54,443 nucleotides of DNA, from the NCBI GenBank assembly GCA_003599295.1, contig QZJK01000014.1, positions 1-54,443 on the forward strand. Direction: 5' to 3'. Of the stretch, positions 1 to 54,443 are shown piece by piece. Within the stretch, counting starts at the first letter, position 1, and each line of letters opens with the position of its first letter. Origin of the DNA: Candidatus Parcubacteria bacterium. GTDB lineage: Bacteria > Patescibacteriota > Minisyncoccia > Phycocordibacterales > UBA2100. The notes under the pieces are model-generated. The model had not been told where the DNA came from. It searched no databases and worked only from the letters and a program-made list of their open reading frames with translations. The translations under genes and the position numbers were made by a program.

Positions 1-1235
1 TGGCGCAAGATCTCTGAATGAGTGAGCTGTTACGCTTTCTTTGAATGGTGGCTGCTTCTAAGCCAACATCCTCATTGTCTGAGAAATCTCACCTCCTTCC
101 TTGCACTTAGTATGGATTTAGGGACCTTAGATTACGATCTGGGCTGTTTCCCTTGTGACGAATGGAGCTTCGCCCCCATCGTCTAACTGCCGCGCTGTAC
201 CTCTGGTATTCGGAGTTTGATAGGACCAGCGACCTTTCGGTCTGTCCGGTCCTTCCAGTGCTCTACCCCCAAAGGGAACACGCGACGCAAGCCCGAAAGC
301 TTTTTCGGAGAGAACCAGCTATTACCAGGTTCGATAAGCTTTTCACTCCAACCCACAAGTCATCCCAAGATGTTGCACAATCTACGGGTTCGGCCCTCCC
401 TCCTGATTTCTCAGAAGTTCAGCCTGCTCATGGGTAGCTCACCTGGCTTCGGGTCTGATACAAACGACAAACGCGCTATTCACACTCGCTTTCGCTGCGA
501 CTCCATCCGATAGGACTTAGTCAAGCCGTTTGCATCAACTCGTTGGCTCATTCTTCAATAGGCACGCCATGGCGGATTTGCACCCGCTCTGACTCCTTGT
601 AGACATGTGGTTTCAGTTCTATTTCACTCCCCTCACCGGGGTGCTTTTCACCTTTCCCTCGCGGTACTAGTTCACTATCGATCTGAAGAAGTATGTAGCC
701 TTACCAGTTAGTTCTGGCGAATTCACCCGAGCTATCCGTGTCTCGAGCTACTCAAGAACTACAGCCATAGAGATGCTTTGTTTTCGAATACGGGGCTATT
801 ACCCTCTGGGGCCGCGCTTCCCAGCGCGTTCTTCTAACTAAGCATTTTGTAACTCCACGCAAGCTTTCGCTTGCACGCTGTAGCCTTATAACCCCCATCC
901 CCAAAATCGTGCCGCCTTTTCAGACGTTACGATTTTGTGGCTGAGTTTGGGCTCCTCCCTTTTCGCTCGCCGCTACTAAGGGAATAACTATTGTTCTCTT
1001 TTCCTCTCGGTACTGAGATGTTTCACTTCCCGAGGTCTGCTCCATCAATCGTTTAAGTTGATGGTCATCGAGGTTTACTCGATGGGGTTGTCCCATTCGG
1101 AAATCTCCGGATCGCAGGTTGCTTAGCACCTCCCCGAAGCTTATCGCAGCTAAACCACGTCCTTCATCGCCTTCTTCAGTCTAGGCATCCACCACACGCC
1201 CTTACTCAGAACTCCCGCTAGGAATTCTGAGAACC
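1..1235 (-). rRNA. rrl: 23S rRNA, 5' portion (gene continues off the left edge)
   Basis: Reverse complement carries conserved LSU segments, e.g. 'gagtaagggcgtgtggtggatgcct' near 1180-1215 (5' end) and 'agcgtaacagctcactcattcagagatcttgcgcca' at 1-36. The 5' boundary is approximate. Confidence 0.95.
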
Positions 1236-1440
1236 GCGTATATCTCGTTGCGTCTACAACACAACAAGATGCTTTCATTTTCATTTTTTGCTCGGCCCGC
1301 TTTCGCGGACCAATTTTTCCTGCATTCCAATCCGGAGACTTTTAACCGGATTGAAACGTTGTTGATTCACACGAACTCTAATCGAGTTCGTGCTTTGTTT
1401 TTCATGTCGCTCTTCAGTTTTCAACGAGCAACATACGGGT

Positions 1441-1465
1441 AAGAAAAAAGCCGCTTGAAAGCGGC
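1441..1465 (-). terminator. Rho-independent terminator between the nucleotidyltransferase gene and 23S
   Basis: Minus strand GCCGCT-TTCA-AGCGGC followed by TTTTTTCTTA. Confidence 0.6.
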
Positions 1466-1596
1466 CACGCGAGCAGAGCAAAACTCGGCTACGTGCGCCA
1501 CTTTTTTCGTCTAATTCCGAACACCATATGTACGCGCAGTATATGCGAGGGGCATTCTAATGTCAAACTAGAATGGGGAAATTCCCGATACCGGCC

Positions 1597-2298
1597 TCAA
1601 ATACTCATTTTCTTCAGCATTTCAGCCGCAAAAACGAGGTCTTTAGGCGAAGTTATCTGTATCCATTTGTCAGTAAACACGGGCTCAAAGGGGATACCGA
1701 GCGACTGCGAGGCGGCAACAACGGTCTGCGGCAGGCCGAATTCAAGGCTTCCCGGTTGCTTCGGGATAAGTGGCGCAGAGAAGAGCCGCGTGTCGAGCAC
1801 ATAGAGATTCGTGCTCGCAATACCCTTCTCTTTGTGTTTATCTCCCTCGACTATCTGCGATATGAGGCCGTCGTCTCCCACTTCGACACTCCCTGCGCGG
1901 TGCATCTCCGTTATTTCCTGGACCAAAAGCCTCCATCCGGAATATGGCGCGATGCATCGCTCGACGTCTTCTTTCGCATAGATGTCATCGCCCATCATGA
2001 CTACAAAGCGGTCTTTCAAGACGGGCTCCGCGGACCACAATGCACCTGCCGTACCGTTGAGATCCTTTTGTTCCACATACGTAATGCGTTTGCCAGCGCG
2101 CGCGGCGCCGAAATGCTTTTGCACGACGTCTTTAAGGTAGCCGACGATAATGACGACTTCGTCGACTTCTTCGGGAAGTGCCGCGATTTTGTACTCAAGA
2201 AGCGGCTTCCCTCCCACATCAAGCATCGGTTTCGGTACGGAACTGGTCAGTTCCATCATGCGCGTGCCGCGCCCTGCCGCTAAAATAACGCATTGCAT
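1597..2298 (-). CDS. Sugar-phosphate nucleotidyltransferase (NTP_transferase family)
   Basis: ORF with 'MQCVILAAGRGTRM...SSVPKPMLDVGGKPLLEYKI'. Start moved to the internal Met because TACAAT lies 7 nt upstream of it. Confidence 0.88.
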   Translation of the reverse strand: MQCVILAAGRGTRMMELTSSVPKPMLDVGGKPLLEYKIAALPEEVDEVVIIVGYLKDVVQKHFGAARAGKRITYVEQKDLNGTAGALWSAEPVLKDRFVVMMGDDIYAKEDVERCIAPYSGWRLLVQEITEMHRAGSVEVGDDGLISQIVEGDKHKEKGIASTNLYVLDTRLFSAPLIPKQPGSLEFGLPQTVVAASQSLGIPFEPVFTDKWIQITSPKDLVFAAEMLKKMSI

Positions 2299-2340
2299 TC
2301 CGGCAATTGTATCCTGTGTACCGGTAGATACGCAAAACAC

Positions 2341-2367
2341 AAACGCCCGCTTTTGGAGCGGGCGTTT
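2341..2367. terminator. Strong GC-rich hairpin, probable terminator
   Basis: AAACGCCCGCT-TTTG-GAGCGGGCGTTT. Confidence 0.6.
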
Positions 2368-2388
2368 GCATGAACGGGAAAGTCTTTG

Positions 2389-3081
2389 TTATCCGCGACC
2401 GTGTGCGACTTCCGAGCGAACCTTCTCTATCGCGCGCGCCGCAGCCTCTTTGCCGCCAAGCCCGAAGGCAAGACCGAACGCAAGAGATATTGCGACGACT
2501 AGGCCTGTGAAAAGCGTCTGCACGAATTCCGTTGCAATGCCGAGCTGGTTGAGTATCGCCATGATAGCGAATACCCATATCGCCCATTTGGCGACGCTGC
2601 CCGCCAGTTCCCCCGTTTTGGCGCCCGCCGCGCGAGCAGAGCTCGCGACAATGTTCCTCACAGTCTCCGCGACGATAGCCGCAAGGATGAGGATGAGAAC
2701 AGCAACAATGACCTGTGGGAGGTAGAGAAGTACTACCTGCTGCAGGAAGATGGTGACCTGATTCAGGCCGAGGACGTCGAGCGCCGCCACAAGAAAGACG
2801 ATGACGGTGAACCACTGGACGAGTGTCCCTAGAAATGCCCCGACATTCAGGTTGAATCCTGCTTCCCGAGCCATTTCATTGAGACCCGCCGCCTTCAGGG
2901 CGTCGTCAACGCGCAGGATCTTCACGACCTGGTCTACGACGCGGTACAGGACAACCCCTACTATCCAGCCGATGATGAAAATGATGATGGCTGCAAGAAT
3001 CGAGGGTATGAACTGAACGACGGCGTACCACAGGTCGCTGAACGACTGCTGGAGCACGTTCGCCGATTGCGAAATTATCAT
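2389..3081 (-). CDS. MscS-like small-conductance channel family / conserved TM-helix membrane protein
   Basis: ORF of 230 aa, several hydrophobic helices, 'SLAFGLAFGLGGKEAAARAIEK' motif typical of the TM_helix/MscS-like family. Confidence 0.75.
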   Translation of the reverse strand: MIISQSANVLQQSFSDLWYAVVQFIPSILAAIIIFIIGWIVGVVLYRVVDQVVKILRVDDALKAAGLNEMAREAGFNLNVGAFLGTLVQWFTVIVFLVAALDVLGLNQVTIFLQQVVLLYLPQVIVAVLILILAAIVAETVRNIVASSARAAGAKTGELAGSVAKWAIWVFAIMAILNQLGIATEFVQTLFTGLVVAISLAFGLAFGLGGKEAAARAIEKVRSEVAHGRG

Positions 3082-3238
3082 GTTTTAGCAAGTTAACTTG
3101 TAAGTTTTATAACGGTTTTCGACCCCTTATGACATTCATGATAGCACCCTGCCTCCCCCGTAGAGCGGGCTCCACGGTTTGATGTGGATACGGAAAAAAG
3201 ACCAAAAAGGCCTTATTCTTAGCAACGAATGCCGAGGA

Positions 3239-3862
3239 TTACAGGAGGCGGGCCCGGTCGAGGAGGACGAGGTGCGGATAATCCAGGGTGTCACGGATGA
3301 GGCGGTCTTGAACGGTGAGCCGGTAGCGGAATTCCGGCGTAGAGAATGCGGCGTAGCGTATCTCACGGCCGAATTGCGGTTCCAGGGCCTTTATTGCGCG
3401 CTCTAATCTCCCTTCTTCGAGAGCCTCGCCGGCGATGATGATGTCAACGGGCCGGCTCGGATCTCCCAAGAAAGAGCCCGAGAGGATGACGGCGGCAATT
3501 CTTCCCGTCCTTTTGAGCGAATCCACGATGTTTCCGTACTTCACGGGTGATATCTCGTGCACGAAGAGCGAGATGGCGCGCGCGTATTTGAATTCTTCGT
3601 TAAAGACCCATGCATGCTCTTTTTGTTTGCCGTGCACGGTCTTCTTTGTCTTGTTGGCAAGCGTTATTGCTATCTTTCCCTCTTTGAGAACACCCAATTG
3701 TTCAAGCGTGCGTATCTCGCGGCTCGCAAGATTCGCCGCGACGCCCGCCCTCTTCGCCGCGCGGGCGAGCGTGAACGGCTCCGAAGGTGAGAAAACGAAG
3801 ACTCGCAGTATCCGTGCTCGCGGCACGCTTCCGAGTATCTCTGCGAGAAAGTCGTCCGACAT
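3239..3862 (-). CDS. Winged-helix protein with C-terminal nucleotidyltransferase-like region
   Basis: ORF 'MSDDFLAEILGSVPRARILRVFVFSPSEPFTLARAAKRAGV..' with HTH and 'VILSGSFLGDPSRPVDIIIAG'. Start at the internal Met; TATGAT lies 6 nt upstream. Confidence 0.65.
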   Translation of the reverse strand: MSDDFLAEILGSVPRARILRVFVFSPSEPFTLARAAKRAGVAANLASREIRTLEQLGVLKEGKIAITLANKTKKTVHGKQKEHAWVFNEEFKYARAISLFVHEISPVKYGNIVDSLKRTGRIAAVILSGSFLGDPSRPVDIIIAGEALEEGRLERAIKALEPQFGREIRYAAFSTPEFRYRLTVQDRLIRDTLDYPHLVLLDRARLL

Positions 3863-3951
3863 GCCGGCATCATAGTGCATTTTGACAGGCAAGCCAATTT
3901 CTATACTCTTGCCCTAGGCACCTTCGAGCCAGGCCGCAGAGGAGATCCACC

Positions 3952-4374
3952 ATGAAAGCAAAGGTGTGGAAAGTCCCTGTCCTGACGGCGGGACAGTACG
4001 CGTACTTGGTGAAATTCCGCACACGTTTGCCGATCGGAGGTTCGACCCCGGAGATCACTGACATTTTCTTCGTCACAGAGGTCGAAGAGCCTCTGAAGTA
4101 CCGAGGGGCACTTCTTGGTACGGACGGTGTGTGTCGTTTGGTGTGCGTCCACAATAACAACGGCGCGTATCACCTCAAACGGAGATACAAAGGCGAGGAG
4201 AACGTCATCCACTATGACCTCATGCAGGTCTTCAGCGAAAGGCGTGCATTGGCATTCATTTGTGGGGTCGAGGAAACGATACGTGATGATGCGAGAAAAG
4301 CCGCGGAGCTTGTAGACAAGTTCCAACGCGCGAAGCTCATGTTCCTCACCGCCTCCAGGACCTTTCGGGTGTAG
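3952..4374 (+). CDS. Orphan hypothetical protein, 140 aa
   Basis: ORF with strong SD (gaggagatccaccATG), upstream TTGACA-16-TACTCT and a strong terminator just after. Confidence 0.75.
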   Translation: MKAKVWKVPVLTAGQYAYLVKFRTRLPIGGSTPEITDIFFVTEVEEPLKYRGALLGTDGVCRLVCVHNNNGAYHLKRRYKGEENVIHYDLMQVFSERRALAFICGVEETIRDDARKAAELVDKFQRAKLMFLTASRTFRV

Positions 4375-4392
4375 GGCTCACCCGATAGCGAA

Positions 4393-4433
4393 AATCACCG
4401 CCGCGCCTATGGTGCGGCGGTGATTCCTTTTTA
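4393..4433 (+). terminator. Rho-independent terminator of the 140-aa gene
   Basis: AATCACCGCCGC...GCGGCGGTGATT followed by CCTTTTTAT. Confidence 0.85.
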
Positions 4434-4516
4434 TATCAATATCAAGTTGACAAGGGTGAATGAAAAAGTAAAGTCCCCAGAGTCGCAAATGGCTGCAATC
4501 GTGAGGAGGGTCCGCA

Positions 4517-4738
4517 ATGACTAGGACATTCGCATTGATGGCTGCGTGTCTGCTTTCGACGCAAGCGTTCGCCCAGACGCAGGGGTACGAACCCGGCGAC
4601 ATGCAATCGCGGGCTGTCGAGATCTGCCGCGAGCTCTATCCCAACACCCCCTACATGAAGTCGACGGTCAGTACCTACGTCTCGAACGGCGAGGCGTCGC
4701 TGACAATCACCTGCTACTACAAGGTGGAAAAGAAGTAG
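4517..4738 (+). CDS. Small secreted orphan protein, 73 aa
   Basis: Signal peptide 'MTRTFALMAACLLSTQAFA', SD gaggaggg, promoter TTGACA-16-TAAAGT around 4450, terminator downstream. Confidence 0.75.
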   Translation: MTRTFALMAACLLSTQAFAQTQGYEPGDMQSRAVEICRELYPNTPYMKSTVSTYVSNGEASLTITCYYKVEKK

Positions 4739-4761
4739 CCGTCGAGAGCTCGGCGATATGC

Positions 4762-4792
4762 AGAAAGCCCGGCGCTATGCGCCGGGCTTTCT
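4762..4792. terminator. Bidirectional terminator (73-aa gene / rplL)
   Basis: AGAAAGCCCGGCGC-TAT-GCGCCGGGCTTTCT. Confidence 0.8.
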
Positions 4793-4828
4793 CTCTTTCT
4801 CCCGACCCCTCTCGCGCAGGAGGCAAAG

Positions 4829-5212
4829 TTACTTGAGAGTAACTTTGCCTCCTGCTTCCTCTATCTTTTTCTTCCACTCTTCCGCCTGCTCTTTCTTCAC
4901 GTTCTCTTTGAGCATCGCAGGAGCGCCTTCGACGAGGTCCTTGGCTTCCTTCAATCCCAAAGCGAGCACTTCCTTCACGACTTTGATGACGGCGATTTTC
5001 TGCTCGCCTGCCGCCGTGAGTTCTACGTTGAACTCGCTCTTCTCTTCCGCCGCCGCGCCGCCCGCTGCCGGGCCTGCCGCTGCAACTGCTGTCGCGGATA
5101 CTCCCCACTTTGTTTCTATCGCCTTCACGAGCGCATTCAATTCGAGCACGGTCATTTTCTCGACCGAGTCGATGATTGCCTGCGCCGCCGGCGAAATTGT
5201 GTCTTCTGACAT
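4829..5212 (-). CDS. rplL: Ribosomal protein bL12 (L7/L12)
   Basis: Acidic/Ala-rich ORF ending '[18 protein letters not shown]', with '[21 protein letters not shown]'. Confidence 0.97.
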
Positions 5213-5218
5213 ATGTGT

Positions 5219-5710
5219 TTAATTCTTAATCTTCGCGACCTCGCTAAGAGCTATCGCAAAGCGCTGTATCGGACTGTTAATGATGTTCGCGAACATACCG
5301 CGGAGAGCCTGCATCGAAGGAATCGTCGCGATGACCTGCATTTCTGCTTGTCCGATGAGTTTCCCTTCGAAGATGCCTCCGAGTATCGTCAGTTTGTCTT
5401 TGAGCTTCGTGCCGAATCCGTGGATGAGGCGCGCAGGTGCCGTCGCATCATCGCCGCTCGCCCACGCGACTGCGACTTCGCCTTTAAGCGGCATATCGTC
5501 GTGCTTGTGACCAAGCTTGTCGAGCGCGCGCTTGATGAGCGTTTTCTTCGCGACGAAATACGAGACACCGTCGCCGCGAAGACTTCGGCGCATTGCTGAT
5601 TCTTCAGCGACAGAGACGCCCGTGAAATGCACGAAGACCGCAGATGCGGCCTTCAAGCCGTCCTCGAGTTTTTCAACTATCGCCGCTTTTTGTTCTTTCG
5701 TCTTTGCCAT
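5219..5710 (-). CDS. rplJ: Ribosomal protein uL10
   Basis: ORF 'MAKTKEQKAAIVEKLEDGLKAASAVFVHFTGVSVAEESAMRR', upstream of rplL. Confidence 0.95.
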   Translation of the reverse strand: MAKTKEQKAAIVEKLEDGLKAASAVFVHFTGVSVAEESAMRRSLRGDGVSYFVAKKTLIKRALDKLGHKHDDMPLKGEVAVAWASGDDATAPARLIHGFGTKLKDKLTILGGIFEGKLIGQAEMQVIATIPSMQALRGMFANIINSPIQRFAIALSEVAKIKN

Positions 5711-5724
5711 GACAAAAACTGCTT

Positions 5725-5800
5725 ATTGTTTCTAACAGGCTGGAAGTACGACCTCGGCAGGACTGACGCTCTTTCGAGCTGCCCGCTGTCTTTAGCCTGA
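5725..5800 (-). ncRNA. L10 leader (autoregulatory r-protein leader)
   Basis: Minus strand 'aaagacagcgggcagctcgaaagagcgtcagtcctgccgaggtcgta' matches the classical L10 leader arrangement (AGACAGCGGG ... CCUGCCGAGGU) upstream of rplJ. Confidence 0.85.
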
Positions 5801-5807
5801 TTGGGGC

Positions 5808-5835
5808 ATTCTACGCATATAGGGCCCAGAGTCAA
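5808..5835 (-). promoter_or_regulatory. rplJL promoter
   Basis: TTGACT (5830-5835), 16-bp spacer, TAGAAT (5808-5813) on the minus strand. Confidence 0.7.
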
Positions 5836-5854
5836 CCTTTTAGCCCTAACTCAT

Positions 5855-5882
5855 TGACTTTTCATGTAATTATGCTACCATT
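5855..5882 (+). promoter_or_regulatory. Promoter of the 84-aa orphan gene, divergent from rplJL
   Basis: TTGACT-16-TACCAT with extended -10 (TGCTACCAT). Confidence 0.6.
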
Positions 5883-5928
5883 TTTGTCGACAGGTGGCGT
5901 CTGGCACAAATTCGAAAGGAGGCCGGCC

Positions 5929-6183
5929 ATGACGTTGGTCTACATTCCCCCAACAGCAGAAAAAGTCGCTCAAATGAGGTTTTTCATTGATGAGCGGTTC
6001 GCTGATGTGGGCGATTGCTCTTTCACAACCATGCGTAGCGTCGCGCACGACGCCCTCGATCACTTGTTGGCGGGACGACTACTCGCCGCCAACGTTGGAC
6101 TCACGAAATTGGGTCCTGAGGGGGCACGCGACGTTCGCAACGAGTTTTGTCGGCTCGGCATCGAGTTAGAGCCGGCACCGTAA
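5929..6183 (+). CDS. Small orphan protein, 84 aa
   Basis: Start at 'gaaaggaggccggccATG' (MTLVYIPPTAEKVAQ...); terminator downstream. Confidence 0.7.
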   Translation: MTLVYIPPTAEKVAQMRFFIDERFADVGDCSFTTMRSVAHDALDHLLAGRLLAANVGLTKLGPEGARDVRNEFCRLGIELEPAP

Positions 6184-6240
6184 CACGGCAGCAAGAGAAC
6201 GGGAGACTGGTTTTCGCGTACTCCCGCGAGCTGTACGTGG

Positions 6241-6280
6241 GCGCTGGACGGAAACTTCTATCCGTCCAGCGCTTTACTCT
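6241..6280 (+). terminator. Terminator of the 84-aa gene
   Basis: GCGCTGGACGGA-AACTTCTA-TCCGTCCAGCGC then TTTACTCTTT. Confidence 0.8.
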
Positions 6281-6318
6281 TTCAGTCTTTCATCTCACTT
6301 GCATTTTGGAGGCAAGAA

Positions 6319-6582
6319 ATGAAAGGAATTAAGCGGAAGGCCGAAAGTAAATACGCCCCCACTGGAGAGGAGTGGCGGCGGATTGAGGCGGGCATCGCTG
6401 GCGGCCAGTTCCCCAACAAACAGGAACAAAGGCATGCCCGAGATGCACTGCGGGCCATCAGCCGGTACGATACTGGCTCTGCATGGCTCCATGTCGGAAA
6501 CCTCTCCACCGAGGGGAGAGCCGAGCTCAACAAAATCCTCGATACATTGGGATTCGAGCTCGATATCCCGAACGGGAAATGA
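6319..6582 (+). CDS. Small orphan protein, 87 aa, possible paralog of the 5929-6183 product
   Basis: SD ttttggaggcaagaaATG; ORF 'MKGIKRKAESKYAPTGEEWRRIEAGI...'. Confidence 0.7.
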   Translation: MKGIKRKAESKYAPTGEEWRRIEAGIAGGQFPNKQEQRHARDALRAISRYDTGSAWLHVGNLSTEGRAELNKILDTLGFELDIPNGK

Positions 6583-6606
6583 CGAGGGTAGCCCTCGTCA
6601 AACGAT

Positions 6607-6643
6607 ACGCCGGCGGCCCCTAGGCCCCGGCGTTCTACTTTTT
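6607..6643 (+). terminator. Terminator of the 87-aa gene
   Basis: ACGCCGG...CCGGCGT followed by TCTACTTTTTA. Confidence 0.65.
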
Positions 6644-6796
6644 ACTCTCAAGCATTGTTTCTATAGCCGCGGCGGTTTGCTCCTCCGCGCTTTTTGATAC
6701 CTCGTAGCTGTTCACCGCAAACGTGACGATGAAGCTCACGCTGATGAACATGAGAAAGCCAATGGTGAACCTAAGAAATGAGCCGGTAGAACTCAT
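6635..6796 (-). CDS. Small single-TM protein, 53 aa (below the supplied ORF-track cutoff)
   Basis: Manual translation: MSSTGSFLRFTIGFLMFISVSFIVTFAVNSYEVSKSAEEQTAAAIETMLESKK*. TATACT lies 7 nt upstream of ATG. Confidence 0.5.
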   Translation of the reverse strand: MSSTGSFLRFTIGFLMFISVSFIVTFAVNSYEVSKSAEEQTAAAIETMLESKK

Positions 6797-6888
6797 AGAG
6801 AAAAGTATACATTGTGAAATTGCTCTGCATACGGCCCGTGGCCGTACTTCACAGGGTATATCGTATATAAAGTATATAGTATAAGGGT

Positions 6889-7689
6889 ATGGAAGCGGGT
6901 CGGAAGAAAGCGCTTACGTCTCTCCTTGCTCTTCTTTTTATATTCCTGCCTGTCTTTTCTTCCGCTCAAACGATTGAGGCCGGCTTTCCGTCGCAATCCG
7001 TTTGGGTATCTAACGCAAAGCCAACGGTCGGAGACACCGTCGAGATATTCACGGTCGTCTACAACGGGAGCGACGAGAAGCTCGGCGGCACCGTCGTATT
7101 CACCGTCGACGGTGAGAGGGTCGGCGCGAAAGAGTTCGAGCTTGCCGAAGGCACGAGCGCTCTTGTGTCGGTAGCGTGGAAAGTGAGCGCCGGCGAGCAT
7201 AGGGTCGCAGCAGCTATCGAGGACACCTCGAGAGAACTCGCACAAAAAGAAACCGCTGCTATTACCATCACTGTTGCCGAGCCGCCACCTCGCCCACCTC
7301 TTGTGAATGCCGCGGTGACGGCATCAGAGGTGCTATCGAACGCCGCGCAGGCGGCAACGCCCGTCGTCGTGGAAGTCGCGAACACCGCATACCAACTCAT
7401 CGAACACTTACGCAAAGATGCTATTTCGCGTCTTGAGCGTGTGTCTTCCCCTTCTCCTTCCGCTTCCGCACAGGGAGGGCAAGGAACAATACTCGGCACT
7501 TCGACGAACACAAGCACATCCGAGAACATACCCTCGTCGCTTTCGCAAATGAAGCAAGTCGCGGCAGCCGCCGCTCTTTTCGCCCTAAACTCGAAAGAGG
7601 TCTTCTATCCGCTTTTTCTTCTTTCCCTTTTCGGTCTTCTCTATCTCCTCTTCCGCTGGGCAACCAAGCGCCCACGGGTTCGGTACTGA
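6889..7689 (+). CDS. Secreted Ig-like/CARDB-like protein with C-terminal TM anchor
   Basis: Signal peptide, 'SVWVSNAKPTVGDTVEIFTVVYNGSDEKLGGTVVFTVDGE', C-terminal hydrophobic segment plus basic tail. TATAGT lies 8 nt before ATG. Confidence 0.75.
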   Translation: MEAGRKKALTSLLALLFIFLPVFSSAQTIEAGFPSQSVWVSNAKPTVGDTVEIFTVVYNGSDEKLGGTVVFTVDGERVGAKEFELAEGTSALVSVAWKVSAGEHRVAAAIEDTSRELAQKETAAITITVAEPPPRPPLVNAAVTASEVLSNAAQAATPVVVEVANTAYQLIEHLRKDAISRLERVSSPSPSASAQGGQGTILGTSTNTSTSENIPSSLSQMKQVAAAAALFALNSKEVFYPLFLLSLFGLLYLLFRWATKRPRVRY

Positions 7690-7774
7690 AAGAGCTCAAA
7701 GACTCTTGAATTTGATTGTGTAGACAGTTCCGCCCCAATCCCAATATTAGCTTATAGGTTAAGTATTGGGATGT

Positions 7775-8164
7775 TTAACTAATCTTTGACATGAACGAGG
7801 GCGAAAACTTATTGAAAGCTTTACGCGCAATTAACCCTACTAACAAGCCTCCAATTGGGACCAAAATAAGCCCTGTCAAACTGGTTATTGTCATACCTAA
7901 ATAAAGTGGCCAGATAAAAATCGGGAGAACAAAAATCGCTAACCACCAATATTTACCAGTACCCCCCAAAGAAAATAATAAGAACGGCACCAGAAACAAA
8001 TAACTCAAAACGAAGCCTACGTATGGCGTAAAGCCAATCGATGGGAAGTTTGCTGAGCATTGCCCTGAGACACCACAATATAATGCTCCGACATTCACAG
8101 ATAGAAGATATGCTGCAAAAACTGAGAAAACAATGCACGAAAAATTGCGAAAGAGATTTTTCAT
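7775..8164 (-). CDS. Multi-pass membrane protein, 129 aa, unknown
   Basis: ORF with several hydrophobic segments. Confidence 0.5.
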   Translation of the reverse strand: MKNLFRNFSCIVFSVFAAYLLSVNVGALYCGVSGQCSANFPSIGFTPYVGFVLSYLFLVPFLLFSLGGTGKYWWLAIFVLPIFIWPLYLGMTITSLTGLILVPIGGLLVGLIARKAFNKFSPSFMSKIS

Positions 8165-8181
8165 ATGACCAACAGAAATTA

Positions 8182-10452
8182 TTATAGCGTACTTTCAATC
8201 AGCTCAAGGAGGTTAAGAAGCTCTTGTGCTTCTGCATCATCAATCTTTCCCGCATCGCTTTTCTTCATTATCTTCTTCGAGAGACTCGAGAGTGCTTTGA
8301 TTAATGCCTGCTTGTTCTCAAGTTTCTCAACGCGCTTGAGCAAATCCTTTTTAAGGCTCTCCTTTATATCAAGTGCTTCGATCTTCGCCCTAAGCGCAGC
8401 GAGTATTTCTGGGTCAAGAACGACATCTTCTGACTGTGTCTCAAAGAGTCCAAGTAGTTCGAGAATTTCCTCAGCATCAGCAGTGTCCAACTTCCCTTTT
8501 GCTTCCTGCTCGGTCACTTTGCTCTCAAGCTTTTCGAGGATTTTTGCGTTCTCTTCTTTCTTTTTTTCTACCTTCTTTTCGAGATTCTCCAGTTTCTTGA
8601 GAAGATTCTTTTTGAGTTTTTCCTTAATCTCAGATTCTTGAACTTTCTGTCGAAGTAATGTGATGAGTTCGTTTAGTGCAGTCGGGAGAATCCCCAGTGT
8701 TTCTGGATTTTCATTGTCAACTGTTGTCACAAGCTCTATGACCTTTCCGAGAGTGATATTGCCTGTAAACGACGCCTCGACTGTCTGCGTCTCATTGATA
8801 TACGCTGTCTCAACTGTGTACGTACCGCTGTCTGTTCCTTCCGCATATATTTTATACTCACCATCGAGCGGATTGAGGATCGTAATGAACTCGGTATCAG
8901 TGTTAAACCCTGTGTAGAAGGCATTCGGTATTTCGTTTATCTCTATTCCATTTTCTTTCCCGATTTTCTTTCCACTTGGATCAAATACGAAGAGATCTGC
9001 AGGTGAAAGCATTTTAATCAAAAGGACTTTGACATTGGGGAGTTGAAAGTCGTGTATAAGAATTGGAGGTTCATCCCCGGTCAGAATTTCAAAAATCTCA
9101 CCTTCTGCAGATGCGGGAAGAGCCAGGTGATCTGTAGAATTTAAGATTATTTGAGTGTCAAGGAATGTCGTGCTTGGTGTTGGCACTGTACCATCTCCAG
9201 ATCCTAAGATTAATTCAGCAGGATATCCGTGTGGCCATTTCGGTAAGTACTGGGTCGAATCCGTCGCGTTAATTCCCGCGATTGTCTCACCTGTACCAAG
9301 TTCGCCAGCAACATTATGAATTTCGACTCCAGAGTTAAGCAAATCATCTGCGTTTGTATTTAGAATCTCTAAAAACACATTCGTGGGGTAGTTTGTTGGA
9401 TAATCGCGCAATTGAGCACCATCAAAAACATAATCATAAACTGGTAATAATTCGCGTACAGCCTCAATCGGCTCCGTTACAACATAGCTGAACAAATCTG
9501 GATATCCGTGCTCATGGGCTTCTTGAGAGAGCAGTAGTACCAACAGGAAGCTGTAAAGTCCGGGCCCAAACTCTCCTCCTTCCCACATTAGATACGCCTT
9601 GGGGGCGCCGAGGTGTGGGGTTCCGAGAAATATCAGCTGGTCGACGTCTTGTTCGTATGCGTCCGACTGGATGTACTGCCGGGCGACAAGACCGCCCATC
9701 GAATGTGCGACGAGGTCAACCTTCTCGCAACCGCAAATGTTTTTTACTTCATTTATCTTTTGTTTGAGAAGCACCGCAGTTTCTATGTTCGACTGCCTCC
9801 AATCATACGGGAAGGTGAAAAGGTCTAATCCCGGAGTGTACGCGTTTATATCGAGCGTCGCGATGAGGTCATCGTACGTATGCAGTATCGGGTCTATTAC
9901 CCATTCTCCGTTGTGCTCCTGCGAACCGAGTATACCCGGGACAATGATTACCGGGTCAGGCGAGTCTTCTGGAGGTTCGCCCCATTTCCAGTCGATGACA
10001 CCCCAACCGTTACTCGGCGGCGGGTTTGAACCATCCCGGAAGAAATTTAAGAATCGAGGTAGGTCGAACTGAAACGCTGGGCCGGTGCGTACTTCCCAAA
10101 CCGCCGCAAAAAATGGCTCTCCCTGTTGCGGATCGTTTAAAGGGAAAGGACGGTTCATTACCGCTTCCGTCGCAAATCCCATAAAGTTGCCAGCACCTGT
10201 CGAACTTCCGACAATGCCACGAAATAATCCGCCGTAGTGCGGAGCGAGAGGGGTGCCCGGCGGGATAGTGCCCACGTTCCACGTGCAGGCTTCAGTTGTC
10301 GTAGCGACCTCGTAAAAACCACCTTCAACAAAAGACTCCGTGTACGGAGGGCAGTAGAAGCCTATTTGATGTGGGCTTGAGGTGGCATCGGCATGCGCAA
10401 CTGTCGCAAAGCCTAGGGCTGCAACAAGAACAGCGGCACCCATCATCTTCAT
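8182..10452 (-). CDS. Secreted alpha/beta-hydrolase (LCAT/PGAP1-like lipase) with C-terminal charged helical repeats
   Basis: Signal peptide; 'DPVIIVPGILGS', 'VDLVAHSMGGLVARQYI' (GHSMGG-like nucleophile elbow); C-terminal Lys/Glu-rich coiled coil. TACAAT lies 7 nt upstream of ATG. Confidence 0.85.
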   Translation of the reverse strand: MKMMGAAVLVAALGFATVAHADATSSPHQIGFYCPPYTESFVEGGFYEVATTTEACTWNVGTIPPGTPLAPHYGGLFRGIVGSSTGAGNFMGFATEAVMNRPFPLNDPQQGEPFFAAVWEVRTGPAFQFDLPRFLNFFRDGSNPPPSNGWGVIDWKWGEPPEDSPDPVIIVPGILGSQEHNGEWVIDPILHTYDDLIATLDINAYTPGLDLFTFPYDWRQSNIETAVLLKQKINEVKNICGCEKVDLVAHSMGGLVARQYIQSDAYEQDVDQLIFLGTPHLGAPKAYLMWEGGEFGPGLYSFLLVLLLSQEAHEHGYPDLFSYVVTEPIEAVRELLPVYDYVFDGAQLRDYPTNYPTNVFLEILNTNADDLLNSGVEIHNVAGELGTGETIAGINATDSTQYLPKWPHGYPAELILGSGDGTVPTPSTTFLDTQIILNSTDHLALPASAEGEIFEILTGDEPPILIHDFQLPNVKVLLIKMLSPADLFVFDPSGKKIGKENGIEINEIPNAFYTGFNTDTEFITILNPLDGEYKIYAEGTDSGTYTVETAYINETQTVEASFTGNITLGKVIELVTTVDNENPETLGILPTALNELITLLRQKVQESEIKEKLKKNLLKKLENLEKKVEKKKEENAKILEKLESKVTEQEAKGKLDTADAEEILELLGLFETQSEDVVLDPEILAALRAKIEALDIKESLKKDLLKRVEKLENKQALIKALSSLSKKIMKKSDAGKIDDAEAQELLNLLELIESTL

Positions 10453-10493
10453 GAAGACGATTGTATCACTCTAAATCGCTGTATTTTAGCTAT

Positions 10494-12746
10494 TTACGAC
10501 CCAATCGCTTGCATGAATGCAGGGTCGGTTTCGACGAGGCCGGGGGCGTCGCGGCGGAGCCGCTCGACGATTTGGAGTGCTTTGTCCTTGTCGCCCGTCA
10601 GGAAGTAGAGCTTCGCGAGATCATACACTTCCTCGTACTTCTCTGAATCCTCGGAAACAAAGTCCTGCATAAAACGGAGAGCGTTCGGCCAATCCTCAAT
10701 ACCGATGTAGTACTTTATCGCGCGCTGCGCCGTGTCGGCGTGTGGTTTCGTGTAGAGCGCGAGTCCTTCTGCCGCCCAGTTCGCCGCTTCTATGCGCTCT
10801 CCCATCACAAGGTAGAGTCCGGCGATGATGAAGCGCGGTTCCGCATAATTCGGAACGAGCTCCGTATATTCCTTGAGCACCTCAATGGCTTCCCGATACG
10901 CCTGATTGCGTGCGATGCCAGTTGCCGCATCTCCTTTTTTGAGCGAAATGTTCGCGAGCAGGTACCACGGCTGAATACGCTTGGGCGAGAGTTCAATAGC
11001 GCGCGCCAAGACCGCCCGCAGAAATTCCTCGTCCACTTCCGCAGCTTCCGGCGCGGAATCGAGCACATGTGCGAGATACACGGCCGTGCGCGCGTCATAC
11101 GGATAGCGCTCGTAGTTTGCGGCTAGCGTATCGCGCGCGAATTCATAGGCAGTGATGAGTTCTTCGCCTTCAAGCATGTGCTGTTGACGATCTGTATACA
11201 TGGAGTAGAGCTGGTACCCATACTCAATATCAGCATAGGTATTGAGTGAAAGTCCGCGCTCGAGGACGCTGGTCGTGCGATCTATATCAACGATGTGGTA
11301 GATGTATGCTTCCGCGAGCGCGAGATTGGCGCGAAGCGGCTGAATGAAAACCGGGTATAGAAACGTGAGTATGACCACGCCTGCGAGAAGAGACACGTGG
11401 CGCGGAAGCGTGATGCGCGATGGGGTTGTGGAAGTCGTTTCGTCCGACGCAGCATATGCGGCGGCAAGAAGCGCCAGTAAAAGCCACAGCGTCATGGAGG
11501 TATCGAACACGAAGAAGTTCTGCATGGCATACACGAGCACCGCGAGCAGAATATAGAGACCATACGTAGCTTTGAGGTCTCCGAGGGGTTGCTCTCCGCG
11601 TTTCTGCCAAAGCCGCCAGCTTGTCCACGCGAGCGACGCGACTAGCGCGAAATATAACAGAAAGCCAAGGATGCCGTACTGCACAAAGTAATCGAGATAT
11701 GCATTGTGCGAACGGTCGAACCACTGTTCGACGATGGCGCTCGGGTCGTAGACGCGATTAAAAAGGATATCTACGTGCTCCGCACCCACGCCCGTAATCG
11801 GCTGCTTTAGCGCCTCGCGCCCGACGTTCTCCCACACGAAGAGCCTGCTTGAGACGGTCACATCTTCAAGCGAGATAGAAGCTATACGCTGAAGGGGTGC
11901 GATGGGCACTTGCGCAATTTGCTCGCGAAATCCGACAAAAAGAGCCGCGACGAGAAGTGCTGCGGCAAGGCCGCCGCGCGCGTATGTGCGTCGGCGTCCC
12001 TCACCTCTCCAGGCAAGGTATACGGTGATCAAGAGACCGATGAGTACGAAGGCGAGGATGCCGCCGCGAGTCGCGGTCAAAAAAATGGCAAGAAGCTGAA
12101 GCGCAGCTCCACTGAAGAGCACTTTCGCCGTCCACGGAGCGTGGCGCATGGCACGCCAGTATTCCGACACCACGGAGAGCGTCGCGAAGAACGTGAGCCC
12201 TAGGTATGCCGCGAGAAATGCCGCATTGCCCAAGGTCGAGCCGACGCGGCCGCGGGTCTCATCGGTGATAAGCGGAATGTTCACTCCGAAGGTCAACTGG
12301 AGCCACTGCAACACGGCGTAGAGCGCGACGAGGGAGCCGACCCACGCGACAGCCGTGAGCAATCGCCGCAGAAAATCTTTGTCCGCATACAAAAGAATAA
12401 GATAAAAGAAGAGGACTGCCGCCGTGAGGGTCAGCAAGCCGTCGCCGCGGTCGTAGATAGACCAAAAGCTGTGATAGAAATCGGTGCCGACAAATGACGT
12501 TATATACGCAACAACAAGCAGGGCACCGGGAATCCACGATACAAGATGCCGCAAGCGGCCGAAGCGGAATGTATGTCCGGAGAATACGAGATAGACAAAC
12601 GCGGCTGCTGCCACAATGGCGAGTGCGCGGAAAAAAAGCGTTTTCGGCGCTACGAACGGATACAAAAGCCCTTCGACGTATACGAGCGGCAATACTGCCG
12701 GCGCAAGTAAAATCCAAGGAAACGCCCTAGCGATAAGCTCCGTCAT
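10494..12746 (-). CDS. O-antigen ligase/polymerase-like membrane protein with C-terminal TPR region
   Basis: Multi-TM N-terminus with 'FLTATRGGILAFVLIGLL' and 'PITGVGAEHVDILF', then TPR-like helices. Confidence 0.8.
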   Translation of the reverse strand: MTELIARAFPWILLAPAVLPLVYVEGLLYPFVAPKTLFFRALAIVAAAAFVYLVFSGHTFRFGRLRHLVSWIPGALLVVAYITSFVGTDFYHSFWSIYDRGDGLLTLTAAVLFFYLILLYADKDFLRRLLTAVAWVGSLVALYAVLQWLQLTFGVNIPLITDETRGRVGSTLGNAAFLAAYLGLTFFATLSVVSEYWRAMRHAPWTAKVLFSGAALQLLAIFLTATRGGILAFVLIGLLITVYLAWRGEGRRRTYARGGLAAALLVAALFVGFREQIAQVPIAPLQRIASISLEDVTVSSRLFVWENVGREALKQPITGVGAEHVDILFNRVYDPSAIVEQWFDRSHNAYLDYFVQYGILGFLLYFALVASLAWTSWRLWQKRGEQPLGDLKATYGLYILLAVLVYAMQNFFVFDTSMTLWLLLALLAAAYAASDETTSTTPSRITLPRHVSLLAGVVILTFLYPVFIQPLRANLALAEAYIYHIVDIDRTTSVLERGLSLNTYADIEYGYQLYSMYTDRQQHMLEGEELITAYEFARDTLAANYERYPYDARTAVYLAHVLDSAPEAAEVDEEFLRAVLARAIELSPKRIQPWYLLANISLKKGDAATGIARNQAYREAIEVLKEYTELVPNYAEPRFIIAGLYLVMGERIEAANWAAEGLALYTKPHADTAQRAIKYYIGIEDWPNALRFMQDFVSEDSEKYEEVYDLAKLYFLTGDKDKALQIVERLRRDAPGLVETDPAFMQAIGS

Positions 12747-13357
12747 TCAAAATTGGACTCTTCGGGACTTGCGCTCAAGGTTTCCTGCGCAGCCGTGAGT
12801 GCCTCCGTATCCTCCGGCATGTACCAGCGCAAGAAATCAATGTACGCACGGTGGTACTGGATAATGTGCGATTCCGCTTGAATGGCATTTTCGAACGCGA
12901 CTTTCGCGCTTTCGAGCGCGCCGAGGCGTGCAAGAAGCTGGCCCATGTTGTGCCACGCAAGCCCTGTTTTGTCGGCGTCTTCGGTAAGCGCGCGCCCCAG
13001 ATACTCATACTCTTTCTTTCCGTCGCCTAGCAAGTGATGTTGATTGGCGATACCGACGTAGAGAATGTAGTCCGGCTCTTCCCCTTTCCCCAACATTCCC
13101 TCGAGTCGCGCTATCTCCGCTCGCGCACCCGCTTCCAATTCTCCGTCGTCGTTATGAGAGCCCTCGAGCTCCCAGGATGCAACGCGCTCGCCGGGCTGGA
13201 GCGGGAATGGATGTTGAGAAGAGGAGCCTCCCCACATCCACCATGCGCCGAGGCCGAGAATAATGAGAGCCGCCGCCCCGAGAGCGATGTTGCGCCAAGG
13301 CGATGAGGTGGCTAGCGAGGTGTCTTCCGTACTCACATTTTCTGCGGGATTCTCCAT
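12743..13357 (-). CDS. Membrane-anchored TPR protein
   Basis: 'MENPAENVSTEDTS..' start preceded by TACACT-8 nt-ATG; one TM helix; TPR-like. ATGA overlap with the next gene. Confidence 0.65.
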   Translation of the reverse strand: MENPAENVSTEDTSLATSSPWRNIALGAAALIILGLGAWWMWGGSSSQHPFPLQPGERVASWELEGSHNDDGELEAGARAEIARLEGMLGKGEEPDYILYVGIANQHHLLGDGKKEYEYLGRALTEDADKTGLAWHNMGQLLARLGALESAKVAFENAIQAESHIIQYHRAYIDFLRWYMPEDTEALTAAQETLSASPEESNFE

Positions 13358-13390
13358 GAGCGCAAAGTGTACCTCAAGGCACAAAAACTG

Positions 13391-13415
13391 CAAACCCCCC
13401 AAAAGAGGGGGGTTT
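13391..13415. terminator. Hairpin terminator
   Basis: CAAACCCCCC-AAAAGA-GGGGGGTTTG. Confidence 0.65.
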
Positions 13416-13435
13416 GTGTGCAAAATGCCTTTTGG

Positions 13436-14554
13436 CTACATGCCTGCAACGAACGCCCTCGTCTTCGGGCCGAAGTAGCCGACCGATGGCGTGATGCCGT
13501 TCGCCGCTTGGAACTTCGCGAGTGCCGCCTGCGTCAATGAACCAAAGTAATTCGTTTCATTGCCGGGGGAGCCAACGCCGCTTTCAGCTATTATGAAGCC
13601 ATTCGCGTTCAGGAATTGCTGAAGAGCAAGCACGTCACCGCCTGTTCCACCGACTTCGAGGTCGCGGGTGAATGATGCGGATGCCGCTCCCGGCGCTCCC
13701 GTTGTTGGTGTGGGTGTAGAGACTCCCACAGCACCTCCTGCGTTTACGAACGCTCGGGTCTTCGGGCCGAAGTAGCCGACCGATGGCGTGATGCCGTTCG
13801 CCGCTTGGAACTTCGCGAGTGCCGCGCGGGTAAGACCGCCAAAGGTCGTCGTTTCGTTCCCCGGTGAGCCAGGGCCGCTTTCGGCAATCATGAAGCCGTT
13901 CGCGTTCAAGAATTTCTGGAGTGCGAGGACCTCGTCGCCCGTTCCGCCCACTTCGAGATTGCGAGTGAATACAGTGCTCGCGCCCTGTAATTGGGCAAGT
14001 TGAGATTGAAGGGCTGTAAGTTGTCCCTGGAGTGTCGCCGTGTCAGAGGTTTGTTGAGTTGTTGTGGGTGTTGTTGTCGCGGTCGTGGTAGTAGTCGTTG
14101 CTTGCGTAGTAACTTGCGTTGCCACACTGCTTCCACCGCCACCACCACCGCCGCCGCCGCCGCCGCCGCCGCCCGCAGCGGTCGTACAGAGCGTGCCTAG
14201 CGGCGTGATAACCACTGTGCGAGTGGCAGTTGCTTCATAGCGAAGGCGTGATTCTGAACCTGAGCAAATGTTCACTGTCGCGTCATCCAGAGTACTCGGG
14301 TTAAGCTCGTTCCGATCCGGCGCAGTCACTTCAAACACCGAGTTATCGAGAAGTGTCACGGAGACATTCCCGCTTTCAACCGTAATTGATTCCACGGTCG
14401 CGCTTGAGCCGGTCACGTTGAGAGTGATGCCATTGACCGTAAGTACAGTATCAGTCGTGAGGGTTACGTCGTCAGACGCCGCAAACGCGAAGACAGGGGC
14501 GAGAAGAAGAATCGCGGCTAAGCTTAAACCTGCTCGTGTGAGCGTGCGTGTCAT
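13436..14554 (-). CDS. Secreted protein with two peptidoglycan-binding (PG_binding_1) domains and poly-Gly/poly-Thr linker
   Basis: Two copies of 'FTR(N/D)LEVGGTG.EVLALQ.FLNANGF.IAESG.GSPGNET..FG.LT.AALAKFQAANGITPSVGYFGPKTRAFV'; signal peptide. Confidence 0.9.
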   Translation of the reverse strand: MTRTLTRAGLSLAAILLLAPVFAFAASDDVTLTTDTVLTVNGITLNVTGSSATVESITVESGNVSVTLLDNSVFEVTAPDRNELNPSTLDDATVNICSGSESRLRYEATATRTVVITPLGTLCTTAAGGGGGGGGGGGGGGSSVATQVTTQATTTTTTATTTPTTTQQTSDTATLQGQLTALQSQLAQLQGASTVFTRNLEVGGTGDEVLALQKFLNANGFMIAESGPGSPGNETTTFGGLTRAALAKFQAANGITPSVGYFGPKTRAFVNAGGAVGVSTPTPTTGAPGAASASFTRDLEVGGTGGDVLALQQFLNANGFIIAESGVGSPGNETNYFGSLTQAALAKFQAANGITPSVGYFGPKTRAFVAGM

Positions 14555-14595
14555 ATATTATTTGAGTTTACTAGAGCTGCTAAATGACACGACGC

Positions 14596-15270
14596 TTATC
14601 GTACTGCCCAGAAGTTGAGTGAATTGATCCCGGTCGCTGTTGTGACGGTGAACCCAAGATTTGTGATGTCAACTTGAATCACATCCGTAGCGGTCGAGGA
14701 GGCCGCTTGAATGACGAATACGTCGGGCAGAGAACTGGTCGCTTGCACGAATATCCTGTCTCCGGAAACTACTCCTGTTGCACCCGCGCAGGAGGCCATG
14801 CCGGTCGTGGAAGCAGTGATGGTCACCGTGGGGAATGTGCAATATCCCGTTACCATACCGTTTATAGTGGTTGCGTTGGGCTCATCCCCTACTTTTACCG
14901 CCGAGGTACTAGCCGTCCCAACGAGAACAAGATTGGTTGCAGTTAGTGTTATGTCGCCATCCGTAGCGTTGGCAATCGTTTCGCCATTGCGAAGTGTGAT
15001 CACGCCGGTAGAGTTGATGGTCGTCGTTGCCGTGCCGCCGAAGTAAGCGGTGTCGTGCACAGAGAATCTGGTCGAGGAGGCCTGTATCATAGAGGTGAGG
15101 CCTGTGAGCGTGGACGCGCCGGTGACGCTAAGTGTCCCGCCAGTTGAAATATTCGTTGAGATGGTCGTCGCCGCGCTGACGCCGCCTACGACAAAAAGAA
15201 CGCCGACGAGAACGGCGAGGATCATCTTCAGCAAATTGCTGTCCCTGATAAGTGAAAACGTGCTTTTCAT
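14596..15270 (-). CDS. Secreted Ser/Thr/Ala-rich surface protein, 224 aa
   Basis: N-terminal signal/TM; repetitive 'TATTTINSTGVITLRNGETIANATDGDITLTATNL' beta-rich sequence. Confidence 0.65.
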   Translation of the reverse strand: MKSTFSLIRDSNLLKMILAVLVGVLFVVGGVSAATTISTNISTGGTLSVTGASTLTGLTSMIQASSTRFSVHDTAYFGGTATTTINSTGVITLRNGETIANATDGDITLTATNLVLVGTASTSAVKVGDEPNATTINGMVTGYCTFPTVTITASTTGMASCAGATGVVSGDRIFVQATSSLPDVFVIQAASSTATDVIQVDITNLGFTVTTATGINSLNFWAVR

Positions 15271-15461
15271 AAATAGTATGATTATTGCTAATTTCTTATA
15301 ATTATTTCAATTGTCTCAATTGAAACTTACAGGCCAGAGGCCCGCGTATACTTTGCAAGTATAGACCTTTTTGCCCGCCGCTTCCGTTTTTCCCAAAAAG
15401 GTGTGGATATCTTTCAGTCTCCAATAGGAAAGTAGTGGGGGGGTTCCGCCCCCATAGCAAC

Positions 15462-15490
15462 AGCCCCTCACCAAATGTTGGTGAGGGGCT
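15462..15490 (-). terminator. Terminator-like hairpin after the S-layer-like gene
   Basis: AGCCCCTCACC-AAATGTT-GGTGAGGGGCT. Confidence 0.55.
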
Positions 15491-15555
15491 GGAGCTGTTT
15501 GCCGGATCGTTCTCCTCCGGCCAGAGCTAGCTAAGAGTAGCTAGAAACCATGCGA

Positions 15556-18500
15556 CTAGAACGCGACGTTCCTGTTCCCGATCGGGAGAGGAAGAGACTT
15601 CACGAGGTAGTCGTTGGTCCAGTCAGCGGTCGTCGCGCTGTGCGAGGTCGCCGAGCGGTCCGTCCACACGAACGTGTTCGTGGCATTGCCAGCCCCTCCT
15701 GCGTTCATGTTCGCGAACGTCGTTGACGTCGCGGATGTGGTGTTCGGATTGGCGATCCGCACGCTCAAGTTGCTTCCCGCCGCGAGACCTCCTACTGTCG
15801 TACGCAATTCGTACAACTGTGAGGCGCCGGCCGCAAGCTGCTGTTCACTGTCAGCAATGAAGATAATGTCACCTGACGTTGCGGTAGTAGTGAACATCTG
15901 CGACTGGTTGGCTTGGCTACCTGTCGTCGTCGAGAAGGAGCCTGCCACGCTGACGTTCGCCGGCATGCGGTACAGCTTGACCGTCGTCGTTGCGTCGAGC
16001 GTTACTGCCGCCGTCTTGTTGATCGCGAAGACAGCCTTTCTCCAGCCCATAGAGCCGCCGGAGTTCGCGCTGACCGTGAAGCGTCCGATGACTTGGTCTG
16101 AACCGGCGACAAGTGCGTCGGTTATCGGAGTCGATGAGAGCGTCGGGATGGAACCGCGGACGACGAAGTCGCCCGAGCCTGCGGTTGCAGACCCGTCTAG
16201 GTCAGCACCGTCAAGCGTTGTCGTTGCAGTGCCCGAGCTGTCAACTGCTCTGAATCCGTCGGTTACACCGTTGTCGATAAGGACCGAGATGGTCTTACCG
16301 GATGATGCACCGGACGAGAGTGTCGGGATGTTCACGAGAACGTCAACATCTCCGCTGTCATCAGCAGGGATGAAGAAGTCGAGACCGGTGAAGGTCGCCG
16401 TCGCGTGTGTCTGCTGCGCTCCTGAAGAGAGCGTGAGCGACCCTGTCTTTTCTTCTGTCGCACCAAGAGAGTTCTTGTAGCGTAGTTTGACAGATGCGAC
16501 TGAAGTCGCCGCGTCTGCCGGGATTAGCACTTTCAACTCTTCGACCTTGAAGGATGAGTTCTGGGTCGTGAAGGTGAACGAGCCGGCTTGGACGTCGGAC
16601 GTACCTGCGACGACGTTCAGTGAGTCGGGGTTCCCCGCACCTACGGCCGTTGTGAATGTACCCGTGCCGACCGTGATGGTCTGGAGAGTGAGATCAGTGC
16701 CGACGGTAATTGCATTACCGGTCGTGAGTCCTGTACCACCTGTATTTCCAGAGCCTGACGTGATCACTGCCGTCCAAGTACCGGCGTTAGAGCCGGACTT
16801 GATGTTACCGACGATGTCTATCGTCTTCGAGCCCGAAGCCGGAATGTTGAAGTTGACCGAATACGTGTTCGTAGCGCCGAGCGTCGGCTTCGTCGTGCCT
16901 ATCTGCGTCCCCGTGGCGTTATCCACAAGCCGCATGTCGGTAATCGTTGCCGCCTCGTCAGTCGAGAGTGTGACCACGATGGTGTTCACGTTCACCCCTT
17001 CCGTCGCGCTCGCGGAGAGCGTGAAGCTTCCGAGTTTCGCGTTCGAGGTGCCGGCAATCATGGTCTGATCACCATACCCTGATGCCTTAGACGCGGTGAG
17101 TGCGGCGGAGGTAAGCGTAACCGTGTTCGCCGCCAAGTCCGAACTCGGAATGTTGAGGGATGTGAGTGATACCTGGCCCAGACCGTTCGAGGAGCCGTCA
17201 TCAAGAGTGATGGCTGCTGTTTCGCCAGAGACGAATGCCGCGCCGGTTGTCGATTTGGCATCTGCGTAGATGTCAACGATACCCACTTCCCCTGCTTTGA
17301 GAATCATGCTTGAGCCGAAGGTGAATTCAATGTCCGTCGCATCGGTCAGGTCCTTCGTGGAGCCGACCTGTACGCCGTTAAAGAACACCTTACCGTTGTC
17401 AAGACCGCGATCAGCGCTGGTGTTGGCGTTAACGTTGAGAGACTCAACCTTGACGTCTTCTCCTGCGGCGCGCATCTCGAAGGTCGCCCATTTGACGTTC
17501 GATATGCCGGGCGCTACTGCCGATGAAAGCGAGTTCGCCGCCTTCACGACTGAAACGGTTCCGACGTCGATAGTCGCCGAAGTGGCCGAACGCGCCGAGA
17601 AGGCGCTGCCAGCCGCTGTTGCAAGGATCGGTTGGTTCAAGTCGGTATCAACGAAGCGTGCATCGCCTGCACGGCGAAGTGAGAACTGGAAGGTCGAGTT
17701 TGAGCCGCCGACGATGTCGCCGACAACTTTAATCACTCGTCCACCCGTCTCAAGACGCTTGGGAGCTCCTGTGAGGTCCCAGTAAAGAGAGGCCTCGCCC
17801 GAGTTGAGCTGCGCAAGCGTGTTACCTACCTGCACGCCGTCAACGAAGAGCTGTAAGTTCTTGATGTCGTCATTGTCGATAGAACCGATGTTACGAAGCT
17901 GGAACGACTGCAGGTCGACTGCGCGCGTCCCGATAGTAACCGTGTTCTGCCACACGACGTAGTCGTCCTGCGGAGCGACTGCCGTTGCAGACGGAAGCGT
18001 CGTTCCGCCGAAATCAGCTGTCGCGAGCGTTGCCGCCGAGACTGTCTGAATACCGCCGGTGATCGGAAGAACGACTGTCGTGTCGAGAGCTCCCGACGCC
18101 GCTACTGAATTGAGTTGTACCCCGACTTGCTGGCCGGAAGTGCCCGTATCAATGTCAGAACGTACGGAGATGGATCTTGATTGGCCCGGAGCGAGCGAGA
18201 AGAGACCCGCCGAATCGTTGAAGCTGAACGCCGAGTTCGAGACTCCCGCTGAATCCGTGAGCCGCGCTGCCCCTTCGTAGAGGTAGACGGCCTCCAGAGT
18301 CGCGTCGTTCGATACGCCAATGCGCATGAACGCAAGGTTCGTCACGTTGATGGTCGAGCCGGTCGGGTTCGAGAAGGTGAACTTCCCGAGTTCGCCGATG
18401 GCCTGGCCCGCGACGAGTGCGACGTTTACGGGCGAGTCTGCTGCGAGCATGACCTTGAGGCCGTTACCCGTTATCGGAACTCCCGGACCTGGAGTGACTA

Positions 18501-18981
18501 CGCCTCCACCTGCGCAGAGGCTGTTTGCCTTTGCACGCGAGGACGGACCCCAGTAGCCGGTGCCGGCCGAAAGGCCTACCGGTGCCAAGATGTCAGCTGC
18601 GAACTTATTCTGGAATTTAACGACCGCAGCTTTGGTGATTGAACCAAAGTAGCTCGTTTCGTTGCCAGGAGAACCAGCTCCTGTTGTGGCGAGTTGTGTG
18701 CCATCAACGCTGTTAAGGAATTTCTGAATCGCCATCACTTCGCCACCACTGTTACCCATTGAGTGATTGCGTGTGAATGTAGCGCATACAAGACCACCGG
18801 TCTGTTGCGAGCCACCACCCTGAAGAGCGGCGATTTGTGCGAGCAGTGCCTGGATCTGCGCCTGAAGACTTTCAAGTGTCTGCGCACGCGCCGGTGTGGC
18901 GAACGTGAACATAACTCCGAAAATCATCGAGACAGCCAAGAGTACTGCCGCAACATTTTTTGTTGCTAATGATTTACTCAT
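15556..18981 (-). CDS. S-layer-like giant surface protein with N-terminal peptidoglycan-binding domain
   Basis: 'MSKSLATKNVAAVLLAVSMIFGVMFTFATPARAQTLESLQAQIQALLAQIAALQ' then PG_binding_1-like domain and long Thr/Ser-rich beta repeats. Confidence 0.85.
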   Translation of the reverse strand: MSKSLATKNVAAVLLAVSMIFGVMFTFATPARAQTLESLQAQIQALLAQIAALQGGGSQQTGGLVCATFTRNHSMGNSGGEVMAIQKFLNSVDGTQLATTGAGSPGNETSYFGSITKAAVVKFQNKFAADILAPVGLSAGTGYWGPSSRAKANSLCAGGGVVTPGPGVPITGNGLKVMLAADSPVNVALVAGQAIGELGKFTFSNPTGSTINVTNLAFMRIGVSNDATLEAVYLYEGAARLTDSAGVSNSAFSFNDSAGLFSLAPGQSRSISVRSDIDTGTSGQQVGVQLNSVAASGALDTTVVLPITGGIQTVSAATLATADFGGTTLPSATAVAPQDDYVVWQNTVTIGTRAVDLQSFQLRNIGSIDNDDIKNLQLFVDGVQVGNTLAQLNSGEASLYWDLTGAPKRLETGGRVIKVVGDIVGGSNSTFQFSLRRAGDARFVDTDLNQPILATAAGSAFSARSATSATIDVGTVSVVKAANSLSSAVAPGISNVKWATFEMRAAGEDVKVESLNVNANTSADRGLDNGKVFFNGVQVGSTKDLTDATDIEFTFGSSMILKAGEVGIVDIYADAKSTTGAAFVSGETAAITLDDGSSNGLGQVSLTSLNIPSSDLAANTVTLTSAALTASKASGYGDQTMIAGTSNAKLGSFTLSASATEGVNVNTIVVTLSTDEAATITDMRLVDNATGTQIGTTKPTLGATNTYSVNFNIPASGSKTIDIVGNIKSGSNAGTWTAVITSGSGNTGGTGLTTGNAITVGTDLTLQTITVGTGTFTTAVGAGNPDSLNVVAGTSDVQAGSFTFTTQNSSFKVEELKVLIPADAATSVASVKLRYKNSLGATEEKTGSLTLSSGAQQTHATATFTGLDFFIPADDSGDVDVLVNIPTLSSGASSGKTISVLIDNGVTDGFRAVDSSGTATTTLDGADLDGSATAGSGDFVVRGSIPTLSSTPITDALVAGSDQVIGRFTVSANSGGSMGWRKAVFAINKTAAVTLDATTTVKLYRMPANVSVAGSFSTTTGSQANQSQMFTTTATSGDIIFIADSEQQLAAGASQLYELRTTVGGLAAGSNLSVRIANPNTTSATSTTFANMNAGGAGNATNTFVWTDRSATSHSATTADWTNDYLVKSLPLPIGNRNVAF

Positions 18982-19530
18982 ATTTTGTTTTGACCTTTTC
19001 CTTATCATCCTAAAGAGAATGACAAGGCGCACATGCGTCCTTTCGACGAGAGCGCTTGTGCATTTTTTGTGGCCTCCCTTTCCGTTAAGAATAAAGAGAC
19101 TACTAATAATCGGTGCACGTATGCACCTCATATCGCGTCTTCGTTCGGACGAAATGAAAATAAATTTTCATTTCGGATCCTCGCTGGCCGCGATAACTTT
19201 TGCTAGCCCCGCTTTTTCGCTTATTAAATATTTGCGAAAAGAACGGAGGTTAGCAGCAATGTGTAAGACTGAATTTCTGGTGAGCGGTATTACTAGCCTG
19301 GATGAAGCAGGATTTCAGTAGTGCGCACGCTCAACTAATGTGAGCTTTGCGTTTCTTTCCCTATGAAAGTTGTCAACGAACTACGCAGAGAGCGGCCGGT
19401 TGCCACCTGCTTTGCGGATGCGCCTCCGCCGAATTGGCGGATTGACTGGGCGACATCAGCGCAATTATATATCAGCAGGTCCTAGGCACCCCATGCCCGT
19501 GTCTCTCCGTTTTGTGGATAACTAATGCGC

Positions 19531-19560
19531 AAAAAGAGCCCATTTTGGGGCCTCCCTGCT
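19531..19560 (-). terminator. Terminator-like hairpin
   Basis: Minus strand GAGGCCCCAAAATGGGCTCTTTTT. Confidence 0.5.
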
Positions 19561-19719
19561 TCATGAGCTATCGGTCCCACATTACCTCCCCTCCCAAAGG
19601 GAGTCAATAGAAGAGACGCGGGCGAATACTGAATCTTTCACCGTTTTCACGGTGCCTACATGTACCGTTCCCCGATCCGCGAAGGCCCTCCTCTTATTAT
19701 TGTATGTCCCGCTCTTTCG

Positions 19720-20499
19720 CTACTGAATAAGAGCATATCTGCTCCATCGCTTAAAACCGCTCTTTTTCACGCGGCCCTGCCCGATAAGCCGCGCTAATTC
19801 TCGCTGCACCATCTTCTCGCTATACTCGGGAAGATTTGAGGATATATCCTTAATGCCGAGTTCCCCCTGCGACTTCAATATTTCGATCACTGCCTGCGAA
19901 CGTGTATCAAAGCCGGCGATACTCGAAGACTTCCCCGATGTCCTTGATGTGTCCTTTATGAGAGCAGTGTCCTTTAGAACTTCCTGTGGCGAACGTCCTC
20001 CAGAGATTCTCGACGCATGTTCCACACTCCCATCCCTAATGTCCAAGAGTTCGTCCTTTGAAAATGAGACGCTTTCCGAGAGGCCGGTACGCTGCGATAA
20101 AACGAGAAAGTTGCCCAACTCATCGAGGGCTTCCGTCACCGCGTTCGTGTTTTGCAGTGAAAGATAGCCTGCGAGCGAAAGAATGCGCATGAGGGAAATG
20201 AGCTCGCGGATGAGGGCCTGGGCAGTGTGAAGAGGCAGGGACGCGGGAGCCCGCATTTCATCCCGAAGATCAAGGAGGTCTGAAAGGAGTTTGACGCTTA
20301 ACCTCCGTGCCTCCATCCGGGCAGGCTCATGTTCAGGCACGTGGCCTGTTAGGATGTGGATTGCGGCGACCAACCGTTCAGCCCTTCGGTAGGCCCTGTC
20401 ACCGGATATGTTCCGTCCAAAAGGATTCGTACGAATAGAGCTGGCATCAAGTGTCTTGGAGAGGTCATTTGTCCTTTGTACGTCCTTATTCTCGTCCAT
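19720..20499 (-). CDS. Conserved hypothetical with C-terminal winged-helix (HTH) domain
   Basis: C-terminus 'QAVIEILKSQGELGIKDISSNLPEYSEKMVQRELARLIGQGRVKKSG'. Confidence 0.7.
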   Translation of the reverse strand: MDENKDVQRTNDLSKTLDASSIRTNPFGRNISGDRAYRRAERLVAAIHILTGHVPEHEPARMEARRLSVKLLSDLLDLRDEMRAPASLPLHTAQALIRELISLMRILSLAGYLSLQNTNAVTEALDELGNFLVLSQRTGLSESVSFSKDELLDIRDGSVEHASRISGGRSPQEVLKDTALIKDTSRTSGKSSSIAGFDTRSQAVIEILKSQGELGIKDISSNLPEYSEKMVQRELARLIGQGRVKKSGFKRWSRYALIQ

Positions 20500-20761
20500 A
20501 ACGTTGCAGTCATCTGTCTTAGAAGCGTCTCATATGCCGTCCGTCGATTATATAAAGGACGGGGAAAAGCGCAACGAACGCTCGTAGGCGTTTGATCGTG
20601 GTCTCAAGGATGTCCGTAATAGTGAAACAGGAGGTCTTGGGAGAAATGGAGGTATCGATGGCGCCGGGACGGCTCTTCGCGCCGGAAACAGGGTCACGGA
20701 AACCTCGCGAGAGAGAAAATTTCTATGAAGAATCCCCTCCTCCAAGGTATGATGTATGCCA

Positions 20762-23002
20762 ATGAGACACGGGAAACGAAACGATAAAAAGAAACGCCGG
20801 AGTGACGACAAGGATGCATTGCCACGGATAAGCACGGAGGCGATGCGCGGTGTCATCGCTGTTTTTTTCATCGCGCTCGCCGGTTTTCTCATTCTTGCGA
20901 ACTTCGGCAAGGGCGGCGCGATCGGCGCAGCTTTGTACGAGTGGCTCTCATGGCTCCTTGGTATCGGATATATGCTGCTTCCCCTCTCGCTCCTTTTGAC
21001 GAGCCTAGCCATCCTTCGTTCTTTCGAAAAGCATTTCGGCATCGTTCAATTCGGGAGTGTTGTTATCTTTCTTCTTTCAACACTCGGTATGGTTAACCTT
21101 GCATTCCCGGGAAAAGGCGGGCTTCTCGGTGCGAGCGTTTCGAACCCGATAGTTCTCGCCGTGGATACAACGGCGACGATCGTATTTTTATCCGCATTCA
21201 CTATCGCGGCACTCATTGTTGCGTTCGATATTCATCTTGGTTCCGTCTTCACCGGATTGCGCGAACGTTTTCGCCGTACGGAAATGGAGCCTCAACCCGG
21301 TGAAGCGATCGATGCGGCTGTCGTCGGATTGCCAGTCGAATCTTCAGAGCCCGCCCCATCTCTGCAAAACACTGAAGAAGAGCAAGGACAGGCAGAGAAA
21401 GAGAAAAGCGCGGCGGGCGGATTTGGCTCGCTTTTCAAGAGAAGCGAGGCAAACGCTGAAGGATTCCCGCCTATCGCGGCAACAGGGAACGCCTATACTC
21501 CCCCGCCCACTTCGCTCTTATCAAAAAATAGGGGGAAACCTGAAGTGGGCGACGTGAAAGCGAACATGAACATTATTCGTCGTACGCTCCAGAATTTCGG
21601 CATTCAAGTAGAGATGGATGAGGCGTCGATAGGGCCGACCGTCACGCGCTATGCGATGAAACCCGCGGAAGGCGTCCGGCTCTCGAAGATAGTCGCGCTT
21701 CAAAGCAACATGGAGCTCGCTCTGGCCGCTTCCCCTATTCGTATCGAGGCGCCGATACCCGGAAAATCGCTGGTCGGCATCGAGGTGCCGAACATCGCGC
21801 GAACGACGCTGGGTCTGGCCCCGCTTCTCTCGGATGAAGCATTCACGCGCTCCGACAAACCGCTTCTCATGGCTCTTGGGCGCTCGATCACTGGTGCGCC
21901 GCATTATGCGGACCTCGCGCGGATGCCGCACGTGCTCGTTGCGGGAACGACGGGTGCAGGAAAATCCGTCGCCATCCACGATTTCATCATTTCGCTTTTG
22001 TATCGCTGCGGCCCAGAACGGCTTCGGTTCATTATGATAGACCCGAAGCGGGTCGAGCTGACATCCTATAATTCCATTCCTCACCTTCTCACTCCCGTCA
22101 TTACAGATGCGAAAAAGGCAATCCTCGCGATAAAGTGGCTTGCGAAAGAAATGGAAAGACGCTACAACATCCTCGAAACGGAGCGGGTGCGCGACATCGC
22201 TTCGTACCACGCGAATGTCGTCGCTCCCGCGATAGAAAAGAAGCAAGAAAACGACGAGAAACAACTTCCGGAAGCGATGCCGTATATCGTCGTTGTCATC
22301 GATGAGCTCGCAGACATCATGTCGACCTACCCGCGCGAGCTTGAGGGGGGCATCGTGCGATTAGCGCAGATGAGTCGCGCCGTGGGCATTCACCTCATCC
22401 TTTCTACCCAACGCCCTTCCGTCAAGGTCATTACGGGGCTCATTAAAGCCAATATTCCCGCCCGCGTGGCCTTGCAGGTCGCTTCGCAGATAGACTCGCG
22501 CACCATCCTCGACACCGGCGGCGCAGAGAAACTGCTTGGCTCGGGAGATATGCTCTTCCTCTCAGGAGAGATGTCGAAGCCGCGGCGCATCCAGGCGCCG
22601 TTCATTTCCGAGAGCGAGGTCAAGAAGGTGGTCGCCTATGTCGCTAAATCGGGAGAGGGGCAGCTGCAGGACGAGATCGACTTCTCGGAACAAAGAATGA
22701 ATAACGGGACCGACGCTATTTTTGCTTCAATGGGCGAGGACGGGAGCGAAGACGATGAGCTCTACAGTGAAGCGAAGCGCACTGTCGTCGAGGCGGGAAA
22801 AGCGTCGACCTCGTATCTTCAGCGGAAACTTGGGGTAGGCTATGCGCGCGCGGCGCGTCTCATGGACCTCCTTGAAGAACGCGGTGTCATCGGCCCTTCC
22901 GACGGGGCGAAACCGCGTGAGATCATCGGAGCAGGGAATGCGGATGAATTAGCCCGCGAACCTGAAGAAGACGGAGAAAGTCCTGAAAAAGAACGTGTTT
23001 AG
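20762..23002 (+). CDS. ftsK: DNA translocase FtsK/SpoIIIE
   Basis: 4 TM helices; 'HVLVAGTTGAGKSVAIHDFI' Walker A; gamma winged-helix domain at the C-terminus. Start set by TATGAT 8 nt upstream; 20756 is an alternative. Confidence 0.95.
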   Translation: MRHGKRNDKKKRRSDDKDALPRISTEAMRGVIAVFFIALAGFLILANFGKGGAIGAALYEWLSWLLGIGYMLLPLSLLLTSLAILRSFEKHFGIVQFGSVVIFLLSTLGMVNLAFPGKGGLLGASVSNPIVLAVDTTATIVFLSAFTIAALIVAFDIHLGSVFTGLRERFRRTEMEPQPGEAIDAAVVGLPVESSEPAPSLQNTEEEQGQAEKEKSAAGGFGSLFKRSEANAEGFPPIAATGNAYTPPPTSLLSKNRGKPEVGDVKANMNIIRRTLQNFGIQVEMDEASIGPTVTRYAMKPAEGVRLSKIVALQSNMELALAASPIRIEAPIPGKSLVGIEVPNIARTTLGLAPLLSDEAFTRSDKPLLMALGRSITGAPHYADLARMPHVLVAGTTGAGKSVAIHDFIISLLYRCGPERLRFIMIDPKRVELTSYNSIPHLLTPVITDAKKAILAIKWLAKEMERRYNILETERVRDIASYHANVVAPAIEKKQENDEKQLPEAMPYIVVVIDELADIMSTYPRELEGGIVRLAQMSRAVGIHLILSTQRPSVKVITGLIKANIPARVALQVASQIDSRTILDTGGAEKLLGSGDMLFLSGEMSKPRRIQAPFISESEVKKVVAYVAKSGEGQLQDEIDFSEQRMNNGTDAIFASMGEDGSEDDELYSEAKRTVVEAGKASTSYLQRKLGVGYARAARLMDLLEERGVIGPSDGAKPREIIGAGNADELAREPEEDGESPEKERV

Positions 23003-23175
23003 AAATTGTTATGAGCGGAGCGAATTATAAGTTCTTAACCCGACACACGCCACTCCAATATCATCAGTGTTTATTATGGAGTGTCCCAATGCTTATACGT
23101 ATGAAAGCGATAAAAGAATGGCGTGTGACGGGTGTAAGATTTTCTAGGCTCGCTATGCTCGCTAACAAAATCTAA
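22999..23175. repeat. Long imperfect inverted-repeat element filling the ftsK-to-next-gene gap
   Basis: Left arm TTAGAAATTGTTA...TTCTTAACCCGACACACGCCA; right arm reverse complement TTAGATTTTGTTA...TCTTACACCCGTCACACGCCA. Confidence 0.65.
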
Positions 23176-23176
23176 C

Positions 23177-23560
23177 ATGCTCCCCTATCGCGACAGCCGC
23201 CTTGTTCACTTCATCCTGCTCGCTTTTTTCGTTGCGGTAGTCGCATATGCGTTCTTCGAGGGGCAAGCGCTTCTGCGAGGACCGACGATAAACGTCTCTC
23301 CACGGGTCATGGAAGTATCCGATTCATTCGTCGTCGTCAGCGGCACGGCGGAACGCATCACGCAGCTTTCTCTGAATGGCGCGCCGATAGCCATCACGGA
23401 AGACGGCGCGTTCGAGGAAGGGTACGTCCTGACCCCGGGGTACAACCTTCTCATTCTCGACGCGCGTGATAAGTACGGGAAGACCACGCAGCGCTCCATC
23501 GAGATCTTTTATAAAGAACCGACGTCTCCTTCCCCAGAAGGAGTGGCAGACGAGTTTTGA
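23177..23560 (+). CDS. Membrane-anchored Ig-like (glucodextranase-B-like) domain protein
   Basis: N-terminal TM; 'VSGTAERITQLSLNGAPIAITEDGAFEEGYVLTPGYNLLILDARDKYGKTTQRSIEIFY'. Confidence 0.75.
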   Translation: MLPYRDSRLVHFILLAFFVAVVAYAFFEGQALLRGPTINVSPRVMEVSDSFVVVSGTAERITQLSLNGAPIAITEDGAFEEGYVLTPGYNLLILDARDKYGKTTQRSIEIFYKEPTSPSPEGVADEF

Positions 23561-23583
23561 ATGGATATACTTGATTCTTACCT

Positions 23584-24648
23584 ATGGCACTCTCAAAAAA
23601 AGAAAAGGCTCCGCCGAAACAAACCGGCACCGGAACGGATAAAGATATCGAGCGAGCGCTTTCGGAAATAAAAACCAAATTCGGCGATGAGGCCATTATG
23701 AAATTGGGCGATCAGCCCAAGGTGGACGTAGACGCCATTCCCACGGGCTCTATCGGCGTCGACTGGGCTCTCGGCATCGGCGGCCTTCCTCGCGGGCGCA
23801 TCATCGAGATATTCGGACCGGAATCTTCGGGCAAGACCACGCTGTGCCTTCACGTGGTCGCCGAGGCGCAGAAAAAAAGCGGTGTCTGCGCATACATTGA
23901 TGCGGAACATGCGCTTGATCCGGAATACGCGAAAAAAATCGGCGTGAAGATAGAAGACCTGCTCGTCTCACAACCCGATACGGGAGAGCAGGCGCTCGAG
24001 ATAGTCGAATCTCTCGTGCGAAGTGGGAAAATAGACGTTATCGTCATCGACTCCGTCGCGGCGCTCACGCCGAAAGATGAAATAGAGGGCGACATGGGAG
24101 CACAACATGTCGGAAAACAAGCACGGCTCATGTCGCAGGCGCTTCGCAAATTGACCGCAATCGTCTCGAAAACGAAAACGGTCGTCATCTTCATCAACCA
24201 GATACGCATGCAGATAGGCGTTATGTTCGGGAATCCGGAAACGACGCCGGGAGGCAAGGCGCTTAAGTTCTATACGTCGGTGCGCATCGACATCCGCCGC
24301 ATCGCACAGATAAAGAAGGGGGACGAGGTGATGGGAGGACGCCATCGCGTGAAAATAGTGAAGAATAAGATTGCAGCGCCTTTCCGCCAGACCGAATTCG
24401 ACATGCTCTACGGCGAAGGTATTTCAAAAGAAGGCGAGGCGCTCGCGCTCGGAGAACGGTTCGGTGTTGTCGAGAAATCCTCCGGAGGCTCATATCAGTA
24501 TGGGGAGCACAAGCTCGGCCGCGGCTACGACGCCGCGCGAACTTTTTTGCACGAGAATAAACCAATCCTTAATCAGCTGTTGAAAGACGTACGCAAAGGA
24601 CTTGAGGGTGGAGGCGTGCCCAAAGCTCGCAGCGAATCGGAAGAATAA
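23584..24648 (+). CDS. recA: Recombinase RecA
   Basis: '[28 protein letters not shown]', '[21 protein letters not shown]'. Confidence 0.98.
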
Positions 24649-24711
24649 TTTCTCAGAAGAACGTCCGGTTTATTGGACAAACCGGTATTTTTGCATAGAA
24701 TAGCGAGCGTT

Positions 24712-25272
24712 ATGTTGAACTACAACGAAGTGAAGCCGGGAGTCGCCGTGCTCGTCGAGGGTGAGCCGTATGTCTGCACATGGAATAACATCATGCAGAA
24801 GCAGCAGCGTCGGCCCGTCAATCAGACGAAGCTTCGCCACCTTATCCGCGGCAACGTCATCGAGTACTCGTTCCAGCAATCCGACAAACTGAAGGAAGCG
24901 GAGATAGAAAGCAAGCCCGCCGTCTTCATTTATGAACGCAAAGGAGAGTGGTGGTTCCATCCCGTCGGAAAACCGAGCGAACGATTCTCTGTAACCGAAG
25001 AACTGGTCGGAGAGTCCGGGAGATTCCTAAAGAGCAACACCGAGGTGTCGACTGAATGGTTCGATGGCAAATTATTCCGCGTCAAACTTCCTATTAAAGT
25101 GGAGTTGAAAGTTAAGGAGGCGCCACCGGATGTCCGCGGAAATACGGTGCAGGGCGGCTCCAAAGTCGTCGAACTCGAAACCGGAGTATCTATCAACGTG
25201 CCCATGTTCGTAAAACAGGGCGACGTCATCCGTATCAATACCGAAACCGGCGAGTACGTGGAGCGCGTGTAA
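24712..25272 (+). CDS. efp: Elongation factor P with non-canonical domain-I loop
   Basis: 'MLNYNEVKPGVAVLVEGEPYV...' and C-terminal 'VPMFVKQGDVIRINTETGEYVERV'. Promoter TTGGAC-17-TAGAAT. Confidence 0.92.
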   Translation: MLNYNEVKPGVAVLVEGEPYVCTWNNIMQKQQRRPVNQTKLRHLIRGNVIEYSFQQSDKLKEAEIESKPAVFIYERKGEWWFHPVGKPSERFSVTEELVGESGRFLKSNTEVSTEWFDGKLFRVKLPIKVELKVKEAPPDVRGNTVQGGSKVVELETGVSINVPMFVKQGDVIRINTETGEYVERV

Positions 25273-25287
25273 GTTTTCAGTGATACT

Positions 25288-25413
25288 GTGGAGACGTAAA
25301 AGGTCCGAGATGCGAGGCGCGGAGAATGTGCCGTGCGAGTCGTACAAAAAAGACGACGAGTGCGGCACAGAGGCTCCGCAACGAAGCAGATTGGGCCTTT
25401 TTACGTACTCTAC
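25288..25413. repeat. ~126-bp imperfect inverted repeat between convergent efp and rpsR
   Basis: Left arm GTGGAGACGTAAAAGGTCC...GCGGAG..TGCCG..AGTCGT; right arm reverse complement GTAGAGTACGTAAAAAGGCCC...GCGGAG..TGCCG..CTCGTCGT. Confidence 0.65.
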
Positions 25414-25607
25414 TTCTGGATGTATGGGAGCAACCCCATAAAGCGCGCCCTCTTTACCGCCGCTTCAACCGAGCGCTGTTGGCGCGCGGTCAACCCGGTG
25501 CGCTTTCTCGAGACGATGCGCCCGTGCGGATTGACGAACTGTTTCAATAGGTCGATGTCCTTGTAATCGACGTACTGAATGTCATTTTGGGTCAAAATAT
25601 TCGCCAT
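25410..25607 (-). CDS. rpsR: Ribosomal protein bS18
   Basis: '[51 protein letters not shown]'. Confidence 0.96.
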
Positions 25608-25629
25608 ATAATCGTGTTATTTCCAATAA

Positions 25630-26070
25630 TTAGAAAGGGATATCATCCGGGTTTATCTCATCCTTCGGATACTCTATGCCACCGCCTCCACCTGCCTCCG
25701 GTTCGTCGGCGGGAGCGCGTTTGCCGCCTCCGCCCGTTCCCCCGCCGGGGTTCGGCCCAAATTGTATCCGGTCCGCGATGACCTCCGTTCGGTACTGTTT
25801 CTGGCCGTCCTTTTCCCAGCTCCTCGTCTGCATGCGCCCCTCGACGAAGACTGAACGGCCTTTTTTGAGATATTGCGCGACGATATCAGCTTGTCTGCCG
25901 AATACGACGACATTGTGGAAATCCGCCTGTTCCTGCTTCTTGCCGTCTTTGTCGCGATACACGCGGTTCGTCGCAACGGAGAAATTACACACGTTGACAC
26001 CCGAGGGAAGCGCGCGCAATTCAGGATCTCGCGTCAGATTCCCGAAAAGGAGTGCTTTATTGATGTACAT
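25630..26070 (-). CDS. ssb: Single-stranded DNA-binding protein
   Basis: 'MYINKALLFGNLTRDPELRALPSGVNVCNFSVATNRVYRDKDG', acidic C-terminal tail ending 'DDIPF'. Confidence 0.97.
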   Translation of the reverse strand: MYINKALLFGNLTRDPELRALPSGVNVCNFSVATNRVYRDKDGKKQEQADFHNVVVFGRQADIVAQYLKKGRSVFVEGRMQTRSWEKDGQKQYRTEVIADRIQFGPNPGGGTGGGGKRAPADEPEAGGGGGIEYPKDEINPDDIPF

Positions 26071-26116
26071 ATAGCTCTTAGCTTACCGCCTGAAGGATAG
26101 AGGTCAATGCGAAATA

Positions 26117-26659
26117 TCACTCGGTCGTAATATCTTTGAGCGCTTTCTCGAGGTCTTCTTCCGAGACCGGCGCTTTTTCCTCGTCGGGAATAGCCCGGCG
26201 CGGAGACGATTTTATCGTATCAGTGCGGCGCACTTCTCGCAGTGTCGGAGCCTTCATCTTTGCACGCGTATCTTCACGCACCGTCTGGAACACGATGGAG
26301 CGGAGAATATCCGTGTTTTGCGCGAGGGAGTGTGCAAGGGCTTGTATTGTGGAAGGCTTCGCTTCGAATTTTATCCAGCCGAAATATGCGCGGTCGTACT
26401 CTGATTTCTTCGCGCCTTCGCCGCGGGCAGAGCGCGCGACCATTCCGTATGCGAGTCTTGTTGCGGATGGGGCGCCTTCTGCGATGAAATTCCCGCCTGC
26501 CTTCTCTATGCCGGAGCGTATGGCGCCGACGACTTTCTCAAGCTCTTCCTCTTTTACCGTAGGTAGAATGGTGTAGCCAATTTCATAGATGCGCAGAACA
26601 TCCGCCGATTCCTCGGCCGACGTTGCGCTTCCCTCCACCATCACTGCATCTTCACTCAT
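26117..26659 (-). CDS. rpsF: Ribosomal protein bS6 with N- and C-terminal extensions
   Basis: 'LRIYEIGYTILPTVKEEELEKVVGAIRSGIEKAGG'; rpsF-ssb-rpsR order. Start uncertain (26671 possible). Confidence 0.9.
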   Translation of the reverse strand: MSEDAVMVEGSATSAEESADVLRIYEIGYTILPTVKEEELEKVVGAIRSGIEKAGGNFIAEGAPSATRLAYGMVARSARGEGAKKSEYDRAYFGWIKFEAKPSTIQALAHSLAQNTDILRSIVFQTVREDTRAKMKAPTLREVRRTDTIKSSPRRAIPDEEKAPVSEEDLEKALKDITTE

Positions 26660-26684
26660 TGTAGCGGGCACTGTAGCACGGGCA

Positions 26685-27521
26685 CTATGCTCTAGGCAAA
26701 TTGCCTCCGGAGAGAAATACCCTCTTCACGTTCTCGATGACTTGTCCGCGCACCTTCTCCTCATCCTCGCCACGAATGCGGGCAATGGCGCGAACGACCT
26801 CGGCAACGTATGAAGGCTCGTTCCGCTTTCCTCGATGAGGCGCCGGCGTCACATAGGGGGCATCCGTTTCGGAGATCAGCATGTCGAGCGGCGCGTTCCG
26901 GACGACTTCGTCATAATCATGCGTAAACGTCAGAACGCCCGTAAATGACAGCGTGAAGCCAAAATCCAGGAACTTCTTCGCCGTTTCCCAGTCGCCTGCA
27001 AAAAAATGTACGTCGCCCTTCACTTTTGCGTGAGCCTTAAGTACTTCGAGTGCGTCTTCGTACGCGTTCCGTATATGAAGCATGAGGGGCTTCCCCAGTT
27101 TGTTCGCAAGCTCGATGTGTTCGACAAACGCTTGTATCTGCACGTCCTTCGTGCTTTCTTCGACCCGATAGTAATCGAGTCCGCACTCTCCTATCGCAAT
27201 GACGCGCGGCGATTCCCCCAATGCTTCATATATGGAGGCGTCGAACACTTCGCCGCGTGATGTGAATTCTTTTCCGCCTTCACCGAGCTCTTTCACATCG
27301 TGATACGATTTTGACGTGTGAATGGGGTGTAATCCTATCGTCGCGTACACGTGTTCGTACTTTTCCGCGAGAGCGAGTGCGTCTGCCGAAGTGTCTTTCT
27401 GTGTGCCGACGACATTCATGCCGACGCCCGCATCTCTCGCGCGAAGAATGACTTCTTCCCTATCTTCCTTGTACGCAACAAAGTTCACGTGGCAGTGCGC
27501 GTCGAAGTATTTCATCTCCAT
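26685..27521 (-). CDS. tatD: TatD-family DNase
   Basis: 'YFDAHCHVNF', 'ATIGLHPIHT', 'IGECGLDYYR', 'ETDAPYVTP'. Confidence 0.95.
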   Translation of the reverse strand: MEMKYFDAHCHVNFVAYKEDREEVILRARDAGVGMNVVGTQKDTSADALALAEKYEHVYATIGLHPIHTSKSYHDVKELGEGGKEFTSRGEVFDASIYEALGESPRVIAIGECGLDYYRVEESTKDVQIQAFVEHIELANKLGKPLMLHIRNAYEDALEVLKAHAKVKGDVHFFAGDWETAKKFLDFGFTLSFTGVLTFTHDYDEVVRNAPLDMLISETDAPYVTPAPHRGKRNEPSYVAEVVRAIARIRGEDEEKVRGQVIENVKRVFLSGGNLPRA

Positions 27522-27522
27522 A

Positions 27523-28956
27523 TCAATCCTTGCGCGGGAACAGGTTCTCGGGTTTTTTGTTAGACATAATCGCCTCGATTATCTTTTTGCTCGTCTCCGG
27601 CATGAAGGGTTCGAGAAGGAGATCTATTGCCGCAAGTTCCCGCACTAACTGTGTGATTATCGCTCGCCCCTTTTCCACGTCAGTTTTTACTACCTTGAAC
27701 GGTTCGGTCTGATTTATCTTTTGGTCGAGCGCCTGGACACGCAGCATGATTTGGTTCGTCGCCGCGTTGTAATCATAGGTGGCAAGCGCGTCGGTAAATT
27801 CGCTCGGGTATGGCACAAACTGGACCGCTACGGGACCGGGGAGATTTTTCTCCGAGAGCTGCATGATGCGTCCCGCCAGGTTACCGATACCGTTTGCAAG
27901 ATCGGCGTTGTACGCCTCTTTGAAACGCTCCATAGTGACGTCGGAATCGTCGAACGGATGTACGTGGCGCGCGAGAAAGTAGCGAAGCGCGTCCGCACCA
28001 TATTCGTCTACGATGGCCAATGGGTCGATGACATTGCCGACCGACTTCGACATTTTTTGCCCACCACTCGTGATGAATCCGTGATAAAACACCTTCTTTG
28101 TCGCCGGCAGCCCCGCCGAGAGGAGCATCGCCTGCCACATGATGGATTGAAAGCGCACCTGGTCCTTGCCGGCGAGCTGCAGCGTCTCGCCTTCCTCCCA
28201 GAACTTTTTGAAGTTTCCTTCAGGGTCGTCGGGCCAGCCGAGCGTTGAGATGTAGTTGGTGAGCGCGTCGAACCAGACGTACATGACCTGGTGCGCGTCT
28301 CCCGGCACAGCGACACCCCATGGCATTTTCTCCTTTACGCGAGAGATACTGAAATCCTCAAGCCCTTGTTCGACGAAATGAACGGCTTCAAGCCTCCGCC
28401 ACTCGGGAACGATAACGTCCTCTTGGTTCAGGTACGCAAGTATCTCTTTTTGATACCTGCTCAATTTGAAGAAATAATTCTCTTCCTCGACCTCCACCGG
28501 CTCCATCGAAGGATGGTTCGGGCACTTTCCGTTTACGAGATCGCTTTCCTTGAGGAACGCCTCGTCTCCGACACAGTAGAGGCCTTTATATTTTTTCTTG
28601 TAGATGTCACCCGCTTTTTCGCATCGGCGCCACATCTCTTCTGCCGCCATTTTGTGATGCGGGTCGGTCGTGCGGATAAAGTGGAGTTCGGGAGAAAGGT
28701 CCAGTTTTTCTTTCAATTGGCGGAATTTGGCCGCGTATTCGTCCGTGTAGGCTTGCGGGTCTTTCCCACTTTCTTCTGCCTTCTGGAATATCTTCAATCC
28801 GTGCTCGTCGGTGCCCGTGTTGAAAAACACTTCATCGCCCAGAAGCGCACGGTATCGGGCGATGATGTCCGCCTGCACCATCTCAAGAGCGAAGCCGATA
28901 TGGGGATCGGCGTTCACGTACGGAAGAGTCGTTGTGATGTAGAAAGCCTTCTTCAT
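27523..28956 (-). CDS. metG: Methionyl-tRNA synthetase lacking C-terminal tRNA-binding extension
   Basis: 'FYITTTLPYVNADPHIGFALEMVQADIIARY', 'KMSKSVGNVIDP'. Confidence 0.96.
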   Translation of the reverse strand: MKKAFYITTTLPYVNADPHIGFALEMVQADIIARYRALLGDEVFFNTGTDEHGLKIFQKAEESGKDPQAYTDEYAAKFRQLKEKLDLSPELHFIRTTDPHHKMAAEEMWRRCEKAGDIYKKKYKGLYCVGDEAFLKESDLVNGKCPNHPSMEPVEVEEENYFFKLSRYQKEILAYLNQEDVIVPEWRRLEAVHFVEQGLEDFSISRVKEKMPWGVAVPGDAHQVMYVWFDALTNYISTLGWPDDPEGNFKKFWEEGETLQLAGKDQVRFQSIMWQAMLLSAGLPATKKVFYHGFITSGGQKMSKSVGNVIDPLAIVDEYGADALRYFLARHVHPFDDSDVTMERFKEAYNADLANGIGNLAGRIMQLSEKNLPGPVAVQFVPYPSEFTDALATYDYNAATNQIMLRVQALDQKINQTEPFKVVKTDVEKGRAIITQLVRELAAIDLLLEPFMPETSKKIIEAIMSNKKPENLFPRKD

Positions 28957-28974
28957 GCGGCAGCGCAGTATACG

Positions 28975-30042
28975 CTATCCCGAACTCTCCCTTTCGGGCA
29001 TCACGCGCCAGCCTCGTATGTCTTTCGCCAATTCCTGAATGGTCGCCGCTATAGGGACAGAAAGGAGAACGCCCAAGAATCCGGCCAGCTGTCCGCCCAC
29101 GATGAGCGCCAGAATGACCAGGAGCGGCGGCACGCCGACGACCCGTGTCACGACCAACGGATAGATGAGATGATTCTCGAATTGCTGAACGATGACGTAG
29201 AGCGCAGTCGTAAGAAGCCCCAGCGTGAATCCGCCGCCGATGAGCGCGATCACGATTGCCGGGATCGCGGCAAGTATCGGACCGAACACGGGGATTATCT
29301 CGAAGAGCGCGGCGATAACGGCAAGAAGAAGCGCGTGCTTGACGCCGAGAATGGTCAAGCCGAGGTACACGAGCGTTCCGACAATGATGGCGAGAAGAAG
29401 CTGGCCTTGCATCCAGAGCCCGATCTTCCGCCGTGAGCGCTCCCACAGATCAAGCACGTACTCCTGATAGCGAAGCGGCGTGACGACCCGAAGAAAATCA
29501 TCCACGCCTGTCCGCAGTACGGCAAAGTAGAACGAGAAGACGACGATGAAGAGGAACGAGAGCACGCCGCCGAACACGTTCGCGATGGCGCTGAAGGCGT
29601 TGCCATAGAGTCCGGCCGCGCCTAAGTATCCGCGCATACCCTCCATCAAGACGTCGGTAGAAATGACGGGCGCTCCCTGCGGCCCAAAGAAGCTCGCGTA
29701 CTCGTCGTACGCTACCCATTGATTGAACGTCTCAAGATAGACAGGAAGCGCCGCGATGAACGCTGCCAAGTCGCTGAAAAGCGACGGAACAAAGAAGAAG
29801 AATATCCCGAAAAAAGTGCCAAAAAGAAGAACATAAACGAAGAGAACCGCGAGAACGCGCGGCACTTTCCTGCGTGCGAACGCCTCGACAGCAGGCTCTA
29901 TCGCTGAAGCGATGACAATGGCCGTCAGAAGAACGAGTACGATATTTTGAAGCGTATAGAGAAGCCACGCTCCCGCGAGAATGAGTACGGTCTTGAATAT
30001 CGTGCCGGCCGTTATCGAAATGCCGAAATCCCGACTTTCCAT
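28975..30042 (-). CDS. AI-2E/PerM family membrane transporter
   Basis: Multi-TM ORF with 'PVFGPILAAIPAIVIALIGGGFTLGLLTTALYVIVQQFENHLIYPLVV'. Start moved to the internal Met. Confidence 0.88.
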   Translation of the reverse strand: MESRDFGISITAGTIFKTVLILAGAWLLYTLQNIVLVLLTAIVIASAIEPAVEAFARRKVPRVLAVLFVYVLLFGTFFGIFFFFVPSLFSDLAAFIAALPVYLETFNQWVAYDEYASFFGPQGAPVISTDVLMEGMRGYLGAAGLYGNAFSAIANVFGGVLSFLFIVVFSFYFAVLRTGVDDFLRVVTPLRYQEYVLDLWERSRRKIGLWMQGQLLLAIIVGTLVYLGLTILGVKHALLLAVIAALFEIIPVFGPILAAIPAIVIALIGGGFTLGLLTTALYVIVQQFENHLIYPLVVTRVVGVPPLLVILALIVGGQLAGFLGVLLSVPIAATIQELAKDIRGWRVMPERESSG

Positions 30043-30077
30043 GGCCTTATCGTAGCATAGTACGCCACGCGCTTCCG

Positions 30078-31367
30078 CTACCGAATGATGCTTGAAAGTT
30101 CCGAGGCGCTGACGCGCATCTGTTCGCCCGTGTCGCGGTTGCGCACCGTGACTGTGCCATCGTCGAGTGTCTGGAAATCCACGGTGATGCACGCAGGCGT
30201 GCCTATCTCATCCTGCCTTCGGTATCGCTTCCCGATGTTGCCGTTATCGTCCCACATGATCTGCGGCACCGTTTTCTTGAGTTCGGCGTATATCTCGCGT
30301 GCCTTCGCGACAAGCTGCGGTTTATTCTTGAGAAGCGGGAAGACCGCGGCTTTTATCGGCGCTACTGCGGCGTTCAGTTTCAAATACGTACGCTTTTCAC
30401 CGCCGAGCTCGTCCTCGGTATATGCGGCAACAAGGAGCGCGAGAACGGTCCTATCAACGCCGAACGAAGGTTCGATGACATGCGGCATGATGGGTTCCTT
30501 GCCTTCTTCGTCGGTAATTCTCAACTCCACTCCTGAAGCCTTCGAATGCGCGGCGAGGTCGAAATCGGTGCGGTACGCGAGGCCATAGAGCTCTTTCCGC
30601 CCGAACGGAAAATCGAACTCGAAATCAATCGTCCGCTTTGAATAGTGCGCGCGCTCATTATCCGGCACTTCAAGTTCGTGGACGAGCGCACGCGGGATGC
30701 CGATTGCCTCATTGAACGCATGCACGTTCTCGCGCCACAGTTCGAACGCGCTATCCCATTCGCTCGGTCGGACGAAATATTCTATTTCCATCTGCTCGAA
30801 TTCGCGCGCGCGGAAGAGGAAATCGCGCGGCGCTATCTCGTTCCTGAATGCCTTGCCTATCTGCCCGACGCCAAAGGGCAATTTCGGATGGAATGAGTCG
30901 ATAATGTTCTTGAAATTCACGAAGATGCCGCCCGCCGTCTCCGGACGAAGATACGAAACGGACGCCTCGTCCTCTGCGGCGCCGACGTGCGTCTTGAACA
31001 TCATGTTGAATTGTCGAACCGCACCGAACGCGCCCCCGCATTCCGGACATTTCTCTCCCACTTGGTCCGCGCGGAAGCGACGTTTGCATTTCTTACACTC
31101 GACGAGCGGGTCAGAAAATCCGGTGACGTGCCCACTCGCTTCCCACGCTTTTGGATTCATCAAGATCGCGGCATCGACGCCGTACATGTCTTCGCGCTCT
31201 TCTACGAACATCCGCCACCAAATGTTCTTCACGTTATTCTTGAGGGCGACGCCGAGGGGGCCATAATCCCATGTGCCTGAAAGTCCCCCGTATATATCGG
31301 AGCCGGGATATAGAAAACCGCGCCGCTTCGAGAGGGATACGAGTTTCTCCATTGTTGCTTCTTCCAT
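30078..31367 (-). CDS. glyS: Glycyl-tRNA synthetase (class II, homodimeric type)
   Basis: 'RRGFLYPGSDIYGGLSGTWDYGPLGVALKNNVKNIWW', 'LRPETAGGIFVNFKNI'. Confidence 0.96.
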   Translation of the reverse strand: MEEATMEKLVSLSKRRGFLYPGSDIYGGLSGTWDYGPLGVALKNNVKNIWWRMFVEEREDMYGVDAAILMNPKAWEASGHVTGFSDPLVECKKCKRRFRADQVGEKCPECGGAFGAVRQFNMMFKTHVGAAEDEASVSYLRPETAGGIFVNFKNIIDSFHPKLPFGVGQIGKAFRNEIAPRDFLFRAREFEQMEIEYFVRPSEWDSAFELWRENVHAFNEAIGIPRALVHELEVPDNERAHYSKRTIDFEFDFPFGRKELYGLAYRTDFDLAAHSKASGVELRITDEEGKEPIMPHVIEPSFGVDRTVLALLVAAYTEDELGGEKRTYLKLNAAVAPIKAAVFPLLKNKPQLVAKAREIYAELKKTVPQIMWDDNGNIGKRYRRQDEIGTPACITVDFQTLDDGTVTVRNRDTGEQMRVSASELSSIIR

Positions 31368-31409
31368 AGATACGGTATCTCTACCCTAGAGATGCGAGAA
31401 AGGCAATCC

Positions 31410-33428
31410 CTATTTAATGACAGTTGCTTGCGTCGAATTAAATCCGGGGTCGCCGACGATGTTCGTTGTGACGTTCTGTGCCGTGCGAGAGACCAGAGCT
31501 CCTGCCGCATCAGTGCCTGTGAGCGTGATACCGAGAAGAAGCGGCGGCTCCTGCCCAATTTGGCTCGTTGAGGGCGTGAAGCCTATGGCTATCGCAGCTT
31601 GCCGCGGCGGAGTGCCGCCTAAGCCCACCCCCGCCTCGATCTTCCCAACGTCCCAGGTGACCGTGCCGTCGTTCTGATTGAACGTGACGTCCTCGCTTCC
31701 GGGGCTGAAAATCCCGGTCCAGCGCACGTATGGCGGAAGGGTCGCGGTCAATTTTGCATTCGATATCTCGTTCGTGGTATTGGTGAGCGTAAAGACGACA
31801 GCATATGTCGTCTCCGTGCCCGCTTTCGGGGGCAGCGGGCCGACGCTTCCGAACGGATTGGCATAATACAGACCCTGCGCTGAAAGCGTTAAGGCGCTTG
31901 CGACTGCGATGCGCTGTACCGCGGTCGCCTGCAAGTTTTCCGGCACGCCTTCTTCCGAAACGCGCTTCCCTGCTGCGTTGACCGTGATGGTGAGCGAGGG
32001 ATTCCGCACCGCTTCCAGTTCAGCCGCGCTTGGCATTTGGAACGAGAATGTCACCGTTCCTCTCGCGCCTGCGATTATCTGCTCAAAATCCCCACCCGTC
32101 GTTGTTCTGTCCCAGATGAACGCACCGTCGGTAGAACGGAAGAACCCCTCCGGGGATTTCACTTTCGCGCCGTCTATCTGTATTCCGGAGAGACGCGCGA
32201 CGATGATCGCGTCTGCTATTGCCGTTGATAGATTGTTCTGCCAGCTTATGGATACGTTTACGTTCTCTCCGGGTCCGGCGATGACGCCCGTACCGGTTCG
32301 CCCGTTCACCGAGACAGCGAGCCCGAAGAAAGGCTCCGCCACGTTCATCGTGAACGGACTTTCGACTAGCGATGTGGTGATGCTTCTCTCTTCCGGCGAA
32401 TTTCTGGTCCCCGCGGTGAAGCGGAACACCCGCTCGTCCCCGCTTTCTCCGGTCAACGTCCCTCGGATGACGATTTGCTTGCGCTGTCCGGGGCCGAGGT
32501 CACCGAGTTCCCAAAGATTGCCGGAAACGGGCGCCGGCGACGCGCTCGAAAAGGTGAAGCCGAACGGAAAACCGACCGAGAGCAGGGCGTCTTTGACAGG
32601 CACGCTCACATTCGACGCGACCGTCACCGTGAATTCGATCGGCTGGCCGGATACCGTTTCCGTGTTTCCTTCGACCGCGATAGAAAGCGACGACGCGCTG
32701 AACGAGGCACTGTATTTCGATGACGCGATGAAGATGGCGCTCGAGCCTTCGAGCCTGTATTCCAAATCGACTAACACATCTAAGGGATCACCGTCCTCTC
32801 CCGAAAATATGACCGGGACAGTTCCTTGGCGCCGCTCTCCGGGCTCTATTGTCCCAAGGCACACGCGCTGTCGCGCGAATTCATAACTGCTGTCTTCAGA
32901 ACCCTCCGCCCTTGAGCACGGCTCAATTTGACCCTCAGGCAGACTTCCCGGAGAACGGGTGCCGGGCGGATAGGTAATGACAAGGTCTGCAAGTTGGAGC
33001 GCTACGGGATTTCTGTTCGTTACCATTATTTGAAGTCGTGTTTGTTCTCCGCTGGCGATTTGTGCGGGGCCGGTAATGACAATGTCTATATTGCGCGAAG
33101 AGGCCGGCATTGCTCCGCTCCCAAGCGTGAAGTAGTAGCCGAAAAATCCCGCAGCTCCCAGAAAGAATACGACGGCGACTCCGAGTATGACGCGAAGCGC
33201 CATGCGCATCGTGCCTATCGTGCGAGGCGCCACAATGGTCGCAGGTGCGCCTTCTTCTTTGTGCTGCCAATCTTCGCCGACTATCGGCCGGATGTCTTCA
33301 AGCCTGTGCCGAGGTCTATCTTTTAATTTTCCTGAAAGGTCGCGTGAATACATCGCGCGGCGAAGACGCTCTATTTTCTCGTGCTCATGGTCGGCGGAAG
33401 GGTCCATTCCGACCAGTATACCGCGCAA
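31410..33428 (-). CDS. Single-TM protein with DUF11-like extracellular repeats
   Basis: N-terminal cytosolic region, one TM helix, then repeated 'VTNRNPVALQLADLVITYPPGT' / 'VTVASNVSVPVKDALLSVGFP' modules. Internal start possible. Confidence 0.7.
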   Translation of the reverse strand: MRGILVGMDPSADHEHEKIERLRRAMYSRDLSGKLKDRPRHRLEDIRPIVGEDWQHKEEGAPATIVAPRTIGTMRMALRVILGVAVVFFLGAAGFFGYYFTLGSGAMPASSRNIDIVITGPAQIASGEQTRLQIMVTNRNPVALQLADLVITYPPGTRSPGSLPEGQIEPCSRAEGSEDSSYEFARQRVCLGTIEPGERRQGTVPVIFSGEDGDPLDVLVDLEYRLEGSSAIFIASSKYSASFSASSLSIAVEGNTETVSGQPIEFTVTVASNVSVPVKDALLSVGFPFGFTFSSASPAPVSGNLWELGDLGPGQRKQIVIRGTLTGESGDERVFRFTAGTRNSPEERSITTSLVESPFTMNVAEPFFGLAVSVNGRTGTGVIAGPGENVNVSISWQNNLSTAIADAIIVARLSGIQIDGAKVKSPEGFFRSTDGAFIWDRTTTGGDFEQIIAGARGTVTFSFQMPSAAELEAVRNPSLTITVNAAGKRVSEEGVPENLQATAVQRIAVASALTLSAQGLYYANPFGSVGPLPPKAGTETTYAVVFTLTNTTNEISNAKLTATLPPYVRWTGIFSPGSEDVTFNQNDGTVTWDVGKIEAGVGLGGTPPRQAAIAIGFTPSTSQIGQEPPLLLGITLTGTDAAGALVSRTAQNVTTNIVGDPGFNSTQATVIK

Positions 33429-33451
33429 ACAGGGCTTCCGGACTTGTTATT

Positions 33452-34024
33452 TCACAGCTGGGATTCGGCAATAGCCCGATTGATGGACGAGAGCAGTTTG
33501 TCGCGTTTTGTCTCGGCTTCAAGCAAATGCTCGCCGGTGTATGCCGTGTGCGTAAAGAGCGCGGTTTGGAGCGCCTCCGTCGAAAGATAGCCGAGCGCAT
33601 AGAGGACGCGCGCGACGCACACTATCTCGATGGTCGCGCGCGCAGGACATTCATCTTGCATGAGCGCTTCGTGCGCCTCGGCAAGCGCCGCGAACAGGTA
33701 CGCGTTCTCTTCCTCGCCGCCGAGAAGCCGCGTGGCCAGTTCTGCGATGCGGGCAAAGACGGCGGTATTCTCCGCATTTTTCGAAACTCCGCGAAGGGCG
33801 GAGGCGCCTGCGATGCGCCAGCCGCGTTTTCCGCGCACGAGAGACACGTTCGCGCATGAATAATTCTGGAGCGCGTAGCGCATGCGCGAATGCTCGGAGC
33901 GGACCGCCGACGCGCGTGCACGTACGAGCCCGAAATCTCTCGTGTAGAGCGTATAGACACGGTCGGCCTCTCCCCGCTCGCGGCTCCCCAAAACTAGTGC
34001 GTCTGTTGAATACTTTTGATACAT
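33452..34024 (-). CDS. recO: DNA repair protein RecO
   Basis: 'MYQKYSTDALVLGSRERGEADRVYTLYTRDFGLVRARASAVR'. Confidence 0.88.
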   Translation of the reverse strand: MYQKYSTDALVLGSRERGEADRVYTLYTRDFGLVRARASAVRSEHSRMRYALQNYSCANVSLVRGKRGWRIAGASALRGVSKNAENTAVFARIAELATRLLGGEEENAYLFAALAEAHEALMQDECPARATIEIVCVARVLYALGYLSTEALQTALFTHTAYTGEHLLEAETKRDKLLSSINRAIAESQL

Positions 34025-34031
34025 CGTATTG

Positions 34032-34340
34032 TTATGCTCGCACGAATACCCACGCTAATACCCCACTCTCGAGGACCAGTCGCTTGCGTTTGTATGCGCG
34101 AGTCTCGTATCGATCGATTTTCTTTAATTCACGTTTCGCCACTTCGAGAACCGACCCTTGTATCCGTCCGGAGCGGCTCCGCACAGCAACGGGATAGGGG
34201 ATACTTTTGATAGTGAGTATCGATCGTCTGTACCTTCGCAACATATCCGGAACGCCTCGTGTGGTTCTGCCAAACACAGTCTTCTGTACAGAAGGGCGTC
34301 GTAATGTACCGTACACGAAGAGCCGCTCGGTGTGTTCCAT
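34032..34340 (-). CDS. Gamma-glutamylcyclotransferase-like (GGCT/AIG2 fold)
   Basis: 'ERLFVYGTLRRPSVQ', 'IQGSVLEVAKRELKKIDRYETRAYKRKRLVLES'. Confidence 0.85.
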   Translation of the reverse strand: MEHTERLFVYGTLRRPSVQKTVFGRTTRGVPDMLRRYRRSILTIKSIPYPVAVRSRSGRIQGSVLEVAKRELKKIDRYETRAYKRKRLVLESGVLAWVFVRA

Positions 34341-34343
34341 GCG

Positions 34344-37286
34344 TTAATCTACTTTCTCGACTATTACCCCTTCCCCGGATTTCTTTAGTAACTCTACCGC
34401 GTTTGTCGCATCAAGTATTTCAGTCTTGTGCTCAAGGAGAACCGCCTCGTCTGCGACCTCTCCGTAATGGATCCGCACCTTGTCGCGCGGTGTTAGTTTC
34501 GCTTCCTTACGCGCTTCCTGAACACTTCTGATGAAATCTCGAACCATTCCCTCTTCTTTCAGTTCGGTTGTTATCTCCGTATCAAGCACGCTGTCGTTTC
34601 CTAATACAACCTCTTTGACGTTAACTTCATCTGCGATAAGCGGGGCGATGTCCTTCCAAAAGAACGGCTCTGATCCAGAGAGTTTGATGGTGAGTTTTGT
34701 AAGCGGCTGGCGCACTTTGATGCCGGCTTCGGAGCGCTGCATCAGCGCATTCGTGACAACACCTCTTGCAAATGACATCGTGGAGAGCAGTTCTTCGCCT
34801 TCTTTTCCTTGCCCTAATAGTCTCTGCAAAAAGTTAGCTGTCGCGCGCGCTTCGGGCCAAGCGGCGAGGTGAACGCTTTCCTCATCCTCACTTTCACGAA
34901 CCGCCTGAAAGATGTGCTCAGCGAAAAATGGTGTTATTGGTGCCATGACGCGCGAGAGGTCGTGAAGCACATAACGTAGAGTCGCAAGCGCCGCTTTTTT
35001 ATCTTCTCCTTTCGCCTTGAAGCGGTCCCGTGAACGGCGTACATACCACACCGAAAGGTCGTCGATGAATCCCGTTATGGGGCGCGAAGCCGCATCAAGT
35101 TGATACGAATTGAATCCTTTAGTGACCTCGCGAATGAGTTCGTCGAGGCGGAGCAATATCCATCGGTCGAGGATATTTCCGCTTTTCCAATCGCGCGCTG
35201 TTCCATCCGCGTAGAGCTGATAGAACGCAAGCACGTTCCCGAGGCGCCCGATGTTCTTTTTCACAATCTCGTCGACGCCTTTCTCTGAAAAACTGAGGTT
35301 TTCAGCCGCGACAACGGGCGATGCGAGCAGGTAAAAACGGAGTGCGTCGGCCCCGTATTTTTCCACGACCTCCATCGGGTCGGGGTAATTCTTGAGCTTC
35401 TTCGACATTTTCTTCCCGTCTTCCGCGAGAACGATGCCGTTCACGATGACATTTTGAAATGCGTTCCTGCCGAAGATGGAAACGGCGAGGATGTGCATGT
35501 AGTAGAACCATGCCCGTGTTTGGTCCAAACCTTCCGCGATGAATTGCGCCGGGAATACGTTCTCGAATTTTTCTTTGTTCTCGAATGGATAGTGCCGCTC
35601 GCCGTATGGCATTGAGCCGGAGTCGAACCAGGTATCCAAGACGTCGGGTATGCGGTGCATTTCGCCGTCACATTGCCAACACGAAAACACGATATCGTCG
35701 ACGATATGTTTGTGCAGGTCATCTACCTTTTTCCCGCTCGCCTCTTCAAGCTCACGTGCAGAGCCGAACACGCGCGCGGTTTTGCACTTCTGACAGCGCC
35801 AGAGCGGAATGACCGACGCCCAGAAGCGTTGGCGGCTGATAGACCAATCGCGCGCGCCTTCAAGCCATTTTCCCCACCGTCCTTCCTTTATGTGTTCGGG
35901 CGACCAGTTGATGGGGCGCGCATTTCTGATGATTTCGTCTTTCTGTGCTTCTATTTTTACGAACCATGATGACGTCGCGTAATTGAGGAGCGGCGTGTCG
36001 CACCGCCAGCAGTGCGGGTACGAGTGCGTGATGCTCTCTTTTGAGAAAAGGAGGTTGTGTTCCTGCAGATATTTGAGAACGGCGATGTCGGTGCCGAGAC
36101 GCACTTTGTCGTCGTCGGAACGCGGTTTTACTTCCATGCCTGCAAAATCTTTTACTTCCGGCCTCATCGTGCCGTCGCCGTTCACGTGCTGAACGAACGG
36201 CAGATTCACTTTTTTCAAGAGCTCCCAGTCGTCCGCACCGAACGCTGGAGCTTCATGTGCAATGCCGGTGCCCGTGTCGGTCGTCACGAAATCCGCCGCG
36301 TACACTTTCCATCCGTTCTCGCGGTTCTTGAGATTCTTGTCGTTGATGTAGTAATCGAAAAGCGGTTCGTATTCGAGACCAACAAGCTTACTGCCCAATA
36401 TTTCTTGTTCACCTTCAAATTCCGCTTCTCGCATTACATCCTTTAATCGATTCGTAGCAAGAATGTATCGTCCGTTAATAGCGGAAGTAATGTCTTCTCC
36501 TTCTCTAAACTTTTGTACTAACGAGCGCTTCACTGTCACATATTTAATATCTTTGCCTACGGCTAACGCAACATTCCCCGGCAAAGTCCATGGGGTTGTT
36601 GTCCACGCCAATAGATAGACGTCGCCCGAAAGCCCTATCTTTTCAGGATTCTTTACTTTGAATTTCACCGTGACCGCGATGTCTTTTACGTCCTTGTACC
36701 CCTCGGAAACCTCCTGTTGTGAGAGCGTTGTCTCGCAGCGCGGACAAATGTGCATCGAGCGGTAATCCTCGTAAACCAATCCTTTGTCGTAGAGCTGTTT
36801 GAACACCCACCACACGCTTTCCATGAACGGCTTATCCATCGTGCGATAGGCATTTTTCATGTCGGCCCAGCGGCCGATGCGCGGGATTATTTTCTCCCAC
36901 TCTGATGCATAGGTGAGCACGCGCTCGCGGCAGCGCTCGTTAAATGCGGCAACGCCCATCTCTAAAATGTCTTTTTTGTGTTTGAAACCGAGCTCTTTCT
37001 CGACGATGTTCTCTATCGGAAGCCCGTGGCAATCCCAACCCCAACGTCTGGGCACATGGTATCCACGCATCGTGAAATAGCGCGGCACAACATCCTTTAT
37101 GACCGAGGCGACGATGTGGCCGTAGTGCGGAAGCCCTGTCGCAAACGGCGGGCCGTCGTAAAAAACATAGTCGCCATTCGGAGCCTCTTTTTCGAGGGTT
37201 TTTTCGAAAATCTTGCGTTCATTCCAGAACGCGAGTATTTCCTCCTCTCGTTTCGCAACCTCGCTTTTCCCTATCTCTGCACTCAT
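34344..37286 (-). CDS. ileS: Isoleucyl-tRNA synthetase
   Basis: 'FYDGPPFATGLPHYGHI', 'KMSKKLKNYPDP', 980 aa. Confidence 0.97.
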   Translation of the reverse strand: MSAEIGKSEVAKREEEILAFWNERKIFEKTLEKEAPNGDYVFYDGPPFATGLPHYGHIVASVIKDVVPRYFTMRGYHVPRRWGWDCHGLPIENIVEKELGFKHKKDILEMGVAAFNERCRERVLTYASEWEKIIPRIGRWADMKNAYRTMDKPFMESVWWVFKQLYDKGLVYEDYRSMHICPRCETTLSQQEVSEGYKDVKDIAVTVKFKVKNPEKIGLSGDVYLLAWTTTPWTLPGNVALAVGKDIKYVTVKRSLVQKFREGEDITSAINGRYILATNRLKDVMREAEFEGEQEILGSKLVGLEYEPLFDYYINDKNLKNRENGWKVYAADFVTTDTGTGIAHEAPAFGADDWELLKKVNLPFVQHVNGDGTMRPEVKDFAGMEVKPRSDDDKVRLGTDIAVLKYLQEHNLLFSKESITHSYPHCWRCDTPLLNYATSSWFVKIEAQKDEIIRNARPINWSPEHIKEGRWGKWLEGARDWSISRQRFWASVIPLWRCQKCKTARVFGSARELEEASGKKVDDLHKHIVDDIVFSCWQCDGEMHRIPDVLDTWFDSGSMPYGERHYPFENKEKFENVFPAQFIAEGLDQTRAWFYYMHILAVSIFGRNAFQNVIVNGIVLAEDGKKMSKKLKNYPDPMEVVEKYGADALRFYLLASPVVAAENLSFSEKGVDEIVKKNIGRLGNVLAFYQLYADGTARDWKSGNILDRWILLRLDELIREVTKGFNSYQLDAASRPITGFIDDLSVWYVRRSRDRFKAKGEDKKAALATLRYVLHDLSRVMAPITPFFAEHIFQAVRESEDEESVHLAAWPEARATANFLQRLLGQGKEGEELLSTMSFARGVVTNALMQRSEAGIKVRQPLTKLTIKLSGSEPFFWKDIAPLIADEVNVKEVVLGNDSVLDTEITTELKEEGMVRDFIRSVQEARKEAKLTPRDKVRIHYGEVADEAVLLEHKTEILDATNAVELLKKSGEGVIVEKVD

Positions 37287-37298
37287 GGGAGAACAATA

Positions 37299-38966
37299 CT
37301 ACATCCTCTCGGGTGCCTCGATACCCAAGAGCCAGAGGCCCTTTTTGAGAGTGATGCGCGTTGCGTCCGCAAGCGCGACCTTGTGCGAAGCAGCGGGAGT
37401 GCCGTCGAGGATATGTTCGTTCGCATACCAGCGATTGAATGCCGAAGCGAAAGCGACCAAATAGTTCGCGACCAGCTGCGGCTCGAGATTTTTCGCCGCG
37501 CGCTCCACGATATCGGGGAATCGTGCGAGAAGCCGCGCAACTTCGCTCGGCTCCGCCGCAGGATTAACGTTAGCCTCCACTTTTTGCTCGCGTGCTTTCT
37601 CCACTATCGCCTGCGCTCGCGCGTGCGCATACTGGATATACGGACCTGAATCACCTTCAAGCGAAAGCGCTTGTTCGCGGTTAAAGATGATATCTTTTCC
37701 AGTCGCTTGTCGGAGGATTTGATATTTCACTGCTGCGACTGCTATCTGTTCCGCCAATCTGTCAGCATCTTCTGCACGGCTTTCCTTCGCACGTTCGCGT
37801 GCCGCTTCCGAGAGATCGGCGATGAGTGATTCGCCAGTGATGACATTCCCTGTGCGAGAAGACATCTTCCCGACTTCAAGCCGCATCATGCCGTGCGGGA
37901 CATGCGTCGTCTTCTTTGCGAGATCCGGAAACACGTCATTCATCGCGGCAAGCAAGACTTTGAAATATTCAATGATCTCATTTCCCGTCACAATGAACGA
38001 TTGGTCGTACGGAAATTTTTCGTACTTCATTTTAGAAAGCCCGAGCTCTTTCGCTTCGTACGTCGGGAGGCCTTCCGAATTCAAGAAGACCCGTGTGTGG
38101 AGACCCTTTTTTTCTCCTTCGTACACCGTCGCACCGTCGCTTTCCTTAAAGACACCGTCTTTGATGTGAGCTAGGACGACTTCTTTGCCGAACGGACCAG
38201 CCTCGCTTTCGAAGAAATAAAAATCGAACTTCGTACCAAGAATTGCATACAACATCTCGAAATGGTCGAGAGATGTCTTCCTGCCTCGGTCATAGAGGTC
38301 GTTAATCTTCTCATCGCTCCGATCATATACCTCCCTGTTTATCGCCGTAATCTCGGCCTTCGCGACCGAGCCATCTATATCCGCCTTCGCTCCTGCAGCG
38401 TATGCGCGCCCGAGCGCTTTCACGTCTTCAGGAGATTCCCCGCTTTGTATGAGGCCCCATATCGCGCGGGCGACGTGCCTGCCCACATCGCCCTGATAGT
38501 TCGCGCGCTTCACGTCTGCCCCCGCATAGACAAAAAGACGGGAAATGGATTCCCCTATCGTATTCGTCACGAGGTGCCCTATATGAAATTCTTTGAAAGG
38601 ATTCGGGTCGGTGTATTCGACTATCGTCTTCTTTCCTTTTTCATTTTCGTTCGCACCCCACGTGTCGGAGCTCCGCGCTTCTTCAAGCACGGCAGCGAAC
38701 GTTTCCGGCGCAAGATAAAAGTTGATGAATCCCGCGCCGGCGATCTCGACTTTCGAGATGCCTCCTATCTTGCCAGCTTCAGCTACGATCTTTTCCGCAA
38801 GCTCACGCGGCTTCATGCCTGTCTGTTTTGCATGGCGAAGCGCGGCCCCGGTCGCATAGTCGCCGTTCTCCAATTCTCCCGGGTGTTCAAGTGTGGCTTC
38901 CTCGGGAATTCCGAGCGTTTGGAACGCGCGCGAAAGTGCGTCTCGTATTGATTGGGCCGCATCCAT
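37299..38966 (-). CDS. argS: Arginyl-tRNA synthetase
   Basis: 'VEYTDPNPFKEFHIGHLVTNTIGESISRLFVYAGADVKRANYQGDVGRHVA'. Confidence 0.96.
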   Translation of the reverse strand: MDAAQSIRDALSRAFQTLGIPEEATLEHPGELENGDYATGAALRHAKQTGMKPRELAEKIVAEAGKIGGISKVEIAGAGFINFYLAPETFAAVLEEARSSDTWGANENEKGKKTIVEYTDPNPFKEFHIGHLVTNTIGESISRLFVYAGADVKRANYQGDVGRHVARAIWGLIQSGESPEDVKALGRAYAAGAKADIDGSVAKAEITAINREVYDRSDEKINDLYDRGRKTSLDHFEMLYAILGTKFDFYFFESEAGPFGKEVVLAHIKDGVFKESDGATVYEGEKKGLHTRVFLNSEGLPTYEAKELGLSKMKYEKFPYDQSFIVTGNEIIEYFKVLLAAMNDVFPDLAKKTTHVPHGMMRLEVGKMSSRTGNVITGESLIADLSEAARERAKESRAEDADRLAEQIAVAAVKYQILRQATGKDIIFNREQALSLEGDSGPYIQYAHARAQAIVEKAREQKVEANVNPAAEPSEVARLLARFPDIVERAAKNLEPQLVANYLVAFASAFNRWYANEHILDGTPAASHKVALADATRITLKKGLWLLGIEAPERM

Positions 38967-38977
38967 AGCCCGTATTG

Positions 38978-39125
38978 TACCCGGTTAGTAGATGTTGGCG
39001 AAAGTGTTTTCTTGAGGCATTCTTTCTGAGAAACACCGCTGACAAAAATTAAAAGCCTCGGGTTCATTAACGACTGCGTCTGCCGGCATGCCGTGCAGAC
39101 GCCTCGCCAACATTCACTACCGGGG
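38978..39125. repeat. Inverted-repeat element between rplK 3' end and argS promoter
   Basis: CCCGGTTAGTAGATGTTGGCGA (left) vs TCGCCAACATTCACTACCGGGG (right), with internal hairpin GCGTCTGCCGGCATGCCGTGCAGACGC (39076-39102). Confidence 0.55.
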
Positions 39126-39141
39126 TTGCTCTTCGCGGAAC

Positions 39142-39564
39142 CTAGAGTTCCGAATCAATGCCCATCGAGCGGGCCGTGCCGGCGATTATCTTTTTCGCCT
39201 GCTCTGTGTCGTTCGCGTTCAAATCTTCCATCTTCTCCTCGGCTATTTCTTGGAGCTGCTGTTTCGTAAGTTTGCCGACTTTGTTCTGCGCTTTCTGTGA
39301 ACCCTTCTCCATGTTGAGCTTTTTAAGGATGAGACGCGACGCCGGCGGCTTCTTGACGACGAAGTCGAAGCTGCGGTCGTTGTAGACCTTCATGAGGACC
39401 GGCACAATGTTGCCCGCCATCGGCCTCGTCTGGTCGTTGAATTGCTTGACGAATTCTGCGATGTTCACACCAGCGGGGCCGAGGACGGTCCCAACAGGCG
39501 GCGCAGGCGTCGCGGCGCCCGCTTGAATCTGAAGTTTTATGAGTTTAACGACTTGTTTGGCCAT
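39142..39564 (-). CDS. rplK: Ribosomal protein uL11
   Basis: '[44 protein letters not shown]'. Confidence 0.97.
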
Positions 39565-39571
39565 ACAAATT

Positions 39572-39612
39572 AGTATCTAGTATCTGGTATCTGGTATACA
39601 GTATCTCGTATA
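39572..39612. repeat. ~7-nt tandem repeat (agtatct/ggtatct) upstream of rplK
   Basis: agtatct agtatct ggtatct ggtatac agtatct cgtat. Confidence 0.85.
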
Positions 39613-39618
39613 ATTGAA

Positions 39619-40161
39619 TTAAACTCTTTGGACCTGGTCGGCCTCCAATTCAACCGGCGTCTCGCGGCCGAACATCGGAACCAATACCTTAACCTTTCCG
39701 CGCTCTTCGTCAATCTCGCCGACTTTCCCTTCAAGGTCCTTGAAGGGGCCGTCAATGATGCTGACCGCGTCGCCTTCGGAGAGGTCTATCGCGTGGCGGA
39801 CGGTGTCGCCCTCCGTGCGTTTGAGGATTTTCTCCGCTTCTTCGGGTGAGAGCGGCACCGCCTGATTTGCCGTGCCGACAAATCCGGTAACTTGCGGAGT
39901 ATTGCGCACGACGCTCCATGCATCATCGGTCGCTATCATGTCGACCATGACGTAGCCGGGGAATATCTTTTCGCGCACTTCCGTGCGGCGGCCGTTCTTT
40001 ATCTTTATTTTCTTCTCCGTCGGCACAACGACATTGAATATTTTCTCTTTCATGCCAAAAGATTCAACGCGCTGTTTGAGATTGCGCGCGACGGCGTCTT
40101 CATAGCCGGAATACGTGTGAATGGCGTACCACTGGCGTTCCTGTCCGTGTGTTTGCTTCAT
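39619..40161 (-). CDS. nusG: Transcription antitermination factor NusG
   Basis: 'RQWYAIHTYSGYEDAVARNLKQRVES', 'KIFPGYVMVDM', KOW 'GDAVSIIDGPFKDLEGKVGEID'. Confidence 0.96.
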   Translation of the reverse strand: MKQTHGQERQWYAIHTYSGYEDAVARNLKQRVESFGMKEKIFNVVVPTEKKIKIKNGRRTEVREKIFPGYVMVDMIATDDAWSVVRNTPQVTGFVGTANQAVPLSPEEAEKILKRTEGDTVRHAIDLSEGDAVSIIDGPFKDLEGKVGEIDEERGKVKVLVPMFGRETPVELEADQVQRV

Positions 40162-40412
40162 AGCTGGGTCGTTGTCGCCGAAACGGGCGTTGACGTCGCT
40201 TCAGGGACGAACGCGGGCGTATTTTGCGGCAAGATCTCGATCACGCGTGCGAGACCCGTCGTGAAGACGTAGTCGAAAAAGCCGAGGTAGAGCGAGACAA
40301 GTATCGACAACGCGATAACAAGTATCGTGTAGATGATGGTCTGCATCCGCGTCGGCCACGCGACGTGATTCAATTCACTGCGCGTGTCTTTCAGGTATTG
40401 AATGAAGGACAT
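40158..40412 (-). CDS. secE: Preprotein translocase subunit SecE
   Basis: 'MSFIQYLKDTRSELNHVAWPTRMQTIIYTILVIALSILVSLYLGFFDYVF'; upstream of nusG. Confidence 0.92.
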   Translation of the reverse strand: MSFIQYLKDTRSELNHVAWPTRMQTIIYTILVIALSILVSLYLGFFDYVFTTGLARVIEILPQNTPAFVPEATSTPVSATTTQL

Positions 40413-40445
40413 GGTTCGTGGAGTATAGAGGAATAATTGGCAATT

Positions 40446-40466
40446 TAAAAACCCCTCCCGGGGCTT
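40446..40466 (-). terminator. Rho-independent terminator of the ncRNA
   Basis: Minus strand AAGCCCCGGGAGGGGTTTTT. Confidence 0.7.
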
Positions 40467-40855
40467 AAAAAGATAATACTCTTTTGGTTTCTAAAGTCAA
40501 GCTGAGACTGGAAGTCGAGAGGGGGTGTATGCATCCACCGCCTCTCGACTCCTCTTGAAGTATGGGGACATGCCCTACGAGCCCAGATTTCCTTGCCTTG
40601 AGGTTCCCCGGATGTTTCGCCCACAGCTATGGCATACGCCCGTGGGAGTAATAGGAATCTTAGGGTCCCTACGCTTGCACCCTCGTCAACGGCCACAGAC
40701 CAGTTCACCCTATTTCGGAAGGGTGCCCGAACGAACTGATGTGCTTTAGGAAAGAGCCTGGGTGTCGCGACGATCCTCCTTCCAACGGCAAAGGTCTTGC
40801 AAACGGGGGAACGCCCCGTCCTAACCGTGAGACGCCGCCATTGTGTCACGGTCCA
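40446..40855 (-). ncRNA. Highly structured orphan ncRNA, ~410 nt, family unassigned
   Basis: Own promoter and terminator; many perfect stems (e.g. AGTCGAGAGG/CCTCTCGACT, ACCGTGA/TCACGGT, CACCCT/AGGGTG with CAGTT/AACTG, CCCAC/GTGGG); no conserved ORF. Confidence 0.7.
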
Positions 40856-40861
40856 CGGCGA

Positions 40862-40889
40862 ACTATAGGTAGTTTAGCGTCCTCGTCAA
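40862..40889 (-). promoter_or_regulatory. Promoter of the ncRNA
   Basis: TTGACG (40884-40889), 16-bp spacer, TATAGT (40862-40867) on the minus strand. Confidence 0.75.
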
Positions 40890-40890
40890 C

Positions 40891-41706
40891 TTACCGAATC
40901 TCGTACGTCACACTCACGTTGGATGTGATTTTGTTCTCGCCGACAGGAAGCTCTGGAATGGCTTTTACTGATTCTGCGCGGACTGCCGCATCACCACCCA
41001 TACCGTATGCGTACGGCACAGGGTATCCACCCTCATTCTCATAGAACCCGGTCACGCGGACGATAGTGACCCCAAGCTGCTCGGCGAGCGCCGTTGCTTT
41101 TGCTTGTGCATCCTCGATGGCCATACCGCGCGCCTCGGCCTGCAGTTCGTCTTCATCATCAATCGTGAACGAGAGGCCGGATACTTGCGAGGCACCGCGT
41201 GAACCGACTCCAGAGAGAAGCTCTCCCGCCTTTTCCGTGTCGCGCACTTTAACCGTCAGTGTCTGGCTTACCTGGAAGCCGCGAAGTTCCTGGCGCCCCG
41301 GGGGACAAATACCTTCACGACAGACGTCCTGAATGTAATCGTACTGCGGATACACGCTGTAATCCGTTGTCTTGATATCCTTCTCGTCTATTCCCGCTTC
41401 CTTGAGATACGCGATGATGGCATTCGCCTTTTCTGTCGCAGTCTCTTGGGCATCTTGCACCTCTTTCGCTTCCTCCTGGACGGTCACGCTGAACGTGGCG
41501 GTGTCAGGCACGGCGAACACTTCGCCTTCACCCGAAACGGTGATGGTGTTCGTCGCGGGTACACCGGTCCCGATGTACCGAAGGCCCTTGAATTCACCTA
41601 TCGCCGCTATCAATAAAAAGACCGCCAATACGCCAAGGGCGGCGGCGGCCATCATGCGCGGCCAATGAGTTGCATTGATAATCTTATTCACGTTCTGCTC
41701 GTCCAT
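40891..41706 (-). CDS. SIMPL (DUF541) domain protein
   Basis: 'TITVSGEGEVFAVPDTATFSVTVQEEAKEVQDAQETATEKANAII'; N-terminal TM. Confidence 0.9.
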   Translation of the reverse strand: MDEQNVNKIINATHWPRMMAAAALGVLAVFLLIAAIGEFKGLRYIGTGVPATNTITVSGEGEVFAVPDTATFSVTVQEEAKEVQDAQETATEKANAIIAYLKEAGIDEKDIKTTDYSVYPQYDYIQDVCREGICPPGRQELRGFQVSQTLTVKVRDTEKAGELLSGVGSRGASQVSGLSFTIDDEDELQAEARGMAIEDAQAKATALAEQLGVTIVRVTGFYENEGGYPVPYAYGMGGDAAVRAESVKAIPELPVGENKITSNVSVTYEIR

Positions 41707-41826
41707 ATGTATAAATAGACACTGGATTAAGCCAATAATAGGTAACGTCATTATAACGCCCTTCAGGACTATGACGTTCGGATGAAGACGCCATTACAGT
41801 GCACGAAAGCGGTATACTAGAAAACT

Positions 41827-42408
41827 ATGGGTATTGAATTTCTCATACAGCTTCTCCTCACCTACAAGTATGCGATCATCGCACCGGCGGTATTCGTTAT
41901 CGGCGCTCCTGTAAGCCTTGTCGCCGGAGTACTCCTTCGGCTCGACGTACTCGAACTCATTCCCACCAGTCTCATGCTTGCGGTGGGAGAACTCGCGGCG
42001 GACGTCCTGTGGTATTGGCTCGGAATGCGATATGGAGACTCTTTTACGGAGCGCTACGGAAAATATGTCGGCATCACGAGCGCATCCGTCGCGTATACGA
42101 AACAGCTCTTTGAACGTCACCACGACGTTATTATCTTCACTTCGAAGATCACTGCGGGTCTCGGTTTCGGAACGGTCATCATGTTCACTGCTGGGCTTTC
42201 CCGCGTTCCGTTCCGCCGCTACATGATGTTGAACATTGCCGGACAATTCCTCTGGACGGCGAGTCTTCTTGCCATAGGGTATTCTCTGGGCCATCTTTTT
42301 ATCGACGTCAGCAATATTTTCGAAAAAATGGCGCTCGTCGCACTTGCAGTCATAATCCTTGCCTCCATCATAGGATTCGGCCGTTACTTGCGCACACTCT
42401 TCTATTGA
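41827..42408 (+). CDS. DedA-family membrane protein
   Basis: 'LRLDVLELIPTSLMLAVGELAADVLWYWLGMRYGD', 'FTAGLSRVPFRRYMMLNIAGQFLW'. Confidence 0.8.
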   Translation: MGIEFLIQLLLTYKYAIIAPAVFVIGAPVSLVAGVLLRLDVLELIPTSLMLAVGELAADVLWYWLGMRYGDSFTERYGKYVGITSASVAYTKQLFERHHDVIIFTSKITAGLGFGTVIMFTAGLSRVPFRRYMMLNIAGQFLWTASLLAIGYSLGHLFIDVSNIFEKMALVALAVIILASIIGFGRYLRTLFY

Positions 42409-42421
42409 GCGCCGCTTGTGC

Positions 42422-43453
42422 ATGAAGAAACTTCTTCTTGTAACCGATGCGTGGCACCCGCAGGTGAATGGTGTTGTCAGCAGCTACGACAGAATGAACG
42501 AACAGCTGCCGAAACTCGGGTATGAGGTGTCGGTGATACACCCCGGCCTTTTCAGGACAATGTCGCTCCCCAGTTATCCGGAGATCCGGCTCGCTCTCTT
42601 CCCCCGTAAGCGTCTTGCGAAGATGTTCGCTGATATGGAACCTGACGCGGTGCACATCGCGGTAGAGGGTCCACTCGGCCTCGCGGCGCGGGCACTCTGC
42701 CGAAAAAAGAACATACCGTTCACGACCTGTTATCACACGCATTTCCAGATATACCTCGCGTCCCGCGGTTTGCGGTTGCTGACGCCCGTCGCGTATATAT
42801 ACCTCCGGTGGTTCCACAACGGCGGAACTCGGACGATGGTCGCGACGGAGAGCTTAAAACAAGAGCTGGAGGCGCACGGTTTTAGGAACATTGCCTTGTG
42901 GCCGCTCGGTGTAGATACGGCATTCTTCAAACGAAATCCTTCCCCGGCCCTTCCGCCTCTTCCTAAACCCGTCTTCGTTTTTTTCAGCCGTCTCGCGTCT
43001 GAAAAAAATCCGGAAGAATTCTTCCAGCTCGATCTGCCGGGAACGAAGCTTGTCATCGGAGACGGCCCCGAGCGAAAACGTCTTGAGGACGCATACGGAA
43101 AGACTCACCGTTTCGTCGGCTATAAGCGCGGTCAAGAGCTTATAGATTGGCTTTCGCTCTGCGACGTCTCTGTCTTTCCGTCGCGAAGCGAGACGTTCGG
43201 CCTCGTAGTCGTAGAAACGCTTGCGTGCGGTATTCCTGTCGCGGCGCATGACTGTCAGGGACCGCGCGACATCATTACGAACGGCGTTGATGGTTACCTA
43301 GGGGAAGATTTAAAAGAGGGTGCGATGAAATGCCTCGAACTGAGCCGCGAAGATTGCCGAAAAAAAGCGCTTGCTTACACTTGGGAGCGTTCCGCGGAAG
43401 CCTTCGCCGAGCTCTTGGCGCTGACCAAGCGGGATAGCCGAAGCATTGCGTAG
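42422..43453 (+). CDS. GT4-family glycosyltransferase
   Basis: 'MKKLLLVTDAWHPQVNGVVSSYDRMNEQLPKLGYEVSVIHPG', 'VFPSRSETFGLVVVETLACGIPVAA'. Confidence 0.92.
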   Translation: MKKLLLVTDAWHPQVNGVVSSYDRMNEQLPKLGYEVSVIHPGLFRTMSLPSYPEIRLALFPRKRLAKMFADMEPDAVHIAVEGPLGLAARALCRKKNIPFTTCYHTHFQIYLASRGLRLLTPVAYIYLRWFHNGGTRTMVATESLKQELEAHGFRNIALWPLGVDTAFFKRNPSPALPPLPKPVFVFFSRLASEKNPEEFFQLDLPGTKLVIGDGPERKRLEDAYGKTHRFVGYKRGQELIDWLSLCDVSVFPSRSETFGLVVVETLACGIPVAAHDCQGPRDIITNGVDGYLGEDLKEGAMKCLELSREDCRKKALAYTWERSAEAFAELLALTKRDSRSIA

Positions 43454-44109
43454 TTTTGACGAAGTACCTCCACCGGAGAAATTACTTTGAGTATGTCGCG
43501 GACCATTCCCAATTCTTTGAGAGTTCCTCTCCACCAGCCGATCTTCGCTTTTTTACGGAAGTTAATGAGATTATCGAGGCGAACGATGGCGATGCGCATG
43601 CGCTTTGCAATAATGTGTTTATTCATGAATGATTCCACACCGAAATGCGACAGACGCCGGATCTCTTCGGCGTGGTCGGTTATCAGCGTTCGAGGAAGCA
43701 CGCGCTCGCCGGAAACAAAATCAATGCCGATAGCTTTGTAGAGCGGCAGACTATTGCCGCGTAAAGACATCGAAAAATCCGCCCTGCCCCCGAGCACGGG
43801 TTCAATAAGGGCTGAAATGTTGTCTCTCGTCAGATTCCTCAGATCCGCATCAAGCATGAGGATGAATTCTCCGGACGACGCGGCGACCCCGCGCACAAGT
43901 GAGGCGCTTTTGCCCATGTTTACTTCATTTATGACGAGCTTCACGCTCGAAAAAGTGCGAACAACTTCCGCCGTCCCATCGCTCGAACCGTCATCGACGA
44001 CGACGACTTCTGATACGAGCGGATGCCCCTCCACGGCTTTCAAGACATCGCCGATCCGCTCCGCCTCGTTGAATGCGGCGATTACGCAGGAGACGGTTCG
44101 TTGATTCAT
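43375..44109 (-). CDS. GT2-family glycosyltransferase
   Basis: 'TVSCVIAAFNEAERIGDVLKAV', 'VVVDDGSSDGTAEVV', 'FILMLDADLRN'. Confidence 0.92.
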   Translation of the reverse strand: MNQRTVSCVIAAFNEAERIGDVLKAVEGHPLVSEVVVVDDGSSDGTAEVVRTFSSVKLVINEVNMGKSASLVRGVAASSGEFILMLDADLRNLTRDNISALIEPVLGGRADFSMSLRGNSLPLYKAIGIDFVSGERVLPRTLITDHAEEIRRLSHFGVESFMNKHIIAKRMRIAIVRLDNLINFRKKAKIGWWRGTLKELGMVRDILKVISPVEVLRQNYAMLRLSRLVSAKSSAKASAERSQV

Positions 44110-44150
44110 TATCAGTAATTATATACCGACCCACGAGCTGATATTATCCA

Positions 44151-44223
44151 GGGCGATCGCCGGGAATTGAACCCGGATTGAGAGCTCCACAAGCTCCAGT
44201 GTTGACCGTTACACCACGATCGC
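44151..44223 (-). tRNA. tRNA-His (GTG), CCA not encoded
   Basis: Cloverleaf: G-1:C73 with GCGATCG/CGATCGC acceptor, anticodon loop TTGTGGA, T arm CCGGG-TTCAATT-CCCGG. Confidence 0.92.
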
Positions 44224-44274
44224 CATACGGCAAACACTCAAGTTATATCAAACGAAGCCTTCTTAAGCGAGGAA

Positions 44275-45372
44275 TTACAAAGTCTTTTCTTCAAGCGCGA
44301 CCGGTTGGGGAACGTTTATAACGGTGAATGAGATTCTCCCGACCACCTGCCCGTATGGCGTCAATACGTTCACGCGCCACTTTCCTTCAAGCGGATTTGC
44401 CGTGATGGAGTATCCTCGGTAGCCGCCATCGCGGCCACCGATCACTCCGAATTTCACTATCGAGATAGTGTCCCACTCGCCTGTTTCTGGGTTCCGATTC
44501 TGCCACTCGTGCGTGAGCGTCGTCGAGAGGCCGGAAGGCGCAAAGATGGCGCTGAATGCGTAGATGGACTCACCGGGCGCACGGTGGAACACTTTACCGA
44601 ACGGTACGTACTTCCTGTACCAGGTGGTGGGTTCGTACAGTGCTCGATACTCACCGTCCACTCTTTCTATGTGGTGATACACGCCGGCATCTTTTTGCGC
44701 CAAGGGAAGGGGCGGTATGGCGTTAGTGAAGTAGAGCGCAGAAAAGATGAGAAAAATGGCGCCCACGCTCCTAGCGATAGTTTTCCGATTGGCATCTACC
44801 AATTCCGGCAGTATCCGCCGAGCTCCCAGTACGTAGAGCACGATAAGCGCAATGCTTATGGCGCTACTCACGAGGAACATCTCGGGACTAATGCGTTTGA
44901 AAATGAGCGGCGCGAGAAAAATGAAAAAACCGAGGAACGATACGAAGAGGACACCGGTCTGGAACGAAAAGCTTCTGTAACGGCGCCGGAACCTCTCATT
45001 CCCAATGAGAAGAAGGGCAAGTACCGCAACGGATATCCAACTGACGGCGGCGGCCGCGCTCTCGCTGTAGAGAACGAAGAACCCGCTAAAAATACCTCCA
45101 AATGCGAACTGCACAACGACAGGCAGAAATGGTGCGACGCGCAGGACAAACGCATGTCGTACTCTCCCTGCTTCAACTAAATTGACCGCAAGAATGCCGA
45201 CGACCGCAACAATGAGATACAGTGTGAGCGCGAGCGTCATCGTGAAAAGGTCGATGGCGCGGAAAATAATATTGTCTGCGACAAAACCTGCGAGGAGCGA
45301 GAGGGGTGCTACGTAGCGCTCATACCACTGTATAAGCTCTTCAGTACTCTTTGGTAAATAACGTCGTATCAT
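44275..45372 (-). CDS. Multi-TM protein with C-terminal DUF2914 domain
   Basis: Hydrophobic N-terminus; 'HEWQNRNPETGEWDTISIVKFGVIGGRDGGYRGYSITANPLEGKWRVNVLTPYGQVVGRISFTV'. Confidence 0.85.
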   Translation of the reverse strand: MIRRYLPKSTEELIQWYERYVAPLSLLAGFVADNIIFRAIDLFTMTLALTLYLIVAVVGILAVNLVEAGRVRHAFVLRVAPFLPVVVQFAFGGIFSGFFVLYSESAAAAVSWISVAVLALLLIGNERFRRRYRSFSFQTGVLFVSFLGFFIFLAPLIFKRISPEMFLVSSAISIALIVLYVLGARRILPELVDANRKTIARSVGAIFLIFSALYFTNAIPPLPLAQKDAGVYHHIERVDGEYRALYEPTTWYRKYVPFGKVFHRAPGESIYAFSAIFAPSGLSTTLTHEWQNRNPETGEWDTISIVKFGVIGGRDGGYRGYSITANPLEGKWRVNVLTPYGQVVGRISFTVINVPQPVALEEKTL

Positions 45373-45935
45373 GGCTGGTCGCGATACTTAGGCGGATTTT
45401 CCGATACTCCCGCACGATGGTTCGCAAGGCGGGTCAATGCATAAAATAATGACGATAAGCGATTCGCATAGGCGCGGCTTGTTTCCGATACGACCCTGTC
45501 TCCTGATTCGTGCACGGTGACGAGTCGGCGCTCGGCGCGGCGCGAGACCGCGCGCGTCACGTCGAGACGTGCGGAAAATTCCGTGCCGCCCGGAACGAAA
45601 AAGGTCTTTATTTCCGGCAGCTCTTTTTCGATGCCGTTTATGCACGCCGACAACGCCTCCACGCTTGTCAGTGGCACCGACTTCGCCGCGCCCGCGACTT
45701 CCGCCTGAATCGTAAAAAGATGGTCTTGCACGTCGTGAAGCAGCGTCTTCACCTGTTCATTTCCCACGAGAAAATCCGGAGGCGCCGCGACCTTGCACCA
45801 GCCGACAAGCGTATTCAATTCATCGAGCTGGCCGAGGCATTCAAACATCGGCGATGATTTCGACACGCGTACGCCCTGCGGTGAATCGAATAGTTTCGTC
45901 GTTCCCCCGTCGCCTTTTCCCGTGAAGAGAGCCAT
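45369..45935 (-). CDS. PduO-type ATP:cob(I)alamin adenosyltransferase
   Basis: 'FTGKGDGGTTKLFD', 'ECLGQLDELNTLVG', 'FFVPGGTEFSARLDVTRAVSRRAERRLV'. Confidence 0.93.
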   Translation of the reverse strand: MALFTGKGDGGTTKLFDSPQGVRVSKSSPMFECLGQLDELNTLVGWCKVAAPPDFLVGNEQVKTLLHDVQDHLFTIQAEVAGAAKSVPLTSVEALSACINGIEKELPEIKTFFVPGGTEFSARLDVTRAVSRRAERRLVTVHESGDRVVSETSRAYANRLSSLFYALTRLANHRAGVSENPPKYRDQP

Positions 45936-46040
45936 GCGGCAATCATAGCAAAAAGCGGGATAACGCTTTGTGCGCAGGGGGAGACTCGCCCGCGACTCAA
46001 AGCTGGCCGTCGCTCGCTTTGGTCTGGGCACCGCCTCACT

Positions 46041-46060
46041 GCGCCGCAAGCTTGCGGCGC
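46041..46060. repeat. 20-bp perfect palindrome
   Basis: GCGCCGCAAGCTTGCGGCGC. Confidence 0.95.
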
Positions 46061-46121
46061 ATCGCTCCGGCGTTCGAGTCTCCCACGAAACATGAGTCAT
46101 CACGTTTCTCCTGTCGCAAAC

Positions 46122-46150
46122 GCAAAAAGCCCGACAAAAGTCGGACTTCT
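46122..46150 (-). terminator. Terminator downstream of rplS/tRNA-Leu
   Basis: Minus strand AAGTCCGAC-TTTT-GTCGGGCTTTTTGCG. Confidence 0.7.
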
Positions 46151-46156
46151 TGGCGT

Positions 46157-46243
46157 TGGTGCGCAGGGGGAGACTCGAACTCCCATGCCCTTGCGGGCGC
46201 TACCACCTCAAGGTAGTACGTCTACCAATTTCGCCACCTGCGC
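46157..46243 (-). tRNA. tRNA-Leu (GAG), CCA encoded
   Basis: GCGCAGG acceptor, anticodon stem-loop CTACC-TTGAGGT-GGTAG, long variable arm, T arm GGGAG-TTCGAGT-CTCCC, 3' ACCA. Confidence 0.92.
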
Positions 46244-46255
46244 AGCGAGTGTATG

Positions 46256-46699
46256 TTACTCCGCTTTTTCTTCTTTTCCAACGGCTACTGGCTCTGCCGG
46301 AGTGCTTTCTTCCACAGTATCGGAAACCGTTTCTTCGGGAACTGCGGCGCCCATCATGCGCGTGCGACGAAGCTGGCGCCGCGCTTCGCGCGCTACCTTC
46401 TCGCGGATGTAGTACAACTTCGCTCTGCGAACGCGGGTGCGCTTTGTGATCTCGATCTTATCTATCATCGGAGAGTAGAGCGGGAACACTTTCTCAACGC
46501 CCACGCCGCTTGATACGCGGCGCACAGTAAAAGTAGCTCCTGCTTCAACGCCGTGCTTCCGCGCGAGGACGAGCCCCTCGAATGCCTGAAGGCGAGTCTT
46601 CCCTTTTTCCTCGATTTTCTGGTACACACGAACGGTGTCCCCGGGACGAAGGTCCAGGTTCTTTCGTGCATTCACGTCTACCAGCGAATGTACTGCCAT
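46256..46699 (-). CDS. rplS: Ribosomal protein bL19 with C-terminal extension
   Basis: '[67 protein letters not shown]'. Confidence 0.95.
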
Positions 46700-46726
46700 A
46701 GTCGCGGCACTATACCATTCGGGACA

Positions 46727-46999
46727 CTAGAAAACAATATCGAACGATTGGTACTGGTTTTTCGGCTCATGCCATTCGATGTCGACCTTGGTCACGTGTG
46801 CAAGAAAAGGGCCTTTGTGTAAGTGTGCAGCAAGCTTTTCTAAACTGTCTTTATGCCCCTGCGCCACGACTTCAACCGTAAAATCGGGCATGTTCCGGAC
46901 GTATCCAACGAGCGCGAGCGAGCGAGCTTTGCGCTGCACGAAATCACGGTACATGACCATCTGCACCCTGCCATGAACCCGGCACAAAATCTCTTCCAT
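46727..46999 (-). CDS. acyP: Acylphosphatase
   Basis: 'MEEILCRVHGRVQMVMYRDFVQRKARSLALVGYVRNMPDFTVEVVAQG'. Confidence 0.88.
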   Translation of the reverse strand: MEEILCRVHGRVQMVMYRDFVQRKARSLALVGYVRNMPDFTVEVVAQGHKDSLEKLAAHLHKGPFLAHVTKVDIEWHEPKNQYQSFDIVF

Positions 47000-47000
47000 G

Positions 47001-47073
47001 TGCACCCTGTAGGACTCGAACCTACGACCTTCCCCGTGTAAAGGGGTTGCTCTACCAACTGAGCTAAGGGTGC
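47001..47073 (-). tRNA. tRNA-Val (TAC), CCA not encoded
   Basis: GCACCCT/AGGGTGC acceptor; anticodon loop TTTACAC; T arm GTAGG-TTCGAGT-CCTAC. Confidence 0.95.
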
Positions 47074-47076
47074 ATG

Positions 47077-47148
47077 TGCCCCCACTAGGAGTCGAACCCA
47101 GATCATCGCCTTAGAAGAGCGCAGCTCTATCCATTGAGCTATGGGGGC
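47077..47148 (-). tRNA. tRNA-Arg (TCT), CCA not encoded
   Basis: GCCCCCA/TGGGGGC acceptor; anticodon loop CTTCTAA. Confidence 0.95.
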
Positions 47149-47193
47149 AATACTGAATCCTAACCGGCAGAGTACTGCGGGGTCAATGAAAAA

Positions 47194-47523
47194 CTATCGG
47201 AATGGATCTGCCACGACCGGCGGATTGTCTGTAAGGAATTCGTATCGCTTGCTCCGCTCCGAGAAACCGCTCACGGTGCCCTGAAGCGCCGCGCGGTCGA
47301 GAGGAGAACGTGCGGCAGCTTGCTCAAGCTGTGCGGCCTCGGGGGAGCCGGTTATCGCGATGAGCTGCCAAAATCCGTACCACACAAAGACGGTAACGAC
47401 GAGAGCCGTCGCAAAGAGAAGAATGTGCCAATACGCGTTTGCAAGCACATGCACACATTCAGGCTCATGCCGGTTCTGGTACGCATGCCGCAATTTCTTC
47501 CAGGAGTGGTTTAAAGGATTCAT
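47194..47523 (-). CDS. Single-TM protein downstream of pilO (PilP-like position)
   Basis: ORF of 109 aa, ATG overlaps the stop of the pilO-like gene. Confidence 0.55.
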   Translation of the reverse strand: MNPLNHSWKKLRHAYQNRHEPECVHVLANAYWHILLFATALVVTVFVWYGFWQLIAITGSPEAAQLEQAAARSPLDRAALQGTVSGFSERSKRYEFLTDNPPVVADPFR

Positions 47524-48080
47524 GATGAGATGTCAGCAGTCGTAAGGACGCGAATACGCGCAACAAAACGCCACCCGCTGGCGCTTCCGCCTGCTTCAGG
47601 CGGAATGCGCTCGAACTGCATTTGATATATTTCCGAGGGAAACGGGAGCACCTGAAGGAGGGCTGCGGCGTGAACGAGTCTCCCGAACGCTCCTTGTGCT
47701 TCGACGACGGCATTCACGGGACGGATGGTCGGAACATCGGGAGAGGCAGCTGATATCGGATCTCCGGCTGCGACCTGGAGGATTTCAAGCCGCACACCTG
47801 CATCCTCTCCCACCATTTCGATGACTTCGACGATAGAAAGAAGGTCTGTGCGTGCGATCCTGTCGAGCGCGTCTCGCTCCTCGCGCGTCTCGCGCGCGAT
47901 CGCGTGCATGCGCAGATCTGATTCGAATCTCGCCGCTTCCTCCGCAAGAGCCGTTTGTCTCGAGACGCGCGCCGCCTCGGCGCCGGAAACCGACCACGCA
48001 AAATAGCCGACTGTCCCCCACGCAATGAGCGCAAAGGCCAGGATGAGCCAGGGAACGTATGCTGCTTGGAGATTGTGCAT
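47520..48080 (-). CDS. pilO: PilO-like type IV pilus assembly protein
   Basis: N-terminal TM, coiled coil, position after pilM-pilN. Start set at MHNLQAAYVPW. Confidence 0.65.
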   Translation of the reverse strand: MHNLQAAYVPWLILAFALIAWGTVGYFAWSVSGAEAARVSRQTALAEEAARFESDLRMHAIARETREERDALDRIARTDLLSIVEVIEMVGEDAGVRLEILQVAAGDPISAASPDVPTIRPVNAVVEAQGAFGRLVHAAALLQVLPFPSEIYQMQFERIPPEAGGSASGWRFVARIRVLTTADISS

Positions 48081-48087
48081 AGAAGGA

Positions 48088-48618
48088 TTAAAAAGCGCCT
48101 GTAAGGGTGATGGAAAAACGACCCCCTTCCGTTCCTGCGAATGCTCCGGCAGGGACCGAGACGTTCTCAAAGTGCGGATCGGCGGAAAGTGCTTCGCGAT
48201 AGGCGCTGATGCTTGCACGATTTGCCGCCGTGCCGTTTATGACTATCGAACTTCCATCTTCGGTCGTGTATCGGATGTCGTCTACGGAGGCACCCGCCGG
48301 CCGCGCTCGGAGCGCCGCAAGTATTGCCTCGAGCGCCGGTGCCGTTGAAGACGACATCGGTGAGAACTGCGCTACGAGCGCCTGCGCGCGCAATATGTCG
48401 CCTCGGTCCTTCTCGTTTTCGGGATCGGCCGGCAGCGTGATATCGGTCGCTTCGGAAAGCGCTGCTTGCTGTGCGCGTATCGTGAGCACGCTCGGAAGAA
48501 GGGAGAGGAGCGCGAGGAGCGCTCCAGAGAGAAGCACAAGTGAGCCAACAAAGATGAAGCGGCCTCGATGGAATCTCCATACTTCTTTCCGGGCTCCTGC
48601 TGGTAGAACATTCGACAT
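48088..48618 (-). CDS. pilN: PilN-like type IV pilus assembly protein
   Basis: Cytosolic N-terminus, one TM helix, follows pilM. Confidence 0.7.
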   Translation of the reverse strand: MSNVLPAGARKEVWRFHRGRFIFVGSLVLLSGALLALLSLLPSVLTIRAQQAALSEATDITLPADPENEKDRGDILRAQALVAQFSPMSSSTAPALEAILAALRARPAGASVDDIRYTTEDGSSIVINGTAANRASISAYREALSADPHFENVSVPAGAFAGTEGGRFSITLTGAF

Positions 48619-48633
48619 ACTGAAGAACGCGCG

Positions 48634-49776
48634 TTAGACGCCGCGGAGCGCGAGACCAACTGCGGTCGCATATTGCATGGAAGTCGGACGGTCTATCGGC
48701 GGGATATATTCATTGAACGAGCACACGCGCCCCCAGACATTTGGATGCAGCGCGGGTGCCTGCACTCGCGTCGCGATGTAATCTGTTAGCCCTTTCAAGT
48801 TCGCGCTTCCTCCGACAAGAAGTACGCGCGCGACCGGCGTTAAGCGTTCGCCCTGTTCATTTCGACGCGTATCCCAAAAATGAAAATGTTTGACGACTTC
48901 GTCCGCAAGCGCGGACGCTGTTCCGAGCAGTATTTCGGCGCCCGGAGATTTCTCGCCATCGCCTGAAACCATGAGAAGCCCTTCTTCGTTCTTGAACTTC
49001 TCTGCGGCTTCGACGGAAAGCGAGAGTTTTTTAACAAGTGCGTTCGTCATGTTGAGACCACCGACTCCGACCGTTGAAGTGAAAATTGGTATGCCCCGTT
49101 TGACGACCGAGAAACCGGTCCGCGTTCGCCCGAAATCAACGATGAGAGTCGTCGAATCCTCTTCTTCGGATGCAACCGTTACGGCTCGTGCGATAGAGCG
49201 AGCCTCCACCTCGAGGGAAAGGAGCTGTATGCCCGCTTCGTGGAACGCCTCTGTGTAGCTTTCCGCAAGTTCGCGAGGAAATACGGAGACCCCTATCTCA
49301 TCCCCCGCGCCACCCCCCCGTTTTGTGATGACGTCGTAATCAAACACGGCTCCCGCCGGAGGAATAGGAACTCTGCCCTCCAATTCAAACTCGATCATGC
49401 TGAGAACGTTCTTGCGGTCCGAGCTTTCCGGCACATGCATGCCGAATACGTACGCGGCCTCTTCCGGGAGTGCCGCGTGTGCACACGAAACACCGAGTTT
49501 TTTCTTTATTTCTCGGAGAACCGCTGCGAGAACAGGAACGTCTTGGACCACGCCATCGACAACGGCCCCTCCCGGGAGGAGCTCTTCACCGAACGAGAGT
49601 ATCTTTTCTCGTTCGGTTGCTCCTCCAAGTACGAGCCATTTTACCGATGCGTCAGAAATATCCACGCCCGCTGAACGCGGGTAGAGAGAGAGCGGCGCCG
49701 GAAACCAGTGCGCAAGAAGGCTCGGACGCGAATGAACGCGCTTCACGCCTCCGGAGTGCGGATTCGGCGTTTGCAT
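48634..49776 (-). CDS. pilM: Type IV pilus assembly ATPase-like protein PilM
   Basis: 'SAGVDISDASVKWLVL', 'TTLIVDFGRTRTGFSVVKRGIPIFTSTVGVGG', 'VARVLLVGGSANLKGL'. Confidence 0.9.
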   Translation of the reverse strand: MQTPNPHSGGVKRVHSRPSLLAHWFPAPLSLYPRSAGVDISDASVKWLVLGGATEREKILSFGEELLPGGAVVDGVVQDVPVLAAVLREIKKKLGVSCAHAALPEEAAYVFGMHVPESSDRKNVLSMIEFELEGRVPIPPAGAVFDYDVITKRGGGAGDEIGVSVFPRELAESYTEAFHEAGIQLLSLEVEARSIARAVTVASEEEDSTTLIVDFGRTRTGFSVVKRGIPIFTSTVGVGGLNMTNALVKKLSLSVEAAEKFKNEEGLLMVSGDGEKSPGAEILLGTASALADEVVKHFHFWDTRRNEQGERLTPVARVLLVGGSANLKGLTDYIATRVQAPALHPNVWGRVCSFNEYIPPIDRPTSMQYATAVGLALRGV

Positions 49777-49818
49777 CTTCGCTATTATAGCAACGTTTTA
49801 AGCGGGAATGATGCAATT

Positions 49819-50151
49819 TCAACGCAGCTGCGTGCCGCTTGGTACATTTCTCTCGGGAGACAGCAAGGCTACGCCGGATTCATCGCTCGCGGCCATGAGC
49901 ATGCCCTGACTTTCGACTCCGCGAAGCATTCGCGGGATAAGATTCACGATGTACGGAAACTGCCGGCCTATGAGCTCCTCGGGCGTCTTCCATTCTGCGA
50001 TACCGGACACGATCGTTCTGGTACCCAACTCGCCGAATTCAACCGTACACTTGATGAGTTTGTCGGTGTCCGGGACAGGCTCCGCGGCGATCACGGTCCC
50101 GATGCGTATGTCGAGCTTCGCGAAGTCCTCGTATGAGATTTCCGGCTTCAT
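49819..50151 (-). CDS. Stand-alone tRNA-binding domain protein (Trbp111/MetRS C-terminal-like)
   Basis: 'FAKLDIRIGTVIAAEPVPDTDKLIKCTVEFG', 'PRMLRGVESQGMLMAAS'. Confidence 0.9.
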   Translation of the reverse strand: MKPEISYEDFAKLDIRIGTVIAAEPVPDTDKLIKCTVEFGELGTRTIVSGIAEWKTPEELIGRQFPYIVNLIPRMLRGVESQGMLMAASDESGVALLSPERNVPSGTQLR

Positions 50152-50163
50152 GATTCCTAGATT

Positions 50164-50562
50164 CTAGTCTGAACGCTCGCCGGCATGCGTGTCGAGATAC
50201 CGTTGGAGAATGATGGCTGCCGCAGAAGCATCATCGTGCTCGCGACCCTTGGGAGCGAACCGTGATGCCTCGATGGAACTCCACGCTTCCCATACTGTCC
50301 GGACCGGAACTGAAAGCGTCGACGCAAGCGCATCCGAGAACTCCTGTGCCTCTTTGGTCACAGGATTCGGTTCTCCTGAAAGCGCACGAGTGTCGCCAAT
50401 GACGATAACTTCTATGCCCTTTTCTCGCCCTATTTCCTCAATATTCTTGAGAAGGGTGCGGTCATTCTGCAAGACAATATGCGGAAAGGCGAATTTCCCC
50501 TCGTCGTCGGAGAGGGCAAGGCCGACCCGTTTCGCACCATAGTCGAGACCTAGGAATTTCAT
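50164..50562 (-). CDS. ruvX: Holliday junction resolvase-like RuvX/YqgF
   Basis: '[27 protein letters not shown]', '[15 protein letters not shown]'. Confidence 0.92.
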
Positions 50563-50993
50563 TCCGACAGTGTATCACTTTGCTTTCTTTTTAGCGTCGA
50601 AGTCTTGAATTCTTCCGGCTTGTGTGCGCGCATGCGAAGAACTCGTGTTGTTAGTCCAGCTTTTTTTAGCTCTTCTTCGAGGTGTTCGACGTATTCCCCT
50701 TCTTGGTCATAACCGAGCGCGATGATGTCAGGTCTATTCGCTTTAATGTGCTCGATATAGCCAACCGTGTCACCAAGTACGGCAGTATCGACGAGCGGAT
50801 GTGCGGCGACCACTCTGAGTCTTTCTTTTTCTCCACGTTCGGGGCGACCGCCTTTCACGCGCGCGGCTGCGTCGTCGCGCGCGACTGACACTATCAAGTA
50901 CGGCTCTTCGGCAACTGCACGCGCCTGGCGGAAAAAATCTTCATGACCCTCATGAAGCATGTCGAATGTCCCGAACACCATCACGCGCGTCAT
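50559..50993 (-). CDS. Cytidylyltransferase-family protein, archaeal RibL (FAD synthase)-like
   Basis: '[22 protein letters not shown]', '[30 protein letters not shown]'. Confidence 0.8.
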
Positions 50994-51355
50994 GGTTGCG
51001 TTCTTTGCTTGAAATAATCGCGCACGCGACTCACGTCTTCCGCTATTGCCATACGAAGTTTCTCGTCGTTGTCGAACCGCGCGCTATCGCGGATCTTTTC
51101 GTACAATTCAATGACCACTTTTTTCCCGTACAGTTCCTGCATGGGAAAATCAAGCAGGTGCGCTTCGAGAACCCCCCGCTCGGGATCGGCGAATGCCGCC
51201 GCTATATGCTTCGCGTTCCCCACGCTCACACGCGCCGCATACACTCCCCGTGCCTCCGACGGCTTGAACGGAATATTGATGGTGGGAAATCCGAGCGCCG
51301 CTGCTCGTTTCGTCCCTCGTTGAACGACTCCTTCGACTTCTTTGAACGTCTGCAT
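50990..51355 (-). CDS. Stand-alone riboflavin kinase domain
   Basis: '[37 protein letters not shown]', '[24 protein letters not shown]'. Confidence 0.88.
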
Positions 51356-51358
51356 GTG

Positions 51359-51443
51359 CGGAGGGGGTGAGATTCGAACTCACGGTGGGTTGCCCCACGC
51401 CGCATTTCAAGTGCGGTGCATTAGACCTCTCTGCCACCCCTCC
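51359..51443 (-). tRNA. tRNA-Ser (TGA), CCA not encoded
   Basis: GGAGGGG/CCCCTCC acceptor; anticodon loop CTTGAAA; long variable arm; T arm GTGAG-TTCGAAT-CTCAC. Confidence 0.95.
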
Positions 51444-51529
51444 TGCTATTCACCGTAGTTGTATCACGCCGCAAAAGATGTGCACAGAAGCCCGTTGGCG
51501 GACGGGCATATCGGCTACAATGAATGTAT

Positions 51530-51940
51530 ATGAAAACCCGCGGCTTTACGCTCATTGAGTTACTCGTGGTCATCGCCATTATCGGTCTTCTCGCATCCAT
51601 AGTCATAGCATCGCTCTCGTCGGCACAAACAAAGGCCCGTGATGCGCGTCGGACCGCCGACATGGACACGATGCGAAAAGCCCTTGCTCTTTACGCAAGT
51701 AACGGCGGCACCTATCCGGTTGATGCTGTTGGAGGACCGCTGACTTCGTCTTCTGGCCCGGGGGCGGCGCTGATAGCAGATAATGCTATCGCGGCCATTC
51801 CTGAAGATCCTCTCGACCCGACATATCAGTATGAATATGTCTCGGACGCGAACGGCACTACCTATATCTTGAGCTTCTGTCTTGAGACGAACACGATACG
51901 CGGATACAGTCAGGGTTGCGGGAATGAGATCACTCCTTAA
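51530..51940 (+). CDS. Type IV pilin / GspG-like prepilin
   Basis: 'MKTRGFTLIELLVVIAIIGLLASIVIASLSSAQTKARDARR'. Confidence 0.95.
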   Translation: MKTRGFTLIELLVVIAIIGLLASIVIASLSSAQTKARDARRTADMDTMRKALALYASNGGTYPVDAVGGPLTSSSGPGAALIADNAIAAIPEDPLDPTYQYEYVSDANGTTYILSFCLETNTIRGYSQGCGNEITP

Positions 51941-52023
51941 ACGTCCTCACCGAGGGCGGCTCGGCGCACACTTTCATGTGCGAGTGCTATGATATGAACG
52001 TGCGAATCCGCGTTTGATCTTGT

Positions 52024-52494
52024 ATGCCTCAACAATCTGCACCAATTCGCTGGCAAGCGTATGAACACGAGCACATTGAGCGAGGGCGTGACTGGTACTG
52101 GGCGCTCGGCATCATTGCGGTATGCGCGGCTTTGATAAGCGTTCTCTTTGGGAACAGCCTCTTTGGCATCCTCATTCTTGTGGCTGCTGCGACGCTGGGA
52201 CTTCTCGCAAAAACGACGCCTTTACTCGTTGAGTTCGAACTTACAGAACGCGGCATTCGAGTCGGGGATGCTCTGCATCGCTACGAAGAGGTCATTTCGT
52301 TCTGGGTGGAAGAGCACGACGTGAATCCTCCTATTCTTCTTATCGATACCGTAAAATGGCTCTCGCCGAACCTCGTCATACCGATAGAGGGAGTTGACCC
52401 GCGCGAGGTGCGGGCGTTTCTTTCGGAGCGCGCCGAAGAAATCCCGATGAAAGAATCGGTGGCGCATAAAATATTGGAGTTTTTCGGCCTCTAG
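52024..52494 (+). CDS. Two-TM conserved hypothetical protein
   Basis: 'MPQQSAPIRWQAYEHEHIERGRDWYWALGIIAVCAALISVLFGNSLFGILILVAA'. Confidence 0.7.
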   Translation: MPQQSAPIRWQAYEHEHIERGRDWYWALGIIAVCAALISVLFGNSLFGILILVAAATLGLLAKTTPLLVEFELTERGIRVGDALHRYEEVISFWVEEHDVNPPILLIDTVKWLSPNLVIPIEGVDPREVRAFLSERAEEIPMKESVAHKILEFFGL

Positions 52495-52495
52495 C

Positions 52496-54262
52496 CTATC
52501 GAAAGGCCACCGCATCTTCGCTGACAGAGATAGTAGAGGTCGCTTCGCGGACATTGCCGCCAAGCGTCGTACAGGTAAGAAGTATCTCGGTCATTTCCGT
52601 TATGGGAGACGTCTCGGCGACACCGTTAATGTTCGTACGCGCGGCATTCCGTTCCGTGAAGTCGAGCTGGTCTGGGCTTGAAACGGTGCACTTTTCCATT
52701 CCCGATGTGACCCACCCTATGGTCGCCTTATCGTTGAGAAGAACTGAATCCGGGTTCGCAACGAGTACGATGGCTGGTTTCGCGACCTGCACGGTGCATG
52801 ATGCGGACGATGAGAGTGATTGATTACTGCAGACGAGTCCGAACGCGACTGTATTCGTGCTGCCCGAAGGAGCGGAAACGGCCGTGCTTGTGGCTCCCGA
52901 AAGCGCGCCGCCGGTTGAGAAACCGCTCGCGGTGCTGACGCCCGCGGAGCATCCCCACGTGATAGCAATGGTCATCCCCGGGTCAGCGACTTGCGGTTGG
53001 CAGGAAAGTTCCGCTGTTGGAGCACCCGGCGTTTGAGCACATGCATTTCCAGAACAACCGTTTGGACATTGCTGCATAGGAACATCAACGCACTGCGAGT
53101 TGCGCGAGTAGAGCGTGTTGTTCGTGCACACAAGCTGGGGTGCGCACGTGCCCGGTGTTTGCGGGTTTTGATTTCCGGGAGGAGGAGCTCCGCCCTGCCC
53201 TTGCTGACCTCCCAAACCTTTCATGAGACCCTGCAAGAGCTGGCCGATGCCGCCTGCTCCGCCACCCAGACTTCCTGAACCACCAGGACCAAAACCACCT
53301 AGGTCAGAAAATATATCATCTCTAGTTCCGGGATCGGTTCCGGGCGGTACAGGGTTGGGACGCGGGATGGGCACAAGAGTCTTTTGCTCTGCCGCGAGAC
53401 GGTTCTTTTGTATATTTAACTCTCGAAGCTGTGTCTCTGCCCTTCTTAGTTGTTCTTCGGCTGTATCCACTGACTCGCTTGTGGCTCCCGCAGGATTACG
53501 AGCTAGAGCATCTATAGCGGCCTCATAATCCGTCTTTGCTTGTTGCACGATTGCATCTTGCTTGGTGATCTGTTCATCAAATGCGCCGAGAAGCGCCTGG
53601 CGCTGTGCGTCATTGAGTGCAAGATCGCTCGCAATCGCCTCGAGCATGCCTGGATCTTGTGACGCTGCGGCATCTCCTATAAGTCCTCGCATGGCGCGTA
53701 GACGCGTCTCATCACTAAGGAGTTGTTCCCCGGCTTTCGCATCTACCTCGAAACATCCTCCTCCATCCCCGCCTGCGCAGTAGTAGATAGAACACTTTTG
53801 GTTTTCGAGGCTCGCGATCGCAGGCTTTTTGTCAGTACATGTCGGTGGTGGTGGGAGAACGCAGCCGGCGGCGGAGGGCATTATCGACTCAGGGGTGACT
53901 GTGACGGTCCCCTTACTTTCATTAACAACGTAGCGAAATCCCGGGTTGCACGTCTGCTCAAGCTTTTGTATGTCCGCTATGGGGCCCGTCTGCCGACACG
54001 CATAATTTACCGGCACAGAAATCACCGTGCCGCCTTGACTGTAACATTGCGCTGTTCCCGGTGTTGGCTTGTCTGTGACATCCGTTGGTTTTTCCGTGGT
54101 TGCATCGGCTGTTGGAGCCGTCGCTGACGTTGCGGCTGTTTGAGAATTCCGAGAAGGCTTTGAAACCGAGGAAGCTACAACTGCGGCGGCGAGGATAAGA
54201 ATGACCGCGACTGCGATGAGTGCGAGTACGTGCGTTATCGCCTCGTGGCGAGACCCATTCAT
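52496..54262 (-). CDS. Membrane-anchored Cys-rich surface protein with coiled coil and Ig-like regions
   Basis: N-terminal TM, Thr-rich linker, coiled coil 'AEEQLRRAETQLRELNIQKNRLAAEQ', Gly-rich segment, C-terminal Ig-like domains. Confidence 0.7.
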   Translation of the reverse strand: MNGSRHEAITHVLALIAVAVILILAAAVVASSVSKPSRNSQTAATSATAPTADATTEKPTDVTDKPTPGTAQCYSQGGTVISVPVNYACRQTGPIADIQKLEQTCNPGFRYVVNESKGTVTVTPESIMPSAAGCVLPPPPTCTDKKPAIASLENQKCSIYYCAGGDGGGCFEVDAKAGEQLLSDETRLRAMRGLIGDAAASQDPGMLEAIASDLALNDAQRQALLGAFDEQITKQDAIVQQAKTDYEAAIDALARNPAGATSESVDTAEEQLRRAETQLRELNIQKNRLAAEQKTLVPIPRPNPVPPGTDPGTRDDIFSDLGGFGPGGSGSLGGGAGGIGQLLQGLMKGLGGQQGQGGAPPPGNQNPQTPGTCAPQLVCTNNTLYSRNSQCVDVPMQQCPNGCSGNACAQTPGAPTAELSCQPQVADPGMTIAITWGCSAGVSTASGFSTGGALSGATSTAVSAPSGSTNTVAFGLVCSNQSLSSSASCTVQVAKPAIVLVANPDSVLLNDKATIGWVTSGMEKCTVSSPDQLDFTERNAARTNINGVAETSPITEMTEILLTCTTLGGNVREATSTISVSEDAVAFR

Positions 54263-54443
54263 GCGCTCATTCTCGCGCTCGAATGCCCCTCACGCAACGC
54301 TATCGGGTGCGCGAAATGTGGAAAAGACTGGAAAATTTGCCTCTATCCCCTCGGCAGGAAGCGGCCAAGAACATTTTTTACCGCCGTCGCGGCAAAAAAT
54401 TCCTCGGCCCTGGTTTTGCGGCCCGTCCTGCTGAACGGGCCCC

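Follow-up and report, generated by a model that had tools for sequence, protein, structure and literature searches.

A candidate non-coding RNA gene with a predicted 5′ pseudoknot upstream of secE in Candidatus Kaiserbacteria

The intergenic region between the SIMPL protein gene and secE of an uncultured, ultra-small Candidatus Kaiserbacteria appears to contain a free-standing non-coding RNA gene of ~350-400 nt, whose conserved 5′ end would form a pseudoknot and whose product would act in trans. We hold this reading with moderate confidence, transcription, size and function all being deduced from sequence. The gene lies on the minus strand of the window (the whole stretch of 54,443 nucleotides that was analysed) and reads from 40889 towards 40446. 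The window's genome is a 717-kb assembly, 98% complete, and the named genomes nearest to it are mostly labelled Candidatus Kaiserbacteria. An earlier note had described an orphan structured RNA with its own promoter and terminator and packed with stems. The promoter, a conserved 5′ domain and the negative Rfam searches support that description; the terminator and the excess of stems over chance did not hold up. The RNA gene looks real, judging from the comparisons below, but its earlier delimitation was wrong. The elements of the locus are as follows.

40891..41751, minus strand: SIMPL (DUF541) protein gene, upstream neighbour (PF04402, E=1.8e-55)
40862..40889, minus strand: promoter of the RNA gene, TTGACG-16-TATAGT, read from the sequence and beginning one base past the SIMPL stop codon
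40778..40854, minus strand: conserved 5′ domain of 77 nt, 86% identical in the homologue (alignment)
40553..40777, minus strand: fast-evolving part of the RNA, unalignable with the homologue and including the RNase P-like stretch (sequence comparison)
40510..40552, minus strand: long-stemmed hairpin (GGAGUCGAGAGGCGG...CCCCCUCUCGACUUCC) without a U-tract, likely 3′ boundary of the RNA (sequence, folding)
40473..40500, minus strand: secE promoter TTGACT-16-TATTAT, outside the RNA gene (sequence; at the same place in 50/50 same-genus loci)
40446..40466, minus strand: hairpin of the secE 5′ leader, AAGCCCC-GGGA-GGGGTTT followed by a U-tract, outside the RNA gene (50/50 same-genus loci)
40158..40412, minus strand: secE, downstream neighbour (Pfam: PF00584, and PF02357, for secE-nusG)
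39619-40161, minus strand: nusG, after secE (Pfam)
39142-39564, minus strand: rplK, after nusG (identified from its sequence)

The gene order given earlier, with the RNA between the SIMPL gene and secE-nusG-rplK, is thus borne out by Pfam and, for rplK, by its sequence. A single other member was found among 52 congeners, in the genome G070 (locus L057, contig JAUSJH010000013.1; BLASTN E=1.5e-20), and both genomes measure about 0.7-0.9 Mb. In G070 the element also lies directly upstream of secE, with which it is co-directional in both genomes, and on its other side the RNA adjoins what looks like the C-terminus of a transposase. The two sequences align without gaps over 113 columns. The strong promoter claimed earlier is supported by this alignment, the block around the −35 box (GTTGACGA) being identical at 8/8 positions and that around the −10 box (CCTATAGTTC) at 10/10, a total of 18/18, while the spacer retains 4/13, which is chance level, and the stretch from the −10 block to the start site 1/5. 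Identity then rises to 66/77 over the first 77 nt of the RNA, beyond which nothing aligns in the remaining 190-290 nt. A quick tree built from SIMPL, SecE and NusG, with weak deep nodes, does not make the two genomes sisters; it places G070 in one group with L016/L023/L024/L026 at a support of 0.999. Because of this separation the sharp boundaries of the blocks stem from selection and not from recent descent, and the combination of a saturated spacer with boxes and a 5′ domain that stay intact is the signature of purifying selection on both the promoter and the RNA domain.

From the position of the −10 box transcription would start at ~40854, and the transcript would probably extend at least to the hairpin at 40510-40552. 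The one long reading frame of the region, 134 aa from a GTG at 40849, has no Pfam match, and in the alignment the same frame of G070 reads GTG ACA CAG TAG, with a stop at codon 4. A coding gene was accordingly rejected, in agreement with the earlier statement that no conserved ORF is present.

We searched the 77-nt alignment for helices that are possible in both sequences. The following elements were found.

40846..40852, minus strand: P1 5′ strand ACCGUGA, pairing with 40824-40830 (two-sequence helix search)
40833..40839, minus strand: P2 5′ strand GGCGGCG, within the P1 loop, pairing with 40784-40790 (two-sequence helix search)
40824..40830, minus strand: P1 3′ strand UCACGGU (two-sequence helix search)
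40801..40821, minus strand: P3 hairpin GGACGGGG-CGUUC-CCCCGUUU, between P1 and the P2 3′ strand (alignment; helix search)
40784..40790, minus strand: P2 3′ strand UGCCGUU (two-sequence helix search)

P2 opens in the P1 loop and closes past P3, giving a predicted three-helix pseudoknot of the H-type. Nine of the 11 substitutions in the domain fall outside the helices and the other two lie in P2, which reads AGCGGCG/UGCCGCU in G070, so that two of its pairs vary with pairing kept (G-U/A-U and G-U/G-C); P3 differs between the two genomes in loop bases only. The joint score of the three helices is 52.7 as against 28.5 +/- 8.5 for column shuffles, 0/3000 of which reached it, and 22/22 pairs are of standard type in both sequences, compared to 41-52% when the pairing is slid. 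Taken singly, the two sequences give marginal pseudoknot scores, equalled by 84/2000 and 66/2000 mononucleotide shuffles. The modelled fold thus fits an H-type pseudoknot supported by statistics rather than by double-sided covariation, none of which occurs in the pairs of these two sequences. CACAAU and GCAAGACC, the strands that join the helices, are largely conserved although they do not pair, and would on that account be the likeliest contact sites.

The SIMPL-secE gap varies in the genus from ~110 nt up to several kb. Small frames resembling ArsR-like winged-helix proteins (assigned by eye on motifs like MTHSAVSHQL) occupy it in L017, L022, L032, L034, L046, L156, L161, L164 and L167, and in other species it contains small orphan ORFs, sequence resembling a transposase (an IS-like transposase end) or nothing. 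Long-range hairpin elements of ~100-150 nt, REP- or MITE-like in appearance, occur in L016, L020, L026, L038 and L159, for example GCATTGCTGCACGGGGGTC...GACCCCCGTGCAGCAATGC, several of them being followed by CCTCGCT or a variant. Judging from these contents, the gap appears to be a hot spot of accessory inserts. At L060 (G066:C12, about 1490-1890) a duplicated 5′ tRNA half precedes a tRNA-Glu gene, and the small frame between the two is GIY-YIG-like by eye (LYILKSQVEDRHYIGIAEN).

A gap that takes up different inserts in each species, be they ArsR-like regulators, ORFs, an IS-like transposase end or hairpins, raises the question of whether the RNA is itself the non-coding end, or an RNA, of a mobile element that landed there. 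The apparent transposase remnant adjoining the RNA in G070 and the patchy distribution in non-sister species would suit such an origin. We nevertheless consider it improbable. No additional copies were present in any genome searched, no terminal repeats or transposase common to the two members were seen, and a randomised spacer next to conserved boxes speaks for long residence under selection, not recent transfer.

The GC-rich hairpin with a U-tract at 40466-40446 had been taken for the terminator of the RNA; it belongs to the secE leader instead. It begins 6 nt 3′ of the secE promoter, which lies about 360 nt downstream of the promoter of the RNA gene. We compared the DNA upstream of nusG in the same-genus genomes having nusG, a set of 50 loci (window 40500-40446, L016-L049, L057 and L156-L169). 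The secE promoter together with its hairpin was present in every one of these Kaiserbacteria loci, 48 of which are without the RNA and some of which have a gap of little above 100 nt, too short for it. The hairpin usually starts 4-10 nt from the −10 box (range 1-15), carries a GNRA loop in 46/50 loci and is followed by a U-tract and a AAATTGGC-like sequence. Counted from the loop, its third pair reads C-G in 38 loci and G-C in 12, a compensatory exchange, and its fifth pair G-U, A-U or C-G. Since it is kept with the secE promoter at loci that have no room for the RNA, the hairpin is where the secE messenger begins. Its location at the inferred start suggests that it stabilises the 5′ end; PMC7509114 reviews such roles of stem-loops in 5′ UTRs. 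Alternatively it could possibly serve promoter-proximal attenuation of the secE-nusG operon, and it may also stop transcripts coming from upstream. Some other Paceibacteria have hairpins of a similar kind. The secE leaders of L028, L030 and L041 are extended and contain long complementary stretches (GAAAATAAGGAG...CTATATTTTC) past the leader hairpin, which possibly form a further regulatory structure.

With this hairpin assigned to secE, the window shows no clear terminator for the RNA: the stem at 40510-40552 lacks a U-tract and is followed by the secE leader hairpin. U-tailed terminators stand at the matching place in G070 and in a further genome, G005, considered below. In G070 this strong terminator precedes the secE promoter, and the RNA of this species would therefore be a separate transcript. 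These arrangements bear on a second explanation, a cis-acting 5′ leader (riboswitch or attenuator) of secE-nusG-rplK in which the pseudoknot would sense a signal and the downstream hairpin would set read-through into secE. The RNA does lie immediately ahead of secE in the same orientation in both members, and in the window no U-tailed terminator stands between it and the secE leader hairpin. However, a strong secE promoter is found downstream of the place of the RNA in all 50 loci, including the 48 that do without it. Because this promoter lies below the RNA and a terminator separates the two in G070, a cis role on secE is the less likely one, and we regard it as doubtful.

The stems of the region as a whole are not more stable than expected by chance (z = −1.37, with 9/100 shuffles equally stable), contrary to the earlier impression of a region packed with helices. 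This result and the lack of conservation in the 3′ part are in keeping with a sequence without function that is decaying or there by chance, a onetime gene or insert that still carries its promoter. That explanation appears very improbable, given that the boxes and the 77-nt domain are kept block-wise beside a saturated spacer in species that are not sisters.

The searches for further members covered the genus (52 genomes), the family (70 genomes, 18 of them beyond the genus), samples of the order (397 genomes) and of the phylum (380), as well as phage records, plasmid records and, by pattern, IMG/VR, and none gave a credible member beyond the two described. A covariance-model match in G311/L171 (25.7 bits) is antisense inside the gene for a predicted 591-aa protein, and a 20-nt match in G068/L061 lies within a predicted reading frame; both were put down to chance. 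Occurring patchily, in 2/52 congeners, the RNA is not a housekeeping RNA.

None of the 4227 families of Rfam 15 matched the window's RNA or its G070 homologue at the gathering score, the chance matches having E values of 3 or more, so that cmscan offers no credible family for either member. A stretch resembling conserved region I of RNase P RNA had been pointed out earlier and is indeed present (AGGAAATCTGGGCTCGTAGGGCA, 23 nt); it is absent from G070, and an ordinary helix of the predicted fold can accommodate it as one of its strands. The genome possesses a canonical bacterial type-A RNase P RNA (RF00010) at C1:7469-7827 (119 bits) and a tmRNA (RF00023) at C1:63904-64291 (93 bits). The suggestion of a divergent or permuted RNase P-like RNA, or of a tmRNA-like one, can be practically dismissed, a housekeeping role being refuted: against this single look-alike stand the missing conserved core, the lack of any RNase P match in the region even at E<=10, the location of the stretch in the portion unconserved in G070, the canonical RNAs elsewhere and the absence of the element from nearly all relatives. 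The element could not be placed as a tmRNA earlier; ARAGORN found none in the window and cmscan no match to the region. 6S RNA (RF00013) was rejected, having no match genome-wide at E<=10, although the model also misses some control genomes and a divergent 6S RNA is possible.

Some local likenesses were also set aside. Within the 5′ domain, CGTCTCACGGTTAGGACG agrees at 17/18 positions with the tRNA-Glu D-arm of several relatives; since the match is only partly retained in G070 (GTAGGG), chance is the simpler explanation. The 3′ part of the G070 RNA has a T-arm-like GCGGGTTCGAACCCCGC, to which nothing in the window corresponds, and ARAGORN reported no tRNA; the T-box-like GGGTGGAAACCGC, likewise in G070, has no Rfam support. 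HDV-like ribozymes share the order of helices (P1 - P2 - P1′ - hairpin - P2′) and a 7-bp P1; they form a nested double pseudoknot with P3/L3 and P1.1 and cleave just 5′ of P1. In the element only 2 nt separate the P2 5′ strand from the P1 3′ strand, so that the HDV P3 hairpin, and hence P1.1, is missing. As the promoter abuts P1, there is no RNA 5′ of P1 to cleave. Rfam gave no HDV match, and an HDV-like ribozyme was rejected.

The SIMPL-secE gap of G005 (L019) contains a transcript-like unit of ~190 nt, whose promoter begins one base past the SIMPL stop as in the window and which ends in the strong U-tailed terminator. Its possible 5′ pseudoknot (8 + 7 bp) has a score reached by 7/2000 shuffles for the first 77 nt and by 42/2000 for the first 110. 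The unit has no sequence relatives in the genus and no similarity to the window's RNA; possibly it is an analogue, or else a member too diverged to be recognised by sequence. Tentatively, the gap could house a class of RNAs kept by layout and 5′ pseudoknot, with near-complete turnover of sequence, of which G005 would be the third member, an idea that we rate as rather unlikely. If true, this class of RNA would be wider than similarity searches reveal.

Returning to the preferred reading, a free-standing gene acting in trans, the RNA is probably a rare, fast-evolving small RNA (sRNA). It is non-coding and has its own promoter, conserved in the homologue. A strong sigma-70 promoter would start transcription at the site proposed above, and the nascent 5′ end would collapse into a compact H-type pseudoknot of P1 and P2 with P3 inserted, the part under selection, while the 3′ part would be a quickly changing scaffold. 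This small RNA would have a regulatory role or bind protein, and its pseudoknot would provide both the binding core and protection of the 5′ end. With bacterial intergenic sRNA genes it shares the sigma-70 promoter, the non-coding and intergenic character, the structured 5′ end and the narrow lineage; it differs from them in that only the 5′ domain is kept and the 3′ part turns over completely, and it matches no sRNA family. Three-helix H-type pseudoknots are also found in preQ1-II riboswitches and coronavirus frameshift elements, which resemble the predicted fold in their two crossed helices of ~7 bp and in the extra hairpin that precedes the second helix's 3′ strand. In contrast to these, to which it has no sequence or Rfam match, the present knot lies at the 5′ end of an apparently separate transcript, is not clearly part of a leader and stands outside a coding frame.

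A search of the open literature found no paper on sRNAs in Candidate Phyla Radiation bacteria, whose regulatory RNAs look little studied. The secE-nusG leader hairpin, found in every Kaiserbacteria locus examined, is a broader signal than the RNA. The RNA itself, with a promoter and a 5′ domain that are under selection in two small genomes that are not sisters, represents a concrete, testable candidate.
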